From contig NZ_JRQQ01000009.1 of the NCBI RefSeq assembly GCF_001625325.1, positions 124,001-188,000 on the forward strand: 64,000 bases of DNA, in the 5' to 3' direction. Below, piece by piece: positions 1 through 64,000 of this stretch (the stretch's first letter is position 1; each line of letters begins with the position of its first letter). Both the position numbers and the translations under genes were made by a program. This DNA comes from Croceicoccus estronivorus (lineage in GTDB: Bacteria > Pseudomonadota > Alphaproteobacteria > Sphingomonadales > Sphingomonadaceae). Below the pieces are notes generated by a model. That model made no database searches and had not been told where the DNA came from. It was given only the letters and a program-made list of their open reading frames with translations.

Positions 1-415
1 CGGTAATCCCGGCGCGAAGAGGCAATCCGCCGGCGGTCGCAAGCGCGCCGTCATCGTTCACGCGCAAGGTGCCGCCGCGCCAGAGCAGGGCCTGGCCGCC
101 TGGGCCCATCAGTTCGATGAAGCCCTGCCCATCGATGGCGATATCCAGCGAATTGCCGGTTGGACGGATCTCACCTTGCGCAAACAGCATGGGATGGGAC
201 GTGATCCGAACACCGCCGTTGGGGGGAAGAGTATCGTTGCGTGGCAGTGGAAGGGCGCCGTCCGGCTGGATCTGGTTGGCCAGGATCGCCGAAAAACAGG
301 CGTCGGATCGTTTGAATGCGGGAGTATTCACATTGGCGATGTTGTTCGCCAACATCTCCAGCGCTTTCTGTTCGGCTCTCAGCGCAACGGCGCCGACTTC
401 AAATGCCCCGTTCAC
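1..415 (-). CDS. Flagellar hook/basal-body rod protein, FlgG/FlgF family (3' end outside window)
   Basis: This is the N-terminal 138 residues of a flagellar rod/hook protein, running off the left edge. Read on the minus strand from a GTG at 413-415, the protein begins VNGAFEVGAVALRAEQKALE. It then carries the family signature ANNIANVNTPAFKR of the FlgB/C/E/F/G N-terminal helix. A later stretch, GNSLDIAIDGQGFIEL, is typical of the FlgF/FlgG/FlgE conserved core. The GTG overlaps the TGA of the upstream gene (GTGA), so the pair is probably translationally coupled. Order after an FlgF-like gene would suggest FlgG (distal rod), but the N-terminus is divergent from textbook FlgG, so no symbol is given. 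Confidence 0.8.
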   Translation of the reverse strand, partial: MNGAFEVGAVALRAEQKALEMLANNIANVNTPAFKRSDACFSAILANQIQPDGALPLPRNDTLPPNGGVRITSHPMLFAQGEIRPTGNSLDIAIDGQGFIELMGPGGQALLWRGGTLRVNDDGALATAGGLPLRAGIT

Positions 416-1149
416 TTGCTGCTCCTGCTGAAAGTGGTGATCGCCTGGCCGATCAGCTGGTCATAGAACTGCACCAGTCTTGCGCCGCCTTCCGCTTGCC
501 GGGTGGCGGACATCATCGCGATCATTTCATCGCTCATTGTCACATTCGCGCTTTCCAGTTGCCCTTGATGCAGGATGCTGTCGCTCGCCTGCTCCATCGC
601 ACTGTCGGGCGCAGTGAAAATGCCCCCGCCCAACGTGGTGACCCGCTCCGGCGCGGCTGGCTCGAGAAGGGCGATGGTGGAGACTGGCAGACCGTTTTCG
701 ATTACGGTGCCATCGCCCAGGATCTCAGGCGTCGGGTTTGAAACGGTCAGGTCACCGCCGCCGGCTTGCTGCAATCTGCGCCCGGCCGGGTCGGCAACTA
801 CGCCCTCTGGCCCCACTGTGAATGAGCCGCCGCGTGAATAGACATAGACATCACCGTCGCGCAGCTGGATGAGCCCGGGACCGTAAATTGCCAGATCCAG
901 CGGGCTTCCGGTTTCGCGCAACGCGCCCTGGGAAAAGTCGGTAGTGAAGTGAAGTTCACTGTCAGCGGCTGCCCCTGTTCTTGCTACACGTGGGCCAATT
1001 GCAGAGGCCGCCTGTTTCAGTGCGCTGGTGAAAGCCACCTGCCTTTTGTAGCCCGGCGTCGACGCATTCGAGACATTGAGGGCAGACGCTTCTACCCGGC
1101 GTTCCGAAGATGCAAGAATGCTCGACGCGGACTCGATGAGTCCCGACAT
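412..1149 (-). CDS. Flagellar basal-body rod protein, FlgF-like
   Basis: A 245-aa protein of the flagellar rod/hook family. The start is the ATG at 1147-1149 (MSGLIESASSILASSERRVE), preceded by a G-rich ribosome site (TTGGGGGTAT); an upstream in-frame start at 1203 has a poor context. The N-terminal helix ends in ALNVSNASTPGYKRQ, the conserved N-S/N-N-A-x-T-P-G-Y-K-R motif. The core contains GSPLDLAIYGPGLIQL, and the C-terminal helix has the expected MIAMMSATRQAEGGARLVQF pattern. The length fits FlgF (proximal rod) better than FlgE. It overlaps the next flagellar gene by GTGA. Both proteins are divergent from enterobacterial rod proteins, so they could belong to a second or atypical flagellar system. 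Confidence 0.82.
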   Translation of the reverse strand: MSGLIESASSILASSERRVEASALNVSNASTPGYKRQVAFTSALKQAASAIGPRVARTGAAADSELHFTTDFSQGALRETGSPLDLAIYGPGLIQLRDGDVYVYSRGGSFTVGPEGVVADPAGRRLQQAGGGDLTVSNPTPEILGDGTVIENGLPVSTIALLEPAAPERVTTLGGGIFTAPDSAMEQASDSILHQGQLESANVTMSDEMIAMMSATRQAEGGARLVQFYDQLIGQAITTFSRSSK

Positions 1150-1463
1150 AATACCCCCAAGAATTTGCCGTCGCCTTTTGGTTGGGGGAAGCGGGGCATC
1201 CAAGTCAACGCGGGTTATCTCCGTAACGGATGCAACAATTTATTTGTTTGAAATATAAGAAAATAACCCGTCATGAGGTTTCTTGCGCGAGAGTTCTGTC
1301 ACCCTCGGGTACAAGGGGGTGACAGCTTTGTTCACTTCAAACCTTGAGTGGTGTCTGCTGCAAAATTTCTTCGCCTGCCGCTAAACAATCGGGCCGATCG
1401 TCGGATTGCCATTTCGGGAGGGGCCTTGCGCTCCTCATGACCGCGATTTCAGGCGAGGACGGA
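1150..1463. other. Divergent intergenic region between flagellar and RHS genes
   Basis: About 314 bases separate the flagellar start (1149, minus) from the chosen RHS start (1464, plus). The region must hold both promoters. The only clear structure is an inverted repeat at 1296-1325. An in-frame TTG at 1344 would extend the RHS protein by 40 residues, but the extension is Cys/Ser-rich, lacks family resemblance and has no ribosome site. Confidence 0.6.
1296..1325. promoter_or_regulatory. Inverted repeat, possible operator or hairpin upstream of the RHS gene
   Basis: CTGTCACCC (1296-1304) and GGGTGACAG (1317-1325) form perfect 9-bp arms around a 12-nt spacer. The spacer side also contains ACCC-TC-GGGT (1301-1310), so an alternative smaller hairpin is possible. 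It lies about 140 bases before the RHS start and has no T-run, which argues against a simple terminator. Whether it binds a regulator is unknown. Confidence 0.5.
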
Positions 1464-4400
1464 ATGGTTGCGATTTTCACGGGTGCAGGTGCCGGTTTCA
1501 CACGCGGCTCGGCCAATATCTTGGGCGGGGCCGGGCAGCTTGGCGGAGGCCTGCTGGGCCGGGGGGATGAAAGCGTGGCGGTCAACGCCGCGACGGGTAA
1601 CCTGCTTGTAACGCAACAGGATGAGTTTCTGGTCGGACGTGGCCCGGACATCGGCATTTCGCGGACTTATAACAGCCTTGGCGATGCTGCCGACGGCGAC
1701 AATGGCGACAACTGGCAACAAAGTACCACGCGGCGCGTTTTTGCGCTGACTGGCACTGCTGACACCGTGGGGAGCACGATCAGCCGGCAGGGTGGTGATG
1801 GTTCCGTGGTGGTCTATGCATGGGACGATGCCCGCGGCGCCTATGTCACTACCGCAGGCAGTGGCGCATTCGATACTCTGACCCAAACGACCGGAGTTTG
1901 GACCTGGACGGATGGCGATAGCCAGACAACCGAAACGTACGCAGCCCATGGTTCAGATAATTGGCGGATCGTCTCGACCACCGATATTGACGGCAATAGT
2001 CTGACTTATTCCTACCAAGGTGAAAAACTCGATACGGTTACGACCGCCGACGGTGCGTGGACACAGTATCTCTGGTCCGGGAACAATATCACGGAAATCG
2101 TCACGGGCTTCACTGACCTTGCGACCTCGACATCGCAAACGCTTACCCGCACTCGTTATGCTTACGATGCCAGCGACCGGCTGATCATGGTGACGACCGA
2201 TCTGTCACCGCAGGATAATGCCGTTTCGGATGGAAACACTTATACCGTCACATACACATATGATGGCGCAAGCAATCGCATTGCCTCCATCGCGCAGACT
2301 GACGGCTCGTTGCTGGAAATCGCCTATGATGGTTCCGGACGCGTCGCAGCGCTGACGCAAACGGTGGCGGCGGGCGATACGCGCGTGACGAGCCTGGCTT
2401 ATGGTTCTGGCCATACGGAAGTGACTGGTCCTGACGGCCAAGTCACCCGGCTGGACTACGATGCGGCTGGCCAACTGACGGCGATTACGGCTCCTCCGGC
2501 CTACACTGGTGCGACGGCACAGCAGGTTCAATTTGCATACGATGCGCAAGGTAATCTGGTCACGGTCACGGATGCCGAGGGAAACACCACAGCGTATGAG
2601 CACGACGCGAATGGCAATGTGACACGGGTCACGGATGCCAACGCGAACGTGGTGGAGCGGACTTACGATTCCGCCAATCGCCTGATCACCGAACTGGCCT
2701 ACGGCTCCGGCGAAGCAGGGGCCAACGTGGCCCACTATGCGCAATATGCCTACGATGTAGAGGGGCATCTCCGCTATGCGGTGAATGGCGCGGGGCAGGT
2801 CACTGAATACGAATACACTGCACATGGCGAGTTGGCGCGCCGGGTCGATTATCCCGAAACCCCCTATCCAGTCGGTCCGGCCGCCATCGACGAAGCGGGA
2901 ATGAATGCGTGGGTGACAGGGCTTGGCGACCTGAGCGCCGCACGCATCGCGTCCTATACATATGATGCGCGTGGTAATCGGACGGCGGTAACCGCCTATG
3001 GTGCCGCAGATGCTTCGGGCAATGCCGTCTCCACTGATGGCTTCAGCGCGACCTATCAGACTTATGATCAGGCAGGGCAGCTCCTGTCGCGCTATCGCGC
3101 TGGTGAACTGGCCGAAAACTTCATTTACGACGGGCTGGGGCGTCTGGTCGCATCGACTGACGTCAATGGTGGCACGACGACAATCGTTTTCAACGATACG
3201 GCTTTGACGACCACGGTTACGACGGCGGCAGGCTACACTAATGTTTCCTCGTTCAACAAAGCGGGGGAATTGGTCAGCCAGACGGGCAGCGGCGCCAATA
3301 CGGCTGGAGGGACTGCAACCTACGCATACGATGCGAACGGGCGCTTGCGCATTGTCAGCGATGCAACCGGACGTACCAGCTACACCGTCTATGACAGGGC
3401 GGGCCGCAAGGTCGCCGATGTCAACCATCTGGGCGAGATCGTCGAATATCAATACGATCAGGCAAATCGCCTGGTGGCGACCGTTCGCCACGCAGATGTG
3501 CTCAGCGCCGGACAATTGGCCCAATTGGCTGATCCTGACAGTGATGTGGAACTGTCTGCCCTCCTTCCGGTGGCCAGCAGTCAGGATATCTGGAACTGGA
3601 CCATCTATGACGATGGTGGGCGTGCCATCGAAAGTATTGGCAGTGACGGCAGTGTCGCCACCTTTGAATACGATCAGTCCGATCGCCTCGTTAAAACCAC
3701 CAGCTATCTGAACATTCTCAGCCAGGCCCAGCTTGACGCCCTGAAACAGACAGCCCCTTCCACGGTGGTCCTCCCAGGGGCGAGCGGTGGCGACGCGGTT
3801 GCGCGCCAATTTTATAATGGCGCAGGGCAGATCGTCGGGACTCTAGACGGTGAAGGTTACCTGACAGAGATCGTTTACGATGCAGCAGGGCAAAAGCTGC
3901 AGGAAATCGCCTATGCGACAGTCACCAATGTGGCAGTGCGTGCCGGCGGTAGCTTCGCGGCATTGCGGGAGACAGTGGTCGGGGCATCAACGGTCGATCG
4001 GACGGCGCATTATGTCTACGACGGTCAGGGCCAATTGCGCTTCACTGTCGATGGCGCTGGCGGTGTCCGCGCCTTTGCCTATGACAGTGCGGGGCGGCTC
4101 ACCACCACCACCGAATATGCGACCCGACTGACACTCACCGATTTTGCGTTTGATACGGTGAAGGCCGCGATTGTCAGTAACGGAGCCGATCGGGTCAGTT
4201 ATACGGTTTATGACGCATCGGGGCGGGCTGCCTATGCCGTCGATGCGGAAGGCGGTGTTACGGGGCTGACCTATGACACTTCCGGTCGGGTGGTGAAATC
4301 GGTTCAGTTCGCGGACTTGTATGAAGGCGCAACCGGGCTTCCGTCACTGGCGGAAATGGATGGCTGGGCCGCCAATCCAGCCCATGCCAGCGACACTGCA

Positions 4401-7400
4401 AATCGCGTTGACCGCAACTGGTACAGTGAGCGTGGCGAACTGCTCTACACTGTCGATGCCGGAAATTACGTTCGTGGCTTTGTGTATGATGCAGAAGGTC
4501 GCAAGATCGGGGAAAATGCGTGGCCGAATGGCGTGGTCGTTGCCGATGCAGTCACGGTTGCGCAAGTTGCGGCGGCGGCGGCCGGAGCAGGCAGCCCCAT
4601 CGCGCAAAGCTATAGCTATGACAACGCCGGGCGCCTGCTGACGAGCACGGATGGCGAAGGTTTCGTGACGCGCAATGCATACGATGCATTGGGCCAGCTG
4701 GTCGATGTCTACGTGGCGGATGGAACGAACAAGGCGGTTCGCGCCCACTACGAATACGATGCCGCCGGGCGTCTCGTGGCTGCGTATCATGCCTATGGTA
4801 CATCCGAACAAGTCGGTTCCTTCTATGCCTATGATGGTCTTGGCAACCGGATCAGCACGACCGATGCCAATGGCCATACCACCACTTACAATTATGACGA
4901 GTTGGGGCAGGTTCTCTCAGCGACCAATGCACTGGGCGGGGTGACGGCTTACGAATACGATGCCTTCGGCAATGTGGTGAAAACAACCGATCCGAAAGGT
5001 AATGCGACCTATAGTTATTATGACAGCCTCAATCGGTTGATCGCAACGCGCGATGCGGCAGGCTACGTTTCCCGCACGATTTATAATCGCTTTGGCGATG
5101 TGATTTCGGTCGAGCAATACAGTCTCCCGGCGAATGGTGCGGGTGAGACTGGCGTGGCGGTGTTCGATCCGGAACTGGTCCCCGAAGATCCCTATGAATA
5201 TGCGGACGGCTTGCAGGCCATAGCCGATGATCTCGACGCACAGGCGGCGCAGGCTGAATCCGACGCGGTGCAGGCCCAGGCTGATGCAGACGCTGCAGCG
5301 CAAGCAGCGAGCGATGCGGATGCGGTAGTCGATGATCTGGAGGCCCAGCTGGCATTGCTCGGCAGCGGGCAAGCCGTGCAACTGCTTCAGGCCCAGATCG
5401 ATCAGGCTCAGGTCGATGCGACAGCTGCGCATGCCTTGGCCGATGCCGCGCAAGCCGATGCTGACACAGCCTGGGCCGCTGCCGCCCCGCTCCGCGCTGA
5501 TGCCGATGCTGCGCAGTCTGATGCGGATACAGCCCAGGCTGCGGCTGATGCTGCGGTTGCGAATGCCGGCCAGTTACATGCCACAGCCGATAGCCTGGAT
5601 GCGCAAGCTGCACAGGCCGACACGGCAGCTGTGCAAGCGGAAGCAAATGCAACGGCAGCCGCACAGGCCGCCGCCGCCGCTGATGCGGTGGTGGATGACC
5701 TACAGGATCAACTGGACGCGCTCGGGGGTGGAAGTTCCGCGCCTGGGGTTGATTATTCAGCTGAACGTGCAGCTGCTTTGGCTGATCCGGTCTCTTGGTT
5801 GGGTGATCACCGGGATTGGCTCAAGCAGAAAGAGAATTCTTCATATTCTCTAATGCGAGGATCATCTGGAGAATATTCCGATCAATATGGGAGGTTTGGA
5901 GCATATTTTGAGTATTTAGAAATTCTAGAAGATTTTCTAGAGGGAGAGGCTAATAATAATGCAAGTGATAATGCTGTAGTAAGTTACATAAACGGGTATT
6001 TTGATCATTTAGATTGGAAAATTTCCCATCCTTTTGGCGATATTAATGCGGCGTATTCGAGTAGTGAGCAATGGATAGATTGGAGAGAGAGTGAAATTAA
6101 ATATCTTATAGAATACTATATGGATTTAAGGGGGGGAATGCAGGGGGGCGGCCCTCGACAGAAGCTGGAGCATGTAATAAGTGTTCTTGGAGGGTCTTTA
6201 TATAATATTTTAAAGGCAAAGTACGATATAGAAAATTCTTGCTATTCCATAGGATGGGATAGTGACTATGATAATTTTGATAGCTACTATAAATTTTACG
6301 GTTTTTATTTATCATACAAAATTAGTGAATCGGTCTTGTATGCTAGGGTCTCTGCTGGGAGCGGGCATCCTTCTGACTATCGTGCGAATGTGCAGATTTC
6401 TGCCTATTATGATGTAGGTGGGGAGGTAGAGGCCAATGCGTCGCCTGAACAGATACTGCAAGCTCAACTGAACCAGGCAATCACCGATGCTGACGCCGCC
6501 CATGATGCGGCGGATGCGGCGCAACTTGCTGCTGGCAATGCCTTGGCCGCAGCCACGCAGTTGCATGCGGATGCCGATCAGGCCGAGCTTGATGCCATTG
6601 CCGCCGATGGCGACGCACAGACAGCGGCCACATATGCAGCCCAACTTCAGGCCGATGTAGACGCTCTCGATCTGATCGCAGCTCAGGCAGAGGCAGCCGC
6701 AGCTGCCGTGCAGGCCGATGCAGATGCACTGGCCCAGGCGGCTTCCGATGCCGATGCCGCAGTGGCCAGCTTGCAGGCGCAGATGGCGGAATTGCTCAAT
6801 CCAACGGTGGATTATTCAAGCGAGCGTGCGGCCGCGCTGGCGGACATGAATACCTGGCTGTCTGATCGACAGACATGGCTAAACAGTGCCCGGATCGAGG
6901 CTGATAACCTTGCTTCGGCCAGCAGTGGGCTCCTGCGTGATGAGTTCGAGGCATATGCCGACCGGCTGGAGCAGGAATCCTATATTGCCCAGGATCTGCG
7001 CTACCTCCCTTCCGGTTCCTACAACGAGGTGAGGAAGGCGAACTACATTAACCAGTTCTTCGATAACCTGACCTCGCAGGCAAACAATCTCCCCATGGAT
7101 CGCGCGGCTGCGTTGGCTGATCCGGAGGCATGGCTCGAAAGCCGAAAAGAGGATCTCTCGAACTGGATTGACAGTCTTTACACGCTCGATCAGTTTAATG
7201 GTGGCAGCAACAAATTTGATAATACCTATCAGGCGTATCAAGCCGTCTGGGCGACGATGTTTGAAGCCCTATACGATCTCGAGCATAATACTTATTCAAC
7301 CAATTGGCCTGATCGCAAAGATGAATGGTCCGATTTTTACGAGGATGTTCGACAAAATCCGAACACTCTGCCCAACAACCTGCAACATAGTTCTCAGCAC

Positions 7401-10400
7401 GCTTCGAACTATCGTGCGGTGCTGGCGATCAACGCCTATTTCGATTTCGTGGCAGAGGCGGGGTCTCCCTATACCAGCCTGACGCCGGAACAATTGCTCC
7501 AGCTCCAGCTCGGTCAGGCGAATGCGAGCGCAAGCACGGCCCATGCCGCTGCTGATGGGGCGCAGGTAGATGCAGATACCGCCGCTGCCATGGCACTGCA
7601 GATGCGGGCCGATGCGACACAGGCTCAACTCGATGCCGATGCCGCTTATGCAGACGCGTTGGCGAATTCGGGTATCGCCATCCGTGACCATTTCGTTCTG
7701 CTGAACCTTGGGCAAATGGGCCCCGCTGCGGTTACCAACTTTGGATACGACCGGCTTGGCAGGACTGCATGGAAAGTTGATGCGGAAGGCTATCCGGAAT
7801 TCTACCAGTATAACGCCTTTGGACAGCAGGTCGCACTCTCACGCTATTCACAGGCGATGCCGACCGGGCAGGTGCCGGACCTCGATGGCGAACTGCCCCC
7901 TGAAGTCGTTGCGGCCTATGACCATGCCGCCCAATTGCAGGCGGCCGCCGATGCGATAGCTGCCCAGATCGCCAATGCGCAGGCTGATCTCGCCAATGCG
8001 CTGGCCAATCCGTTGCCCTATCTGCAGTCGCATCTGGATGATCAGAATGCCCAGCTTGCGACGATGAACGCCGAACTGGCCGATCTGCAAGAAGAATACG
8101 ACGATGCCAATATCATCGAACAGTGGTTCGTTCTGGGGCCGCAGATCGATGCTCTGGAAGATGACATTTCTGATCTCGAAGCGCAGATCGCTGCTGTCGA
8201 GGCAGAGGTGCAAAGGGTGCAGAACGGTCAGGGCCTGACAAACCTGGGCACTGCCATCGTCGAAGCGAACTTCGATCCGAACCAATTACAGGGCCAGTTG
8301 CAGGCGGCACAGGTCGCTGCCGATCAGGCATTGGCGGATGCGCAGGCATTGGAAACGCAGTCATCAGGACTTGCGGGGACCGAAGCCAGAACGCAATTCG
8401 TCTATGACAATCGTGGCCAGCTGACGCGGGTTACCGATGCCCAGGGGTATTTTGAAACGTTTGGCTACGACGCTTTCGGGCGCCGTGTGTCGCAGACCGC
8501 AAAGTCCTCCACATCGCCGGTAACGGCCGGTGCCACTACCACATATACATATGACAAGCGCGGGCTCTTGCTGTCGGAGACATTGCCAATAGCTTCACGC
8601 ACGAGCAGCGGCTCCGTTCAATCTTCAACTGTCATCAACCGCTATTTCTACGATGCCCGCGGAAACAGGATCAAGACAGTCGAAGCCGATGGCCTGAATG
8701 AGGAGCGGACGACCGAATATACCTATGACAATCTGGATCGCCTGATCGAAACCAGAAGGGATTCAATCAGCGGGCTGGCGATCAATACAAGCAGCAAGGC
8801 GGTATCGAGTGTTTCAGGGCGCCCGACTGAAACAATTGCCTATGATGCGCTGGGCAATGTCATCCGGACCGTTGACGCCGCCGGCGCGAAAACGGTGTTT
8901 TTCTATGACGACCTGAATCGCAAGGCGGTCGAGATCAATGCGCTCGGCACATACACGGCGTACGAATATGACGCGAACGGCGATGTCACCCGGGTCCGGG
9001 TTTACGACCAGACCAGCAATGTTCCTGCCACTGGGGGACAGGAAAGTCAGGCGCCCAATGCACCCAATGGAACATCTCGCGAGACGCAGTTCTCCTATGA
9101 CAACCTGGGCCGGATGACCGAAAGCCGTGTGATCGGAGTCACGACTGGTGGGGCGTCCGGTTCGAACTGGAACAGTTCCTCCCAACCGATCAGTACGTCT
9201 TATGAGTATGACTATCTGGGCAATCTGGTCAAAGTCACGGACCCCAACGGTAACAAGACCTGGAATTATTATGACAGGCTTGGTCGCAAGACGGCGCAGG
9301 TCGATGGACAAAATTACCTGACCAGATGGACGCTGGATTTCGAGGGTAATGTCACCGAGGAGCGCCGCTATGCCAATTCGGTTGGCAATCCTGGCAGCAC
9401 GAGCAACGCGCCCTCGGCCAGCAACAATTCCGATGACCGGATTACGCAATATACTTATGATCTCAATGGCAACCGACTGAGTGAGAAGCGGCTGAACGTC
9501 AAGGTTCAGAGCGGCAATGGTGGATACAGCACGGTCGATGCGACTATCAGCTATCAATACAACGGTCTCGGCCAGGTCGTTCGCAAGACTGAGGCGACCG
9601 GCGATCAGACAGAGTTCGTTTATGATGCCGGTGGGCGCCTCACGCGTGAGGTGAAAGAGCAGTCTGCCGCTGATTATTATTATGATGGCCTGGGGAATCT
9701 GACACGAAACGTCGAAGCCGCTGTCAATGGCAGTTCGGCACACGTCACGACATATGCCTATGGTGCTGGCGGTCGGCTGACGAGCATGACCGATGCCGGT
9801 GGCTACGTGCATGGCTATTTCTACGATGAGGCGGGGCGGCTCGTGCTCGAATCCTACGTCCGGGATGGTCGCACCGAGGCGATCGGGCATCGTTACGATG
9901 TGCTGGGCCGCAATCTTGGACAAGCCTATTACATAAAATCGGGTAGCAACTGGGCGTTCCAGTCGAATAACGACTACTCGTCGCTGCAATACAATGTTCA
10001 CGGCGAAGTGACGAAGATCGGCATCAACGGTCTATGGCAACAGGAAAACAAATATGACGGGGCTGGCCGCATATGGGCGACAAATGCGGGAGACGGCATC
10101 TGGAAATATTACGGCTATGACAAGAACGGCAACCAGACGCTTGCGGTAACGTCTGCGGGCTATGATCTTGCCGGGTTGAATTCCATCACTGCAGCTTATG
10201 CCAAGCGCAGCCAGACGGACGTCAATGCAACCATTACAGCATATGACGGTCGCAATCTTGCGACGAAGGTCGTGGAGGAAGGACGGCAGCTCAGCACATC
10301 CAGCACAGTCCAGTTGACCAGCACGCGGAGCTATAACGCCTTTGGCGAGGTGGCGAGCGAGACGGATGCCAATGGCGGGACTGTCACCTACACATACAAC

Positions 10401-13400
10401 ACCATGGGCCGTGTCATTACGGCGCAAAGCCCGCAGGTCGCGATAGTGACGGAAGCTGGCACGACCCAGAACGTCCGTCCGACAGAAAACTATTACTATG
10501 ACAAGTCGGGCCGCCTGACCGGGCAACGCGATGCCAACGGTAATTTGACTCGTTATACATTGCAGGCCGGTTCCGGCTATGGCGGTACGCAAGCGTTGGT
10601 GAGGCAGGAAATCCACGCCGATGGCGGAACCGTGACGACCGTCTACGACGCGCATGGCAATGCGATCAAGGTTACCGATGAAGTCGGGCTCATCAAGAAT
10701 ATGAGCTATGACAATCTCGGTCGGCTGACGCAGGTGACCAACCCCGGTGGATTGGTCGATTATTACACATATGACGTGCTTGGCCAGCGCCTCACGCACT
10801 ACAACAGCCTGCTCGGCGCCGGGGACAAGGAGATTACCGGTTATGACATTCAGGGGCGCATTACCTCTCAGCGCGCCTTTGGTGGAGACACGACAACCAC
10901 GTCCTACGTATGGAACAGCGCAATCGCCACGGGGGGCCTGGGCACGTTCGGTGGCTGGATAGAAACGACCGGGTACGCCAATGGCAAGACTCTGATCGAA
11001 CGAAGCGATTTGTTCGACAGAACCGTTCAGCGCACTGACCTTGGCGGTAATGTCACCAATTTCTCATACGATGAAGCAGGGCGTCTCGCATCCAGCGCGA
11101 GTGGTTTGGCCAGTAATCAATATACGTATTACAACACAGGCCAGATCGCGACTACCGCCACGACCACGAACTACCAGTACTACTCTGCCTATCCCTATAT
11201 CTCCGTCTACAGCGCCACGGCTACCAGCCAGGCGGCCTATACTTACGACAAGACCGGCAATCGGTTGACCGAGCTGGGGACGACCACAACGACAATCAGC
11301 GGCGTGGCGACCACGGAAACCTGGAAGAACCAGACTGCCACATACGATGCATTGGGCAGAATGAAGACGTGGAAGGAAGCGGGGACGACAACGTCACCAG
11401 CTGCCGATCTGACCTATTCCTATGACGCGGCCGGCAACGTCCGGCATTCCGTTGGTAATTATTCCAGACTCGACGCCAGTGGCGCGGTGGCTGGCACGGA
11501 TTCGCAGGATTACTGGTTCCGCTATGACAGTATGAACCGTCTCGTCGTTGATCGGGGGGTCCTGTCTGATGGCGAGATTCGGCGTAACCACGCTGACACT
11601 GACAGCCTGGAAATCCTCTATGATCAGGCCGGCAGACGAACGAACGTCGTCAAGACCGTTTACACCCCCGGCAGCGTGATCCCGGGTGGGTGGGGCACAG
11701 TCCCTGCGACATATCTGGAGCGGCGTGAAATCTACAACTACAACGCCGCTGGCAGTTTGTCGCAGGTCGACATTGCCTCGGGCAGTCTGCTGGTTGATCA
11801 GAACCCCGGCACCCCTCCCGAATCGGTCCCGTCAGCACCCACGACCGGGACGAAACGCTCAAGTTTCACCTATGATGCAATGGGGCGCCTTACCCGGCAG
11901 CTTGACTATGATACCGGCGGCGCGAACGCGGTCTATGACCGGGCGATTACCTACAATGCGAAGAGCCAGATAACAGCCGAAACGGTAATCACAAAGAAGA
12001 CCGACGGCACCACCTACAAGTCGGTCAGCAGCTATAGCTATAACGATGGTGCCGGGGTTTACACGCTCGGTTCGGTCGGTGCAGTCACCAGCACCAACAC
12101 CCACCTCAACTCCGGATCGAGTTCGTGGAAAAACGACAAGGGCACCAGCGACACATATACGTATATCTGGCGTGACGGTGCAGTGCAGAGCCAGATCCGC
12201 CATATTGCGGATACGAGCGACAATAGCCCGACCTACTACACCAATCTCTCCTATGACGCGGCAGGGCGATTGACGAGCGCCTACATTGCCGATGGCAAGC
12301 CTCGTTACGTTACGTATCGGCTGGATGAGAACGGGCAGATCATCAAGCGGGATGAAACGCGGCCGTCTAATGCTCCCTCCAGCCAAACCGGCAGCCCGCA
12401 CGAGATATGGTACCGTTTCGGCGGGCGGGAAATGGGCTACACGGGTAACAACGGCACATCGGATGTCGATTACACGATGTCGATTGCCGCACGGCAGAAG
12501 GTTGCGCCTTCCAATCCGGGTACCTTCCGGGATGGATCCACCATCGCCAACACTTACGCCGATTTCGCGCAGAGTTATGATCCGATCAATTCCTTTGGCC
12601 AAGGGGCCGCAGGCGGAACCTATACGGTCAGGACCGGTGACACTCTCCAATCTGTCGCCCAGTCTGTGTGGGGGGATGCCAACCTCTGGTACAAGCTTGC
12701 CGAGGCCAACGGTATCAGTGGCAATGCGGGGCTGATCGAAGGGCAGGTCCTGCAATTGCCCGCAGGCGTGATGCGCAACACGCACAACGCCGGCACGGTC
12801 AATCCCTACGACCCCAGCGAAACGATCGGCAACCTGTCGCCGACCACACCCAAGCCACCGAAGAAGAACAAGTGTGGCGGGTTAGGCGCAATCTTGTTGG
12901 CCACGGTTGCCGTTGCGGTAGCAGCATTTGCAGGGCCTGGAATTGTGAGCGCTTTCGCGAAAGTCGGCGGGGCGCTGGCCGGCTCACTAGGGGCCTCAGT
13001 TGGTACGTTTGTCGGTCTGAGCGCAGCTGGGGCGGTGTCCAGTGCGGTTAGCCAAGGTGTCGGTCTTGCTACCGGTATTCAGGATAATTTTAGCTGGAAG
13101 GCAGTCGGAATGTCTGCCCTGAAGGCTGTAGTGGCCGGTTTGCCGAACACTGGTGATTTCTTCACGGACGTCGTGAGAGGTGCCTTCAGCGAAGTCGTTG
13201 GTCAGGGGGTCGCGCTCGCCGTCGGTCTTCAAAGCAAATTCGATTTTGCGGGCGTAGCTGCTGCAGGGATCGGGGCCGGTGTCTTTAGCAAGGTGAACGT
13301 AGGAACGGCATCGCTCGGGCGAACTGGATCCGCTGCAGTGTCCGGAGTGGCAGCAGCGATTGCGAATGCGGCAACAAGGTCGGCAGTCGAAGGTTCTAGC

Positions 13401-14696
13401 TTTGGGGGTAATTTGAGCCGCGCTGTGCCAAATGCAGTTGGCTCGGCACTTGGTGGAGTACTTGCAGGGGCGCTATCTCCTGGGGGCAGGGCAAATGTCA
13501 CAGGCAATGCCGAAGTTGGGGCGGATGTGATCGGTGAAGTCATGCGTCGCCTCGAAGGGGCTAACCCTTTAGCCGAGGCAGCGGCGCTTGACACAGCGGC
13601 TTTGGCCAGTCCGATTGCGACCGGCGGTATCACCATTGGGAAAACCGCCGAAGCAACTGCAGTTGCAGCGGAATTCCGTTCCACATCGAGCGCAGAGCAA
13701 GTGGGTATAGTTGTCACTGCTGATCGTCAAATGTTCAGCTTGATAAAGTCGATGTCGGACTATCAATTCTGGAATTTGTATTATCCGATAGAGCAAGTGT
13801 GGAGGGGAGCGTCTGAAATAGCAGGAGGCTCACCTTCCGACTTGAGGCCTGCATTGGTCACATTGGCACACACAGTGCTAAATACGATTCCCTCGTCTCC
13901 TCAGATTTCCAACGGCTACGGCATATCTGCGGCACAACCTGACAGCTTTCTTGGGCGGCTGTTGTCAGGCGCAAAATACGCTTATCAAAGCTCCGTTCAG
14001 GCGTCAGGATCAATGCCGGACTTTGTAGGCGCAAAGGGAGTATCAATCGCCGGAAATGTGGTTTCCGGAGGAATACGATCAGCTGTCGATTATCTTTACC
14101 CCGATAATTCTACCCTTGCGACGAATGGCTACGTAGCCGAGCATAACGCCACAAATCCCTGGTATCGGCAGATACCGACACACTCTCAGTTAAATAGAGC
14201 ACGTGCGTTCGCACTCGAGACGATTGCAACTGGTGTTGCTAGTGCACCTCGGGGCCTGACGGTGAGAGGTGTAGGCGCAGAGGGTGCAGGTGCGCGCGGG
14301 CTCGGAGTTAGCCCGTATGTTACCAATGGCGACCTGGTGGAGAGCATTGCTACCCGCGCGGACGATTGGGGCATTCGCAATGGGTTAGGGAATGGTCCTG
14401 TTGCGGGCACGATCAAGCACGGATACGCTGAAGAGGTTCTAACTCGCTATCAGCGCATGTTCGGCGATCGCGGTTTGATTGCGGAAGCGCGCTACGCTGG
14501 CGGAGCGCCTTGGCAACCGGGCATCCCTACCACCGGTTCGATTCGCCTTGATGTGGTTGAAGGTCCGCTCACCAATCCCACCCAGGTTTGGGATTACAAG
14601 TTCGGTCAAGCCAAGCTATCAGAGTCACGCATTACTCAAATCCAAAATGGCATTCCTAACGGAGCCAATGTTCCCATTCTTATGGTGAAGCCATGA
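1464..14696 (+). CDS. Giant YD/RHS-repeat polymorphic toxin with LysM and C-terminal PD-(D/E)xK-like domain
   Basis: This is a secreted or surface toxin-delivery protein of about 4,410 aa. The start is the ATG at 1464 (MVAIFTGAGAGFTRG), with GAGGA just upstream; that N-terminus is typical of long sphingomonad RHS proteins. YD repeats (xxYDxxGRLxxxxD style) fill about residues 170-1230. Ala/Asp/Gln-rich helical segments and two paralogous helical modules occupy about 1245-2306, with a short YD stretch between them. YD/RHS repeats resume to about 3625. A LysM domain (TYTVRTGDTLQSVAQ) sits at 3719-3769, followed by a Pro/Lys linker and Gly/Ala hydrophobic helices from about 3808. The last 100 residues hold Glu4323/4324, Asp4363 and Asp4377-x-Lys4379, a pattern matching PD-(D/E)xK nucleases. 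The gene overlaps its putative immunity gene by ATGA. No canonical RHS DPxG cleavage motif and no secretion genes were found nearby. Confidence 0.88.
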   Translation: MVAIFTGAGAGFTRGSANILGGAGQLGGGLLGRGDESVAVNAATGNLLVTQQDEFLVGRGPDIGISRTYNSLGDAADGDNGDNWQQSTTRRVFALTGTADTVGSTISRQGGDGSVVVYAWDDARGAYVTTAGSGAFDTLTQTTGVWTWTDGDSQTTETYAAHGSDNWRIVSTTDIDGNSLTYSYQGEKLDTVTTADGAWTQYLWSGNNITEIVTGFTDLATSTSQTLTRTRYAYDASDRLIMVTTDLSPQDNAVSDGNTYTVTYTYDGASNRIASIAQTDGSLLEIAYDGSGRVAALTQTVAAGDTRVTSLAYGSGHTEVTGPDGQVTRLDYDAAGQLTAITAPPAYTGATAQQVQFAYDAQGNLVTVTDAEGNTTAYEHDANGNVTRVTDANANVVERTYDSANRLITELAYGSGEAGANVAHYAQYAYDVEGHLRYAVNGAGQVTEYEYTAHGELARRVDYPETPYPVGPAAIDEAGMNAWVTGLGDLSAARIASYTYDARGNRTAVTAYGAADASGNAVSTDGFSATYQTYDQAGQLLSRYRAGELAENFIYDGLGRLVASTDVNGGTTTIVFNDTALTTTVTTAAGYTNVSSFNKAGELVSQTGSGANTAGGTATYAYDANGRLRIVSDATGRTSYTVYDRAGRKVADVNHLGEIVEYQYDQANRLVATVRHADVLSAGQLAQLADPDSDVELSALLPVASSQDIWNWTIYDDGGRAIESIGSDGSVATFEYDQSDRLVKTTSYLNILSQAQLDALKQTAPSTVVLPGASGGDAVARQFYNGAGQIVGTLDGEGYLTEIVYDAAGQKLQEIAYATVTNVAVRAGGSFAALRETVVGASTVDRTAHYVYDGQGQLRFTVDGAGGVRAFAYDSAGRLTTTTEYATRLTLTDFAFDTVKAAIVSNGADRVSYTVYDASGRAAYAVDAEGGVTGLTYDTSGRVVKSVQFADLYEGATGLPSLAEMDGWAANPAHASDTANRVDRNWYSERGELLYTVDAGNYVRGFVYDAEGRKIGENAWPNGVVVADAVTVAQVAAAAAGAGSPIAQSYSYDNAGRLLTSTDGEGFVTRNAYDALGQLVDVYVADGTNKAVRAHYEYDAAGRLVAAYHAYGTSEQVGSFYAYDGLGNRISTTDANGHTTTYNYDELGQVLSATNALGGVTAYEYDAFGNVVKTTDPKGNATYSYYDSLNRLIATRDAAGYVSRTIYNRFGDVISVEQYSLPANGAGETGVAVFDPELVPEDPYEYADGLQAIADDLDAQAAQAESDAVQAQADADAAAQAASDADAVVDDLEAQLALLGSGQAVQLLQAQIDQAQVDATAAHALADAAQADADTAWAAAAPLRADADAAQSDADTAQAAADAAVANAGQLHATADSLDAQAAQADTAAVQAEANATAAAQAAAAADAVVDDLQDQLDALGGGSSAPGVDYSAERAAALADPVSWLGDHRDWLKQKENSSYSLMRGSSGEYSDQYGRFGAYFEYLEILEDFLEGEANNNASDNAVVSYINGYFDHLDWKISHPFGDINAAYSSSEQWIDWRESEIKYLIEYYMDLRGGMQGGGPRQKLEHVISVLGGSLYNILKAKYDIENSCYSIGWDSDYDNFDSYYKFYGFYLSYKISESVLYARVSAGSGHPSDYRANVQISAYYDVGGEVEANASPEQILQAQLNQAITDADAAHDAADAAQLAAGNALAAATQLHADADQAELDAIAADGDAQTAATYAAQLQADVDALDLIAAQAEAAAAAVQADADALAQAASDADAAVASLQAQMAELLNPTVDYSSERAAALADMNTWLSDRQTWLNSARIEADNLASASSGLLRDEFEAYADRLEQESYIAQDLRYLPSGSYNEVRKANYINQFFDNLTSQANNLPMDRAAALADPEAWLESRKEDLSNWIDSLYTLDQFNGGSNKFDNTYQAYQAVWATMFEALYDLEHNTYSTNWPDRKDEWSDFYEDVRQNPNTLPNNLQHSSQHASNYRAVLAINAYFDFVAEAGSPYTSLTPEQLLQLQLGQANASASTAHAAADGAQVDADTAAAMALQMRADATQAQLDADAAYADALANSGIAIRDHFVLLNLGQMGPAAVTNFGYDRLGRTAWKVDAEGYPEFYQYNAFGQQVALSRYSQAMPTGQVPDLDGELPPEVVAAYDHAAQLQAAADAIAAQIANAQADLANALANPLPYLQSHLDDQNAQLATMNAELADLQEEYDDANIIEQWFVLGPQIDALEDDISDLEAQIAAVEAEVQRVQNGQGLTNLGTAIVEANFDPNQLQGQLQAAQVAADQALADAQALETQSSGLAGTEARTQFVYDNRGQLTRVTDAQGYFETFGYDAFGRRVSQTAKSSTSPVTAGATTTYTYDKRGLLLSETLPIASRTSSGSVQSSTVINRYFYDARGNRIKTVEADGLNEERTTEYTYDNLDRLIETRRDSISGLAINTSSKAVSSVSGRPTETIAYDALGNVIRTVDAAGAKTVFFYDDLNRKAVEINALGTYTAYEYDANGDVTRVRVYDQTSNVPATGGQESQAPNAPNGTSRETQFSYDNLGRMTESRVIGVTTGGASGSNWNSSSQPISTSYEYDYLGNLVKVTDPNGNKTWNYYDRLGRKTAQVDGQNYLTRWTLDFEGNVTEERRYANSVGNPGSTSNAPSASNNSDDRITQYTYDLNGNRLSEKRLNVKVQSGNGGYSTVDATISYQYNGLGQVVRKTEATGDQTEFVYDAGGRLTREVKEQSAADYYYDGLGNLTRNVEAAVNGSSAHVTTYAYGAGGRLTSMTDAGGYVHGYFYDEAGRLVLESYVRDGRTEAIGHRYDVLGRNLGQAYYIKSGSNWAFQSNNDYSSLQYNVHGEVTKIGINGLWQQENKYDGAGRIWATNAGDGIWKYYGYDKNGNQTLAVTSAGYDLAGLNSITAAYAKRSQTDVNATITAYDGRNLATKVVEEGRQLSTSSTVQLTSTRSYNAFGEVASETDANGGTVTYTYNTMGRVITAQSPQVAIVTEAGTTQNVRPTENYYYDKSGRLTGQRDANGNLTRYTLQAGSGYGGTQALVRQEIHADGGTVTTVYDAHGNAIKVTDEVGLIKNMSYDNLGRLTQVTNPGGLVDYYTYDVLGQRLTHYNSLLGAGDKEITGYDIQGRITSQRAFGGDTTTTSYVWNSAIATGGLGTFGGWIETTGYANGKTLIERSDLFDRTVQRTDLGGNVTNFSYDEAGRLASSASGLASNQYTYYNTGQIATTATTTNYQYYSAYPYISVYSATATSQAAYTYDKTGNRLTELGTTTTTISGVATTETWKNQTATYDALGRMKTWKEAGTTTSPAADLTYSYDAAGNVRHSVGNYSRLDASGAVAGTDSQDYWFRYDSMNRLVVDRGVLSDGEIRRNHADTDSLEILYDQAGRRTNVVKTVYTPGSVIPGGWGTVPATYLERREIYNYNAAGSLSQVDIASGSLLVDQNPGTPPESVPSAPTTGTKRSSFTYDAMGRLTRQLDYDTGGANAVYDRAITYNAKSQITAETVITKKTDGTTYKSVSSYSYNDGAGVYTLGSVGAVTSTNTHLNSGSSSWKNDKGTSDTYTYIWRDGAVQSQIRHIADTSDNSPTYYTNLSYDAAGRLTSAYIADGKPRYVTYRLDENGQIIKRDETRPSNAPSSQTGSPHEIWYRFGGREMGYTGNNGTSDVDYTMSIAARQKVAPSNPGTFRDGSTIANTYADFAQSYDPINSFGQGAAGGTYTVRTGDTLQSVAQSVWGDANLWYKLAEANGISGNAGLIEGQVLQLPAGVMRNTHNAGTVNPYDPSETIGNLSPTTPKPPKKNKCGGLGAILLATVAVAVAAFAGPGIVSAFAKVGGALAGSLGASVGTFVGLSAAGAVSSAVSQGVGLATGIQDNFSWKAVGMSALKAVVAGLPNTGDFFTDVVRGAFSEVVGQGVALAVGLQSKFDFAGVAAAGIGAGVFSKVNVGTASLGRTGSAAVSGVAAAIANAATRSAVEGSSFGGNLSRAVPNAVGSALGGVLAGALSPGGRANVTGNAEVGADVIGEVMRRLEGANPLAEAAALDTAALASPIATGGITIGKTAEATAVAAEFRSTSSAEQVGIVVTADRQMFSLIKSMSDYQFWNLYYPIEQVWRGASEIAGGSPSDLRPALVTLAHTVLNTIPSSPQISNGYGISAAQPDSFLGRLLSGAKYAYQSSVQASGSMPDFVGAKGVSIAGNVVSGGIRSAVDYLYPDNSTLATNGYVAEHNATNPWYRQIPTHSQLNRARAFALETIATGVASAPRGLTVRGVGAEGAGARGLGVSPYVTNGDLVESIATRADDWGIRNGLGNGPVAGTIKHGYAEEVLTRYQRMFGDRGLIAEARYAGGAPWQPGIPTTGSIRLDVVEGPLTNPTQVWDYKFGQAKLSESRITQIQNGIPNGANVPILMVKP
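5190..8380 (+). repeat. Ala/Asp/Gln-rich coiled-coil and helical module repeats within the RHS protein
   Basis: Within the RHS gene, this block replaces regular YD repeats by low-complexity helical sequence. Similar units recur: LDAQAAQAESDAVQAQADAD near 5230, LDAQAAQADTAAVQAEANAT near 5595, and LDLIAAQAEAAAAAVQADAD near 6665. Each is followed by an ASDADAVVDDLEAQ-like end. Between them are globular-looking helical modules beginning ERAAALADxxxWL at about 5767, 6823 and 7098. A last helical segment with LQSHLDDQNAQLATMNAEL lies near 8020. The composition predicts long coiled coils, a stalk or spacer between two YD shells. Confidence 0.75.
5764..6430 (+). other. AT-rich internal module of the RHS gene, paralogous to 6806-7480
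   Basis: From about 5800 to 6430 base composition changes abruptly: TTA, ATA, AGA and GGA codons are common, while flanking DNA uses GC-rich codons. The reading frame stays open. The encoded protein aligns with the normal-composition module downstream: AERAAALADPVSWL with SERAAALADMNTWL, YDIENSCYSIGWDSDY with YDLEHNTYSTNWPDRK, and DYRANVQISAYYD with NYRAVLAINAYFDF. So it is a homologous module of different origin or age rather than random insertion. Two G tracts (6130-6136 and 6143-6148) lie inside it. Confidence 0.8.
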
Positions 14697-15331
14697 ACGA
14701 TAAACGAACAACTTTGCTCAGAAAATACGCTCCGATGACCAAAGGGCAGCTTAAGGCTGTCGTCTCGGAATATGCGGCGCACTTCCCCGAGTGGGCAATT
14801 TTTGTTGATGGCACTGCATTTGTACGTCGTTCTGGTCCGATCCAGCAGATGATCTGGTTCCAAAAAATGAGTTCCGCTGCCTATCGGCCCACGCATGGAA
14901 TAAGTTCGCTGGTGCTGCCAGAAGCGCATATTCGGATGTTGTCTCAGGTTCTTGACGTGAAGCACCGCGAGATCGAGCATCGTTGGCACGACCGTAAGTT
15001 TGCCGACACGCTAGCTGCGATGGAGGAACAGTTTAGGCCCGACATCCGCAAGCCGCTGGACCTTGCCGAGGTGCTAGCATCGTGTGAGGCCGAGGCGGCC
15101 GCTATGCTCGACACCACCAATAACATGGCGATGCTAGCGATCCTCTATGCTTGGCTCGGACGGGATACCGACGCGCTCGATTGCTGCGAGCGGATGCAGC
15201 ATTGTCCGCCTCCTACGCTGGCACCGATGCCTGAGTGGGAAGAAGCCACGCGTGTGTTCGGTCGCGACCTTGCGAAGGCGGTGCAAGTTGGATCGGCAAG
15301 GGAGTTTCTGGAGGTGGCAGCGGAAAAATGA
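14693..15331 (+). CDS. Putative immunity protein for the RHS toxin
   Basis: A 212-aa soluble protein with no signal peptide or membrane segment. Its ATG overlaps the RHS stop (ATGA at 14693-14696), the arrangement expected of a toxin-immunity pair. I do not recognise the family. The N-terminal half contains EYAAHFPEWAIFVDGTAFVR and IQQMIWFQKMS; the C-terminal half is helical, with LAEVLASCEAEAAAMLD and MAMLAILYAWLGRDTDALDC, the latter reminiscent of a TPR-like helix pair. The immunity function is inferred only from position and overlap. An alternative is a dedicated chaperone or an unrelated cytosolic protein. Confidence 0.65.
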   Translation: MNDKRTTLLRKYAPMTKGQLKAVVSEYAAHFPEWAIFVDGTAFVRRSGPIQQMIWFQKMSSAAYRPTHGISSLVLPEAHIRMLSQVLDVKHREIEHRWHDRKFADTLAAMEEQFRPDIRKPLDLAEVLASCEAEAAAMLDTTNNMAMLAILYAWLGRDTDALDCCERMQHCPPPTLAPMPEWEEATRVFGRDLAKAVQVGSAREFLEVAAEK

Positions 15332-15659
15332 ACGGCAAGATGGAAACTCAGTTACCGTTAGCTTGGGTGCAAAAGGGAGATAGGTCGCCCAGACTTTTCC
15401 GGCGGACGCGAGCGAAGATATTGTCGCACTATGCGGTGGGAAGCCTCTTTCGCGGATCTAACTGCTATGCCTTGTCTTCAATCGGACATCTCGACTGTTA
15501 GGAGGGGGCACGCGCTTATTGCCATAGCGCCAAAGCTCGCTCTAATTATCACTCTCCCTCCCTCGCACCAGAAACGACATTGCCATCTCCTGCCTGATCG
15601 CACTACGGTCCGGCCTGCAGACCGCCTGAAGTGCGGCGATGGATGGAAGAGGATAAGTG
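15332..15659. other. Non-coding stretch after the immunity gene, with a hairpin at 15599-15635
   Basis: No convincing gene is present; short open frames here lack ribosome sites and family resemblance. Near its right end CGCACT (15599-15604) and AGTGCG (15630-15635) enclose CGGTC and GACCG, giving a two-step imperfect hairpin 25-60 bases upstream of the FAD dehydrogenase start. It could be a terminator for the toxin operon or an operator. There is no T-run. Confidence 0.45.
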
Positions 15660-17183
15660 ATGGCGTGGGATGAGAAGTGCGACGTGCTGGTGGTCGGTTC
15701 GGGCGCTGGCGGCATGGTGGGGGCTTACGTCGCCGCGCGGGAAGGGCTGTCGGTCATACTGGTGGAAAGCAGCGACCGGTTCGGCGGCACCTCCGCCTAT
15801 TCGGGTGGCGGTGCATGGCTGCCGTGCAATCCCGTGTTGAAAAGGGCGGGCAGCGACGAAACTCTTGAAGAAGCCGCGGTGTATTACCACGCGGTCGTAG
15901 GGGATCGCACGCCCCGGGCACTGCAGGATGCCTACCTCGAAGCGGGTGCCCCGCTTATCGAGTATCTCGAACAGGACCCCGACTTCGAGTTCATGGTCTA
16001 TCCGTGGCCGGACTATTACGGGCTGGCGCCCAATGCCAGCGCGGAGGGTCGCCATATCATGCCGATGCCTCTTGCGGCATCGGAGCTGGGCGAATTGCGC
16101 GCGACGTTGCGCCCTAATCTTGCGGAGGAACGCGCGGGGGAGGCCTTGGCCGATGAACTCCTGGGCGGGCAGGCCCTGATCGGGCGTTTCCTGCTGGCGC
16201 TCTCCAAACGGCCCAACGCGGACTTGCGGCGGGAGACCGCGCTGGTCGAACTCGTGCGTGAAGGTGATCGGGTGACAGGCGCAGTCGTGCGTGGTGTGGG
16301 CGGAGACCGGCGGATTGCCGTGGAGCGCGGCGTCATCATCGCGGCAGGCGGGTTTGAGCATAATGCGGAAATGCGCACGCGTTATGGCGTGCCGGGGACA
16401 ACCAGTGGAGCGATGGGGCCGAAGAGCAATACCGGCGTGCCGATCCAGGCGGGCATTGCGATTGGTGCCGATGTCGATCTGATGGATCAGGCCTGGTGGT
16501 CGCCGGGCCTGATGCGGCCGGATGGCAGCGCAACCTTCACGCTCGGTTTCGATGGCGGGATGTTCATAAATCAGCACGGGCAGCGCTTCATGAATGAGTC
16601 CGTGGCGTATGACCGCGCCGGGCGTGAGATCATTGGGCTGTTGGAGGCAGGCAAGCTGACTCTGCCCTTCTGGCTGGTGTATGATGACCGTGATGGCGGG
16701 GCTCCGCCGATTCAGTTCCCTAACCAGCCGATCGGCAATCTCGATGATTATCGCGCCGCGGGGCTGCTGCGCAGTGGCGCGACACTGGCCGAACTGGCGG
16801 CCAGGATCGATGTTCCGGCCGATGCGCTGGAGGCAAGCGCGCAGCGTCTCAATGGGTTTGTGGAACGCGGTGAGGACGAAGATTTCCACCGCGGCGTGGA
16901 AGCTTACGATCGCATGTTCAGCGAAGGTAAGCCCCCCATGGATACCGTTTCACGGCCACCGTTCCATGCGATGGCTTTCGGACTGTCTGACCTGGGCACC
17001 AAAGGCGGCTTGCGGACGGACGAAAATGCGCGCGTGCTGGATAGCAATGGCCAGGTGATCCAGGGGCTCTACGCGGCTGGCAATTCCATGGCTGCCGTCA
17101 GTGGCGAGGCCTATCCGGGCGGCGGCAATCCGGTCGGATCAAGCATGGTCTTTGCCTATCTGGCGGCGCGCGACATGGCCTGA
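15660..17183 (+). CDS. FAD-dependent dehydrogenase, 3-ketosteroid-delta1-dehydrogenase/fumarate-reductase flavoprotein type
   Basis: A flavoprotein of 507 aa. The start is ATG 15660, behind GAGGATAAGTG; the preceding GTG is in frame but adds only one residue. The Rossmann motif VVGSGAGGMVGAYVA is at the N-terminus, followed by E-SSDRFGGTSAYSGGG. The C-terminal FAD-contact block has GLYAAGNSMAAVSGEAYPGG and GNPVGSSMVFAYLAARDMA, as in KstD and related flavin dehydrogenases. Family members introduce double bonds next to carbonyls in steroids, 3-oxo acids or similar substrates. No other steroid genes are visible, so the substrate is open. It sits alone between the toxin operon and the metal module. 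Confidence 0.85.
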   Translation: MAWDEKCDVLVVGSGAGGMVGAYVAAREGLSVILVESSDRFGGTSAYSGGGAWLPCNPVLKRAGSDETLEEAAVYYHAVVGDRTPRALQDAYLEAGAPLIEYLEQDPDFEFMVYPWPDYYGLAPNASAEGRHIMPMPLAASELGELRATLRPNLAEERAGEALADELLGGQALIGRFLLALSKRPNADLRRETALVELVREGDRVTGAVVRGVGGDRRIAVERGVIIAAGGFEHNAEMRTRYGVPGTTSGAMGPKSNTGVPIQAGIAIGADVDLMDQAWWSPGLMRPDGSATFTLGFDGGMFINQHGQRFMNESVAYDRAGREIIGLLEAGKLTLPFWLVYDDRDGGAPPIQFPNQPIGNLDDYRAAGLLRSGATLAELAARIDVPADALEASAQRLNGFVERGEDEDFHRGVEAYDRMFSEGKPPMDTVSRPPFHAMAFGLSDLGTKGGLRTDENARVLDSNGQVIQGLYAAGNSMAAVSGEAYPGGGNPVGSSMVFAYLAARDMA

Positions 17184-17195
17184 ACGGTGAAAATC

Positions 17196-17225
17196 GGGGG
17201 CGTGCCGCGTCTTGCGGGCGTCCCC
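17196..17225. terminator. Possible bidirectional terminator hairpin
   Basis: GGGGGCG (17196-17202) pairs with CGTCCCC (17219-17225), with one G-U pair, in the gap between two convergent genes. No T-run follows, so this is tentative. Confidence 0.35.
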
Positions 17226-17260
17226 GGCCCGTTTCCCTCTCAGTGAATGGGATTGGGCGT

Positions 17261-17821
17261 TCAGGAAATGCCGAGCCTGTCCCTGATCCGTTTGCGCGCG
17301 CGATAGATCCGCGTTTCGATCGTCTTCTCCGTCACGCCGAGAAGTGTGCCTGCTTCACGATGGCTGCGGCCGTCCAGTGCAACCAGTACGAGCGCCTCGC
17401 GCAGCCTGATCGGCAGCCTTTCGATTTCGGCACGGACGCGGGAGAGTGCCTGCCGGTCGAGAGCGATGGCTTCCGGCCCAGGTGCGGGATCGGCGGCATG
17501 ATCCTGATCGAAATCAGCGCCGAAGCCGAGAAAGCGCGCTGCCTTTCGTCGCCGCATGCGATCACGGCACTTGTTCAGTGTGCTGGTCGTCAACAAGGCA
17601 GTGATGGGCTTGTCCGGGGAAAGCCGATGCCGGGCAAGCCAGGTGGAGGCGAGCGCGTTCTGAACCGCATCTTCGGCCTCGGCTGTGGAGCCGAGCATCC
17701 GTGTGGCGAGTGCCAGAAGCCGGGGGATCTGCTGCTGCACGAGCCGGTCGAATGCCTTGCGATTTCCCGCAATCACTTCTTCAACGAGGGCGTTATGCCC
17801 GGCTTCGATGGCCCCTTCCAC
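17261..17821 (-). CDS. ECF RNA polymerase sigma factor, CnrH-like
   Basis: A 186-aa extracytoplasmic-function sigma factor. Region 2 is near residues 25-75 (AFDRLVQQQIPRLLALATRM then AEDAVQNALASTWLARH), and region 4 is near 130-180 (LPIRLREALVLVALDGRSHR, then the helix-turn-helix EAGTLLGVTEKTIETRIYRA). The start is GTG at 17819-17821 with a weak ribosome site. It follows a CnrX-like sensor by 6 bases and a small CnrY-like membrane protein, reproducing the cnrY-cnrX-cnrH order known from Cupriavidus metallidurans. By analogy it is released when the sensor binds metal, and probably drives this operon and the divergent metal-resistance genes. Confidence 0.85.
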   Translation of the reverse strand: MEGAIEAGHNALVEEVIAGNRKAFDRLVQQQIPRLLALATRMLGSTAEAEDAVQNALASTWLARHRLSPDKPITALLTTSTLNKCRDRMRRRKAARFLGFGADFDQDHAADPAPGPEAIALDRQALSRVRAEIERLPIRLREALVLVALDGRSHREAGTLLGVTEKTIETRIYRARKRIRDRLGIS

Positions 17822-17827
17822 CAGCGG

Positions 17828-18268
17828 TCATTCGTCAGGCTTGCTGGTCAATGACCGGGCAACCTGACGATCGAACAGACGTTGCTGCTCTGCGTTCAAT
17901 AAGGCACGCATTGCGAAGACATGGCGGATAGTGGCCTTCTGAAGTTCGCCCATCCGCACATGGATTTCGTCGATCGCGGCGCTGACCTTCGGGCCATAAA
18001 TGTGCTCTTCCGCCATTGCCTGGGAGAGCTTAGCATTGGCCAGGCGCAACCCTTCTTCGAGCTGTTCGCGTTCGGTCGCGAAACCTGCTTCGAGAGCGTC
18101 AATCCGTTCCTGCTGTCGGCTATCGAGATTCAGGTCGTCATGAACGAATGCATGCAGCCCGGTTTCCGTGCTGGCAGTGTTCCAGTGATTTGCAGCAGTC
18201 GCGCCGAGAAACCCTGCTGCCAGTGCCAGCAGGATGGTGAGGGCGATTTGTGGCAAGCCGAATTTCAT
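17828..18268 (-). CDS. CnrX-like membrane-anchored periplasmic metal sensor
   Basis: A 146-aa protein with an N-terminal membrane anchor (IALTILLALAAGFLGATAA) and a helical periplasmic domain. It keeps the ligand spacing known for CnrX: HAFVH matches the H-x3-H pair, a Glu follows in the IDALEAGF helix, and HVFAM near the C-terminus matches the H-x3-M pair. Surrounding residues (LANAKLSQAMAEE, ELQKATIRHVFAMRALL) also resemble CnrX. CnrX binds Ni or Co and relays the signal to the anti-sigma CnrY. Here the neighbouring effector is a copper-type ATPase, so the metal sensed may differ. Its ATG overlaps the upstream gene's stop. Confidence 0.8.
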   Translation of the reverse strand: MKFGLPQIALTILLALAAGFLGATAANHWNTASTETGLHAFVHDDLNLDSRQQERIDALEAGFATEREQLEEGLRLANAKLSQAMAEEHIYGPKVSAAIDEIHVRMGELQKATIRHVFAMRALLNAEQQRLFDRQVARSLTSKPDE

Positions 18269-18549
18269 TGTTCGACGTGAAGCAGGGAAGCAGGAGACAA
18301 GTCGGCACCGGCAACCAGCTGATAGGGTGACGTGCGAGATTTTTCCGGACCGGAAGTGATGCCGAATCCGGCCCCCAGGCCGATGACGAACACGCCGAAG
18401 AACAAGGTCAGCCGCTGCCGATGGGTTGCTTGCGCCTCCAACACTCCGGCACGTTGCCAGACCGTGTCCATGAACCCGGCCGGTGGAACCGGCGCAGCTG
18501 TCCTTGCGAGGGTTTGCAGGGCTTCGTCTAATCGGATTTCGTCGCTCAT
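18265..18549 (-). CDS. CnrY-like small membrane anti-sigma factor
   Basis: A 94-aa single-pass protein. A cytoplasmic helix (MSDEIRLDEALQTLARTAA) precedes a transmembrane segment (LTLFFGVFVIGLGAGFGITS) and a short periplasmic tail. Size, topology and position as first gene before the CnrX-like sensor and ECF sigma factor match CnrY, which holds its sigma factor at the membrane. Sequence similarity to CnrY is weak, so the call depends on context. The stop overlaps the sensor's ATG, indicating coupled translation. Confidence 0.7.
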   Translation of the reverse strand: MSDEIRLDEALQTLARTAAPVPPAGFMDTVWQRAGVLEAQATHRQRLTLFFGVFVIGLGAGFGITSGPEKSRTSPYQLVAGADLSPASLLHVEQ

Positions 18550-18595
18550 GACCTGGGCTTTCCGTCTTCTCTACAATCCGTTCTTACGCCTGTGC

Positions 18596-18623
18596 GGGAA
18601 ACTTCCCTCAGAAAATTTGAGGG
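18596..18623. promoter_or_regulatory. Overlapping palindromes in the divergent metal-resistance control region
   Basis: GGGAAACTTCCC (18596-18607) overlaps CCCTCA-N7-TGAGGG (18605-18623). They lie between the CnrY-like start (18549, minus) and the DUF411 start (18697, plus), where the control elements of both operons must be. They may be an operator or part of ECF-dependent promoters; no consensus -35/-10 was assigned. Confidence 0.5.
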
Positions 18624-18696
18624 TTCGGTCGCGTTCGCGCGTTACGAGGATATCAGATCCTGCATCGTGCGGGATTTCGAAGCTGGTGGGGTGGCA

Positions 18697-19161
18697 GTGA
18701 TCCGAAAACGCAACAACCGCATCAAATCGGCCACGATGGGCGGGTTTCTGGCCGTGCTCACCGCATGCTCGGGCGTGGCACAGGCGGCAAGTTACACGAT
18801 GTACCGTGATCCCTATTGCGGCTGTTGCGAGCAATGGGCCGATCACGTGCGCGCGAAAATGAAAGTCGCCATTGCCGTTGACGAACGGCAGGACATGGCG
18901 TCGGTCAAGGACCGTCACGCGGTCCCCTCATCAATGCGTTCCTGCCACACCATGGTCATTGACGGCTATGTCATCGAAGGACATGTTCCCGCTTCGGATA
19001 TTGCCCGTCTGCTGCGGGAACGGCCCGAAGGTGTGAAAGGGCTGGCTGTGCCGGGGATGCCGCTTGGCTCACCCGGGATGGAAATGGGCGGTGAGCGTCA
19101 GGCCTATCAGGTCATTGCGTTCGGCCCGGCAGGCAACAGAATCTATTCCAACCACAATTGA
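18697..19161 (+). CDS. DUF411-family periplasmic metal-binding protein
   Basis: A 154-aa exported protein of the DUF411 (COG3019) family, often encoded with copper resistance genes. The GTG at 18697 gives a basic n-region ([10 protein letters not shown]), a hydrophobic core and an AQAA cleavage region. An earlier in-frame GTG at 18592 would place the control palindromes inside the gene, so it was not chosen. The mature protein starts with the family hallmark [15 protein letters not shown] (CxCC). Later motifs are [18 protein letters not shown] and [16 protein letters not shown]. It probably binds copper or silver in the periplasm. The P-type ATPase follows after 10 bases. Confidence 0.82.
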
Positions 19162-19171
19162 AGGTCGCGAT

Positions 19172-21490
19172 ATGACCTATATTTGCCCCATGCACCCCGA
19201 CGTTCGCCAGGATGAGTCTGGCGATTGCCCCAAATGCGGCATGCATCTGGTGAAAGAGGAAGAGGCGGCTGCGGGCGGCGGCCATCACCATGGGCACCAT
19301 GGTTGCGCTCATCATGCTGACGCGGAGAAGGATGACGGGCGTTACGATACAGTGCCGCCGGGGTATTCGGGGCCGGTCTATACATGCCCCATGCACCCGC
19401 AGGTGCGTCAGCCACAGTCAGGTTCCTGTCCGCTGTGCGGTATGGGGCTGGAACTGGAATCTGCCAGTCTGGCCGACGATGGCCCCAACCCGGAGCTGGT
19501 GGATTTCACCCGGCGCTTCCGCATCGGCGTGGTTCTGACAGTCCCGCTGTTGCTTCTCGCCATGGCTCCCATGATCGGGCTGGGCAGTATCAGGGAAGTG
19601 TTCGGGGAACGCGCCACGCTATGGATCGAATTCGCGCTCGGCACTCCGGTGGTGGCGTGGTGCGGCTGGCCTTTCCTCGTGCGTGGCTGGAACTCGCTGC
19701 GCACCGGTAATCTCAACATGTTCTCGCTGATCGCGATAGGGGTTAGCGCTTCGTGGTTGTTCAGTGTCGCGGCGCTGATCGTGCCGCACATCTTCCCTGA
19801 CGGGTTCCGGGATTCGGACGGCAATGTCGGGGTCTATTTCGAAGCGGCGGCAGTGATCGTGACGCTGGTCCTGCTCGGTCAGATCATGGAATTGCGCGCC
19901 CGCGAAGGAACAGGCAAGGCAATCCGTGCCCTGCTCGATCTTGCGGCGAAGACGGCGCGTCTGGTCCGGGCTGACGGCGATGAGGCCGAAGTGCCGCTGG
20001 AGGATGTGGTCGAGGGGGATCGCCTGCGTGTCCGGCCGGGAGAAAAGGTTCCGGTCGATGGCATCGTGATCGAAGGCCGGTCCTCGGTCGACGAGAGCAT
20101 GATTTCGGGCGAGGCCGTACCAGTGGAAAAGGTCGCTGGCGACCGTGTGATCGGCGCAACGATCAACGGTACGGGAAGCTTGTTGATAGAGGCGCGGCAA
20201 GTCGGTTCCGATACGGTCCTGTCCCGGATCGTCGCCATGGTCGCTTCGGCCCAGCGGTCGCGTGCGCCGATCCAGAAATACGCCGACAAGGTGGCAGGCT
20301 GGTTCGTGCCTGCGGTCATCGGGATCGCCATTCTGGCCTTCATCGGGTGGAGCCTGTGGGGGCCGCCTCCCGCCTTGTCCTATGGCCTTGTCGCTGGGGT
20401 CGCTGTTCTGGTCATTGCCTGCCCGTGTGCGCTCGGGCTTGCCACGCCGATGTCGGTCATGACGGCCACAGGACGTGGCGCCCATGCGGGGGTACTGATC
20501 CGGGATGCGGAGGCGCTTGAGCGTTTCGAAACCATCGACACTCTGATCGTCGACAAGACGGGGACGTTGACCGAGGGCAAACCGCGCCTTGTGGCTGTGC
20601 TCCCGGCGCCCGGCTTCGAGGAGGACGAGGTGCTGCGTCTCGCGGCAAGTCTGGAGCGCGGATCCGAACATCCTTTGGCCGATGCCATAGTGACCGGCGC
20701 GGAAGATCGCGGCATCGCATTCGATGGCGCAAACGATTTCGAAGCCGTTACGGGCAAGGGTGTGAAGGGTGTGGTTGACGGAAAACCGGCGGGCCTCGGC
20801 AATCGCAGGTTCGTCGAAGATTTCGGTCTCGATACCGCCGCATATGCGGAGCAGGCGGACAGCCGCCGTGACGATGGTGAAACGGTGATGTTCGTGCTTG
20901 CCGATGGGGCAATTGTTGGCGTTGTATGCGTGGCGGACCCGGTGAAGGAAACCACCCCGGCTGCGCTTGCCGCGCTCCATAAGCAAGGTTTCCGCATCAT
21001 CATGGCTACCGGCGACAATGAGCGGACGGCACGGGCCGTTGCGTCGCGCCTGGGAATTGACGAGGTTCGTGCCGATGTCTTGCCGGAGGACAAGGCGCGG
21101 ATTATCCGCGAATTGCAGGACAAGGGTCGCAAAGTGGCGATGGCGGGTGACGGGGTCAACGACGCGCCTGCTCTGGCGCAGGCGGATGTCGGCATTGCCA
21201 TGGGCACCGGGGCGGACGTAGCAATCGAAAGTGCCGGTATCACGCTGGTGAAGGGTAATCTCGATGGGATCGTGCGGGCTCGCAATCTTGCCCGCGCCAC
21301 GATGCGCAATATCAGGCAGAACCTGTTTTTTGCTCTGGCTTACAACGCGGCGGGCGTGCCGGTTGCAGCCGGGGTGCTGTTCCCGCTGTTCGGCATTCTG
21401 ATCAGCCCCATGTTCGCCGCCTTCGCGATGAGCGCATCCTCCATCTCGGTGGTCCTTAATGCGCTGCGATTACGCACGGTGTCGTTGTAG
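19172..21490 (+). CDS. copA: Copper/silver-translocating P1B-type ATPase with two N-terminal CPMHP metal-binding domains
   Basis: A 772-aa inner-membrane pump. ATG 19172 ([11 protein letters not shown]) follows AAGG and removes an unlikely 36-aa extension. Two CPMHP-x-CPxCGM heavy-metal-binding domains (about residues 4-28 and 69-95) flank a His-rich linker ([16 protein letters not shown]). Membrane helices are followed by the TGE-like [10 protein letters not shown] actuator loop, the CPC motif ([12 protein letters not shown]), the phosphorylation site [11 protein letters not shown], the EHPLADAIV nucleotide-binding HP motif and the hinge [10 protein letters not shown]. The last helix carries MSASS, as in Cu(I)/Ag(I) P1B-1 pumps. 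It likely exports monovalent copper or silver. The CnrYXH-like trio next door may regulate it. Confidence 0.9.
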
Positions 21491-21515
21491 CGCCTTTTGG
21501 GCAGGCCATTCGCGC

Positions 21516-22799
21516 TCAGTGGATCATGGTGGGTTGTGATGCCTGCGGATCGGTTGCCGCCTCGGACGGGTTTTGCAGTTCCCACCGTACCTTGCGCCCT
21601 CCCTTGACGATGGCGCGGAGATTGCGGGCATCGCCCAGCAGGGCGATATCGGCCACGGGATCGCCGTCCACAATCAGGAAGTCCGCCAGTTTGCCCGGTG
21701 CGATCGTCCCCAGTTCCTCGCTCTGCGCCAGCATTTCGCCGCCGTAGCGGGTGGCCCAGCGGATGACGTCGAGTGGCGGAATGCCGGCAACGTCGACGTA
21801 GAAAGCCAGTTCCTCCCCATAGGTGCCATGATCCAGCGGCTTGGCCCCGTAATCGTCGCCCAGTGTCATCTTGAGCCCTGCCTTGTTGGCAATCGGCAAG
21901 ATCCTGATCATGTCTTCCATGTCGGCGCGCATTTCGTCGATCTGGGGCCCCGACCATAATCTGGTGGCGAGGTAGGGATACCGGATGCTCGGGACCAGGA
22001 AGACGTTCCTGGCAATCATCGCTTCTATGCACGCTTCATCGAGGCCGTCGCCATGATCGACGATATCGACGCCGATCCGTACCGAAGCGAGAATGCCATC
22101 GCGATTCGCCAGGTGCGCGCGCACCCGCGCACCACGTTGATGCGCTGCATCCACCGCAGCCGCCAGTTCTTCCTCGGTCATTTCAAGGCCGGGTGAAGGG
22201 CCGAAGGTGCCATGCCCTGCAGTGGCGAATATCTTGATCATTTCGGCGCCGCGTTTGACTTCCTCGCGCACGGCCCTGCGGAAGGCATCGGCCCCGTCGG
22301 CGATATTGGTTTGCGCGGTCGCGCCTTCGCCCCAGTGCCACTCGAACCCGTCCTGCGAGTGCCCGGTCGTGCTGACGTCGCGGCTGCCCGCGACGACCCG
22401 GGGACCTTCGATCATACCACTGTCGATTGCGGCCTTGCAGGCGGCGTCGATGGCGTAAGGCGCACCGGCGCTGACAACGCCCGTGAAACCGGAATGAAGT
22501 GCCGTCTTGAGATGGTCGACGGCCCGGATGGTCTGCACCGCCGGTGGCGCCTCCATGCCCACGGGCAGGCGTTCCGCGGCGGAAAAGTCAGTGTAGGTAG
22601 CGTGGTAGTGGCCGTGAATCATGCCCGGCATCAGCGTGCGCCCGCCCAGATCCCAGCATTCGTCGTCGGGCCGTGGATCGGCCGGCGGGGTGTTACCGAC
22701 ACTGGTGAAGCGATCGTTCTCCACAATCACTGTCATGCGGTCGCGCGGTGGATTGTCCCCATCGAGCAGCCGGACGTTTGTCAGCACCAGACGCGGCAT
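21516..22799 (-). CDS. Metal-dependent amidohydrolase, imidazolonepropionase/prolidase-like
   Basis: A 427-aa cytosolic hydrolase of the amidohydrolase superfamily. The start ATG (22797-22799) follows GGAGAGG. The metal site is visible: HGHYHA after beta-strand 1 (HxH), the bridging Lys in EMIKIFATAGHG, His in RAHLAN and VDHGD, and the final Asp in TLGDDYG. The C-terminus has the usual APGKLADFLIVDGDP closing strand. Relatives include Xaa-Pro dipeptidases, ochratoxinase-like amidases and carboxypeptidases acting on amide bonds. It is divergent from the GntR regulator, with a class 1 operator between them. Confidence 0.85.
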   Translation of the reverse strand: MPRLVLTNVRLLDGDNPPRDRMTVIVENDRFTSVGNTPPADPRPDDECWDLGGRTLMPGMIHGHYHATYTDFSAAERLPVGMEAPPAVQTIRAVDHLKTALHSGFTGVVSAGAPYAIDAACKAAIDSGMIEGPRVVAGSRDVSTTGHSQDGFEWHWGEGATAQTNIADGADAFRRAVREEVKRGAEMIKIFATAGHGTFGPSPGLEMTEEELAAAVDAAHQRGARVRAHLANRDGILASVRIGVDIVDHGDGLDEACIEAMIARNVFLVPSIRYPYLATRLWSGPQIDEMRADMEDMIRILPIANKAGLKMTLGDDYGAKPLDHGTYGEELAFYVDVAGIPPLDVIRWATRYGGEMLAQSEELGTIAPGKLADFLIVDGDPVADIALLGDARNLRAIVKGGRKVRWELQNPSEAATDPQASQPTMIH

Positions 22800-22868
22800 T
22801 TTCCTCTCCTTGCGACATTATGGTCAGGCGCAAGGCTATCGGGGAATGCACGGGCCTGCAAATATTTT

Positions 22869-22884
22869 CGAATTTAGTTTAGAA
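22869..22884. promoter_or_regulatory. Class 1 operator-like palindrome, site A
   Basis: TCGAATTTAGTTTAGA, reverse complement TCTAAACTAAATTCGA. Imperfect palindromic extension ATTTTC/GAAAAT lies on both flanks. It is 70 bases upstream of the amidohydrolase start and about 110 upstream of the GntR start. It matches sites at 23903, 32125 and 33898 at most positions. Confidence 0.7.
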
Positions 22885-22994
22885 AATGAATGAGATGGTC
22901 GAGCCGGCCTGCTGTTTTTCCCGGCTCGGATTCTCGGGGCTTGCACGATTGCACACCGTTCATGCTAAAAGGGGCGCAGGAAAGGACTGCGTTT

Positions 22995-23816
22995 GTGCAC
23001 GTCCAGGGGTCCATTTTCGTTACACAAATGCCGACAGGGGAATCTCGCCGAATGGTGCCGCGCCGTCTGGCGGAATACGTGGCCGATCAATTGCGGCAGC
23101 GCATTTTTTCGGGTGAAATGACCGAAGGTTCCGTCTTGCCGAAGCAGGATGATCTCATCCGCGAGTTTGATGTCGGCCTCGTTACCGTTCGCGAAGCGTT
23201 GCGGATACTCGAGGTCGAAGGCCTCATCACTGTGAAGCGCGGCAATCTTGGCGGATCAATCGTGCATCGGCCGGAGCGGTGGCGCATCGCCTACATGCTG
23301 GCGCTGTCCCTGCAATCGCAATCGGTAGGGCTCGCCGATCTGCTGAAGACTGTCGTCATGCTGGAACCGTTGTGTGCAGCAGCCTGTGCAAACCGGCCGG
23401 ATCGCGAAACGAAAGTGCTGCCCCAGTTGAATGCCGTGCTGGCCGAACAGCGTGAGGCGATTGACGATCCCGATCGTTTCATCGGGCTGGCGGTCAAGTT
23501 CCATGTGGAGATGGCATCGACTTGCGGAATAGCCACCATGAGCCTGGTTCTCGGGGCGCTGGAATATGTCTGGCAGGCGCAAGTGGACCATCTGGCCCGT
23601 GGTGCGGAACGCTATGGCGCGTTCGCGGATCGCGAGACCCGCCTGCGGGCATTGGAAGATCATGAACACATGATCACCCTGATTGCAGCGGGCGATGCCG
23701 CAGGGGCGGAAAACGCCGCGCGTGAACATATGTCGGAATCGCACCATCGCCCGAATCGCTGGGATCACGATTTCGACCTTGCGATTGAAATCGACGCGTC
23801 ACTGCTGCGGCGCTGA
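22995..23816 (+). CDS. GntR-family transcriptional regulator, FadR subfamily (FCD domain)
   Basis: A regulator of about 273 aa. The winged helix is near residues 20-85 (RRLAEYVADQLRQRIFSGEM, then VTVREALRILEVEGLI and VKRGNLGGSIV). The C-terminal helical FCD domain has DRFIGLAVKFHVEMAS and ending helices EHMITLIAAGDAAGAENAAR. The GTG at 22995 has AAAGGA 8 bases upstream; ATG 23028 is an alternative start, so the first residues are uncertain. FCD domains bind carboxylic-acid or metal-ligand effectors. Operator-like sites lie on both sides of the gene, so it is a prime candidate to control the catabolic island. Confidence 0.82.
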   Translation: MHVQGSIFVTQMPTGESRRMVPRRLAEYVADQLRQRIFSGEMTEGSVLPKQDDLIREFDVGLVTVREALRILEVEGLITVKRGNLGGSIVHRPERWRIAYMLALSLQSQSVGLADLLKTVVMLEPLCAAACANRPDRETKVLPQLNAVLAEQREAIDDPDRFIGLAVKFHVEMASTCGIATMSLVLGALEYVWQAQVDHLARGAERYGAFADRETRLRALEDHEHMITLIAAGDAAGAENAAREHMSESHHRPNRWDHDFDLAIEIDASLLRR

Positions 23817-23902
23817 GCGCCTTCAGGCGCGCTTCGCCATTCCATTTTGCCGACTGGAAATAGCCGTCACATGGCGCAAATGCGCGCGCCTCCCGCATCA
23901 AT

Positions 23903-23918
23903 TCTAATTTATATTCGA
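23903..23918. promoter_or_regulatory. Class 1 operator-like palindrome, site D
   Basis: TCTAATTTATATTCGA, differing from the perfect palindrome at 32125 by one base. It lies in the 299-base gap between the GntR gene and the 24116 operon, 18 bases before a TTGACT -35-like element and next to the class 2 palindrome. Confidence 0.72.
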
Positions 23919-23939
23919 TTTTCTGCTCGCCCGCATTGA

Positions 23940-23957
23940 CTATCATAGCTATGATAG
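23940..23957. promoter_or_regulatory. Class 2 operator-like perfect palindrome, site E
   Basis: CTATCATAGCTATGATAG is an 18-bp perfect palindrome. TTGACT (23936-23941) overlaps its left edge, and TAGAAA lies 17 bases further on, so a bound protein would cover a sigma70-like promoter for the 24116 operon. The core matches 37236-37251 and 38474-38489. Confidence 0.72.
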
Positions 23958-24115
23958 CTAGAAATATAAGTAAGAGAGTTTGGGAGAGCACTGGAAGCGA
24001 AAGGCGGTTCAACCTCCTTCCTTCCAACTGGAACGTATCGCGCTGTGTGGGCCCTGGCCTGCGCACCGGGATTTGCGGCTCTGCGCCTCCCATGGACAGA
24101 TGAGGAGAGGACCGC

Positions 24116-25270
24116 ATGGCAAGTGTCGATACGATTTCAAAACCAGATACCCTTTCAGCCCCAACGCAGAAGAACCGCCGCGAATATCGCCTGATATCGG
24201 CGGATAGCCACGTGTGCGAACCGGGCAATCTATGGCTAGACCGGGTGCCTGCGAAGCTGCGCGATCGCGCTCCGCGCATCGAAAGTTTTGCCGAGGGCGA
24301 TGCGTGGATCATCGAGGGTATTGGTGAGCCGGTGAAATTCGGCTGGACATCCTGCGCAGGCATGGAGCCGGAGCGGATGACCAACTGGATGCGGTTCGAG
24401 GATGTCCGCAAGGGTGGTTACGACCCTGCGGCCCGCTGTGTCGAGATGGATCGTGACGAAGTGGATGCCGAAGTGCTTTACCCTTCGCCGGTGCTCGCCA
24501 TCGCGATCTTCGCGCATCAGGAGGAAGAATTCCATCTGGCGATGGTCAGGGCCTATAACGACTGGATTTCCGAGTTTGTCGCTTACGCACCGGATCGCTT
24601 CGCCGGGATGATGATGATGCCCAATCGCGGCGGTCCGGAAGCCTGTGTCGCGGAAATCAATCGCGTCATGGACCGGCCGGGCATGCGCGGTGTGGTCATG
24701 GGGGCCTATCCCAACGGCACTCTGAAAATCGAGGATGAGGACGACAAGGTCTGGGGCGTTCTGGAAGAGCGAGGTCTTGCGCTGAGCATCCACGTCGCGA
24801 TGACGCAGACGATGCCGGCAGTGGCGAAATCGAAACTGCCCGGATACGGTCGTTTCTTCGACGCACCGAACCGCATAATCGAAATGATGTTCAGCGGGAT
24901 GTTCGATCGCTTCCCGAATCTCGACGTCTATTTCGCCGAAGTCGATTGCGGCTGGTTCCCTTATGTGAAGGAGCAGATCGAAAACAACTATCGTCGGCTC
25001 AATCCGTCGCAGCAATTCAACCTCAAGAAGAACCCGCGGCAATACATGGAGCGGCATTTCCACTTCGGTTACATGACCGATACCTTCGGTGTGCAGCATC
25101 ACGATTTCATCGGTGCCGAAAGGGTGCTCTGGTCCAGCGACTATCCCCACATCAGTGCGGATTGGCCCAATTCCTATCGGACTATCCAGGCCTCCATGTC
25201 CGGGGTCAGGCGGGAGGATCGCGAGGCCATATTGCATGGCAACGCCGAGCGGCTGTTCAACTTCACTTGA
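24116..25270 (+). CDS. Amidohydrolase-2 family metal-dependent hydrolase (ACMSD-like TIM barrel)
   Basis: A 384-aa cytosolic enzyme. ATG 24116 follows AGGAGAGG. The N-terminal strand carries ISADSHVCEPGNLW, the D-x-H-x-x-E-P variant typical of amidohydrolase-2 hydrolases and decarboxylases. A metal-ligand His appears in LSIHVAM, and the closing motif is SSDYPHISADWPNS. Family members hydrolyse or decarboxylate ring and carboxylate compounds; the actual substrate is unknown. It is the first gene of an operon that continues with an amidase, an MFS transporter, a DapA-like protein and a TonB receptor. Both operator classes lie upstream. Confidence 0.85.
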   Translation: MASVDTISKPDTLSAPTQKNRREYRLISADSHVCEPGNLWLDRVPAKLRDRAPRIESFAEGDAWIIEGIGEPVKFGWTSCAGMEPERMTNWMRFEDVRKGGYDPAARCVEMDRDEVDAEVLYPSPVLAIAIFAHQEEEFHLAMVRAYNDWISEFVAYAPDRFAGMMMMPNRGGPEACVAEINRVMDRPGMRGVVMGAYPNGTLKIEDEDDKVWGVLEERGLALSIHVAMTQTMPAVAKSKLPGYGRFFDAPNRIIEMMFSGMFDRFPNLDVYFAEVDCGWFPYVKEQIENNYRRLNPSQQFNLKKNPRQYMERHFHFGYMTDTFGVQHHDFIGAERVLWSSDYPHISADWPNSYRTIQASMSGVRREDREAILHGNAERLFNFT

Positions 25271-25291
25271 CGCCTGCTGGGGGATGCGGTC

Positions 25292-26746
25292 GTGAACCTG
25301 CATGAATATGCCGCCCATGATGCGACTGGCCTGGCGGAATTGGTCCGTTCGCGTGCGATCAGCGCACAAGAGCTGGCCGAGACCGCCCGCGCGGCGATCG
25401 ATCGGCTGAACCCGCGGCTCAATGCCTTTGCCGAACTGTATGATGATGCGATTGCCGGCGCGGCCGCCGGTGTCGGGGGGGATGGCGCGTTTGGGGGCGT
25501 GCCATTCGCTCTGAAGCGGATCGGTATCAGCGAGGCGGGGCGCCCCATGGGCGATCTCGGGAGCCGCATGCTGCGTGGGGTTGCGCTCCCCGTGGCTGAC
25601 AGCGACAGCTATGTCGTTGCCCGCTTCCGGGCCGCGGGTCTGACCGTCATGGGGCACACCCAGATGCCGGAACTGGCCTACACCGTCACGGTCGAATCCA
25701 GCCATCAGGGCGTGACGGTCAACCCGTGGAACCCCGACATTGTAGCCGGGGGATCGAGCACCGGTTCCGCCGTCGCCGTGGCGTCGGGCATGTTGCCGAT
25801 GGCCCATGCCAGCGACGCTGCGGGATCGACGCGCTTTCCCGCAAGTTGCAATGGTCTGGTCGGAATGAAGCCATCGCGCGGCTGGATCAGTGTCGGGCCG
25901 GCGGACTCCGATCTGACCAGTTACAAGGTGTCGCACTTCGCCCTGACACGTACCGTGCGGGACGCGGCGACGATGCTGGACGTGCTGCAGGGTGGTGAAC
26001 CGGGCGAGGCGGCGATGTACCGTAGGTCTGACGAACCGTTCGCCGCTGCCATTACCAGACCGCCACGGCGACTGCGCATCGCTCTGGCAACCGAGGCGTG
26101 GCACACTCGCCCGTTGCAGGATGACGTCGCGGCTGAAATCACTCGCATTGGGCGCGAGTTGGAGGCGCTGGGCCATCACGTGGAAGAAGCCCGGCCACCG
26201 ATTGATTTCGATGCCTATCGCGACCTGTACAAAGGCATCTACTACATGGATGGGGCAATCGCTCTCGCAGGGTTGCAGCAGTTGCTCGGCGGCGATGCCG
26301 ATCCCGAGTTGCTGCAACCGGTGATCCGCAAGGCCACGTCGCGCGGGGACCAGTACGCCATCGCTGATTACGCGGGCATTTTCAGTGGCATCAATGTCAT
26401 TTCGCGTGTGCTTGGCGCATTCTTCGAAAGTTACGATGCCCTGCTGACTCCCGCCCTTGCCACGGGCATTCCGCGTCTGGGCGAGACGACCCTGGAAAGC
26501 GATGCCAGCGCGGAAGAATTCATTGAACACCTGCTGGGCATCAATCAGCATCTGCCGCTTGCCAATCTGACCGGCACGCCGGCGATTTCGCTGCCGCTGT
26601 GCCGTACGCAGGACGGCATGCCCCTGGGTGCCCATTTCATGATGCCGATCGGGAACGATGCTGCCTTGCTGCAATTGGCTGCCGAATTGGAACAGGCGCT
26701 TCCCTGGAAAAGCGATATGCCACCCATCTACGCAGGCAGGACATGA
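25292..26746 (+). CDS. Amidase, amidase-signature family
   Basis: A 484-aa enzyme that hydrolyses C-N amide bonds. GTG 25292 lies behind GGGGGA. The amidase signature is clear: the catalytic Lys is in PFALKRIG, the Ser-rich loop is AGGSSTGSAVAVASG, and DAAGSTRFPASCNGLVGMKP carries the nucleophilic Ser in the second part. A C-terminal LPLANLTGTPAISLPL region is also family-typical. GGSST replaces the more common GGSSG, a mild variation. The gene sits 21 bases after the amidohydrolase and overlaps the MFS gene by ATGA, so an amide-containing compound is a reasonable operon substrate. Confidence 0.88.
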   Translation: MNLHEYAAHDATGLAELVRSRAISAQELAETARAAIDRLNPRLNAFAELYDDAIAGAAAGVGGDGAFGGVPFALKRIGISEAGRPMGDLGSRMLRGVALPVADSDSYVVARFRAAGLTVMGHTQMPELAYTVTVESSHQGVTVNPWNPDIVAGGSSTGSAVAVASGMLPMAHASDAAGSTRFPASCNGLVGMKPSRGWISVGPADSDLTSYKVSHFALTRTVRDAATMLDVLQGGEPGEAAMYRRSDEPFAAAITRPPRRLRIALATEAWHTRPLQDDVAAEITRIGRELEALGHHVEEARPPIDFDAYRDLYKGIYYMDGAIALAGLQQLLGGDADPELLQPVIRKATSRGDQYAIADYAGIFSGINVISRVLGAFFESYDALLTPALATGIPRLGETTLESDASAEEFIEHLLGINQHLPLANLTGTPAISLPLCRTQDGMPLGAHFMMPIGNDAALLQLAAELEQALPWKSDMPPIYAGRT

Positions 26747-28029
26747 CTATGGAAACGCTTCTTGGTGGGGGTAAGGGATTGCCGATGACGGCGGCGTCCG
26801 GGCGGGCCGATAGCGGGCGGGTGCAGGCTGGTATCGCCTATACTGTGCTGCTGTTCGGCGGAACGTTCGGCGGGCTGCTGCAGGCGTTGCTGACCCCGAT
26901 CCTGCCACTGGCGGCGGACCATTTCGGGGGTGGCACGCGCGGCGCGATCACGGCGCAGATGATTGCGACCTTTTCCGGCCTGGGGGTGATGATCGGGGGC
27001 CCCCTGCTCGGCCTGCTGACCCCGCGCATCGGCGTGCGAGCCATGCTGCTTTTCTCGCTCGCCTTCTATGCGATTTCCGGATCGGCGGGGCTGTTCGTGG
27101 AAAGCCCGGTGCTGCTGTTCATATCGCGGTTCCTGCAAGGCGCTGCATCCGCGGGGATCGTTATCACGACATCCACTCTGATCGCGGCGCGGTTTACGGG
27201 CCATGCACGTCCGCGCTTCCTCGGCTTTCAGGGGGCGTTGATGGCAGTGGTCGCGTTTGTCGGTCTGCTGGGATCGGGGTTGCTGGCCGAGTGGTGGGGA
27301 TGGCGAGCTCCGTTTGCGCTGTTCCTGCTGACGCTACCGGTCATGCTGCTGGTGATACTGGCCGGGCGTGAGCTGACTGCGGAAGACAAGCAGGTGGTCC
27401 GCGCATCGGTGGAGAAGGCATCGGCGGCGATACTCGGTTCCTTCGCACCGCTGCTAGGGCTCTGGCGGCTCTACCTGATGATGATCCTCATCTATACCGC
27501 CAGCTGGATGATCTATCTGCAATTGCCGTTCGTCCTTGCGGACGAACACATCAGCAGCCCGTCCATGCAATCGCAGATCATCGCTACCGGTACAGTCGTG
27601 CATTTCCTTGGGGGCCTGTTTTACGGGCGCATGGAACAGCGGATGGGCGGGCACTGGATGTTCCTGTTCATTCTGGCCTGCATGGTTCTGAGCAATCTGC
27701 TGGTCTTTCTGGCGCAAAACACGGCGTGGGTTGTCGTTGCCTGCGGATTTGCCGGATTGGCGGGGGGCAATCTCATGATTTTTCTCCAGAATCTTCTTCT
27801 CGGGCGGGCACCGGCCCATGCGCGGCCCAAAGCGATCGCTCTGATGTTCACTGCGATGTACCTCGGCGATTTCCTGAATCCGCTGCTGGCCACGCCGCTG
27901 CGGATGTGGATCGGCAACCGCGAGGCATTTCTGGCGGTCGCTGTGCTGCTCCTGACATTTCTCGTTGTTCAGATCGTGCGTGGACCGCAGCGTTCGGTCG
28001 CCCGCACCATGCCGATGGACGGCGAATGA
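26743..28029 (+). CDS. MFS transporter
   Basis: A 428-aa inner-membrane transporter with about 12 hydrophobic helices. ATG 26743 overlaps the amidase stop; a second ATG two codons later is equally possible. The signature loop after helix 2 reads GLLTPRIGVRAMLLFSLAFY, and FISRFLQGAASAGIVI is the usual helix 4 motif. It closely resembles in layout the second MFS protein at 37280 (similar helix 1 and C-terminal TAMYLGDFLNPLL), so the two are likely paralogues moving related substrates. It probably imports or exports the operon's small organic substrate or product. Confidence 0.87.
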   Translation: MTMETLLGGGKGLPMTAASGRADSGRVQAGIAYTVLLFGGTFGGLLQALLTPILPLAADHFGGGTRGAITAQMIATFSGLGVMIGGPLLGLLTPRIGVRAMLLFSLAFYAISGSAGLFVESPVLLFISRFLQGAASAGIVITTSTLIAARFTGHARPRFLGFQGALMAVVAFVGLLGSGLLAEWWGWRAPFALFLLTLPVMLLVILAGRELTAEDKQVVRASVEKASAAILGSFAPLLGLWRLYLMMILIYTASWMIYLQLPFVLADEHISSPSMQSQIIATGTVVHFLGGLFYGRMEQRMGGHWMFLFILACMVLSNLLVFLAQNTAWVVVACGFAGLAGGNLMIFLQNLLLGRAPAHARPKAIALMFTAMYLGDFLNPLLATPLRMWIGNREAFLAVAVLLLTFLVVQIVRGPQRSVARTMPMDGE

Positions 28030-28051
28030 TCGTGTGGGGAGAGTATCGGAC

Positions 28052-28984
28052 ATGAACGAAGTCACGCATCCGGAACGGGGAACTTTTGTCATCAGCCTGA
28101 CACCGTTCGATCGGGCAGGTGCGATCGACAAGGGCGCCTTTCGCGCGCATCTGGCGCGGCTGCGGGATTCAGGCATCGGCGTGTATGTCGGCGGCAGCGG
28201 CAGCGGCGAAGGCTATACGCTGACGCCCGCGGAAACGGCGTCCCTGCTGGAAATCGCGGTTGATGAACTGAAAGGCCATGTCCCGGTCCGGGCAATGGGG
28301 GTGGAACCGCGCACGGCCAGCCAGATGAGTGAATTCCTGCGCATGGCGCACGATTGCGGGGTTGATGCCGCGCAAGTCTATTCGCTGGATGTCGGCCACG
28401 ATGTCGTGGTCACACCCGAAGAGATCGAACACTATCTGACCGACGTGCTGGAGACGGCATCCTTGCCGGTGGTCCTGTCGACCCATTTTTCGGTCGGCTA
28501 CACGGTGCCGCCGGAATTGCTGAAACGCATGGTCAGCACTTATCCGCATGTCGTGGGCATCAATGTCACCCACCCCGATCTTGGCTATCTGGCCCGCGTC
28601 ATCGGTGCGGTCGGCGATCGGGCGGCCGTGATGGTCGGTGGGCCGATGCAGGGTCTGACCGTGCTGGCGTTGGGGGGACACGGTTATCTGTCGGCCGATG
28701 GCAATATCGCGCCGAAGCTGTGCGTATCCGTTATCGACAGGTTCGAGGCGGGCGATCTGGCAGGCATGATGTCGGCCTTCGGCACATTGATAAAGCTGTT
28801 CGGCGTGTCCCTGGAATGCGGTGGAACGCGTGTGGTCAAGGCTGCGCTGAACCGGTTGGGATTTCCCGGCGGCGAAATGCGTCTGCCACGCCTTGCTGTG
28901 GAGGATGCACGCCTCGACCGCCTGCTGGCCACCATTGAAACACTTGGCATCGCAGGGATCGAAGGATGGGAGAGCGCACCCTGA
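28052..28984 (+). CDS. DapA-fold (dihydrodipicolinate synthase/N-acetylneuraminate lyase) protein lacking the Schiff-base lysine
   Basis: A 310-aa TIM-barrel protein of the DHDPS/NAL family. ATG 28052 follows GGGGAGAG. The family loop appears as GGSGSGEGYTLTPAE, where true enzymes have GTTGE. The strand that normally carries the catalytic Tyr (LYNVP) reads LSTHF, with Ser143 at that place. The strand that normally carries the Schiff-base Lys (GIKE) reads GINVTHPD, with Asn171. The spacing of 28 residues equals Tyr133 to Lys161 in E. coli DapA, which supports the alignment. A classic aldolase reaction is therefore unlikely; it may be a hydratase, a binding protein or a new activity. Confidence 0.83.
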   Translation: MNEVTHPERGTFVISLTPFDRAGAIDKGAFRAHLARLRDSGIGVYVGGSGSGEGYTLTPAETASLLEIAVDELKGHVPVRAMGVEPRTASQMSEFLRMAHDCGVDAAQVYSLDVGHDVVVTPEEIEHYLTDVLETASLPVVLSTHFSVGYTVPPELLKRMVSTYPHVVGINVTHPDLGYLARVIGAVGDRAAVMVGGPMQGLTVLALGGHGYLSADGNIAPKLCVSVIDRFEAGDLAGMMSAFGTLIKLFGVSLECGGTRVVKAALNRLGFPGGEMRLPRLAVEDARLDRLLATIETLGIAGIEGWESAP

Positions 28985-29019
28985 AGCGCGGAAAGACGTA
29001 AAAAACACAGGAGGGTAGG

Positions 29020-31332
29020 ATGTCGAGAGAGGATAACGGCGCCAAGGGGCCAAGGCGGAGCATCGTCGTCACGTCATGGGCGGCAATTGCATGTTCGCTG
29101 TTTTATGCGGTTCCTGCCGTGGCACAGGATGGCGGATTGTCCGAAATCATCGTGACCGCGCGGCGAACGTCCGAAAATCTGCAAACCGCGCCTATTGCGG
29201 TGTCTTCGCTGTCGTCCGACGAACTGGCTACCCGCAACATCACCAATGTCGCGGAAATCGCCAATGCGACCCCCAACCTGAGCGTTCTGGAGGCACCGTC
29301 CAACGGCACGGGTTCGATCGTCTATATCCGTGGTATCGGTGCGATCGATGCCACCGCGAGTGCCGATCCGCCAACCACCATCTATGTCGATGGCGTGGTG
29401 CAGGCGCGACCGACAGGTAATGCGTTCGACCTGCCCGATCTCGATCGGGTGGAAGTGTTGCGTGGCCCGCAGGGCACATTGTTCGGGCGTAACACCACGG
29501 GTGGTGCCATCGCCATCTATACCAGCAAGCCAACAGAGGAATTCAGCGGCAAAGCTGAAATCGGCTATGGCCGTTTCAACGAATTGCGCGCCTCGGCGGT
29601 TTTGAATACCGGCCGCCTCGGCAACACTCCGTTCAAGGCCAAGCTCACGTTCCAGAACCGCAGCCGCGATGGCTATGTGGACACGTTCGGGCGCGATGCC
29701 AGCAATTCGGCGGGATATTATCGCAACCGTGCGCTCAGCTTTACGCTGGAAGGCGATCTGAGCGATGTCGTGACGATCACCAACCGGACGGACTACAATT
29801 ACCAGACCGCGTTGCCGCAATATCAGATGCTGTTCGTCAACGATGCGGCCCGCAGCTATTGGGAGCAATCGCCCGACCTTGGCGGTCCGCCCCTGTTCGT
29901 CAGCCGCACGCCGATGGATAAGACCGATGCGACATTCTACATCGACCCGCGGCGGCAATTCGACCCGACAGCGAAGGCATGGTCGAACACGCTGAACATC
30001 CAGTTCGACATTTCACCCGGTCTGCAGATCAAGTCGATCACCGGGTATCGCCACCTGAACCAGAAACAGAGCGGCCAGATCGGGGGCAGCGCGCTGCTGG
30101 GCATCGTTACTTCGGCCAGCGATCCTGTGGGGACGGTCCAGTCGGTCAACCCACTGACCACGCCCTACGATTATGTGAAACAGCACCAGTGGAGTCAGGA
30201 ACTCCAGGCGACAGGCGAGCTGGGCGATTTCACCTACGCGGCCGGTCTCTATTACTTCAAGGAACATGCCACAGACGACATCCAGGTGCTGATCAATGTG
30301 GTGAACGGGACCAGCACCGCGTCGAGCGTCTATGAACAGGTTCGTTTCTTCCGGTTCGATTCCCGTTCGATGGCGGCGTATGGCCAGTTGAATTACCGGC
30401 CGAAGGGGCTGGACGGCAGGCTCGAGATATCGGGTGGCCTGCGCTATACATACGATACCAAGGAAATTCTGCGTCAGACGCGCGTCAACGGAACCCTGAT
30501 CGGTCCTGACAATCCCAAGGAAAGCTGGAAGAATCTCGGGTGGTCCGCCTCTGCCAGCTATCGCTGGACCGACCAGATCATGACATATGTCCGTGCCGCC
30601 TCGGCTTATCGCGCCGGGGGCTTCAATGCGACGCAGATCGGTGCGGCTCCCTTCGATCCGGAAAAGGCAATTGCGATCGAAGCCGGGATCAAGAGCGAAC
30701 TGTTCGATCGGCATCTCCGCCTCAATGCGACCGTCTTCAAGACGTTCTACAAGGATTTGCAGATCCTGCAGCGCGACGCAGTGGCGAACAGCAACCTGAC
30801 GACCAATGCCGCGAAGGCGACTTACGAAGGCGTCGAATTGGAAAGCGTTGCCCAATTCGGTGGTTTCCGGGTCGATGGCAGCCTCGGCTACGTCAATCCA
30901 AAGTATAAGGAGTATCTGTTCGTCGACAGCAGCGGCCCGGTCAATCTGGCCGATCAGGCCCGCTTCCCGCTCGTCGCCAAATGGACCTGGAACATCGGGG
31001 CGCAATATGCCTCGCCGCCGACCGGATTTGGCGTGATTACGCCGCGGATCGACTATGCCTATCGCAGCAGTTTCTATTTCCAGCCGGTCGACACGCTGTC
31101 GGTCAACAATGCCCTGCTCAAGTCGGGGGCAACGAAACAGCTGAGTGCTAAGCTCACATTCTCTGAATTGCCGTTCGCCAAGGACGCGATGAAGAACCTG
31201 TCGATCCAGTTCTGGGGCGACAATCTGACCAACAACCGCACACTGCAGTCCGCAGTGGATTTCGGTTACGGCGGAATGGGCGCCTACAGCCGGCCCCGCA
31301 GCTATGGTGTGCGCATCATGGCCGATTTCTAG
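29020..31332 (+). CDS. TonB-dependent outer-membrane receptor (1)
   Basis: A 770-aa outer-membrane receptor. ATG 29020 has a strong AGGAGG site. A signal peptide (SWAAIACSLFYAVPAVAQ) leads to a TonB-box region SEIIVTARRTSENLQ. The plug domain has VEVLRGPQGTLFGRNTTGGA, and the beta-barrel ends in an aromatic residue (SYGVRIMADF). Plugs of this type abound in sphingomonads and import large or scarce substrates beyond iron-siderophores. Being the last gene of the 24116 operon, it probably brings in the substrate of the hydrolases. A strong hairpin follows. Confidence 0.9.
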   Translation: MSREDNGAKGPRRSIVVTSWAAIACSLFYAVPAVAQDGGLSEIIVTARRTSENLQTAPIAVSSLSSDELATRNITNVAEIANATPNLSVLEAPSNGTGSIVYIRGIGAIDATASADPPTTIYVDGVVQARPTGNAFDLPDLDRVEVLRGPQGTLFGRNTTGGAIAIYTSKPTEEFSGKAEIGYGRFNELRASAVLNTGRLGNTPFKAKLTFQNRSRDGYVDTFGRDASNSAGYYRNRALSFTLEGDLSDVVTITNRTDYNYQTALPQYQMLFVNDAARSYWEQSPDLGGPPLFVSRTPMDKTDATFYIDPRRQFDPTAKAWSNTLNIQFDISPGLQIKSITGYRHLNQKQSGQIGGSALLGIVTSASDPVGTVQSVNPLTTPYDYVKQHQWSQELQATGELGDFTYAAGLYYFKEHATDDIQVLINVVNGTSTASSVYEQVRFFRFDSRSMAAYGQLNYRPKGLDGRLEISGGLRYTYDTKEILRQTRVNGTLIGPDNPKESWKNLGWSASASYRWTDQIMTYVRAASAYRAGGFNATQIGAAPFDPEKAIAIEAGIKSELFDRHLRLNATVFKTFYKDLQILQRDAVANSNLTTNAAKATYEGVELESVAQFGGFRVDGSLGYVNPKYKEYLFVDSSGPVNLADQARFPLVAKWTWNIGAQYASPPTGFGVITPRIDYAYRSSFYFQPVDTLSVNNALLKSGATKQLSAKLTFSELPFAKDAMKNLSIQFWGDNLTNNRTLQSAVDFGYGGMGAYSRPRSYGVRIMADF

Positions 31333-31347
31333 GCCTGGTTCTCCCCT

Positions 31348-31381
31348 CCCGCACGCTCTGGCATCGTTCAGGGCGTGCGGG
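31348..31381 (+). terminator. Hairpin terminator after the TonB receptor operon
   Basis: CCCGCACGC (31348-31356) and GCGTGCGGG (31373-31381) form a perfect 9-bp GC-rich stem, with CTG/CAG extending inward. It begins 16 bases after the receptor stop. No long T-run follows, so Rho-assisted or bidirectional use is possible. Confidence 0.6.
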
Positions 31382-31465
31382 TTGAGAGGTGCCGCCTAAT
31401 CCTTTAGTGAATTTGCCCCGATGCATGCCTGCGGGCTGCGACTGATATTGGCGGAACGGGGTATA

Positions 31466-32119
31466 ATGGCGACAGAAGATCCGGAAACCACGCGGCGCGC
31501 GCGCAAGCCGGACGAAGTCACGCCGACCAAGGCAGAATTGACCCGCGCCCGCATCCTCCATGCGGCTGCCTTCATGTTCCAGGAAAAGGGGTACGCGCAG
31601 ACCCGGCTGAGCGACATTGCCAGGAAAGCGGAAACCCAGGCCGGCAGCATCTACTACCATTTCGCCTCGCGCGAGGCGATCGTGGCGGAGGTGCTGGAAG
31701 TCGCCAATGCGCGGACGGTGGAATGCGTGCGCGAGCGGCTGGATCGTCTGCCGCCCGATGCATCGGTTCGGGACAGGATAGAGGCGGCAGTGCAGGGGCA
31801 TCTCGGCCTGGTTCTGTCCGGCGATCCCTTCACGCGGGCTCATATGCGGATCTTCGATCAGATCCCGAAAAATATCCGCGATCACTTCCTTGGCGTGCTG
31901 GACGAATATGCCGACGTCTGGCGCACGTTGTTCGAAGATGCGCGCAAGGCGGGGCAATTCCGGTCCGACATCGACCTTTCCGTGGCGCGGCTGCTGTTGC
32001 TCGGCATGCTGAACTGGGCGGTCGAATGGTATCGGCCGGGCCGGCTGTCCGTGGAGCAGATCGGGCATCAGGTGACGGCCTTGTTCCTTGATGGGATTTC
32101 CGCACCTGAGCGGGAATAA
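31466..32119 (+). CDS. TetR-family transcriptional regulator
   Basis: A 217-aa regulator. ATG 31466 (MATEDPETTRRARK) has GGAACGGGG upstream; the longer in-frame start at 31421 has no family support. The TetR DNA-binding domain is at about residues 20-70: RARILHAAAFMFQEKGYAQT, then RLSDIARKAETQAGSIYYHF with the Y-Y-H-F signature. The C-terminal ligand/dimer domain includes SGDPFTRAHMRIFDQIPKNI. It lies directly before a class 1 operator and the acyl-CoA ligase operon, so it probably responds to a CoA ester or acid of this pathway. Confidence 0.87.
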   Translation: MATEDPETTRRARKPDEVTPTKAELTRARILHAAAFMFQEKGYAQTRLSDIARKAETQAGSIYYHFASREAIVAEVLEVANARTVECVRERLDRLPPDASVRDRIEAAVQGHLGLVLSGDPFTRAHMRIFDQIPKNIRDHFLGVLDEYADVWRTLFEDARKAGQFRSDIDLSVARLLLLGMLNWAVEWYRPGRLSVEQIGHQVTALFLDGISAPERE

Positions 32120-32124
32120 GAAAA

Positions 32125-32140
32125 TCTAATTTATATTAGA
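32125..32140. promoter_or_regulatory. Class 1 operator-like palindrome, site B (perfect)
   Basis: TCTAATTTATATTAGA: arms TCTAAT and ATTAGA around TTAT. It starts 6 bases after the TetR stop and ends 5 bases before a TTGACG -35 element, 80 bases before the acyl-CoA ligase start. It is the most symmetrical of the four class 1 sites. Confidence 0.75.
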
Positions 32141-32145
32141 AAAAC

Positions 32146-32175
32146 TTGACGCATCTCGTTTCCGCGCGATAGGAT
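32146..32175 (+). promoter_or_regulatory. Sigma70-like promoter for the acyl-CoA ligase operon
   Basis: TTGACG (32146-32151), an 18-base spacer, then TAGGAT (32170-32175). It lies immediately downstream of class 1 site B and about 45 bases before the ATG of the ligase. Confidence 0.55.
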
Positions 32176-32219
32176 TTCCGTGATGGGCCGGTAGCGATCC
32201 GGCCGGAGAGGAAGGCGCG

Positions 32220-33869
32220 ATGGGCCGGCGTGACGTTGGCGGGTGGCCGCTATGGTGGGATGAACGGTGGGCCGAGGCAGCGCGAGCTTCCGGCGTATGG
32301 CTGGACCGAACCGTGGCGGATATTAGCGCCGAACGCGTCGCTGAAAGTCCGCACCGCCCCCTGATAATCGAACAGGGGCAGATACTGACCCGGGCCGATG
32401 TCCATGCGCGGGCGAGCAGGCTGGCACGGGCATTGACCGCGCGAGGGCTGGTGCCGGGCGACACGATTTCATTTCAGTTGCCCAACTGGCACGAAGCGGT
32501 CGTGATCGGTCTGGCAGCGGCAATGGCGGGCTTGGTGCTCAACCCGATTACCCCGATCTATCGCGATCATGAACTGAGCTTCATGCTTGCCGACAGCCGC
32601 AGCAAGCTGATCTTCGTGCCCGCCGCATATCGCGGCCGGGATCACGTGGCGATGGTGCGCCGTGCCATTGCATCGTTCGCGAACCCTCCGGAAATCATCG
32701 TGACGCGCGGTACGGGAGATGGCCTGGCGTCTTACGATCAGCTTCTCGCCGAAGCGCCGGATGATAGAGACTTGCCGGGGAGCGATCCCGATGCGGTCAA
32801 GATCATCCTCTACACATCGGGCACGACCGGCCGCGCAAAGGGGGTGCTGCACACGCACAACAGCCTCCAGGCGGAAAACGTCGTGCGTATGCGCCATCTC
32901 GGAATTGGAGAGGATGACGTCCTGTTCAATCCTTCTCCGGTTACTCATGTCACCGGCGCGCTCTATGCTCTGTGTCTGCCTTTCACTGCTGGCATTACGA
33001 CGATCCTGATGGACGCCTGGGACCCGGAAGAAGCGCTTGCGCTGATGCGGCGGCACAGGGCGACGGGCATGATCGCATCGACCATTTTTCTCACCGAATT
33101 GCTGGCTGCAGCCCGCGCGCAGGACGAGCATTTGCCCCACTTGCGCTTCTATCTTTGCGGCGGGGCGCAGGTTCCGCCGCAACTCATTCATGATGCCGCA
33201 GCGCATTTCGATCGCTGTGCCGTTTCGCGCATATATGGCGCGACGGAAATTCCCAATGTGACCGGTGGCATCAACAGCCGCACGCAGGGCATTTTCGGCG
33301 CGGAAACCGATGGCGAGGTACTGGGATCGGAAGTGAGGATTGTCGATCCCGGCGATGGCGGGTTGCTGTCGCCCGGCGAAACGGGCGAGATCGTTGCGCG
33401 CGGCCCACAGATGTTCGTCGGATATACGCGGCGAGAGGACAACGACGATGCGTTCGATGAAGAAGGCTTCTTCAGGCTGGGCGACCTCGGGCGGCTGGTG
33501 GATGACCGCTACATCCTCATTACCGGGCGGAAGAAGGATCTCATTATCAGGGCGGGCGAGAACATAAGCCCCAAGGAAGTGGAGGACCTGCTGGCAGGCC
33601 ATCCGGACATTGCCGATATTGCGATTGTCGCCATGCCGCACCCGAGAACAGGGGAGGCTGCCTGTGCCTTTGTTATCCCGCAGACGGGTCGGGTGCCGAG
33701 CCTGCCTTCCATTCACGATTTCCTGGTCGAGGCAGGCTGCGCGAAGCAGAAAATCCCTGAACGGCTGGAACTGGTCAGCGCGTTTCCCCGCACCAGTATT
33801 GGCAAGATCCGCAAGGATCTGCTGCGCGATCGCGCGCGTGAACTGGTGGAGGCCGAACACTTGCGTTGA
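32220..33869 (+). CDS. AMP-forming acyl-CoA synthetase (acid-CoA ligase)
   Basis: A 549-aa ANL-superfamily ligase that activates a carboxylic acid with ATP and CoA. ATG 32220 follows GAGAGGAAGG. Motifs in order are the P-loop YTSGTTGRAKGVLHTH, the A5 motif IYGATEIPN, the A8 hinge ITGRKKDLIIRAGENISPKE, and the catalytic Lys in TSIGKIRKDLL. The overall form resembles cyclohexanecarboxylate- and medium-chain acyl-CoA ligases, but specificity cannot be set. It begins the beta-oxidation-like operon that continues with two acyl-CoA dehydrogenases and an enoyl-CoA hydratase. Confidence 0.88.
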   Translation: MGRRDVGGWPLWWDERWAEAARASGVWLDRTVADISAERVAESPHRPLIIEQGQILTRADVHARASRLARALTARGLVPGDTISFQLPNWHEAVVIGLAAAMAGLVLNPITPIYRDHELSFMLADSRSKLIFVPAAYRGRDHVAMVRRAIASFANPPEIIVTRGTGDGLASYDQLLAEAPDDRDLPGSDPDAVKIILYTSGTTGRAKGVLHTHNSLQAENVVRMRHLGIGEDDVLFNPSPVTHVTGALYALCLPFTAGITTILMDAWDPEEALALMRRHRATGMIASTIFLTELLAAARAQDEHLPHLRFYLCGGAQVPPQLIHDAAAHFDRCAVSRIYGATEIPNVTGGINSRTQGIFGAETDGEVLGSEVRIVDPGDGGLLSPGETGEIVARGPQMFVGYTRREDNDDAFDEEGFFRLGDLGRLVDDRYILITGRKKDLIIRAGENISPKEVEDLLAGHPDIADIAIVAMPHPRTGEAACAFVIPQTGRVPSLPSIHDFLVEAGCAKQKIPERLELVSAFPRTSIGKIRKDLLRDRARELVEAEHLR

Positions 33870-33897
33870 TCTCCGCCACCCCTTCGGTTAGAAAAAA

Positions 33898-33913
33898 TCG
33901 AATCTAAATTAGA
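33898..33913. promoter_or_regulatory. Class 1 operator-like palindrome, site C
   Basis: TCGAATCTAAATTAGA, reverse complement TCTAATTTAGATTCGA, containing the perfect 11-mer TCTAAATTAGA. It ends 17 bases before the ATG of the first acyl-CoA dehydrogenase. Confidence 0.7.
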
Positions 33914-33930
33914 AAATGGGTGAGAGGCCA

Positions 33931-35121
33931 ATGCAGTTTGAATTATCGCCGGAGTGCGAGGCCTTTCGCCGGGAGATGCAGGCGCAACTGCGGGCCATGG
34001 TTCCGGCGGATATGGCCCGGCGCACCCGCCAGCGGGTGCATCCGACAAAGGATGACCTGAAGCTTTGGAACCGGCTGCTGAATGAGAAGGGCTGGGCCGC
34101 ACCGCATTGGCCGCAGGAATTCGGCGGTACCGGATGGGACCCGTTGCTGGTGCACATCTTCGAGGAAGAATGCGCTGCGGCCGATGCGCCGTTTCCGAGC
34201 TATTTCGGACTGCGGCTGGTTGGTCCGCTGTTGTATACCTTCGGATCGCAGGAGCACCGCGACCGCTACCTCCCGACCATCCTGTCCGGCGACATATTCT
34301 GGTGCCAGGGGTTTTCGGAACCTTCGTCCGGCTCCGATCTCGCATCGCTGCGCACGCGGGCATACCGCGATGGCGATGAATGGATCGTCGAAGGGGGCAA
34401 GCTCTGGACGACCGAGGCGCATTTCGCGGACAAGATGTTGTTGCTGGCGCGCACGAATCCCGATGTGCGACCCCAGCGTGGCGGCCTGTCCATGTTCATT
34501 CTCGATATGAATGCGCCCGGCGTGACGCGGCGGCCCGTCATCACGATCGACGAAGGGCATAGCGTAAATGAAATCTTTTTCGATTCCGTCCGCCTGCCCG
34601 CTGATGCGTTGCTGGGGGAAGAAGGCGAAGGCTGGACCTACGCCAAGTTCCTCCTCGCCCACGAACGGATCACCAATGCGCATGTTCCGCGCAACAAGCG
34701 AGACGTCAGAATGCTGCGCACTATCGCGTCGGAGGAATGCGATGGTGGGCAGCCCATGGTGGAGCGGCCCGATATAGCGGAAGCGCTGGCGCGTCTGGAA
34801 ATCGACGTCGCGGCGCTGGAATGGTCCGTCCTGCGGGAACTGAACCAGCCGAGTGGAAATCCCGCTATCGCGTCGGGTCTGAAAATACTCGCCAGCGAAA
34901 TTCAGCAGCGGATCACGGATCTCGCGGTGGATCTGGTCGGGCCAGCGGGGCTGGTATTCTACGATGAAGCCGCAATCGAATGCGACGATCCGGCTGGCGA
35001 TGTGGCGGACTATGTACCGGGGCTCGCCGCGCGTCAGCTCTTCTACCGCGCGACGACGATCTACGCGGGGAGCAACGAAATCCAGCGCGGGATCATCGCG
35101 CGGCAGGCATTCGGATATTGA
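33931..35121 (+). CDS. Acyl-CoA dehydrogenase, large subunit type
   Basis: A flavoenzyme of 396 aa that oxidises an acyl-CoA to the 2,3-enoyl-CoA. ATG 33931 (MQFELSPECEAFRREM) has GAGAGG just upstream, whereas ATG 33916 abuts the operator and has no ribosome site. Family motifs are QGFSEPSSGSDLASLRTRA in the flavin domain, WTTEAHFADKMLLLARTNP, and the closing AGSNEIQRGIIARQAFGY. It is followed by a second, shorter acyl-CoA dehydrogenase. Such pairs form heteromeric enzymes in pimelate, dicarboxylate and sterol side-chain degradation, suggesting a bulky or dicarboxylic acyl-CoA substrate. Confidence 0.88.
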   Translation: MQFELSPECEAFRREMQAQLRAMVPADMARRTRQRVHPTKDDLKLWNRLLNEKGWAAPHWPQEFGGTGWDPLLVHIFEEECAAADAPFPSYFGLRLVGPLLYTFGSQEHRDRYLPTILSGDIFWCQGFSEPSSGSDLASLRTRAYRDGDEWIVEGGKLWTTEAHFADKMLLLARTNPDVRPQRGGLSMFILDMNAPGVTRRPVITIDEGHSVNEIFFDSVRLPADALLGEEGEGWTYAKFLLAHERITNAHVPRNKRDVRMLRTIASEECDGGQPMVERPDIAEALARLEIDVAALEWSVLRELNQPSGNPAIASGLKILASEIQQRITDLAVDLVGPAGLVFYDEAAIECDDPAGDVADYVPGLAARQLFYRATTIYAGSNEIQRGIIARQAFGY

Positions 35122-35162
35122 TGAATGGCCGTGAACATGCGGGCGCAGGCAGGGAGTTGAGG

Positions 35163-36248
35163 ATGCACCATTTTGCATTGACGGAAGAACAGCGGATGCT
35201 GCGAGAAAGCGCGGTTCGCCTGTTCGAAAAGACGACCCCGAAATGGTCGGATTTCGCCGAAATGGGCTGGCTGGGCCTGCTGATCGATATCAAGAGAGGC
35301 GGTATAGGCGGCACCGTTGCCGATGCCGCCGTGCTGGCGCAGGCGTTTGGGCACGGGCTCGTGGCAGCCCCGTACGTTACAGTCGCGGGGCTCTGTGCCC
35401 CGCTGTTGTGCGCGGCTCCTGCGACCGAAACGCTGGACGGCGTGATTGCCGCCATAGCGGAGGGGACGCAGGTTGTGGCACTGGCCGCCGGGGAAGCGGG
35501 CAGCCACTATGGATTGTCCGGCCATGCCACTCAGGCCAAGTCGTTGCCCGGAGGGGGCTGGCACATAAACGGAGCCAAGGCGATTGTCGTCGATGGGGGC
35601 CAGGCCGATGTCTTCATTCTCGCAGCCAGTATCGAAAATGAACGGCTGGGTCTGTTCCTGATCGATGCGGATATGCCGGGCATCTCGCGGCGAACGTACC
35701 GCACGATAGATCGCCACGATGCGTGCGATCTGAAACTGGAAAATGTCTCCTTGCCGCAAGAGCGGCTGATTGTGGAGGGAGACCTCGCCAGCGAACTGCT
35801 CCACGCGAGTGTGGATCGCGCGAACGTCCTGCTCGCAGCGGAAGCGATTGGGGCGATGGAAGCAGCCATGGCGCTGGCGGCGGAGCATATCGGAACGCGC
35901 GAGCAGTTCGGGCGCACGCTGTCATCGTATCAGGTGCTGACGCACCGGCTGGCCGATATGCATGTGAGGCTCGAACACGCGCGGTCCATGCTGATGCGTG
36001 GTTTGGCGATGCTGGAGGCGCAGCCCGATGTCCGGGCAGCCGCCGTTTCGGCGACAATGGTCCATGTGATCGAGGCGGGCGAGTTCGTTTGCGGGCAGGC
36101 GATTCAGCTGCACGGGGGCCTTGGCATGTCGGAAGAATCGCAGGTCGGCCAATATTACAAGCGGCTACGCGCGATCGGGCGAACTTACGGCGACGCGCGG
36201 TTCCATCTGAACCGTTATATCGCCCATGCATCGGCAGACGCGGCATGA
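35163..36248 (+). CDS. Acyl-CoA dehydrogenase, small subunit type
   Basis: A 361-aa acyl-CoA dehydrogenase-fold protein. ATG 35163 (MHHFALTEEQRMLRES) has GGGAG at good spacing. An earlier ATG at 35121 overlaps the previous stop and is an alternative adding 14 residues. It is shorter than its neighbour, with the usual N-terminal helix, the mid-domain NGAKAIVVDGGQADVFILA and the C-terminal REQFGRTLSSYQVLTHRLAD. The C-terminal GQAIQLHGGLGMSEESQVGQ resembles PimD/FadE-type partners. It likely pairs with the preceding subunit. It overlaps the enoyl-CoA hydratase by ATGA. Confidence 0.85.
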   Translation: MHHFALTEEQRMLRESAVRLFEKTTPKWSDFAEMGWLGLLIDIKRGGIGGTVADAAVLAQAFGHGLVAAPYVTVAGLCAPLLCAAPATETLDGVIAAIAEGTQVVALAAGEAGSHYGLSGHATQAKSLPGGGWHINGAKAIVVDGGQADVFILAASIENERLGLFLIDADMPGISRRTYRTIDRHDACDLKLENVSLPQERLIVEGDLASELLHASVDRANVLLAAEAIGAMEAAMALAAEHIGTREQFGRTLSSYQVLTHRLADMHVRLEHARSMLMRGLAMLEAQPDVRAAAVSATMVHVIEAGEFVCGQAIQLHGGLGMSEESQVGQYYKRLRAIGRTYGDARFHLNRYIAHASADAA

Positions 36249-37102
36249 CGTTCGGGCATTACACTACGATGCGTGTCGCAAGGTCCGGCCGTATCGCAAC
36301 GGTGACCCTGAACCGTCCTGAACAACTGAATGCGGCCAATGCCACGATGCATGGTGAGCTGGCTCGCATATTCAATGATCTCGCGCATGATCCCGACAGC
36401 GACGTAATCGTCCTGACCGGTGCCGGACGCGCGTTCTGTGCGGGTGGTGATGTGGAATGGATGCAATCGATGGTCGATGATCCGCGTACCTCACTGCCGC
36501 TGGTGGAGGAAACGAAGGCAATCGTCATCAGCCTCCTTTCGCTCCCGAAGCCTGTGGTGTGCCGCATGAATGGCGATGCCATCGGGCTGGGTGCGACGCT
36601 CGCACTGGGCTGCGACATGATCGTTGCAGCGGAAGGAGCGCGGTTCGGCGATCCGCATGTGCGCATGGGGCTTGCGGCAGGCGATGGAGCGGCGCTGATC
36701 CTGCCGCAGCTGATCGGCTATATGCGGGCACGGGAACTGTTGCTGACGGGTGATCTGCTCGATGTGCGAGAGGGGCAGGCCATGGGCCTGATCAATCATG
36801 TCGTCCCTGCGGCTGAACTGGATGACAAGGTTCAGAAGTTGACGCAAAAGCTTGCACGCGGTGCGCAGCAGGCAACCCGCTATACCAAAGTGGCGATAAA
36901 CGCGGGCCTGCGACGCATTGCCGCGGAACAGGCCGACATGCTGATCGCCTATGAATTGCTGACCATGCGATCCGCGGATCATGCAGAAGCAGTGGCCGCG
37001 ATGCGTGACGGGCGCCGTCCGCAATTCGGGCAAGATCGACCGGGTGTCACGCCAGCGGATGAGCCCGCGGCCTCGGGTTACCCATCCTCGTCGCCGGATT
37101 GA
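36245..37102 (+). CDS. Enoyl-CoA hydratase/isomerase family protein
   Basis: A 285-aa crotonase-fold enzyme; the start ATG overlaps the preceding stop. The oxyanion-hole segments are visible: VLTGAGRAFCAGGDVEWM and GDAIGLGATLALGCD. The active-site loop reads ARFGDPHVRMGLAAGDGAAL, a variant in which the hydratase Glu (QPE in rat mitochondrial hydratase) is His, as seen in a common actinobacterial and proteobacterial subfamily. It would hydrate or isomerise the enoyl-CoA made by the dehydrogenase pair. It is the last gene of this operon. Confidence 0.86.
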   Translation: MTFGHYTTMRVARSGRIATVTLNRPEQLNAANATMHGELARIFNDLAHDPDSDVIVLTGAGRAFCAGGDVEWMQSMVDDPRTSLPLVEETKAIVISLLSLPKPVVCRMNGDAIGLGATLALGCDMIVAAEGARFGDPHVRMGLAAGDGAALILPQLIGYMRARELLLTGDLLDVREGQAMGLINHVVPAAELDDKVQKLTQKLARGAQQATRYTKVAINAGLRRIAAEQADMLIAYELLTMRSADHAEAVAAMRDGRRPQFGQDRPGVTPADEPAASGYPSSSPD

Positions 37103-37235
37103 TTCCGTTGCTGACATTGTCGCCAAGGTGGGAGCCTCTTGTCCCTGCCAGCGGCAAACAATGCCTCTGACCCCTGTTTTTCATCACCCGCGCTGGCTTC
37201 GCACTGCCGCTGCAAAAAGGCGATGACAGCTTGGC

Positions 37236-37251
37236 TATTTTAGCTAAGATA
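37236..37251. promoter_or_regulatory. Class 2 operator-like palindrome, site F
   Basis: TATTTTAGCTAAGATA, 13 of 16 positions identical to the core at 23941-23956. TTGGCT (37231-37236) touches its left edge, in the same register as TTGACT at site E. The MFS start is 29 bases downstream. Confidence 0.68.
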
Positions 37252-37279
37252 ACAAAGATAATAAGGCGGGAGAGAGTTG

Positions 37280-38467
37280 ATGGCCACAGAGGCGAGCCTG
37301 GCATTTGCCGGGATTCCGGCAGGTTGGCGGGGCAAGGCATCCAGGGTTGTTCTGGTTGGGGGTGCGCCGCTCATGGCGCTCATGTTCGCGGCGCTGGGGC
37401 CGGTCTTGCCGTCCATTGCAGAGCATTTCGGAGGCAAGGCGGACGGCACATTCGCCGCGCAAATGATTCTCACCATGCCGGCGATCGGCGTCATTCTCGG
37501 TGGCATCATCGGCGGGCTTTCGGTTGAACGATGGGGCCCCCGGCCGGTGATGATCGCGGCGCTGCTCGGCTACGGAGTGCTGGGCGTCGGATGCTATTTT
37601 CTCGAAGAACTGGCTCTGCTGCTCGTCGCGCGATTCTTCATGGGCTTCTGTGTCGCGCAGATCGGCACCGCAATCGGCGTGATCGTCGGAACATGGTTCC
37701 AGGGCGTGGCGCGTGCGCGCCTGCTCGGATACCAGAGCGCGGTTGCGGGCGTGTTCGCCGTTAGCGGGCTGCTGCTTTCCGGTGTGCTTGCCGAAGCGGG
37801 AAGCTGGCGGACGCCGTTCCTGCTTTACGCTATCGCGTTTGTGGTTCTGGCATTGGCCGTAGGCGCCTTGCCCGTGGGGGTAGGCCGCACCGCGCATGCT
37901 GAAAAGCGTGTGTCGCTGCGACCTCTCGTGGGTCTGTGGCCGGTCTATGCGTTGGCCGCATTCCTGTTCGTCGGTTATTTCATGACGTCGATCCAGTTGT
38001 CCTTCCTGCTGGCGGAAGACGGGCATGGCAGTGCAGTGGTCCGCTCCGTGGTGCTGGCATCCGGGGTGCTCGCGGGCGGAGTATTCGGCGGGTGCTATGG
38101 CCGCTTCTATGCGCGGCTGGGGGAGCAGCGCGTCCAGATATTCCTGATTACGATGATGGCTTGCGGCCTGGGGCTCATCGGGTTCGCCACCAGCTTGCCG
38201 ATGCTGGTCGGCGGGGCGATTCTGGCAGGTGGCGGAGGGGGAATGATCCCGCCTCATATCGGGGGTATTCTGCTCAATCGCGTTCCGGCCGACATCCGTG
38301 CCCGCGCAGTCGGGCTGGAATTCACTGTCCTCTACATCGCCGACTTTCTCAATCCGTTGATCATGACGCCGCTGCGTGCGCTGATCGGCATCCATGGTGC
38401 GTTCCTGGCGATGGCTGCCGCGCTCGCCATGGCAGGCTTCATGATGAGATTCTATCGCAAAAGATGA
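37280..38467 (+). CDS. MFS transporter (second of the island)
   Basis: A 395-aa membrane transporter with about 12 helices. ATG 37280 follows GGGAGAGAG. Helix 2-3 loop GLSVERWGPRPVMIAALLGY and helix 4 VARFFMGFCVAQIGTAIGV are family motifs. The C-terminal region LEFTVLYIADFLNPLIMTPL parallels the first MFS protein (MFTAMYLGDFLNPLLATPL), showing close relationship. A class 2 operator sits right before the gene. It likely moves the pathway substrate or an intermediate across the inner membrane. Confidence 0.87.
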   Translation: MATEASLAFAGIPAGWRGKASRVVLVGGAPLMALMFAALGPVLPSIAEHFGGKADGTFAAQMILTMPAIGVILGGIIGGLSVERWGPRPVMIAALLGYGVLGVGCYFLEELALLLVARFFMGFCVAQIGTAIGVIVGTWFQGVARARLLGYQSAVAGVFAVSGLLLSGVLAEAGSWRTPFLLYAIAFVVLALAVGALPVGVGRTAHAEKRVSLRPLVGLWPVYALAAFLFVGYFMTSIQLSFLLAEDGHGSAVVRSVVLASGVLAGGVFGGCYGRFYARLGEQRVQIFLITMMACGLGLIGFATSLPMLVGGAILAGGGGGMIPPHIGGILLNRVPADIRARAVGLEFTVLYIADFLNPLIMTPLRALIGIHGAFLAMAAALAMAGFMMRFYRKR

Positions 38468-38475
38468 TTGCCTTT

Positions 38476-38505
38476 ACCTAGCTATGATATAATAAATAGC
38501 TAGGT
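38476..38505. promoter_or_regulatory. Class 2 operator-like palindrome, site G, with -10 box in its centre
   Basis: ACCTAGCTAT (38476-38485) and ATAGCTAGGT (38496-38505) form perfect 10-bp arms around GATATAATAA. The centre contains a consensus TATAAT (38488-38493). The left half, TTACCTAGCTATGATA, matches site E at 13 of 16 positions. A bound protein would block the promoter of the SDR operon starting at 38605. Confidence 0.7.
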
Positions 38506-38604
38506 TAGTGATAATAATGACGGGAGAGAATGTGCACGCGCACGCACGGCGATGGCCGACGTGTGATCGATGGCGCGCGGCCTCTCCCCGCGAAAGGAGA
38601 AGGC

Positions 38605-39345
38605 ATGCAATTGGAAGACAAGGTGGCGCTCGTTACCGGCGCGGGCGCGGGCATTGGCCAGGCGACTGCACGGCTCTTCGCTCAGCGGGGCGCACGGGTG
38701 ATCGCTACCGATATTGACGAAGCCGGACTGGCCGAGACCGCCGGTGGACACGACAACATCGTTGCGCTGACGTCCGATGCCACCAGCACTGCCGAAATCG
38801 AGAAGGCCGTGGCAACCGCAAAGGATCGGTTCGGCGCTTTGCATATGCTGATCAATGTCGTGGGCGGCAGCCGCCCGGGCAAGACCGTGCTGGAATACGA
38901 CGACCAGGAATGGGATTTCTGGGTCAGTCTCAACCTCACTTCCACGTTCCGGATGTGCCGTGCGGCCATACCCCTGATGGCAGAGTCGGGCGGCGGCTCC
39001 ATCGTCAATATTTCATCGGGCGCGGCCGTTACCGGCATGGGGCGCAATCCCGCCTATGTCGCGGCAAAAGGCGGAGTGATTTCGCTGACGCGTTCGCTGG
39101 CGATCGATCACGCGGCGCAGGGCATTCGCGCCAACTGCATAGCGCCCGGTCCGATTCTGACCCCGCTGATGAAGCGCAACCGTTCCGAACAGGAAATCGC
39201 CTTCATGTCGAAGCTGTCGCTGGTCGGCCGCCTCGGCAAGCCGGAGGAAATTGCCGGGACCGCGGCCTTTCTCTGCAGCGAGGACGGCGCGTTCATCAAC
39301 GGCGAACTGATCAATGTCGCCGGAGGGCGCGCTGGCCCCGTCTGA
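38605..39345 (+). CDS. Short-chain dehydrogenase/reductase
   Basis: A 246-aa NAD(P)-dependent oxidoreductase. ATG 38605 follows an excellent AAAGGAGAAGGC site. It shows the cofactor motif VTGAGAGIGQATA, Asp after strand 2 (ATDIDEAGLAET, favouring NAD), NVVGG in place of the usual NNAG, the catalytic Ser in NISSGAA, and the YVAAK active site. It begins an operon with a SnoaL-like protein, a second SDR and the second TonB receptor. It probably oxidises a hydroxyl intermediate such as a 3-hydroxyacyl compound. Confidence 0.87.
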   Translation: MQLEDKVALVTGAGAGIGQATARLFAQRGARVIATDIDEAGLAETAGGHDNIVALTSDATSTAEIEKAVATAKDRFGALHMLINVVGGSRPGKTVLEYDDQEWDFWVSLNLTSTFRMCRAAIPLMAESGGGSIVNISSGAAVTGMGRNPAYVAAKGGVISLTRSLAIDHAAQGIRANCIAPGPILTPLMKRNRSEQEIAFMSKLSLVGRLGKPEEIAGTAAFLCSEDGAFINGELINVAGGRAGPV

Positions 39346-39396
39346 GCGGCCCACCTGCCGAAATCAACCAACCCGATAATCAAGCAACTGGAGGAG

Positions 39397-39984
39397 ATGT
39401 CTGTGCTGTATGATGCCTATGCCTGCTGGAAGGAACTGACCCCGGCGATCGAACGTGAACGCACCACTCTTGAAGAGCAGGTGCAGTTCCTGACCGACAA
39501 GGCCCGAATCCAGGAAATGATTCACGAATATGCCTTCGCGTGCGACAGCCGCTCGTGGGATGTTCTCGAACGTCTTTACGATGAGAATATCGAGCGGGTC
39601 ATGAAAGGCACGCTGGATGAAACCGTGCAGGGCCGTGATAACCTGATCGGTCTCCACGCCAAGCCAGCCTTGCCGCGCCGCGAAGGGGTTGTCGCTCCAC
39701 CGCGCGATCTTTCCAAGATGGCCGGTCTCGAAATCCGGCATCTGATCGGCACGCAGATTGTGCGCATTGCCGACGATAATCAGGCGGCGTGGGCCCTGTG
39801 CCACTACCAGATGGCGCTGGTCGGCCAGGAAGACGGCGAGTGGCTGCATGGCCTGCATGAAGGCACCTACCTGTTCACCTTCAGCAAGGCGACGGGCCAG
39901 TGGCGCTTCACCCGGCACCAGATCTGGACCAACAATGCCGTCAATCCGATGTTCTCCGATCCGCGAGCGAGGAAAGCCGCATGA
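39397..39984 (+). CDS. SnoaL-like (NTF2-fold) protein
   Basis: A 195-aa protein of the SnoaL-like/scytalone-dehydratase superfamily. These cone-shaped domains act as isomerases, dehydratases, hydrolases or ring-hydroxylating accessory subunits. Typical features are the initial helix DKARIQEMIHEYAFACDSRS, then WDVLERLYDENIERVMKG, and the closing RFTRHQIWTNN strand. The ATG at 39397 lies only 2 bases after GGAGG; a GTG two codons later (39403) has better spacing and may be the true start. It overlaps the next SDR by ATGA. The specific reaction is unknown. Confidence 0.78.
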   Translation: MSVLYDAYACWKELTPAIERERTTLEEQVQFLTDKARIQEMIHEYAFACDSRSWDVLERLYDENIERVMKGTLDETVQGRDNLIGLHAKPALPRREGVVAPPRDLSKMAGLEIRHLIGTQIVRIADDNQAAWALCHYQMALVGQEDGEWLHGLHEGTYLFTFSKATGQWRFTRHQIWTNNAVNPMFSDPRARKAA

Positions 39985-40742
39985 GCCGCTTTGCCGGTCG
40001 GGTTGCGATCGTCACGGGCGCCGGACGGGGAATCGGCGCCGCAACCGCGGCAGAGCTTGCCAGGGGCGGCTGTGCGCTGGCGCTAAATGACGTGGACGAA
40101 GGGCGCCTGAATGAAAGCGCGGAAGATCTGCGCGGCCACGGCGTAACCGTCACCACGCACCTCGGCAGCGTGATGGAGCCGGAATTCATCGCGCAATTCG
40201 TGCGTGAAGCGAACGAAGCGCACGGCAAGGTCGATCTTCTGGCCAACAATGCCGGGGGCGGGCCGCCGATGACCCCCTGGGGGGAATTCGCAAAATCCGA
40301 ATTCGCGCATTTCCGCGCGATTTTCGAAATGAACTTCTTCACGCAGGCGATGCTGCTGCACGCATTGCTGCCGGGCATGGTGGAGCGCGGTTACGGCAAG
40401 GTCGTGTGCGTCAGTTCGATATCGGCAGTGCTCGGCCAGGAATCGGGCAGTGCCTATGCGTCCGGCAAGCTGGCGCTTCATGCGCTGGTCAGTTCCGTTT
40501 CGAAGGAAGTCGCGCGCCACGGCGTCAATATCAATGCCGTCATTCTGGGCAATCCGCCACATCCGAGCCGCACGCCCGAACGGCAGGCCTATCTGGACAA
40601 GATGTCCCACTTCGATCGCGTCGGACGGCTCGAGGAGTTCGGCAAGGCGATCGCCTTCCTGCTCTCGGACGACGCTTCGTACATGTCCGGCGCAGCAGTG
40701 CCCATCGACGGAGGGCTGATCGCACCGCGCCTGAATGAATGA
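39981..40742 (+). CDS. Short-chain dehydrogenase/reductase
   Basis: A 253-aa NAD(P)-dependent oxidoreductase; the ATG overlaps the previous stop. Motifs are VTGAGRGIGAATA, NNAGGGPP, the catalytic Ser in VCVSSISAVLG, and YASGK. Asp after strand 2 (ALNDVDEGRL) favours NAD. The C-terminal SGAAVPIDGGL is standard. It has a different substrate loop from the SDR at 38605, so the two probably act on successive intermediates. The second TonB receptor follows after 59 bases. Confidence 0.86.
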   Translation: MSRFAGRVAIVTGAGRGIGAATAAELARGGCALALNDVDEGRLNESAEDLRGHGVTVTTHLGSVMEPEFIAQFVREANEAHGKVDLLANNAGGGPPMTPWGEFAKSEFAHFRAIFEMNFFTQAMLLHALLPGMVERGYGKVVCVSSISAVLGQESGSAYASGKLALHALVSSVSKEVARHGVNINAVILGNPPHPSRTPERQAYLDKMSHFDRVGRLEEFGKAIAFLLSDDASYMSGAAVPIDGGLIAPRLNE

Positions 40743-40801
40743 TGGGACTGCGCGCGTCCCAAAATCAACGAAATACAATGCGCGAATGAGGAGAGGCAGA
40801 A

Positions 40802-43201
40802 ATGAAAAAGCAGTACTATCTGCTGGGCGGCATTGCCGCGCTGCAGGCATGCGCATCGACTGCATGGGCCCAGGAGGCAGGCAATGCCCAGCCCCGCGCC
40901 GCCGCACAGAACGGCAACCAGATCGCGGATATCGTCGTCACCGCACGGCGCCGGGAAGAGGCCTTGCAGGATATTCCAATCGCGGTTCAGGCTTTCTCGG
41001 GCGACCAGTTGGAAACGCAACGGGTCCAGAATGCGACTGACCTGTCGAAGATCGTCCCGGCCCTGACATCGGCCCAGAGCAGCCGCGACGAGGAAAACTA
41101 CGTTATCCGCGGCCAGTCGGGGTCGGGCGCCTCGATCTCAGGGCAACAGGTGACCGTGCCCGCGTATTTCGCCCAGGTCCCGTTGCCGATCGGCGACGGC
41201 GGCGGGCCGGGATATTACTATGATCTCCAGAACGTCCAGGTCCTGAAGGGACCGCAAGGCACCTTGTTCGGAAGAAATTCCACCGGTGGTGCGGTCCTGT
41301 TCGAACCGCGGCGGCCCGATGCGGAATTCGGCGGCTACCTGATGGCGGAATTCGGCAATTACGATAATCGCGGGCTGGAAGGGGCGCTCAATATCCCGAT
41401 CAGCGATACGCTGCGGGTGCGCTTTGCCGGCAAGGTGCTGAAGCGGGACGGCTTCACTTACAATGCCACTCTGGATGAACATCAGGACGATCGCGATTTC
41501 TTCAGCGGCCGCGCCTCCATCCTGTGGGAGCCTTCGCCCCGCTTCTCGAACATTCTGGTCGCGGATATCTTCCGTTCGAATACCAATGGCAGTTCGAACT
41601 CGCTGGCGGCGGTCAATTCCAATGCGCTTGTGCCGACGCTGTTCCAGGGGGCGATGGAAGCCGCTCTGGCACAGCAGGAAGCTGCGGGGCCGCGCACCAC
41701 GTTCAGCAATGTGGACGGGCTGGATCGCAAACGGTCCTTCGGCATTTCCAACATCACCACGTTCGAGATCGCCGACGGCCTGACGCTGAAGAACATCTTC
41801 GGCTATCGCCGTTTCAAGCAGGTCAACCGCTTCGACTACGATGGGTCGGCGCTCACTATCCTGCATTTCGATGTTTGCGCGACGTCGGCGCAATGTCACC
41901 CACGCGACGCGGACGAACCGTGGGGCCTCAATATCCGGCAAGTGACCGAGGAACTGCAATTGCAGGGGCAGTTGTTCGACAACCGCCTGAAATACATCGT
42001 CGGCCTGTTCGGAGCCGATCTCAAGACACCCGATGCGAATTACCAGCACCAGAGCTCGGTATTCGGGTCGGTCACGGATGCGAACCAGTACATCAAGGAC
42101 AAGTCGCGGGCGGTCTTTGCAAATGTCAGCTACGCGTTCGGTGGCGCTCTGGAAGGGCTGACGTTGTCCGCCGGTTATCGCTGGACGCACGATCGCCGGG
42201 CGCTCACGCTTTACCAGGTGACCAACGGGCGCTGCGTGACCGGTGAAACCGGCACGGTCGTGACCGATCCGGCCCAGGCCGACGCATGTGGTGCGTTCTT
42301 CTCGGCCAAGGCGAACAGCAACGCCTATACCATCGGTCTCGACTACAAGATCTCACCGAGAACGATGGTCTATGTCGCGCACCGGCAAAGCTACCGGGCA
42401 GGGGGGACGAACCCGCTGGCGGCACCGGTACTGGTGGCCGATCCGCCGATCCCGAACGCGATCCAGCTCTTTTCCTACAAGCCGGAAACGGTGCGTGACG
42501 TGGAAGTCGGCCTGAAGTCGGATTTCCCGGTTGGCGACTGGAACGTGCGGACCAACATCGCGGGTTATTACCAGTGGCTTGACGATGCGCAGCTCAACCA
42601 GACTTTCGGAGTGGGGACAGCGAATGTCAGTGCTCTGGTCAATGCCGCCTCGGCAACGATCAAGGGTATGGAAGCGGATATCACCATCGCCCCGACACGC
42701 AACATCAGCCTGCTGGTGTCTTATGCCTATACGGAAGCGAAGTACGGCAATTTCCTCGATTATTCGCGCCGCGATCCGGAAACCAATATGCCGACCCTTC
42801 AGGGAGGGCGCATCTTCCCCTTCACGCCGAAGCATAAGCTGAACATCAATGCGAGCTGGACTGTGCTGGACGACGACGCGGTCGGCAAGGTGACTCTGAC
42901 GGGTAACTGGGCGCACAAGAGTTCGGTCATCCTCGGCCTGGTTCCGTTCATCACTCTGCCGGACGGCAGCAATGTCTACGATGGAGAAAGCCGCCAGAAG
43001 CCCACGGACACGATCGACGTCAATCTCGACTGGAAGGGTGTGCTCGGCAGCAGCTTCGATCTCGGTGTGTATGTGACCAATCTCACCAACACCACTTACA
43101 AGATCGGGGGCGCGTCGCTCATCAACTCCAGCCTGGGCATAAACCAGCGGATTTACAACGAACCGCGGATGTACGGGATGACCTTGCGCTACGGCTTCTA
43201 G
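40802..43201 (+). CDS. TonB-dependent outer-membrane receptor (2)
   Basis: A 799-aa outer-membrane receptor. ATG 40802 follows GAGGAGAGG. It has a signal peptide (LLGGIAALQACASTAWAQ), a TonB-box region IADIVVTARRREEALQDIP, plug motif VLKGPQGTLFGRNSTGGAV, and a barrel ending YGMTLRYGF. It resembles receptor 1 in type but not closely in the loops, so it may import a different member of the same compound class. It closes the SDR operon. Confidence 0.9.
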   Translation: MKKQYYLLGGIAALQACASTAWAQEAGNAQPRAAAQNGNQIADIVVTARRREEALQDIPIAVQAFSGDQLETQRVQNATDLSKIVPALTSAQSSRDEENYVIRGQSGSGASISGQQVTVPAYFAQVPLPIGDGGGPGYYYDLQNVQVLKGPQGTLFGRNSTGGAVLFEPRRPDAEFGGYLMAEFGNYDNRGLEGALNIPISDTLRVRFAGKVLKRDGFTYNATLDEHQDDRDFFSGRASILWEPSPRFSNILVADIFRSNTNGSSNSLAAVNSNALVPTLFQGAMEAALAQQEAAGPRTTFSNVDGLDRKRSFGISNITTFEIADGLTLKNIFGYRRFKQVNRFDYDGSALTILHFDVCATSAQCHPRDADEPWGLNIRQVTEELQLQGQLFDNRLKYIVGLFGADLKTPDANYQHQSSVFGSVTDANQYIKDKSRAVFANVSYAFGGALEGLTLSAGYRWTHDRRALTLYQVTNGRCVTGETGTVVTDPAQADACGAFFSAKANSNAYTIGLDYKISPRTMVYVAHRQSYRAGGTNPLAAPVLVADPPIPNAIQLFSYKPETVRDVEVGLKSDFPVGDWNVRTNIAGYYQWLDDAQLNQTFGVGTANVSALVNAASATIKGMEADITIAPTRNISLLVSYAYTEAKYGNFLDYSRRDPETNMPTLQGGRIFPFTPKHKLNINASWTVLDDDAVGKVTLTGNWAHKSSVILGLVPFITLPDGSNVYDGESRQKPTDTIDVNLDWKGVLGSSFDLGVYVTNLTNTTYKIGGASLINSSLGINQRIYNEPRMYGMTLRYGF

Positions 43202-43476
43202 TCCTTTCCGCTCTGCGGCAGACATTGCCGGGCATGGGTCGGCCAGCCAGTTGCTGTTCGGTCCATGTCCGGCGTTTGCTGTTCATGGTTTACCACTGTC
43301 CTCGCAGAAAAATTTTTCGTCTTGCCCTAAACATCTTCGGAATTCGTCGGATTGTGCCTGAGAGGAAGGCTGACAGCCTTTCCATATGCGAGTGCGGATA
43401 AGGGTGGAATGACGGCGAAATTTGTGTGTGCGGTGGCCTGGTGCGAGCCGGGCGGCTGGCTATTGCGGGGGTGGGC

Positions 43477-43953
43477 GTGAGTTCCGATGCCAGCACGCCC
43501 GATGCGTTGGAATTGCGTGAAATTGGCGAAAAACTGCTCCGCTGGTCGGGCGAACTGGAACGGGCGGCTGCCAGGGCTCGCAGTGCCGGCGGTGGCAAGG
43601 ATCAGCTTCTCGCCATTGCGGAAAGATACTACCAATCCCGCCGCGCGCGGGACAATCGGTTCCCGAAGGATATCTTCGGAGAGCCGGCGTGGGACATCCT
43701 GCTCGATCTCTTCATCAACACCCGGCGGCGGCGGACGGTATCCACCACCAGCCTGTGTATTGCATCCTCCGCCCCGGCGACCACTGCCTTGCGGTACATC
43801 TCGGTGCTGGAAAAGCGGGGTCTCGTACGGCGCAAACGCTCACGTCACGATGGCCGGGTCCATTATGTCGAACTGACCGACTCTGCCCGAGAGGCGATGG
43901 AATGCTATCTTGCCGACCTGGCCATGCACATTCGCCATCTGGTGCCGGACTGA
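43477..43953 (+). CDS. MarR-like winged-helix DNA-binding protein
   Basis: A regulator of about 158 aa. GTG 43477 is chosen provisionally; in-frame starts at 43426 and 43471 are possible and none has a clear ribosome site. A helical front half (WDILLDLFINTRRRRTVSTT) leads into a winged helix: SLCIASSAPATTALRYISVL is the recognition region, followed by EKRGLVRRKRSRHDGRVHYV and ELTDSAREAMECYL. Its type is common in sphingomonads. It lies at the end of the TonB-SDR operon and before the M20 hydrolase, so it is a third candidate for binding the island's operators. Confidence 0.75.
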   Translation: MSSDASTPDALELREIGEKLLRWSGELERAAARARSAGGGKDQLLAIAERYYQSRRARDNRFPKDIFGEPAWDILLDLFINTRRRRTVSTTSLCIASSAPATTALRYISVLEKRGLVRRKRSRHDGRVHYVELTDSAREAMECYLADLAMHIRHLVPD

Positions 43954-44160
43954 TCCTGTCCTGCATGCGGTGATCGGTGCGAGGGGGGCGTCATCGCCTG
44001 CTGTGCGAGGAGGGCGAAAATTGCCCCTTTGCACGGTGTCAACTTCGTCACTTTCGATGGCTCGCCCGTGTGGCTGCCAATGCTTCCTGCCTCCCACGCT
44101 TGCCCCGGCGGCCCCTTCGCGTTTACCCTGTCCCGATCAGTTATCAGGACAGGAGACCCC

Positions 44161-45435
44161 GTGCCCCAGGTCAATATCGAACGGATCGAACACGATATTA
44201 CAGCGATTTCCAAGTTCGGCTTCAACGAGGAGGACCGGGGTGTCTATCGGCAGGGTTTCAGCGAAGCGGACATGGCCGCGCGGCAATGGCTGCGCGACCA
44301 GTTTGAAACGCTGGGCATGGTGCATGAAATTGATGGTGCGGGGAATGTCAGTGGCCGTTTCGGTCCGGCGGACAAGCCTGCCGTGGTTATCGCGTCGCAT
44401 CTCGATTCCGTGCCTGCGGGCGGCATTTTCGACGGCGTGTTGGGCGTGGTTGCCGGACTGGAATGCATCCGGACCATGCAGGAAAACGGTATTACACCCG
44501 CCTATCCGGTAGAAGTCATCGCCACCAGTGAAGAAGAGGGGCGTTTTGGCGGGATGCTGGGCGCACAGGCGCTTACCGGGCGGTTGACGCTGGAATGGCT
44601 GGAAAATGCAGCGGACGAACGCGGCGTTCGGCTGAAGGATGCGATGGCGGAGGTGGGGCTCGATTACCACAAGGCCCTGCACGCCTATCGCCGCCCGGAA
44701 ACCATCCGCGCGTTTCTGGAACTACACGTCGAACAGGGCCCCGTGCTCGACATGGAAAAAACCACGATTGGCGTGGTGGAAGGGATTTCGGGCGTTTTTA
44801 AATGGATGGTGCGCATGATCGGCAAGGCCGACCATGCCGGCACCGCGCCGATGGACATGCGTGCCGATGCCCTGATGGGCATGGTCGACTTCGCGCATGA
44901 GATTCCGCGCATTATCGACGAGGAGGGAACCGACAAGAGCCGGATCACCATTGGCCACGTCGCCTGCAAGCCGGGCTTTCCCCACACCGTGCCGGGCGAG
45001 GTCGACTTCACGATTGTCGGGCGTGACTTGTCGGAAGACAAGATGCGTTCGCTGGCGGAAGCGTGCGAGCGAGTGCTTTCGGCCATTGCGCGCAAGCACA
45101 AGCTCCATTTCGAATACGAACAGATGAGCTGGCTGGAACCCGCCTATTGCGATCCGTCGATCATGGCGTTGATTGAGAGCAAGGCCAAGGCACTCGATTA
45201 CAGTTACAAGATCATGCCGTCCGGGGCTGGGCACGATGTGCAGTTTTTCTGCAACCACACCAAGGCGGGGCTGTTTTTCGTCCCTTCGGTCCATGGGATC
45301 AGCCACGCACCTGACGAGTGGACGCACTGGTCGGACATCGAACGGGGTACGCAATTGCTGTACGAATGCGTGACGGAACTGGCCTGCGAAGAAAATGCCT
45401 CCATGGTCCCTGTGGATCGGGCCTTGCAGGACTGA
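44161..45435 (+). CDS. M20-family Zn-dependent amidohydrolase, N-carbamoyl-amino-acid hydrolase/allantoate amidohydrolase type
   Basis: A 424-aa di-zinc hydrolase. The GTG at 44161 (VPQVNIERIEHDI) has AGGAGA upstream; the longer frame from 44029 lacks family resemblance. Metal-site motifs are SHLDSVPAGGIFDGVLGV, TSEEEGRFGGMLGA, and LELHVEQGPVLDMEK. Late motifs are MPSGAGHDVQFFCNHT and HGISHAPDEW. Relatives cleave N-carbamoyl-amino acids, allantoate or ureido-glycine. It is followed after 32 bases by a dicarboxylate/amino-acid symporter, suggesting release and uptake of an amino acid or dicarboxylate. Confidence 0.87.
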   Translation: MPQVNIERIEHDITAISKFGFNEEDRGVYRQGFSEADMAARQWLRDQFETLGMVHEIDGAGNVSGRFGPADKPAVVIASHLDSVPAGGIFDGVLGVVAGLECIRTMQENGITPAYPVEVIATSEEEGRFGGMLGAQALTGRLTLEWLENAADERGVRLKDAMAEVGLDYHKALHAYRRPETIRAFLELHVEQGPVLDMEKTTIGVVEGISGVFKWMVRMIGKADHAGTAPMDMRADALMGMVDFAHEIPRIIDEEGTDKSRITIGHVACKPGFPHTVPGEVDFTIVGRDLSEDKMRSLAEACERVLSAIARKHKLHFEYEQMSWLEPAYCDPSIMALIESKAKALDYSYKIMPSGAGHDVQFFCNHTKAGLFFVPSVHGISHAPDEWTHWSDIERGTQLLYECVTELACEENASMVPVDRALQD

Positions 45436-45467
45436 TCGCGGGCCGAGTTGTGAAAGGCGGATAGGCG

Positions 45468-46793
45468 GTGCCTGGCGGGGGATTCTTCGACGAACTGGGC
45501 TCGAGCGAGCTGGTTCGCCTCTATCAGCAGCGGACGAAATTGCGCGTCTGGGTGCGTTCGCGGCTGTGGGTTCAGGTCCTTATCGCAATGGTGTCGGGCA
45601 TCGCGGTCGGCTTTGCGCTCGGGCCTGCGGCCGGCTGGGTTCCGGCACGCAACGCGGCAGTCATCGGAGACTGGCTGGCCTTGCCCGGAAAGGTCTTCCT
45701 GGGTTTGATAGCGATCGTCCTGGTGCCGCTGGTATTCAGCTCGATTGTCGGCGGGCTGGCGGCAACGCCGTCTGGTCGGATCATGCGGGTGATCGGTATC
45801 CGGCTGGGCCTGTTCATCGTGGCGACGACAAGCATGGCGGCATTCATCGGTCTGGGGCTGGCCCGGTTGTTTCAGCCAGGTGCCGGGCTGGAACAGCCCC
45901 AGCCAGCGGCGGCGGTATTGACTGCCGACTCCCAGCCATTCGATATGATGCGATTGCCCGACCTGCTGGCAGGTGTCTTGCCGACCAATCCGGCGGCCTC
46001 CGTGATGCAGGGAGATTTGCTGGCAATCGTCATTCTGGCGTTGTTGACCGGAGTCGCCGCGTCACAAGCGCGCAGGGAAAAGGTTATGCCTTTCCTGGCC
46101 CTGATGGATGCCCTGCTTTCCATTTCGATGACCATAGTCAAATGGGCCATGCTGCTATCACCGCTAGCCGTATTCGGTTTGATGGCGCAGCTCATGATTC
46201 AGGTCGGCATGGACAGCTTGCTCGGCCTTGTCACTTATGTCGGGACCGTTTTACTCGGACTGGCCCTGCTGTTCGCGATCTACCTTGCGATCCTCGGACT
46301 TGCCGGTGGGCTGGGGCTCAAGGCGTTCCTTCTTGCCGCTGGACAGAATCTGCTGCTCGCCTTTTCGACGTCCAGTTCCTCGGCAGTGATGCCCAGCACG
46401 ATCCAGACTGCCCGCAAGCTGCATGTCCCGGACGAGATTGCCAATCTGGTGATTCCTGTGGGGGCGACCATGAACATGGCGGGGACCGCGCTTTATCAGG
46501 GGGTGGCCATCCTGTTCCTTGCGCAGATCGCGAATGTGGATTTGAGTTGGGGGGAGACGCTGCTGATTATCGGCACGCTGGTTGCCTCTTCCATCGGAGC
46601 GCCCGGCACGCCGGGAGTCAGCATTGCGATACTGGCCAGTGTGGCCGTCGGCTTTGGCATTCCGCCCGGCGGGCTGGTCATCATTCTCGGTGTCGATCGC
46701 CTGCTGGACATGAGCCGGACGGTCGTGAACGTCACAGGCGATATTACCGCAGCCGTGTTGCTGCGTCATTCGCTCGAAGGCCGCGAAGATTGA
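45468..46793 (+). CDS. Dicarboxylate/amino acid:cation symporter (DAACS family)
   Basis: A 441-aa inner-membrane symporter of the GltP/DctA type. GTG 45468 lies behind GAAAGG. Hallmarks are the Ser-rich hairpin AFSTSSSSAVMPSTIQTA, the NMAGT motif (GATMNMAGTALYQGVAILFL), the second hairpin SSIGAPGTPGVS, and DRLLDMSRTVVNVTGD, which contributes the Asp and Asn substrate ligands. It likely imports glutamate, aspartate or C4-dicarboxylates with Na or H ions. It is paired with the M20 hydrolase. Confidence 0.88.
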   Translation: MPGGGFFDELGSSELVRLYQQRTKLRVWVRSRLWVQVLIAMVSGIAVGFALGPAAGWVPARNAAVIGDWLALPGKVFLGLIAIVLVPLVFSSIVGGLAATPSGRIMRVIGIRLGLFIVATTSMAAFIGLGLARLFQPGAGLEQPQPAAAVLTADSQPFDMMRLPDLLAGVLPTNPAASVMQGDLLAIVILALLTGVAASQARREKVMPFLALMDALLSISMTIVKWAMLLSPLAVFGLMAQLMIQVGMDSLLGLVTYVGTVLLGLALLFAIYLAILGLAGGLGLKAFLLAAGQNLLLAFSTSSSSAVMPSTIQTARKLHVPDEIANLVIPVGATMNMAGTALYQGVAILFLAQIANVDLSWGETLLIIGTLVASSIGAPGTPGVSIAILASVAVGFGIPPGGLVIILGVDRLLDMSRTVVNVTGDITAAVLLRHSLEGRED

Positions 46794-46811
46794 CGCTGTG
46801 CCGGGCGTGAC

Positions 46812-46840
46812 CTGCGGCCCTTAATCGCTGGTGGCCGCAG
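46812..46840. terminator. Possible bidirectional terminator hairpin between convergent genes
   Basis: CTGCGGCC (46812-46819) and GGCCGCAG (46833-46840) form a perfect 8-bp stem that overlaps the last codons of the HerA-like gene on the minus strand. It lies just after the symporter gene. Confidence 0.4.
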
Positions 46841-48326
46841 CTTCCACGCCGGGGACGGCGATTGTGCGCCCCCCGCCAAAATCGTCGCGTACGGTAATAA
46901 GCCCTTTTTTCTCCAGATGGTCGAGCAGGCGGCGAATCCGGCCCGGAGAATTGGTGCCATAGACGCGCGCAAGTTCGTCCTCGTCCGGGCTGGAAAAGCC
47001 TTCGGCAGCCGCCTTGGCGATGGTGAGGAATGGGGCGAGCAAGTCGTCGTCGACAGTTGTGCCGAGTTGCAGAATGTGTGCCCTGCTGTCCGGATCGAGA
47101 GAATCCAGCCGGGCGACTGCTACAGCAAAGGAACGGCGGAATCCGGTCATGTCCAGTCCCCGCGATGAAATCCGGCGCGCCCGGCACCGCGAAAGGAACA
47201 TCTGGTAGAGACTGCTGGCGGGCTGGAAAGTGCAATCGGGTTCGTCGGCCAGTTCGCGCAGGATAGCGTCGATGCTGCTATCCTGATCCTGTTGCCCCTC
47301 CTGCGTCTCGTCGGAGGGTTCGGTCGTGGCCGTTTCGAAATCGGCAATTCTTTCGGCCAGCCGCTCGGGATCCTGGCTATGCGGAGATGGTGGCGGAGGA
47401 GGAGGGGCTGCCGGTCGTTCGGCCGCCGCGCTGGCGAGTTCGGAGCGCAACAGGGCCTCCATCTCCTCCGGCGGTGCCGATGGGGGTGGCACGAGCGTGG
47501 CCACTGCCCCTTTCGAGCCGGAGCGGACCGCACCGATTTTCACCGAGATGGGGCGTCTGGAGATCGCGGGGCCCAAGCCGAGGAAGCAGCCGCGTTGCAA
47601 ATCGCGGATGCGTTCGGCCTGGCGGCGTTCCATGCCCAGCAGGTCCGCAGCGCGGAGCATGTCGATATCGAGGAACGTGCGGCCCATGAGGAAGTTGGAC
47701 GCTTCCGCCGCGACGTTCTTCGCCAGTTTGGCCAGCCGCTGCGTCGCCACGATCCCTGCCAGACCGCGCTTGCGCCCGCGGCACATCAGGTTGGTCATGG
47801 CGGACAATGTCATCCGCCGCGTATCCTCGTTGATTTCCCCGGCAACGGCCGGGGCGAACATCTGCGCTTCGTCCACGACGACCAGTACGGGGAACCAATG
47901 TTCGCGGGGGGCATCGAACAGGGCGGTCAGGAACATCGCCGCGCAGCGGATCTGCTGTTCGACATCGAGCCCTTCCAGCGCAAGGACGACTGAGGCGCGA
48001 TGTTCCCGCGTCCGGGCCGCAAGCGTGGCGATTTCCGCACTCGAATGGGCCGCACCATCGACCACGACATGGCCGAAATGATCGGCCAGCGAAACGAAGT
48101 CGCCTTCCGGATCGATAACGACCTGCTGCACCCGCCCGGCGCTCTCTTCCAGAAGGCGCCGCAGCAGGTGGGATTTGCCAGAGCCGCTGTTGCCCTGCAC
48201 CAGCAATCGCGTGGCCAGAAGCTCCTCAAGGTCGACGGAAATCTCCTGCCCCGTCGTCGCATCCTGGCCTATGACAATCTTCGCATCCACCTTGGTGCTG
48301 GTAGCCGCAGCGCCGCTCGGTCCCAA
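46821..48326 (-). CDS. HerA-like ATPase (DUF87 family)
   Basis: A P-loop ATPase of about 501 aa. Walker A is GNSGSGKSHLLRRLLEES and Walker B is FPVLVVVDEAQMFAPAV. A conserved RGRKRGLAGIVATQRLAKLA region matches HerA/FtsK-like helicases of the DUF87 type, and AEASNFLMGRTFLDIDMLRA follows. After a Pro-rich, Asp/Glu-rich linker, the C-terminus looks like a winged helix (GRIRRLLDHLEKKGLITVRD). The TTG start at 48326 has no clear ribosome site, so the first dozen residues are uncertain. No nuclease partner (NurA) is adjacent. It lies 57 bases after asnB and may share its transcript. Confidence 0.78.
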   Translation of the reverse strand: MGPSGAAATSTKVDAKIVIGQDATTGQEISVDLEELLATRLLVQGNSGSGKSHLLRRLLEESAGRVQQVVIDPEGDFVSLADHFGHVVVDGAAHSSAEIATLAARTREHRASVVLALEGLDVEQQIRCAAMFLTALFDAPREHWFPVLVVVDEAQMFAPAVAGEINEDTRRMTLSAMTNLMCRGRKRGLAGIVATQRLAKLAKNVAAEASNFLMGRTFLDIDMLRAADLLGMERRQAERIRDLQRGCFLGLGPAISRRPISVKIGAVRSGSKGAVATLVPPPSAPPEEMEALLRSELASAAAERPAAPPPPPPSPHSQDPERLAERIADFETATTEPSDETQEGQQDQDSSIDAILRELADEPDCTFQPASSLYQMFLSRCRARRISSRGLDMTGFRRSFAVAVARLDSLDPDSRAHILQLGTTVDDDLLAPFLTIAKAAAEGFSSPDEDELARVYGTNSPGRIRRLLDHLEKKGLITVRDDFGGGRTIAVPGVEAAATSD

Positions 48327-48383
48327 GGGGGAAGTGCGGGTTATCTTCCGTTTTCAGGCCCGTGTTTTCAGGCTGGATTGTGC

Positions 48384-50312
48384 CTAGAGCAGATCTTCCA
48401 TCGCATGCAGGGCGATGGCGTGGTTCAGGATGATGTCCTTGCGGGTGTTCTGCGTGTGATCGTCGCTCTTGCGGTAGTCTTCGATCGAGGCGCGCAGCTT
48501 GGCTTCGTCGAAAATTCCGACTTCGGCGATCTTTTCAGACGAAAGCCACTTGTCGATCAGCTTGTTGATTTCTGCGGTCTTGGCTTCGTCCGTATGTGCG
48601 GGCGGGGCCATGAAGGCGAATTTCTCACGCTTGTAGAGCACTTCCGGCAGGACATGCTTCATCGCCTCGCGCACGACCCATTTTTCCACCCCGTCGCGAA
48701 TGCGGACATGCGGCGGAATGCGCATGGCCAGTTCGGCGACGTGGTGATCGAGGAAGGCAGGGCGGCTTTCCAGGCTGTTGGCCATGTCCACCCGATCGCC
48801 CCCCCAGTTGAGGATCTGCCCTTCCAGCATGGTCTTGATCCACGAATACTGGACCTTGTCGAGCACGTGGCGCCCATCCAGCATGGACTTGTCGAGGCTG
48901 TAGGCGATGGCGGCGATCGGATCGTAATCGCCCAGCCGGGCCTTGAACTCTTCAGACAGCAGCGGTTTCACGCGTTCGAGGACCAGCATCCACGGCTGGA
49001 TCCATGATGGCGTAAAGCCCATTACTTCCTCGAAGGCAGGGTGGCTGATCTGCTGTTCGGCAAGGACCGATCCTGAAAAGATCGCGTTGCGCTTCTTCAT
49101 CTCGTCGCCCGCACCGGTTTCGGCATAGGCGGGATCGTGCAGGAACAGGTCGGCCTTGAACTGGGCATAGCCGCCGAACAACTCGTCGGACCCTTCGCCG
49201 GTGATGACCACCTTGTAGCCGACTTCGCGCACATGGCGGCTCATCAGCATCTTGGCGACGCCCAGCGTGTTGTAGAAAGTCCGTTCGGAATAACGGACCG
49301 CGTCCTCGAAATTCTTGCCGTAAAGGTCCAGCGCCTTGACGTTGAGAATGTCCTGATCGGCCCCGGCCTTGTGCGCCATTTCCGTGGCAATGGCGGCTTC
49401 GTCGTAGCGTGCGTCGTCGAAGCTGATCGTGAAGGCCTTGACCGGCGATTGCTGAATCGCCGCTGCCATGCCCAGGATCGAGCAGGAATCGATCCCGCCC
49501 GAAAGATAGCAGGCAACGGGCACGTCCGCTTCGAGGCGGAAGGCGATGCTTTCCACCAGCGCGGCGCGGACATTTTCGATATGCTCTTCGTCAGGTAGTT
49601 CGTCGTGCTGCCCGTCCAGCGGGAATTCGGCGTCCCAATAGCGCCGTTCCTCGATTTCGAATCCGTCACCCTTGCGGGAGACGATCAGCATGTGGCCCGG
49701 CTCGAGCGCGTGGATGCCCTCGTACAGTGTCATCCCCGGCACCATCACCTGCATCATCTGGTGCAGCTGTGCCTTGGGGCACATCGTGCGCGGGACAGCG
49801 GGGTGGGCCAGCATGGCCTTCATCTCGGAAGCCCAGAAAAAGCCGTTATCACCCATATGGTAAAAAAGGGGGCGTATTCCAAACCGATCCCGCACAAGGA
49901 TCAGTTGATCCTTTTCCTTGTCGAAGATCGCGAACGCGAATTCGCCGCGCAGGTGCTCGACGAAATCGAGCCCGTGCTTGCGATAGAGTTTCAGGGCGAT
50001 CTCGCTGTCGGACTTGGTCGCGAATTCGTAGCCGTCTGTCCGCAGCAATCCGCGCAGACGCTTGTAATCGTAGAATTCGCCATTGGCGGTCAGTACCAGC
50101 CCGGCTTCATCGTCGTGAATGGGCTGCTCGCCCGCATTAAGGCCGATGATCGAAAGGCGGGTGTGGATCATCGCAAGGCCGCGTTCCGCCTCCTGATGGA
50201 ACCCACGGCCATCCGGTCCGCGGTGGTAAAGAGTATCGGCCATTTTCTCAGCCAGAGCCATGCTGGCGTTTTCAGGGGCGTTTGGGCTCCACAGCCCGGC
50301 AATGCCGCACAT
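48384..50312 (-). CDS. asnB: Asparagine synthetase (glutamine-hydrolysing)
   Basis: A 642-aa two-domain enzyme making asparagine from aspartate, glutamine and ATP. The N-terminal glutaminase begins MCGIAGLW with the nucleophilic Cys2, then HRGPDGRG, RLSIIGLNAGEQPI and NGEFYDY. The synthetase domain has the pyrophosphate loop CYLSGGIDSCSI, then TISFDDARYDE and TGEGSDELFGGY. LESRPAFLDHHVAELAM is the usual late motif. It follows the carbamoyltransferase-like gene by 31 bases, both in the transporter operon. An ordinary housekeeping role is possible, but the neighbours suggest a dedicated aspartate/asparagine-related pathway. Confidence 0.9.
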   Translation of the reverse strand: MCGIAGLWSPNAPENASMALAEKMADTLYHRGPDGRGFHQEAERGLAMIHTRLSIIGLNAGEQPIHDDEAGLVLTANGEFYDYKRLRGLLRTDGYEFATKSDSEIALKLYRKHGLDFVEHLRGEFAFAIFDKEKDQLILVRDRFGIRPLFYHMGDNGFFWASEMKAMLAHPAVPRTMCPKAQLHQMMQVMVPGMTLYEGIHALEPGHMLIVSRKGDGFEIEERRYWDAEFPLDGQHDELPDEEHIENVRAALVESIAFRLEADVPVACYLSGGIDSCSILGMAAAIQQSPVKAFTISFDDARYDEAAIATEMAHKAGADQDILNVKALDLYGKNFEDAVRYSERTFYNTLGVAKMLMSRHVREVGYKVVITGEGSDELFGGYAQFKADLFLHDPAYAETGAGDEMKKRNAIFSGSVLAEQQISHPAFEEVMGFTPSWIQPWMLVLERVKPLLSEEFKARLGDYDPIAAIAYSLDKSMLDGRHVLDKVQYSWIKTMLEGQILNWGGDRVDMANSLESRPAFLDHHVAELAMRIPPHVRIRDGVEKWVVREAMKHVLPEVLYKREKFAFMAPPAHTDEAKTAEINKLIDKWLSSEKIAEVGIFDEAKLRASIEDYRKSDDHTQNTRKDIILNHAIALHAMEDLL

Positions 50313-50343
50313 CGGTATGATCCTTGTGTAAGACTTGGGCAGG

Positions 50344-51435
50344 TCAGGCGAGGAAAGTGCTGGGCACGACGTCGCGTACCCGTCCGAAGATCGACAGCAA
50401 CAGCGCCTGCCTGATCCACACGGCCCCGTCGGCCTGGTTGAAATAGAGATTGTGTATCGACTGGTCGAGATCGGTCCCGAGTTCCTCGCCGCGTGCCAGC
50501 GGATGCAGGATGACGGTGTCCGGCTTCAGCTGGCTGTCGCCATCGAGAGAGAATTCACCGCCGAAATGCCGGTAGCCATCGCCGAGGAAGGCAATTGCGT
50601 TCATGTAGATCACGTCGAGATATTCGAGACTCTGCTTGAGATTCTGCGAAAAATCGATCCCGATCGGGCTGGCATTGGTCAGTTCGCGGATCTCGTCGCC
50701 CAACGGGTCGGCCATTTCCGAGAAGATGGTGATGTGGTTGATGTTCTCATGGAACAGCAGGGCGAGAGTGAGAAAGCTCTTCACTGTGCGCATGTTGCCC
50801 GGCGTGCCGATGATTCCGATGTTGAGGCGGAATTTTTCCGGCAACTGACCAAAGGCGATCTCGGGACACCACTTGAGCAGGGCATACCAATCGGCCAGAG
50901 CCTGGGTCGGGTGCTCGTCCGAACCGTTACCCCCGTTGATCAGCGGGATCTTGAGATACTCGCTCAATTCCTGGATCGCGCGCTGCTCCGTATGCCGGAC
51001 GACCACGACATCGGCGTAGGAATTGAACATCTGGCCGATGTCCCGCATGCTTTCGCCCTTGGCCACGCCGGTCGTCTTGGCATCGGCCACGCTGATCGTC
51101 TTCCCGCCGACGCGCAGCATGGCGCTTTCGAACGACAGACGCGTCCGGGTGCTGGGTTCGAAGAATGCTGCGGCGAGGATCTTGTCTTCCAGCGCGTGGC
51201 CTGCCGGGAAACGACCGAGCTGGAGATAGGCGGCCAGCTTGGCCAGTTCGACCAGCAGTTCCTTGTCGAACAGCGTCGCCGACAGCACCGAGTTATGATG
51301 CAGGCGATCCAGTACGGTGGCGCGCAGCTTGGGCGAGCGCTCGAGAAAGGCGGAAGGGCTCGGCCGGTTGCCGATGATGCCATCCTTGCGCTCGGGGTCG
51401 GCCTCATGCTCGACCTGCGATGCAGAGAGGCTCAC
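50344..51435 (-). CDS. Aspartate carbamoyltransferase-like enzyme
   Basis: A 363-aa transcarbamoylase. The GTG at 51433-51435 overlaps the upstream miniprotein's stop (GTGA) and has GGGAGAAG before it; a longer frame from 51501 is less likely. The carbamoyl-phosphate site FFEPSTRTRLSFESAM and the swapped-loop Lys (TTGVAKGESM) are present, as is NGGNGSDEHPTQALAD. The aspartate-side motif is HPLAR instead of the near-universal HPLPR, and the protein is longer than E. coli PyrB. No pyrC or other pyrimidine genes are nearby. It may be a second, specialised carbamoyltransferase rather than the housekeeping PyrB. Confidence 0.82.
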   Translation of the reverse strand: MSLSASQVEHEADPERKDGIIGNRPSPSAFLERSPKLRATVLDRLHHNSVLSATLFDKELLVELAKLAAYLQLGRFPAGHALEDKILAAAFFEPSTRTRLSFESAMLRVGGKTISVADAKTTGVAKGESMRDIGQMFNSYADVVVVRHTEQRAIQELSEYLKIPLINGGNGSDEHPTQALADWYALLKWCPEIAFGQLPEKFRLNIGIIGTPGNMRTVKSFLTLALLFHENINHITIFSEMADPLGDEIRELTNASPIGIDFSQNLKQSLEYLDVIYMNAIAFLGDGYRHFGGEFSLDGDSQLKPDTVILHPLARGEELGTDLDQSIHNLYFNQADGAVWIRQALLLSIFGRVRDVVPSTFLA

Positions 51436-51554
51436 CAGACTTCTCCCCGCATCAGATCGCGAACGAGAAAGGCCGTGAGGCCAATGGCCGACAGGGCGCA
51501 CCAGATCAGCGAGCCGTACACGAGGAGGCCAAGAAAGCCGGGGGAGAATGTCAT
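51432..51554 (-). CDS. 40-residue membrane miniprotein of the symporter operon
   Basis: A tiny gene squeezed between the symporter and the carbamoyltransferase. Its ATG (51552-51554) overlaps the symporter stop (ATGA), and its TGA overlaps the next GTG (GTGA). The product starts MTFSPGFLGLLVYGSLIW and has one hydrophobic helix, then a basic/acidic tail ending RDLMRGEVW. Small accessory subunits encoded beside SSS and NSS transporters are known, so a role in symporter stability or activity is likely. The double overlap is strong evidence that it is translated. Confidence 0.72.
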   Translation of the reverse strand: MTFSPGFLGLLVYGSLIWCALSAIGLTAFLVRDLMRGEVW

Positions 51555-52975
51555 GCTGTCTCTTTCAGCTTGGCCCAGTCGAACCGGGACTTGGAAAATC
51601 GGGTGCAGGCCAGCACCCAGACCATCGACACGGCCGTGGCGACCAGGGCCCCCACATAAAAGCCGATTGCGAAATAGCAGACGAGGCCGGCGCCTGCGCC
51701 CAGCAGCATCCCCCCGACCGCGCCGACGCTGTTTGCGCTGCGCCAGTATAGGCCGGTGACGATCGGCCATATCATCGCCCCCACCAGCGGGCCGGCAAAG
51801 AAGAGAACGCTTGCCAGCGTACCGATGCGGGGCAGGCAGACCGCCCAGGTAAATATACCCAGGGCCAATGTCACATATTGCGCGACCGATTTCAAACGCG
51901 CCGGTGTGGCGGCCGGGCGGAACATCCGGCGATAGACGTCTTCTGTCAGCAGGTCCGACGTCGCCGCCAGCAGGCTGTCGATACTGGATGCCAGCGAGCA
52001 GAATACGATCACGAAAATCGCCACTGCCCCTGCCTTGCCGAGCACTTCGGCAATCACCAGCGGCCCGACCATGTCGGAAGCAGGCACCGCGACATTGAGC
52101 GCGCCCGATGCCAGCGCGATGAAGCCGGCTGCAATCGGCACAGGGAACCAGATGAGCCCGCCCAGAGCAAAGGCCTTGCCCGCGACCCCTTCGCGATAGG
52201 CGAACGCCCGGCTCCACCAGACATTGTTGTGAAACACCTCGCCTAGGCCGAACAGCAGATTGTTGAAGATCGCCATGATCGCGGCCGGGAACAGCATGTC
52301 GAGCAGGGCGGGCCGTTCGGCGGAGAGGTTGGCGTGAATTGCGTCAATCGAAACGTGGGACAACACGGCAAAGCCGACCACCACGATACCGATGATGATG
52401 ATCAGGCTCTGGATGAAGTCTGTGCCGATGACTGCGGCGAGACCGCCGCGCATGGTGTAAAGCACGCAGACGCCCAGGATCACGCTCATACCCCAGGCGT
52501 AGGGGATACCGGACAGGGCGTTAAGCAATATGCCGCCTGCCATGGCCATGCTGACCAGCCAGGTGAGCGAATAGAACAGAGTGAAGACGAGGAAGATGCC
52601 CCAGGCCCCGCGACCATACCGCAATCGGAAGAAATCGCCGCTGGTATATCCATGCGGCATCAGCGCGCGGATACGCCCGGCCATCGGCGCAAACAGCAGC
52701 AGGCCGAAGGAGGCGGTGGAATAGGCGAGCATGCCCCAGATGCCGAGCTGCAAAGCGAATTGCGGTGCGAGCATCGTGGTGTTCGAGGTGATCCAGGTCG
52801 CGGCCGCAGTGGCGGTCCCCAGCGCGAGACCGATATTGCGGCCGGCGAGCGCATGATCCTCGAAGCTCTTGTTGCGGCGGCCCCAATAGATACCCAGGCC
52901 GATCCACAGCACGCTGAAGGCGCCTAGCAGGAGCCAGCCGATATTCGGGTCGAGCAGAGCGTCGGCCTTACTCAT
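51551..52975 (-). CDS. Sodium:solute symporter (SSS family)
   Basis: A 474-aa transporter with about 13 helices. ATG at 52973-52975 overlaps the end of the FN3-like gene by 8 bases. The core fold shows the unwound helix 1 region AGRNIGLALGTATAAATWIT and RIRALMPHGYTSGDFFRLRY. The sodium-site helix region is SSIDSLLAATSDLLTEDVYR. The longer frame beginning at 53050 adds a non-family extension. SSS members import sugars, amino acids, carboxylates, urea or vitamins; the adjacent aspartate-using enzymes hint at an amino acid or nitrogenous substrate, which is inference. Confidence 0.88.
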   Translation of the reverse strand: MSKADALLDPNIGWLLLGAFSVLWIGLGIYWGRRNKSFEDHALAGRNIGLALGTATAAATWITSNTTMLAPQFALQLGIWGMLAYSTASFGLLLFAPMAGRIRALMPHGYTSGDFFRLRYGRGAWGIFLVFTLFYSLTWLVSMAMAGGILLNALSGIPYAWGMSVILGVCVLYTMRGGLAAVIGTDFIQSLIIIIGIVVVGFAVLSHVSIDAIHANLSAERPALLDMLFPAAIMAIFNNLLFGLGEVFHNNVWWSRAFAYREGVAGKAFALGGLIWFPVPIAAGFIALASGALNVAVPASDMVGPLVIAEVLGKAGAVAIFVIVFCSLASSIDSLLAATSDLLTEDVYRRMFRPAATPARLKSVAQYVTLALGIFTWAVCLPRIGTLASVLFFAGPLVGAMIWPIVTGLYWRSANSVGAVGGMLLGAGAGLVCYFAIGFYVGALVATAVSMVWVLACTRFSKSRFDWAKLKETA

Positions 52976-53453
52976 CGCGGGCTCCGCGCAGTATGGTGGC
53001 GACAATGGCAAGGAACACCAGGGCGCCAAGCCCCGCCAGCCAGAGCGCACGCGTCAGCGACTGGTGCGCGACATCGAGTTCCAGCGTGGCCGATGCAGTG
53101 CCTGCTTCGTCGCGGAGCTTGAGGTAATAGGTTCCGTCGGCCAGGCCGGACAGGAAATAGGCCGAATTGGCGCCGGAATAGAGCGTCCGTGCATCGCTGA
53201 AATCAGGTCTATGGGCCAGATCGAGCGTCACCGCCCCGGGGGCGGACCATTGGACAAGTGTATAACCCGTGTCGCTGGCGATCGGCCCGGCGTCGCTGAA
53301 TGCTGGAGCCTCGGCATAAGCGGGCGCGGAAAGCGAGACCAGCGAGGCAAGAGCGAAGACCGGGAGCAGTGCGGCCCGTGCCACGAACCGCGCAGGGGCA
53401 GTGCCTCGCCTCTTGAAATGAACCCGGGAACCAAGACGTCTGGAGGTATTCAC
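52968..53453 (-). CDS. Membrane-anchored periplasmic protein with FN3-like domain
   Basis: A 161-aa exported protein. GTG at 53451-53453 gives a basic n-region, a hydrophobic signal (LLPVFALASLVSLSAPAYAE), a beta-rich domain with Fn3-like pattern (GYTLVQWSAPGAVTLDL, GANSAYFLSGLADGTYYLKL) and a C-terminal membrane helix (ALWLAGLGALVFLAIVATIL) with RGARDE tail. It is the first gene of the symporter operon and overlaps it by 8 bases, so it may be a periplasmic substrate-capture or accessory subunit. I do not recognise a named family. The start is moderately uncertain. Confidence 0.68.
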   Translation of the reverse strand: MNTSRRLGSRVHFKRRGTAPARFVARAALLPVFALASLVSLSAPAYAEAPAFSDAGPIASDTGYTLVQWSAPGAVTLDLAHRPDFSDARTLYSGANSAYFLSGLADGTYYLKLRDEAGTASATLELDVAHQSLTRALWLAGLGALVFLAIVATILRGARDE

Positions 53454-53685
53454 GCACCTCGAGGCAATATCCGCGTAGGCAAGAAAGATTTGTCTTTTAC
53501 CGTCCTGCCGGCCGTCCTGCCGGTGCTCTTGCTGGTGTGTTTCGCAGGACACCTAACAAAAGCATTCAGGCATGGGAACCGCCTGCGGGTGCTTTTCGCA
53601 GATCGTCCGGTGCCTGGGCAAAAGGCGGGACTGCGCCGCCAGCCTTTGCCTGGGCACGCGAATCCCCGCGCAAAATACACCGCGT

Positions 53686-55194
53686 TCAAAGCTGGAGAAT
53701 GACGGTCTTGGTCTCAAGATAGGGTTCGATGCCCTGCCGTCCCTGTTCCCGCCCGATGCCTGACTGCTTGTAGCCGCCGAAGGGCAGCGCAGGGTCGATC
53801 GCCGCATGGCAGTTGCCCCATATGGTCCCGGCTTTGATCTTGCTGGCGAGCTTGTGCATTGTCGACAGGTCGCGGGTCCACACGCCTGCGCCAAGGCCAT
53901 AGGCGGTATCGTTCGCCGCCTTCGCCACTTCGTCCAGATCGTCGAAGCGCTGGGCGACTACGACGGGTCCGAAGATTTCCTCCCGCACCACGCTCATCTG
54001 CGGATTCACGTCGGCCAGCACGGTCGGATTGACGAAATAGCCGTCGCCCGCCGGGCTGTCGCCGCCGGTGACCACACTGGCCCCGTCGCGCTTCCCGGCC
54101 GCGATATAGCCCATCACCCGGTCGAGTTGTTCGGCGGAAACCAGCGGACCCATTTGCGCGGCGGGGTCCAGCGCCGGGCGCGGCGTCCACCGCGGTGCGG
54201 CGGTCGAGATGCCTTCCAGTACGCTGTCGAAGATCGAACGGTGCGCGAACAGCCGCGACCCCGCCACGCAGACTTGCCCCGAATTGAAGAAGATCGCCGA
54301 TGCCGCGCCTTTCGCCGCCTGCTTCACATCGGCATCGGGCATGACGATGACGGGTGACTTGCCGCCCAGTTCCAGCGTGATCCGCTTCATGGTGTCCGTG
54401 GCGTTCCGCCGGATCGCCTTGCCCACGTCGGTCGATCCCGTGAACGCCACCTTGTCCACATCGGGGTGGCGCACCAGCAGGTCGCCTGCGGTTTCGCCGT
54501 AGCCGGTGAGGATATTGACGACCCCTGCGGGAAAGCCGGCTTCCGCCACCAGATCGGCCAGCCGCAGTGCCGTCAGCGGTGTCTGTTCGGCGGGTTTCAG
54601 GATCAGAGTGCAGCCTGCGGCCAGTGCCGGGGCAATTTTCTGGCATGCCATCAGCAGAGGGAAGTTCCACGGGACGATCTGTACGCAGACGCCAACCGGC
54701 TCTCGTACCGTGTATCCGAAGACCTGTTCGCCCGGCATTGCATAAGGCGCTGCCGTCTCGCCGGTGAGCTTGCCTGCCCACCCCGCCATGTAGCGGATCT
54801 CGCTGATCGCTGCGGGAATATCGACCACTGTGGCGATGCCTTTGGGCTTGCCGTTGTCGATCGCCTCAAGTTCCGCGAGTTCGTCCGCATGGTCATGGAG
54901 CAAGTCGGCGAGACGGATCATGATCCGTTCCCGTTCCATCGGCGGCATGTTCGACCAGCGGCCATCGTCGAAAGCAGAACGGGCCGCGGCAACCGCGCGC
55001 TCCACATCCTTGCCCGATGCATCGACGACATGGGCGATGACTTTGCCGGAGGACGGATCTTCGACCTCGATCAGCGCATCGTGGCTCGAATCCACCCAAT
55101 CTCCGTTGATGAACAATTGCGGCTTGCGGCCGATCACTTTGCGGGCTGCTTCGGAATAAGCAGGTTGTGCGGGGATTGTGGCGGATTGCGTCAT
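53686..55194 (-). CDS. NAD(P)-dependent aldehyde dehydrogenase
   Basis: A 502-aa aldehyde dehydrogenase. The ATG at 55192-55194 follows AGGAGA; the 32-residue upstream extension is not family-like. Motifs are PWNFPLLMACQKIAPALAAG for cofactor binding, FTGSTDVGKAI, the catalytic Glu in LELGGKSPVIVM, and the nucleophilic Cys in FFNSGQVCVAGSRLF. It also has EEIFGPVV and the closing GGYKQSGIGREQG. It resembles betaine-aldehyde and phenylacetaldehyde dehydrogenases. It follows the GlcG-like gene after 31 bases and probably oxidises an aldehyde in the same process. Confidence 0.9.
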   Translation of the reverse strand: MTQSATIPAQPAYSEAARKVIGRKPQLFINGDWVDSSHDALIEVEDPSSGKVIAHVVDASGKDVERAVAAARSAFDDGRWSNMPPMERERIMIRLADLLHDHADELAELEAIDNGKPKGIATVVDIPAAISEIRYMAGWAGKLTGETAAPYAMPGEQVFGYTVREPVGVCVQIVPWNFPLLMACQKIAPALAAGCTLILKPAEQTPLTALRLADLVAEAGFPAGVVNILTGYGETAGDLLVRHPDVDKVAFTGSTDVGKAIRRNATDTMKRITLELGGKSPVIVMPDADVKQAAKGAASAIFFNSGQVCVAGSRLFAHRSIFDSVLEGISTAAPRWTPRPALDPAAQMGPLVSAEQLDRVMGYIAAGKRDGASVVTGGDSPAGDGYFVNPTVLADVNPQMSVVREEIFGPVVVAQRFDDLDEVAKAANDTAYGLGAGVWTRDLSTMHKLASKIKAGTIWGNCHAAIDPALPFGGYKQSGIGREQGRQGIEPYLETKTVILQL

Positions 55195-55225
55195 GGCTCG
55201 TGGTTCTCCTGCTCGCTCGATCGTC

Positions 55226-55657
55226 TTATGCGCCGGTATCGGCGGCCAGGCCGGCAGCGTCCAGCGCGGCCAGCGCACAGGCTTCGTCATTGTCGGAAGT
55301 CTCGCCGCTGACGCCGACAGCGCCGACGAGGACCCCTTCGCTGTTGCGGACCAGAACGCCGCCGGGGACCGGGACGATCCCCTTGGGAAAGATCGATGCG
55401 ACGGCGGTCATGAACGCGGGCATGGCGGTCGCCCGCTTGGCCAGTTCACGGCCACCGAAACCCATGGCAATGCACCCGGCCGCCTTGCCGATGGCGATGT
55501 CCGCGCGGTGGAGCGAGGTACGGTGATCGCGCAGGATCGCCAGCGGCTGCCCCCCGGTGTCGAGCACTGCCACGGCGAGCGGCAGGAATCCGCGCTTTTC
55601 CCCTTCTGCCAGCGTGTCGCGCGCGATTTGCAATGCCTGGTCCAGCGTCAAGCCCAT
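55226..55657 (-). CDS. GlcG/HbpS-family (DUF336) protein
   Basis: A 143-aa protein of the GlcG/HbpS family, small alpha-beta proteins that bind haem or cobalamin-like cofactors or sit in glycolate and diol operons. ATG at 55655-55657 (MGLTLDQALQIARDTLAEGE) follows AAAGGGGAC. The conserved PLAVAVLDTGGQPLAILRD, the SLHRADIAIGKAAGCIAMGF strand, VPGGVLVRNSEGVLVGAVGV and SGETSDNDEACA region are all typical. It precedes an aldehyde dehydrogenase and runs divergent from the glycine-cleavage operon. Its exact role is unknown. Confidence 0.82.
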   Translation of the reverse strand: MGLTLDQALQIARDTLAEGEKRGFLPLAVAVLDTGGQPLAILRDHRTSLHRADIAIGKAAGCIAMGFGGRELAKRATAMPAFMTAVASIFPKGIVPVPGGVLVRNSEGVLVGAVGVSGETSDNDEACALAALDAAGLAADTGA

Positions 55658-55866
55658 CAAAGGTCCCCTTTGTGTCACATCCGTGGGGCAGAAGCGCCCC
55701 GTTCGCCGGGCAGATACAGGAGCATGCGATGATGGGAAAGGCCGCCACGGGACACCCCTTGGTGAATGGCCGCTGTCGATATCTCTGCATCATGCGATTG
55801 ACTCCCTGCGGGCAGGCGGGAAAAGCTGCTTTCGTCTTCCGGAGTCGCATGGCTCCGGGCGTCACG

Positions 55867-56067
55867 CGGGAGAGATCCCGAACGGCGGGCGGGCTACCGT
55901 TTGCAGTTCGGGGCGCCGAAGGAGCAACCACCCCGGAAACTCTCAGGCAGAAGGACCGCGTCGCGTATGAGGCACTCTGGAAAGCGGGTGGCTGGGCTGC
56001 CCCACCGAAGGGGTAATCTTGCGGGGAAACTCGCGGGCCAAGCTCTCAGGTTTCCCGACAGAGGGGG
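55867..56067 (+). promoter_or_regulatory. Tandem glycine riboswitch upstream of gcvTHP
   Basis: Two glycine aptamers lie in series before gcvT. Aptamer 1 (about 55867-55958) has GCGCCGAAGGAGCAACC and CTCTCAGGCAGAAGGACCG. Aptamer 2 (about 55972-56067) has CCACCGAAGGGGTAATC and GCTCTCAGGTTTCCCGACAG. These core elements match the glycine riboswitch consensus. Glycine binding would switch on the degradation operon. Boundaries are approximate. Confidence 0.93.
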
Positions 56068-56125
56068 TGCGATGGTGAAAATTCCTCGTTGCGGGGGATT
56101 GCCGTTGCGTGTCGGGGACGAATGA

Positions 56126-57295
56126 ATGAGCGATTTTGAACAATCTGTGCAGGACCAGGACGAGGCGGAGGACCTTCCGCCCGCCACCCTGCCGCTCGAT
56201 GCATGGCATCGTGCACGTGACGCGCGGATGGTGGAATTCGCCGGCTACTGGATGCCGGTGCAATACAAGGGCATCATCGAGGAACACCTGTGGACGCGGG
56301 CGCACGCCGGGCTGTTCGACGTCAGCCACATGGGCCAGCTCGAAGTATCGGGAGAAGGTGCCGCCGCAGCACTGGAGGCGCTGCTGCCGGCGGATGTCGC
56401 CGGGCTTGCGCCGGGGCGGATACGCTATTCGCTGCTGCTGGATGAAGCAGGCGGTATTCTCGACGATCTCATGGTCACGAACCGGGGCGGGACGTATTAT
56501 CTCGTCGTCAACGGCGCGACGAAGTGGGACGATATTGCCCATTTGCGCGAATATCTGCCCGATGAAGTGACGCTCAATCACCTCGACGAACATGGCTTGC
56601 TGGCACTGCAAGGGCCGGATGCGGCACAGGTGCTCGTTCGGCTGGGACTGACGCCGGCCCTGCCCGGCAGTCCGGCGGTCGATGCGCTGTCGTTCATGCA
56701 GGCTGCACCCTATTATTGGGGCGAGCGCCCGCTCGGTATTTCCCGTTCCGGTTACACGGGCGAGGATGGCTATGAAATTTCCGTTCGCGCTGCGGACATT
56801 GTGGCGCTGGCGGATGCGCTGTGTGCTGACGATACGGTCATGCCGGTGGGCCTCGGCGCGCGGGATTCGCTTCGGCTCGAAGCGGGCCTGCCGCTTTACG
56901 GTCATGACCTGACGCCGGAAACCGGCCCGGTGGAAGCGGGTCTCGCCTTTGCGATCAGCAAGCGCAGGCGGATCGAAGGCGGTTTCCCGGGCGCGGATCG
57001 CGTTGTGGAGGAAATCTCGGCCGGGCCTGCGCGCAAGCGGGTTGGGCTGCTGGTCGATGGGCGGATGCCCGCTCGCGAAGGGGCACTGGTATTCGCCGGG
57101 GACGAGCAGGTCGGCGTGGTGACGTCCGGCGGTTTCTCGCCCTCGCTCGAACGTCCGATTGCGATGGCCTACGTTGCGGCGGGCCATGCCGCGCCCGGCA
57201 CGCCGCTTGAACTGGAGGTGAGGAAGCGCCGCCTTGCGGCCACTGTCACCCCGATGCCTTTCGTTCCTCACAAATACCACCGGCAGGGAGGCTGA
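56126..57295 (+). CDS. gcvT: Glycine cleavage system T protein (aminomethyltransferase)
   Basis: A 389-aa T-protein that moves the methylene group from aminomethyl-lipoyl-H protein to tetrahydrofolate, releasing ammonia. Motifs are FDVSHMGQLEVSGEGAAAAL, RYSLLLDEAGGILDDLMVTN for folate binding, SRSGYTGEDGYEISV, and LRLEAGLPLYGHDL. The C-terminal barrel has MPAREGALVF and VTSGGFSPSL. ATG 56126 lies behind GGGGACGA, directly after the riboswitch. It is followed by gcvH after 3 bases. Confidence 0.95.
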   Translation: MSDFEQSVQDQDEAEDLPPATLPLDAWHRARDARMVEFAGYWMPVQYKGIIEEHLWTRAHAGLFDVSHMGQLEVSGEGAAAALEALLPADVAGLAPGRIRYSLLLDEAGGILDDLMVTNRGGTYYLVVNGATKWDDIAHLREYLPDEVTLNHLDEHGLLALQGPDAAQVLVRLGLTPALPGSPAVDALSFMQAAPYYWGERPLGISRSGYTGEDGYEISVRAADIVALADALCADDTVMPVGLGARDSLRLEAGLPLYGHDLTPETGPVEAGLAFAISKRRRIEGGFPGADRVVEEISAGPARKRVGLLVDGRMPAREGALVFAGDEQVGVVTSGGFSPSLERPIAMAYVAAGHAAPGTPLELEVRKRRLAATVTPMPFVPHKYHRQGG

Positions 57296-57298
57296 ATC

Positions 57299-57670
57299 AT
57301 GAGCCGTTATTTTACCGATGAACATGAATGGATCGAGGTTGAAGGCGATGTCGCGACTGTCGGCATCACCGATTATGCGCAAGGGCAGCTGGGCGACATC
57401 GTGTTCGTCGAAGTGCCTGCGCCCGGCGCGAAGCTGGAAAAGGGCCAGGAAGCTGCCGTCGTGGAATCGGTCAAGGCCGCATCGGACGTCTATGCGCCGA
57501 TCGGTGGTACGGTGCTCGAAGGCAACGAGGCGTTGGAAGACGATCCCGCGCTGGTCAATTCCGATGCCGAAGGGGATGGCTGGTTCTTCAAACTGACCAT
57601 CGCCGACAAGGGCGAGCTGGATGGCCTGATGGACGAGGCGGCCTACCTGGCGTTCGTCGACAGCCTCTGA
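57299..57670 (+). CDS. gcvH: Glycine cleavage system H protein (lipoyl carrier)
   Basis: A 123-aa lipoyl-carrier protein shuttling the aminomethyl intermediate between P, T and L proteins. The lipoylated lysine is in [19 protein letters not shown]. Other standard motifs are [20 protein letters not shown] at the start, [19 protein letters not shown], and [14 protein letters not shown] at the end. The start has a strong GGGAGG site. Neighbouring gcvT and gcvPA flank it with very short gaps, so it belongs to one transcript. Confidence 0.96.
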
Positions 57671-57684
57671 AGAGAGGACACAGA

Positions 57685-59043
57685 ATGCGTTATCTCCCCC
57701 TGACCGAGGCCGACCGTTCCGCGATGCTGGAACGGATCGGCGCATCTTCGGTCGATGCCCTGTTCGCCGATGTGCCGGAAACAGCGCGGCTGGCTGGACC
57801 GGTCGAAGGCTTGCCGGGTCATGCCGGCGAAATGGCGGTGGAACGGCACATGACCCGGCTGGCGACGCAGAACGCCAGCGCGGGCAGTGTCCCGTTCTTT
57901 CTCGGGGCGGGGGCCTATCGCCACCATGTTCCTGCCAGCGTGGATCACCTGATCCAGCGCGGCGAATTCCTGACGGCCTATACGCCGTACCAGCCGGAAA
58001 TCGCTCAGGGAACGCTGCAGATGCTGTTCGAATTCCAGACGCAGGTCGCCCGCCTGCTCGGCTGCGATGTGGCCAATGCGTCGATGTACGACGGTTCGAC
58101 AGCCTGTTGGGAAGCGATAGCCATGGCGGGGCGGATCACCCGGCGAAAGAAGGCAATCCTCTCATCAGGCCTGCACCCGCATTATGTGGCCACTGTTGAA
58201 ACCATGGCCCGCTTTACCGGAGATGCGATCCATTACGCGCCGCCTGCGCTGGTTGCGGAGCCGGACATCGAGGCACTGGCTGCGCAAGTGGATCAGGAAA
58301 CGGGCTGCGTCGTGGTGCAGTATCCCGATATTCTCGGCCGGATCGGTGATCTTTCCGCGCTGGCCGAAGCCGTTCATGACGTCGGCGCTCTGCTGGTTGC
58401 GGTTGTGACGGAGCCGGTGGCCCTGGGGGCGATACGCAGTCCCGGTGCCATGGGCGCGGACATCGTTGTCGGTGAAGGGCAATCGCTGGGCGTCGGATTG
58501 CAATTCGGCGGGCCTTATCTGGGCCTGTTCGCCACGCGGGAGAAGTATGTCCGCCAGATGCCGGGACGGCTGGCCGGGGAGACGGTGGATGCGGCCGGGC
58601 GGCGCGGTTTCGTGCTGACGCTTTCCACGCGGGAACAGCATATCCGCCGGGAAAAGGCGACATCCAACATCTGCACCAATTCCGGCCTGTGCGCTCTGGC
58701 GTTCTCCGTCCACCTTACTCTTCTGGGTGAAAAGGGGTTGCGGGCACTGGCGGCGGAAAATCACCGGCTGGCCTGCCTTGCGGCCGACCGGCTGGCACGG
58801 GTTCCGGGTGTGTCGATCATCAACACGAGCTTCTTCAACGAATTTGCCTTGCGGATCGACGGGGATGCCCGACAGGTCGTGCGCGATCTTGCGGCCAAGG
58901 GGCTGCTGGCGGGCGTTTCACTCGGGCGGCTCTACCCCGGCCAATCGGACCTGGCGGGCGGTTTGCTGGTCGCCGTCACGGAAACGGTGGAGCAGGAGGA
59001 TATCGAAGCCCTTGCCGCCGGGCTTGAGGAGGCGCTGGCATGA
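57685..59043 (+). CDS. gcvPA: Glycine dehydrogenase (decarboxylating) subunit 1
   Basis: A 452-aa alpha subunit of the split P protein. P protein decarboxylates glycine with PLP. This subunit carries [40 protein letters not shown] and [16 protein letters not shown], and the C-terminal [23 protein letters not shown] 57685 follows GAGAGGA. It overlaps gcvPB by ATGA. The split form is common in alphaproteobacteria and Gram-positives, unlike the fused GcvP of enterobacteria. Confidence 0.95.
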
Positions 59044-60593
59044 GCATCAATCCATCGGGCTGGCGCCCGTCGCTGGCGGCGAACGATACGGTACAGGAAC
59101 CGACCGGCACAGTGACGGGTAATCGGGCATTGACGCTTGAGGAACCGTTGCTGTTCGAACTCGGCACCAGTGACACCTGCGGTGTCGACCTTCCCGTGCC
59201 GGACGACGCCATTTCGCCTCGGCTGGGTGGGCTGGAACGGGACGAGGCCATCGGCCTGCCCGGTCTGTCGGAACCGGAAACGGTACGCCATTACACACGC
59301 CTCAGCAGGCAGAACTACGCTATCGACTTGGGCATCTTTCCGCTCGGCTCCTGCACGATGAAGCACAATCCGCGCTTGAACGAGAAAGTTGCGCGATTGC
59401 CCGGTTTTGCCGATCTCCACCCACTCCAGCCCGAAATGACAGTGCAGGGCGCACTGGGCGTGATTGCGGAACTGGGCGAATGGCTGCTGCGCCTGACGGC
59501 CATGGCGGGTGTGGCGATGAGCCCCAAGGCTGGTGCCCATGGCGAATTGTGTGGGATATTGTGCATCCGTGCCGCGCTCGAAGCGCGGGGGGATGCGCGT
59601 GAAGTAATTCTGGTGCCCGAAAGCGCGCATGGCACCAATCCGGCCACAGCGGCATTTGCCAATTACCGGGTCGAAAGCATTCCCGGCACGCCTGAAGGAC
59701 GGGTTGATCTCGAAGCGCTCAAGGCGCGGCTGGGCGGCGATGTCGCGGCTGTGATGATCACCAACCCCAATACCTGCGGGCTGTTCGAACGGGACATGAA
59801 AGCGATTTCCGACGCGACCCATGCCGCCGGCGCTTTCGTCTATTGCGACGGTGCCAATTTCAACGCGATCGTCGGGCGGGTCAGGCCGGGCGATCTCGGC
59901 ATCGATGCGATGCATATCAACTTGCACAAGACGTTTTCCACACCGCATGGCGGTGGCGGGCCGGGCAGTGGGCCGGTCGTGTTGTCGCAGGCGCTGGCTC
60001 CGTTTGCGCCGCTGCCATTCGTGGTGCGAACCGCGGAAGGCTATCGCCTGGTGGAAGAAGAAACGGCGGCAGACAATGGCGGTGTGCAGGCGTTCGGGCG
60101 GATGAGCGCCTTTCACGGCCAGATGGGCATGTTCACTCGCGCGTTGGCCTATATCCTCAGCCATGGGGCGGACGGACTGCGGCAAGTCGCGGAAGATGCC
60201 GTGCTGGCCGCCAACTACGTACTCCGCAGTCTGGATGACGTGCTGGATGCGCCGTTCGGTGCGTCGGGGCCGTGCATGCACGAGGCGCTGTTCAGCGACA
60301 GGGGGTTCGCAGACGGGATTTCGACCATCGACGTGGCAAAGGCCCTGATTGACGAAGGCTTCCATCCGATGACGATGTATTTTCCGCTGGTTGTTCACGG
60401 AGCGATGCTGATCGAACCGACCGAATGCGAGAGCAAGGCTTCTCTCGACCAGTTCATTGCCGCGTTGCGCCACATTGCCGAACGGGCCCGCTCCGGCGAT
60501 TCCGCTTTGTCCGAAGCCCCGATCCATGCACCGCGCCGCCGGCTGGACGAAACACTGGCCGCGCGGAAGCCCCGGCTTGTCTGGCGGGACTGA
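59040..60593 (+). CDS. gcvPB: Glycine dehydrogenase (decarboxylating) subunit 2
   Basis: A 517-aa beta subunit carrying the pyridoxal-phosphate site. The PLP lysine is in the [20 protein letters not shown] motif. Other motifs include [35 protein letters not shown] and [12 protein letters not shown]. The C-terminal SFLD-like closing region includes [19 protein letters not shown]. The start overlaps the gcvPA stop, giving 1:1 synthesis. It ends the glycine-cleavage operon; no lipoamide dehydrogenase gene is present nearby. Confidence 0.95.
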
Positions 60594-60674
60594 ACGGTAA
60601 TCCGAAACTCCCGTTCTAGCCGTTGCCCCCGTCGGGTGCAGGCGTTACAGACCGCCTGAGAATTGGGAGATTTT

Positions 60675-61502
60675 ATGCTGGATTTTAAAGGTAAGACAAT
60701 ACTTGTCACCGGTGGCGGGGCAGGCATCGGCCGCGCAATTGCAGAAGCTTTCGGCGGCGCTGGTGCGAATGTCGTGGTTGCGGAACTGGACGAAAGCCGG
60801 GTGGCGGACGTGCGTTCCGCTCTCGAATCGGCAGGCGTGGATGCACTGGTTTCTCACACCGATGTGCGGGACCGGGCGGCAGTGGATGCGCTGATGGGCG
60901 AAGTGCAGAAGCGTTTCGGCGGACTGGACGTCCTCGTAAACAATGTCGGCGATTTCCTCGGCGTGGCCAAGCCGTTTGAAATGGTGACGGACGAGGAACT
61001 GGACGCCCTGTACGCGACCAACATGAAATCGGTGTTCCTGGCGACGCGCGCCGCGATTCCCATGCTGCGTCCGGGCGGCAGCATCATCTCGATCTCCTCG
61101 ATCGAGGCATTCCGCGGCATTCCGATGACGACTGTTTATTCGGCCTTCAAGCACGCGATCACCGGCTTTACCCGCAGTCTCTCGCTCGAACTCGGGCCGA
61201 AGAACATTCGGGTCAACGCCATCGCACCGGAAACGACCGAAACGCCGCAGGTTCCGGTGCATTCGCTGATCGCGCCGGAGCATAAGGACCACATCGATCG
61301 CTGGATTCCGCTGGGCCGCTTCGGCAAGCCGGAAGATGCAGCGGGTGCCGCGCTGTTCCTTGCTTCCGACCTGGCGAGCTGGATCACGGGGACGACGATC
61401 AATCTCGACGGTGGCGCCTTGGCAGCCGGCGGCTGGTATCGCGATCCCAATGGCCGTTGGACGAATGTTCCGGTCGTAAGCGGCAACGGCTTCAATTTCT
61501 AA
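60675..61502 (+). CDS. Short-chain dehydrogenase/reductase
   Basis: A 275-aa NAD(P)-dependent oxidoreductase. ATG 60675 has GGGAG at good spacing; a TTG 12 bases upstream is less likely. Motifs are VTGGGAGIGRAIAEAFGGAG, NNVGDFLG, SISSIEAFRG with the catalytic Ser, and the YSAFK active site. The C-terminus has an extra tail (GWYRDPNGRWTNVPVVSGNG) beyond the usual SDR end. It starts a three-gene group with an epimerase-like protein and a SnoaL-like protein, a combination like the SDR/SnoaL pair at 38605-40742. Confidence 0.86.
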   Translation: MLDFKGKTILVTGGGAGIGRAIAEAFGGAGANVVVAELDESRVADVRSALESAGVDALVSHTDVRDRAAVDALMGEVQKRFGGLDVLVNNVGDFLGVAKPFEMVTDEELDALYATNMKSVFLATRAAIPMLRPGGSIISISSIEAFRGIPMTTVYSAFKHAITGFTRSLSLELGPKNIRVNAIAPETTETPQVPVHSLIAPEHKDHIDRWIPLGRFGKPEDAAGAALFLASDLASWITGTTINLDGGALAAGGWYRDPNGRWTNVPVVSGNGFNF

Positions 61503-61535
61503 GACACGCGCACTGCAAGGCGCGGGGGAGAGAAT

Positions 61536-62444
61536 ATGAAAATCCTGGTGGTAGGCGGAACGGGCATGATCGGCGGTCATGCGGCGCTGTATCTCAAGTC
61601 GCTCGGCCATGATGTGTCGATTGCGGGCCGTCGCCCGCCCCAGGAAACGACCGAACTGGCGAAGCTGCCCTTCGTCCAGGGCGATTTCATGGAAGGCACT
61701 TTCACCAAGGACCAGCTTGCCCCGTTCGAGGCAGTCGTCTTCGCTGCCGGAAACGACATTCGCCATTTGCCCAAGGGCGCCAAGTTCGGCGAGCATGTGC
61801 TGCGTTCCAACGCGGAATGCGTTCCCAAATTCGCCGCGCTTTGCCGCGATGCCGGGGTCAAGCGTTTCGTGCACATCGGCAGCTTCTATCCGCATGTCGC
61901 GCCCGAACTGCTCGAGACGAACGACTACATTCGTTCGCGCAAGCTGGCGGTCGACGGCATCATTGCGCTGGCCACCCCCGATTTCCACGTTTGCAGCCTC
62001 GACGCGCCATTCGTTGTCGGAACCGTACCGGGCATGAGCCTGCCGATGTTCGAGACCTATACGCGTTATGCCGAAGGCAAGCTGGAAGGAATGGAGCCGT
62101 TCGGTCCAGCCGGGGGGACGAATTTCATTTCCTGCCGTTCGTTGTCCGAAGCGATTGCCGGTGCGCTGGAGCGGGCGGAGAATGGCAAGGCCTATCTGGT
62201 CGGTGACGAGAACCTGAGCTTTGCAGACTATTTCGGCATGTTCTTCAAGGCTGCGGGCAATCCTGCGGAGGTGCCTTCGCTGGACAAGGAACATCCGCTG
62301 TTGCCCGATGTCGGTCTCTATACCGGTCGCGGCAACCAGGTGAACTATCAGCCCGATCCGCAGTCGCTCGAACTGCTTCGCTATCGCCGCAACGACATTG
62401 CGGCTGCCGTGAACGAAATCGTGGCGCAATATCGCTCCACCTGA
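61536..62444 (+). CDS. NAD-dependent epimerase/dehydratase-like (atypical/extended SDR)
   Basis: A 302-aa protein with an N-terminal Rossmann motif (ILVVGGTGMIGGHAALYLKS) and central segments VKRFVHIGSFYPHVAPELLE and YIRSRKLAVDGIIAL, a YxxxK-like helix. The C-terminal substrate domain includes PAGGTNFISCRSLSEAIAGA. It resembles flavonol-reductase/cinnamoyl-CoA-reductase or nucleoside-sugar epimerase-like proteins that act on small organics. It is 33 bases after the SDR and likely acts in the same pathway. Confidence 0.8.
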   Translation: MKILVVGGTGMIGGHAALYLKSLGHDVSIAGRRPPQETTELAKLPFVQGDFMEGTFTKDQLAPFEAVVFAAGNDIRHLPKGAKFGEHVLRSNAECVPKFAALCRDAGVKRFVHIGSFYPHVAPELLETNDYIRSRKLAVDGIIALATPDFHVCSLDAPFVVGTVPGMSLPMFETYTRYAEGKLEGMEPFGPAGGTNFISCRSLSEAIAGALERAENGKAYLVGDENLSFADYFGMFFKAAGNPAEVPSLDKEHPLLPDVGLYTGRGNQVNYQPDPQSLELLRYRRNDIAAAVNEIVAQYRST

Positions 62445-62501
62445 CGGCCGCATGCGGGCGGAGATACTTTCGCACGGATTGGGGCAGGTGTGTTTGCTGA
62501 T

Positions 62502-62521
62502 CCTTCCGGGATACCGGGAGG
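62502..62521. terminator. Possible hairpin between epimerase-like and SnoaL-like genes
   Basis: CCTTCCGG (62502-62509) and CCGGGAGG (62514-62521) pair with one G-U and a GATA loop, in the 154-base gap. No T-run, so it may be an attenuator or nothing functional. Confidence 0.35.
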
Positions 62522-62598
62522 GGGAATGACAAGTGTTGATTGGCCGAGGACGCCCATGTTCCCGGTCACTATGGACAAGCAGATTGGGAGTTAGTTGA

Positions 62599-63057
62599 GT
62601 GAGCGCTAATCAGGCAGAATTGGAAGCAGCGGAACGCGCCTATCGGAGGCTGGCCAGCCTTTATGCACGGGCGATGGACGCCAACGAGCCGGACCTTCTG
62701 AACGGGGTGATGACCAGTGACGGCACGATCGATTCAGTTGGTCACCTGATCGACGGAATCGACGCGGTACGGGCATGCCCCGGCATGCTGCGCGACATGT
62801 TCCTCATGACACAGCATACGATACACAACCAGACGGTTACCTTGGTATCGAACGACGAAGCGGAAGGCGAAACCTACTGCACGGCGAGCCATATCCAGCC
62901 GCCCGAAGCCGAAGGGAAGCCCCACACTGCCTTCGTATGGGCAATTCGTTATCAGGATCGCCTGCGCCGTGAAAATGGCGAATGGCGTCTGGCCGCCCGA
63001 GTGCTCCTGCTCGACTGGACGGAAACGCGCCCGGTCGATTGGAAAGGCCCCCGCTAA
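62599..63057 (+). CDS. SnoaL-like (NTF2-fold) protein
   Basis: A 152-aa protein of the SnoaL-like superfamily. GTG 62599 has GGGAG upstream. The sequence runs from an initial helix (AERAYRRLASLYARAMDANE) to a closing strand pair (RRENGEWRLAARVLLLDWTE), as in NTF2-fold isomerases, dehydratases and small dioxygenase-like subunits. It is unrelated in detail to the 39397 protein. It is likely functionally linked to the SDR and epimerase before it; the specific reaction is unknown. Confidence 0.76.
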   Translation: MSANQAELEAAERAYRRLASLYARAMDANEPDLLNGVMTSDGTIDSVGHLIDGIDAVRACPGMLRDMFLMTQHTIHNQTVTLVSNDEAEGETYCTASHIQPPEAEGKPHTAFVWAIRYQDRLRRENGEWRLAARVLLLDWTETRPVDWKGPR

Positions 63058-63122
63058 GGTTTCAAGTTCCCCGGGGTATTGGCCTTGCGCCGGCCGCCCC
63101 GGGGAACGACATTGGCGGGACC

Positions 63123-63842
63123 ATGCCTGCCGATCTCGATCTCAAGCCACCGCGCAGAGTGCGGATTGGTTTTATCCTGATAATCGTCCTGCTGCATGTC
63201 GCGGTGATTTTCGGGTTGATACGGGCCTTTGCGCCCGATCTGGCCTCCACGGCAGTGAACAAGGCTTTGTCTGTCCTGACTGTCACTGTGACGACGCCTG
63301 ATCCCCCTGAAGCCAATGCAGAGCCTGACCCCGCCCCGAATGAAGGCGCATCAGGTGCCGAAGGCCGCAATGCAAAATCGCGGCCCGTGTCTGCGCCAAA
63401 GCGGACGCTTCCCGTAAAGCCCGAACCTGTGCCGCCTGCTGCTTCCACCGGCGCGGAGAACACGTCAGGTGCCCGTGATGCGGGTGAGGGCGCAGGGGCG
63501 GCTGGTCCGGGCAACGGCACCGGCAGCGGGCGCAGTGGAAGCGGGCAAGGCGGGATTGCCGTGCGTGGAGTGGTCAAGATTTCCGGCGACATCAATTCCG
63601 CACGGGATTATCCCAAGGGTACGCGCGAACGGCGGATTGGGCACAGCGTGACGATCTTGTTGACCGTCGGAACATCCGGTCGCGTAACCGATTGCCGGGT
63701 CACGCAAAGCAGCCCCGATCCGGAGGCGGATGCGATTACCTGCCAGCTTGCGGTGGAGCGGTTTCGCTTTCGTCCGGCTATCGATGCTCTGGGCGATCCC
63801 GTGCCGGGCAAATACGCCTGGCGGCAACGCTGGTTCTATTGA
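63123..63842 (+). CDS. TonB-like energy-transducer protein
   Basis: A 239-aa protein with a short cytoplasmic N-terminus, one membrane helix (IGFILIIVLLHVAVIFGLIR), a Pro/Glu-rich then Gly/Ser-rich periplasmic linker and a C-terminal domain (HSVTILLTVGTSGRVTDCRV, then LAVERFRFRPAIDALGDPVP) of the TonB/TolA C-terminal type. The ATG at 63123 removes an unrelated 47-residue extension. It may power TonB receptors such as those at 29020 and 40802, or belong to another complex; ExbB and ExbD genes are not seen. Confidence 0.78.
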   Translation: MPADLDLKPPRRVRIGFILIIVLLHVAVIFGLIRAFAPDLASTAVNKALSVLTVTVTTPDPPEANAEPDPAPNEGASGAEGRNAKSRPVSAPKRTLPVKPEPVPPAASTGAENTSGARDAGEGAGAAGPGNGTGSGRSGSGQGGIAVRGVVKISGDINSARDYPKGTRERRIGHSVTILLTVGTSGRVTDCRVTQSSPDPEADAITCQLAVERFRFRPAIDALGDPVPGKYAWRQRWFY

Positions 63843-63909
63843 TTCCTGGCAACCCTTTTTAAGCTCCTGCTTGCTACGGGGCCGCATTTGCGGAAGGTAA
63901 GCGGCTGAG

Positions 63910-64000
63910 ATGAACAGGATCACGCCAGTTGTGTTGTGCGGTGGCGGGGGCACGCGATTGTGGCCGCGCAGCCGCTCGGCCCGGCCCAAACCGTTTCTGC
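63910..64000 (+). CDS. Mannose-1-phosphate guanylyltransferase, N-terminal fragment (cut by window edge)
   Basis: The first 30 codons of a sugar-nucleotide transferase. The ATG follows GGAAGG. The protein begins [20 protein letters not shown] then [10 protein letters not shown], which holds the GxGTRLWPxSR and PKPFL signature of GDP-mannose pyrophosphorylase (ManC/XanB type). It makes GDP-mannose for polysaccharides. The rest lies outside the window. Confidence 0.82.

What the first reader, a model, noticed from the sequence alone, without database searches (positions are those of the whole stretch)
5764..7480. AT-rich module in the RHS gene encodes a paralogue of its GC-rich neighbour
Codon use changes sharply at about 5800 and returns at about 6430, yet the frame is intact and the encoded segment aligns with 6806-7480 along several motifs. 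Two homologous modules with different base composition in one gene implies that one came from an AT-rich donor or that modules recombine between distant toxin genes. This is unusual for RHS shells, which normally vary only at the tip.
Basis: seen in the sequence. Interest (0 to 1): 0.72.

Follow-up and report, generated by a model that had tools for sequence, protein, structure and literature searches.

The report
Swapped tip module inside RHS shell
A giant bacterial toxin-delivery (RHS) protein carries helical spikes looped out of its shell, and the module at the end of one spike is a distant relative of its neighbour written in foreign, AT-rich DNA, which suggests that such proteins can exchange internal parts as well as the toxin at their end.

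Summary
Module A (5748-6434) and module B (6807-7472) are homologous (31% identity over 219 aa, E 3e-30). A is AT-rich at synonymous sites too: 4-fold GC is 35%, against 69% in the rest of the gene (p 1e-9). The frame is intact.

Relatives explain the anatomy. At one loop between YD repeats, hairpin-free relatives have only a ~25-residue linker. The window has ~850 residues there: three tandem Ala-rich helical hairpins with a short tip, module A and module B. The module family (M) matches no Pfam, NCBIfam or PDB family. It occurs in six of the RHS genes read, in two genera. G945 has the same three-hairpin order, but its second module is not AT-rich and is 64% identical to its third. In the window the second is the 28% outlier.

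The stalks are old and saturated at synonymous sites, while A is un-ameliorated. The best explanation is in-frame replacement or insertion of one tip module from AT-rich DNA. Module and shell trees also conflict. No donor was found, and a diverged local duplicate is not excluded by the tree. Inserted domains in RHS shells are already known; the module family and its exchange are the new part. Function (probably surface recognition) is inferred.

The parts
1464..14696 (+). RHS/YD-repeat polymorphic toxin gene (open frame from TTG at 1344; likely start ATG 1464); DUF6531 near the N terminus, 28 RHS_repeat stretches, LysM at residues 3760-3806
5064..5129 (+). last YD repeat before insertion site 1 (residues about 1241-1262); in hairpin-free relatives a linker of about 25 residues follows, then the next YD repeat
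5193..5558 (+). hairpin 1: two Ala-rich helical arms (5193-5357 and 5373-5558) with a short tip and no module
   Evidence: sequence
5556..5720 (+). hairpin 2, rising arm; 64% protein identity with hairpin 1's arm, synonymous sites saturated; predicted as one helix of 56 residues
5748..6434 (+). module A, the AT-rich tip of hairpin 2 (229 aa; two halves, about 5748-6038 and 6039-6434)
6441..6635 (+). hairpin 2, descending arm
6630..6791 (+). hairpin 3, rising arm
6807..7472 (+). module B, tip of hairpin 3 (222 aa), composition like the rest of the gene (GC3 0.60)
7482..7670 (+). hairpin 3, descending arm; the YD shell resumes after it
7983..8279 (+). second insertion, one YD repeat later: a different tip type (N, 'NPLPYLQ...VQNGQxLTxLG'); 1 copy here and in G003, G811b, G879b, 9 tandem copies in G817
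14295..14693 (+). variable C-terminal tip, putative toxin (motif DxV...WDYKFG, nuclease-like by eye); 69% identical to the tip of a distant-shelled RHS in G912
   Evidence: no Pfam match; the nuclease reading is inference
14693..15331 (+). ORF overlapping the RHS stop, putative immunity gene; no Pfam or NCBIfam match
   Evidence: position

Best explanation
The RHS shell has a variable loop between two YD repeats, from which tandem Ala-rich helical hairpins protrude. Each hairpin can carry a helical module of two repeats (M) at its tip. Shown: the loop's variable occupancy, the old triplicated stalks, the M family, and the AT-rich composition of one tip only. Inferred: in the window's lineage the tip of hairpin 2 was replaced, or filled, in one recombination step by an M module from AT-rich DNA, exactly between the stalk arms and in frame. 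This is recent compared with the stalk duplications. Also inferred: the hairpins point outward from the shell and the tips recognise something outside it (a target-cell surface or a delivery partner), so exchanging a tip changes recognition, while the C-terminal toxin and its immunity gene change separately.
For: A and B are homologous, and A deviates at synonymous sites over exactly the module. The stalk copies are 50-64% identical in protein but share only 29-45% of codons at identical residues, so they are old. G945 has the same order (short-tip hairpin, M, M) with both modules at 53-55% GC and 64% identical to each other, while A is 26-30% identical to every other M. Hairpin-free relatives show an empty site of about 25 residues, and other relatives carry one N hairpin, nine N copies or one M. 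With A left out, B groups with G945's modules (98/97) and B+G003 is rejected (p 0.016), although the shells pair window with G003 and reject window+G945 (p 1.5e-4). Both stalk arms are predicted as single helices of 55-63 residues with pLDDT near 88, and the modules as all-helical. Receptor domains inserted into an RHS/YD shell are known in SGS1 (PMC9935623).
Against: No donor and no second AT-rich M module was found. A's place in the tree is unresolved (end branch 4.0; sister to B not rejected, p 0.35). M modules evolve faster than the shell in general (window/G003: shell 71%, module 43%), so part of A's divergence could be local. The conflict between B and the shell tree could also come from ancient duplicates and losses. 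Outward orientation and recognition were not tested, and the module parts of the models are of low confidence (pLDDT mostly 30-70).
Confidence: 0.62

Rival explanations
1. Module A is an old local duplicate of the hairpin module that diverged quickly in place under relaxed or diversifying selection and drifted to AT-rich codons, with no foreign DNA.
For: A as sister of B is not rejected (p 0.35). The start 'VDYS.ERAAALAD' is shared by A and B alone. M modules are faster than the shell. Three hairpins with two modules also exist in G945.
Against: The shift affects 4-fold sites (35% against 69% GC) and stops at the module borders, while adjoining stalks of the same or greater age keep host composition. 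No local process is known that would do this. No other M module, including G945's second one, shows it.
Confidence: 0.25
2. The whole RHS gene is a mosaic built by unequal recombination among RHS paralogues of related bacteria, and A came through an intermediate RHS gene rather than directly from an AT-rich species. (This overlaps with the best explanation; it differs in the route.)
For: Module and shell trees conflict. The RHS gene is not in one place in the two congeners: the neighbour flgF-like gene is about 1.8 Mb away in G003. The toxin tip is shared with G912, whose shell is only 47% identical. G811 and G879 each carry two RHS genes with different inserts at the same loop.
Against: It still needs an AT-rich source at some point. 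No RHS gene with an AT-rich module was seen.
Confidence: 0.35
3. Assembly chimera or contaminating DNA.
For: Sharp composition change; draft genome of 25 contigs.
Against: In frame at both ends, homologous to the neighbouring module over its full length, bounded by the stalk arms, and 0.9% estimated contamination.
Confidence: 0.02

Closest known systems
RHS polymorphic toxins with C-terminal tip displacement (Jackson et al. 2009, PMC2935791)
   Same: A conserved YD core with exchanged toxin tip; the window's own tip is shared with a distant-shelled gene in G912
   Different: In the classical case the variable part is the C-terminal tip; here a module inside the shell sequence differs in origin
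SGS1, mosquito salivary RHS/YD protein (PMC9935623)
   Same: Domains formed by segments inserted into the YD-repeat sequence decorate the shell and are described as receptor-binding domains
   Different: SGS1's are a wedge fold and polysaccharide-binding/lectin-type domains; here tandem helical hairpins with an undescribed helical module; no structural match was made
RHS toxins with embedded lectin, RicinB or discoidin domains (PMC3482391)
   Same: Adhesion-type domains among RHS repeats
   Different: Module M matches no Pfam or NCBIfam family
Tse15-type T6SS Rhs effectors (PMC11461821)
   Same: Cocoon shell enclosing a C-terminal toxin
   Different: Their extra helical domain is N-terminal; no such insertion in the shell was found in the passages read

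Membership tests
RHS/YD-repeat polymorphic toxin | many RHS/YD repeats | tested here: met
   PF05593 E 8.7e-141, 28 stretches; TIGR01643 E 3e-104
RHS/YD-repeat polymorphic toxin | variable C-terminal toxin tip | tested here: met
   the last 133 residues match only G912 among 17 relatives, at 69% identity
RHS/YD-repeat polymorphic toxin | immunity gene downstream | tested here: inconclusive
   a 212-aa ORF overlaps the stop; no family match
RHS/YD-repeat polymorphic toxin | closed cocoon shell enclosing the toxin | not tested
   only hairpin segments were folded
M tip-module family (named here) | profile match and invariant residues (E-R, W, W-L, Y-I-N, W, R, Y-D, S, W, Y-R-A, A-Y, D) | tested here: met
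   26 invariant columns in 8 members, A included; profile hit on A E 1e-85 (A was in the profile)
M tip-module family (named here) | position between the two arms of an Ala-rich hairpin at insertion site 1 | tested here: met
   all 8 members
known receptor-binding insert domains of YD shells | match to a known domain fold | tested here: not met
   no Pfam, NCBIfam or PDB sequence match; folds not compared because the models are weak

The most novel reading that the evidence does not exclude
RHS shells have a second exchangeable part: cassette-like tip modules on helical spines that project from a fixed loop of the shell and are swapped between lineages independently of the toxin tip, retargeting the particle.
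Probability: 0.3. Interest if true: 0.72.

Novelty: new variant of a known kind. Interest (0 to 1): 0.5.

Why it matters
What lets long RHS proteins choose their targets is poorly known. If the hairpin tips are recognition modules that recombine on their own, they show where in the shell that choice may lie, and the empty, one-, two- and three-hairpin relatives give natural comparisons. The M module and the hairpin insertion are undescribed in the libraries searched.

Tried and rejected
Donor searches with module A, module B or their profiles found nothing outside RHS genes of two genera. Searched: plasmids, phages, viral contigs, genome contigs, 398 order, 385 class and 249 phylum genomes. 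The contig scans used only one or two narrow peptide patterns per query, so their silence is weak evidence. The single phylum hit, G1109 (E 3.5e-5, partial, two TGA inside), was set aside as probable chance. PF20507 and PF23802 hits to single modules are not significant. Similarity of the N and M modules was not significant. Structure comparison was not run, because the module parts of both models are mostly below pLDDT 70. A hypermutation origin of A was considered (the AT-rich stretch is C-poor, GC skew 0.33) and not pursued, since 28% protein identity with indels is far beyond it.

Full report
OBSERVATION. The window holds one RHS gene of 4450 codons (1344-14696, likely start 1464) with 28 RHS repeats, a DUF6531 N-terminal domain and a LysM. 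Residues 1469-1697 (module A, 5748-6434) and 1822-2043 (module B, 6807-7472) are homologous: 31% identity over 219 residues, E 3e-30. Module A is AT-rich (39.6% GC, GC3 0.32), against B (52.4%, GC3 0.60) and the whole gene (56.8%, GC3 0.605). Four-fold sites show the same (35% against 69% GC, p 1.2e-9), so this is codon choice and not only amino-acid content. TTA and ATA codons are enriched 27- and 7-fold. The best AT segment by GC is 5829-6341, but T-ending codons start at 5748, the first codon of the module, and host composition returns at about 6434. It is the lowest-GC stretch of the 64 kb.

ANATOMY. By reading and alignment, both modules sit between Ala-rich segments that form three tandem up/down pairs: hairpin 1 (5193-5558) with a short tip, hairpin 2 (5556-6635) with module A, and hairpin 3 (6630-7670) with module B. 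AlphaFold2 with the window's own two hairpins as alignment gives each arm as one helix of 55-63 residues at pLDDT about 88 and the modules as all-helical but weak. Pairing of the arms was not measured. Each module is a duplication of a unit of about 100 residues (hhalign probability 91, E 1.3e-6; hmmsearch of half 1 against half 2 of B 6e-10). These E-values are for tiny databases. One YD repeat later a second insertion carries a different tip type, N (7983-8279).

RELATIVES. A shell query found 15 genomes of the family with E below 1e-40, and 16 regions were read. In G284, G912, G222 (two genes) and G915 the two YD repeats that flank the insertion are joined by a linker of roughly 25 residues. 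At the same site G811b and G879b have one N hairpin and G817 has nine N copies. G903, G879a and G811a have long Ala-rich hairpins and one M; G945 has three hairpins with short tip, M and M; the congener G003 has one hairpin with one M. The G003 frame is shorter than the window's at its N-terminal side. M was not found in 398 order, 385 class and 249 phylum genomes apart from the window's own (G1109 set aside), nor in plasmids, phages or viral contigs. It has no Pfam, NCBIfam or PDB sequence relative.

WHERE A CAME FROM. Seven M modules have 52-55% GC and are 37-76% identical to each other. A is 26-30% identical to all of them, with an end branch of 4.0 substitutions per site. The stalks are older than A's composition: copies are 50-64% identical in protein, with synonymous codons shared at 29-45%, yet they have host composition. 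DNA that had been in this genome as long as the stalks should have ameliorated too. I infer a later, in-frame replacement or insertion of the tip. In G945, which has the same three-hairpin order, the second module is a normal relative of the third, which makes replacement the more likely of the two. The tree cannot tell whether A is a sister of B or an outsider (AU p 0.35). With A left out, B groups with G945's modules and B+G003 is rejected (p 0.016), while the shells pair the window with G003 and reject window+G945 (p 0.00015). So modules do not follow shells, either by exchange or by sorting of old duplicates.

FUNCTION. Receptor domains formed by segments inserted in the YD repeats decorate the shell of SGS1 (PMC9935623), and lectin-type domains occur among RHS repeats of bacterial toxins (PMC3482391). 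About 850 residues in one loop are unlikely to fit in the lumen with the toxin, so an outward spike with recognition tips is the likeliest reading. That is inference, and so is the idea that exchange changes specificity. The C-terminal tip is exchanged separately: its last 133 residues are 69% identical to those of G912, whose shell is 47% identical.

VERDICT. Observation confirmed; interpretation partly supported. It is a new variant of a known kind: an RHS toxin with a previously undescribed hairpin-borne module, one copy of which has foreign composition. The donor, orientation and role are open.

Noticed in passing
window 14295-14693; L035: The C-terminal toxin tip is 69% identical over 133 residues to the tip of an RHS gene in another genus (G912) whose shell is only 47% identical: a classical tip exchange.
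   Followed up: partly
L035:597-2771 (-): About 1.1 kb downstream of the G912 RHS gene lies a 724-aa fragment of an RHS 3' end (LysM onwards) with a different tip, resembling a displaced orphan tip.
   Followed up: no
L029 (G817), RHS residues about 1300-2146: Nine tandem, diverged copies of the N tip type ('PLPYLQ...VQNGQ.LT.LG') fill the same shell loop.
   Followed up: partly
L005 (G003), minus strand: The congener's RHS open frame covers only the part from about window residue 860 onward; the N-terminal part is not in this frame (frameshift or assembly).
   Followed up: no
window 412-1203 (-): A FlgF-like gene borders the RHS gene here, but in G003 it is about 1.8 Mb away from the RHS gene, so the RHS gene has moved or was gained separately.
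   Followed up: partly
window 13551-14250: A second, milder dip in GC (about 0.50) lies in the RHS C-terminal region before the tip.
   Followed up: no
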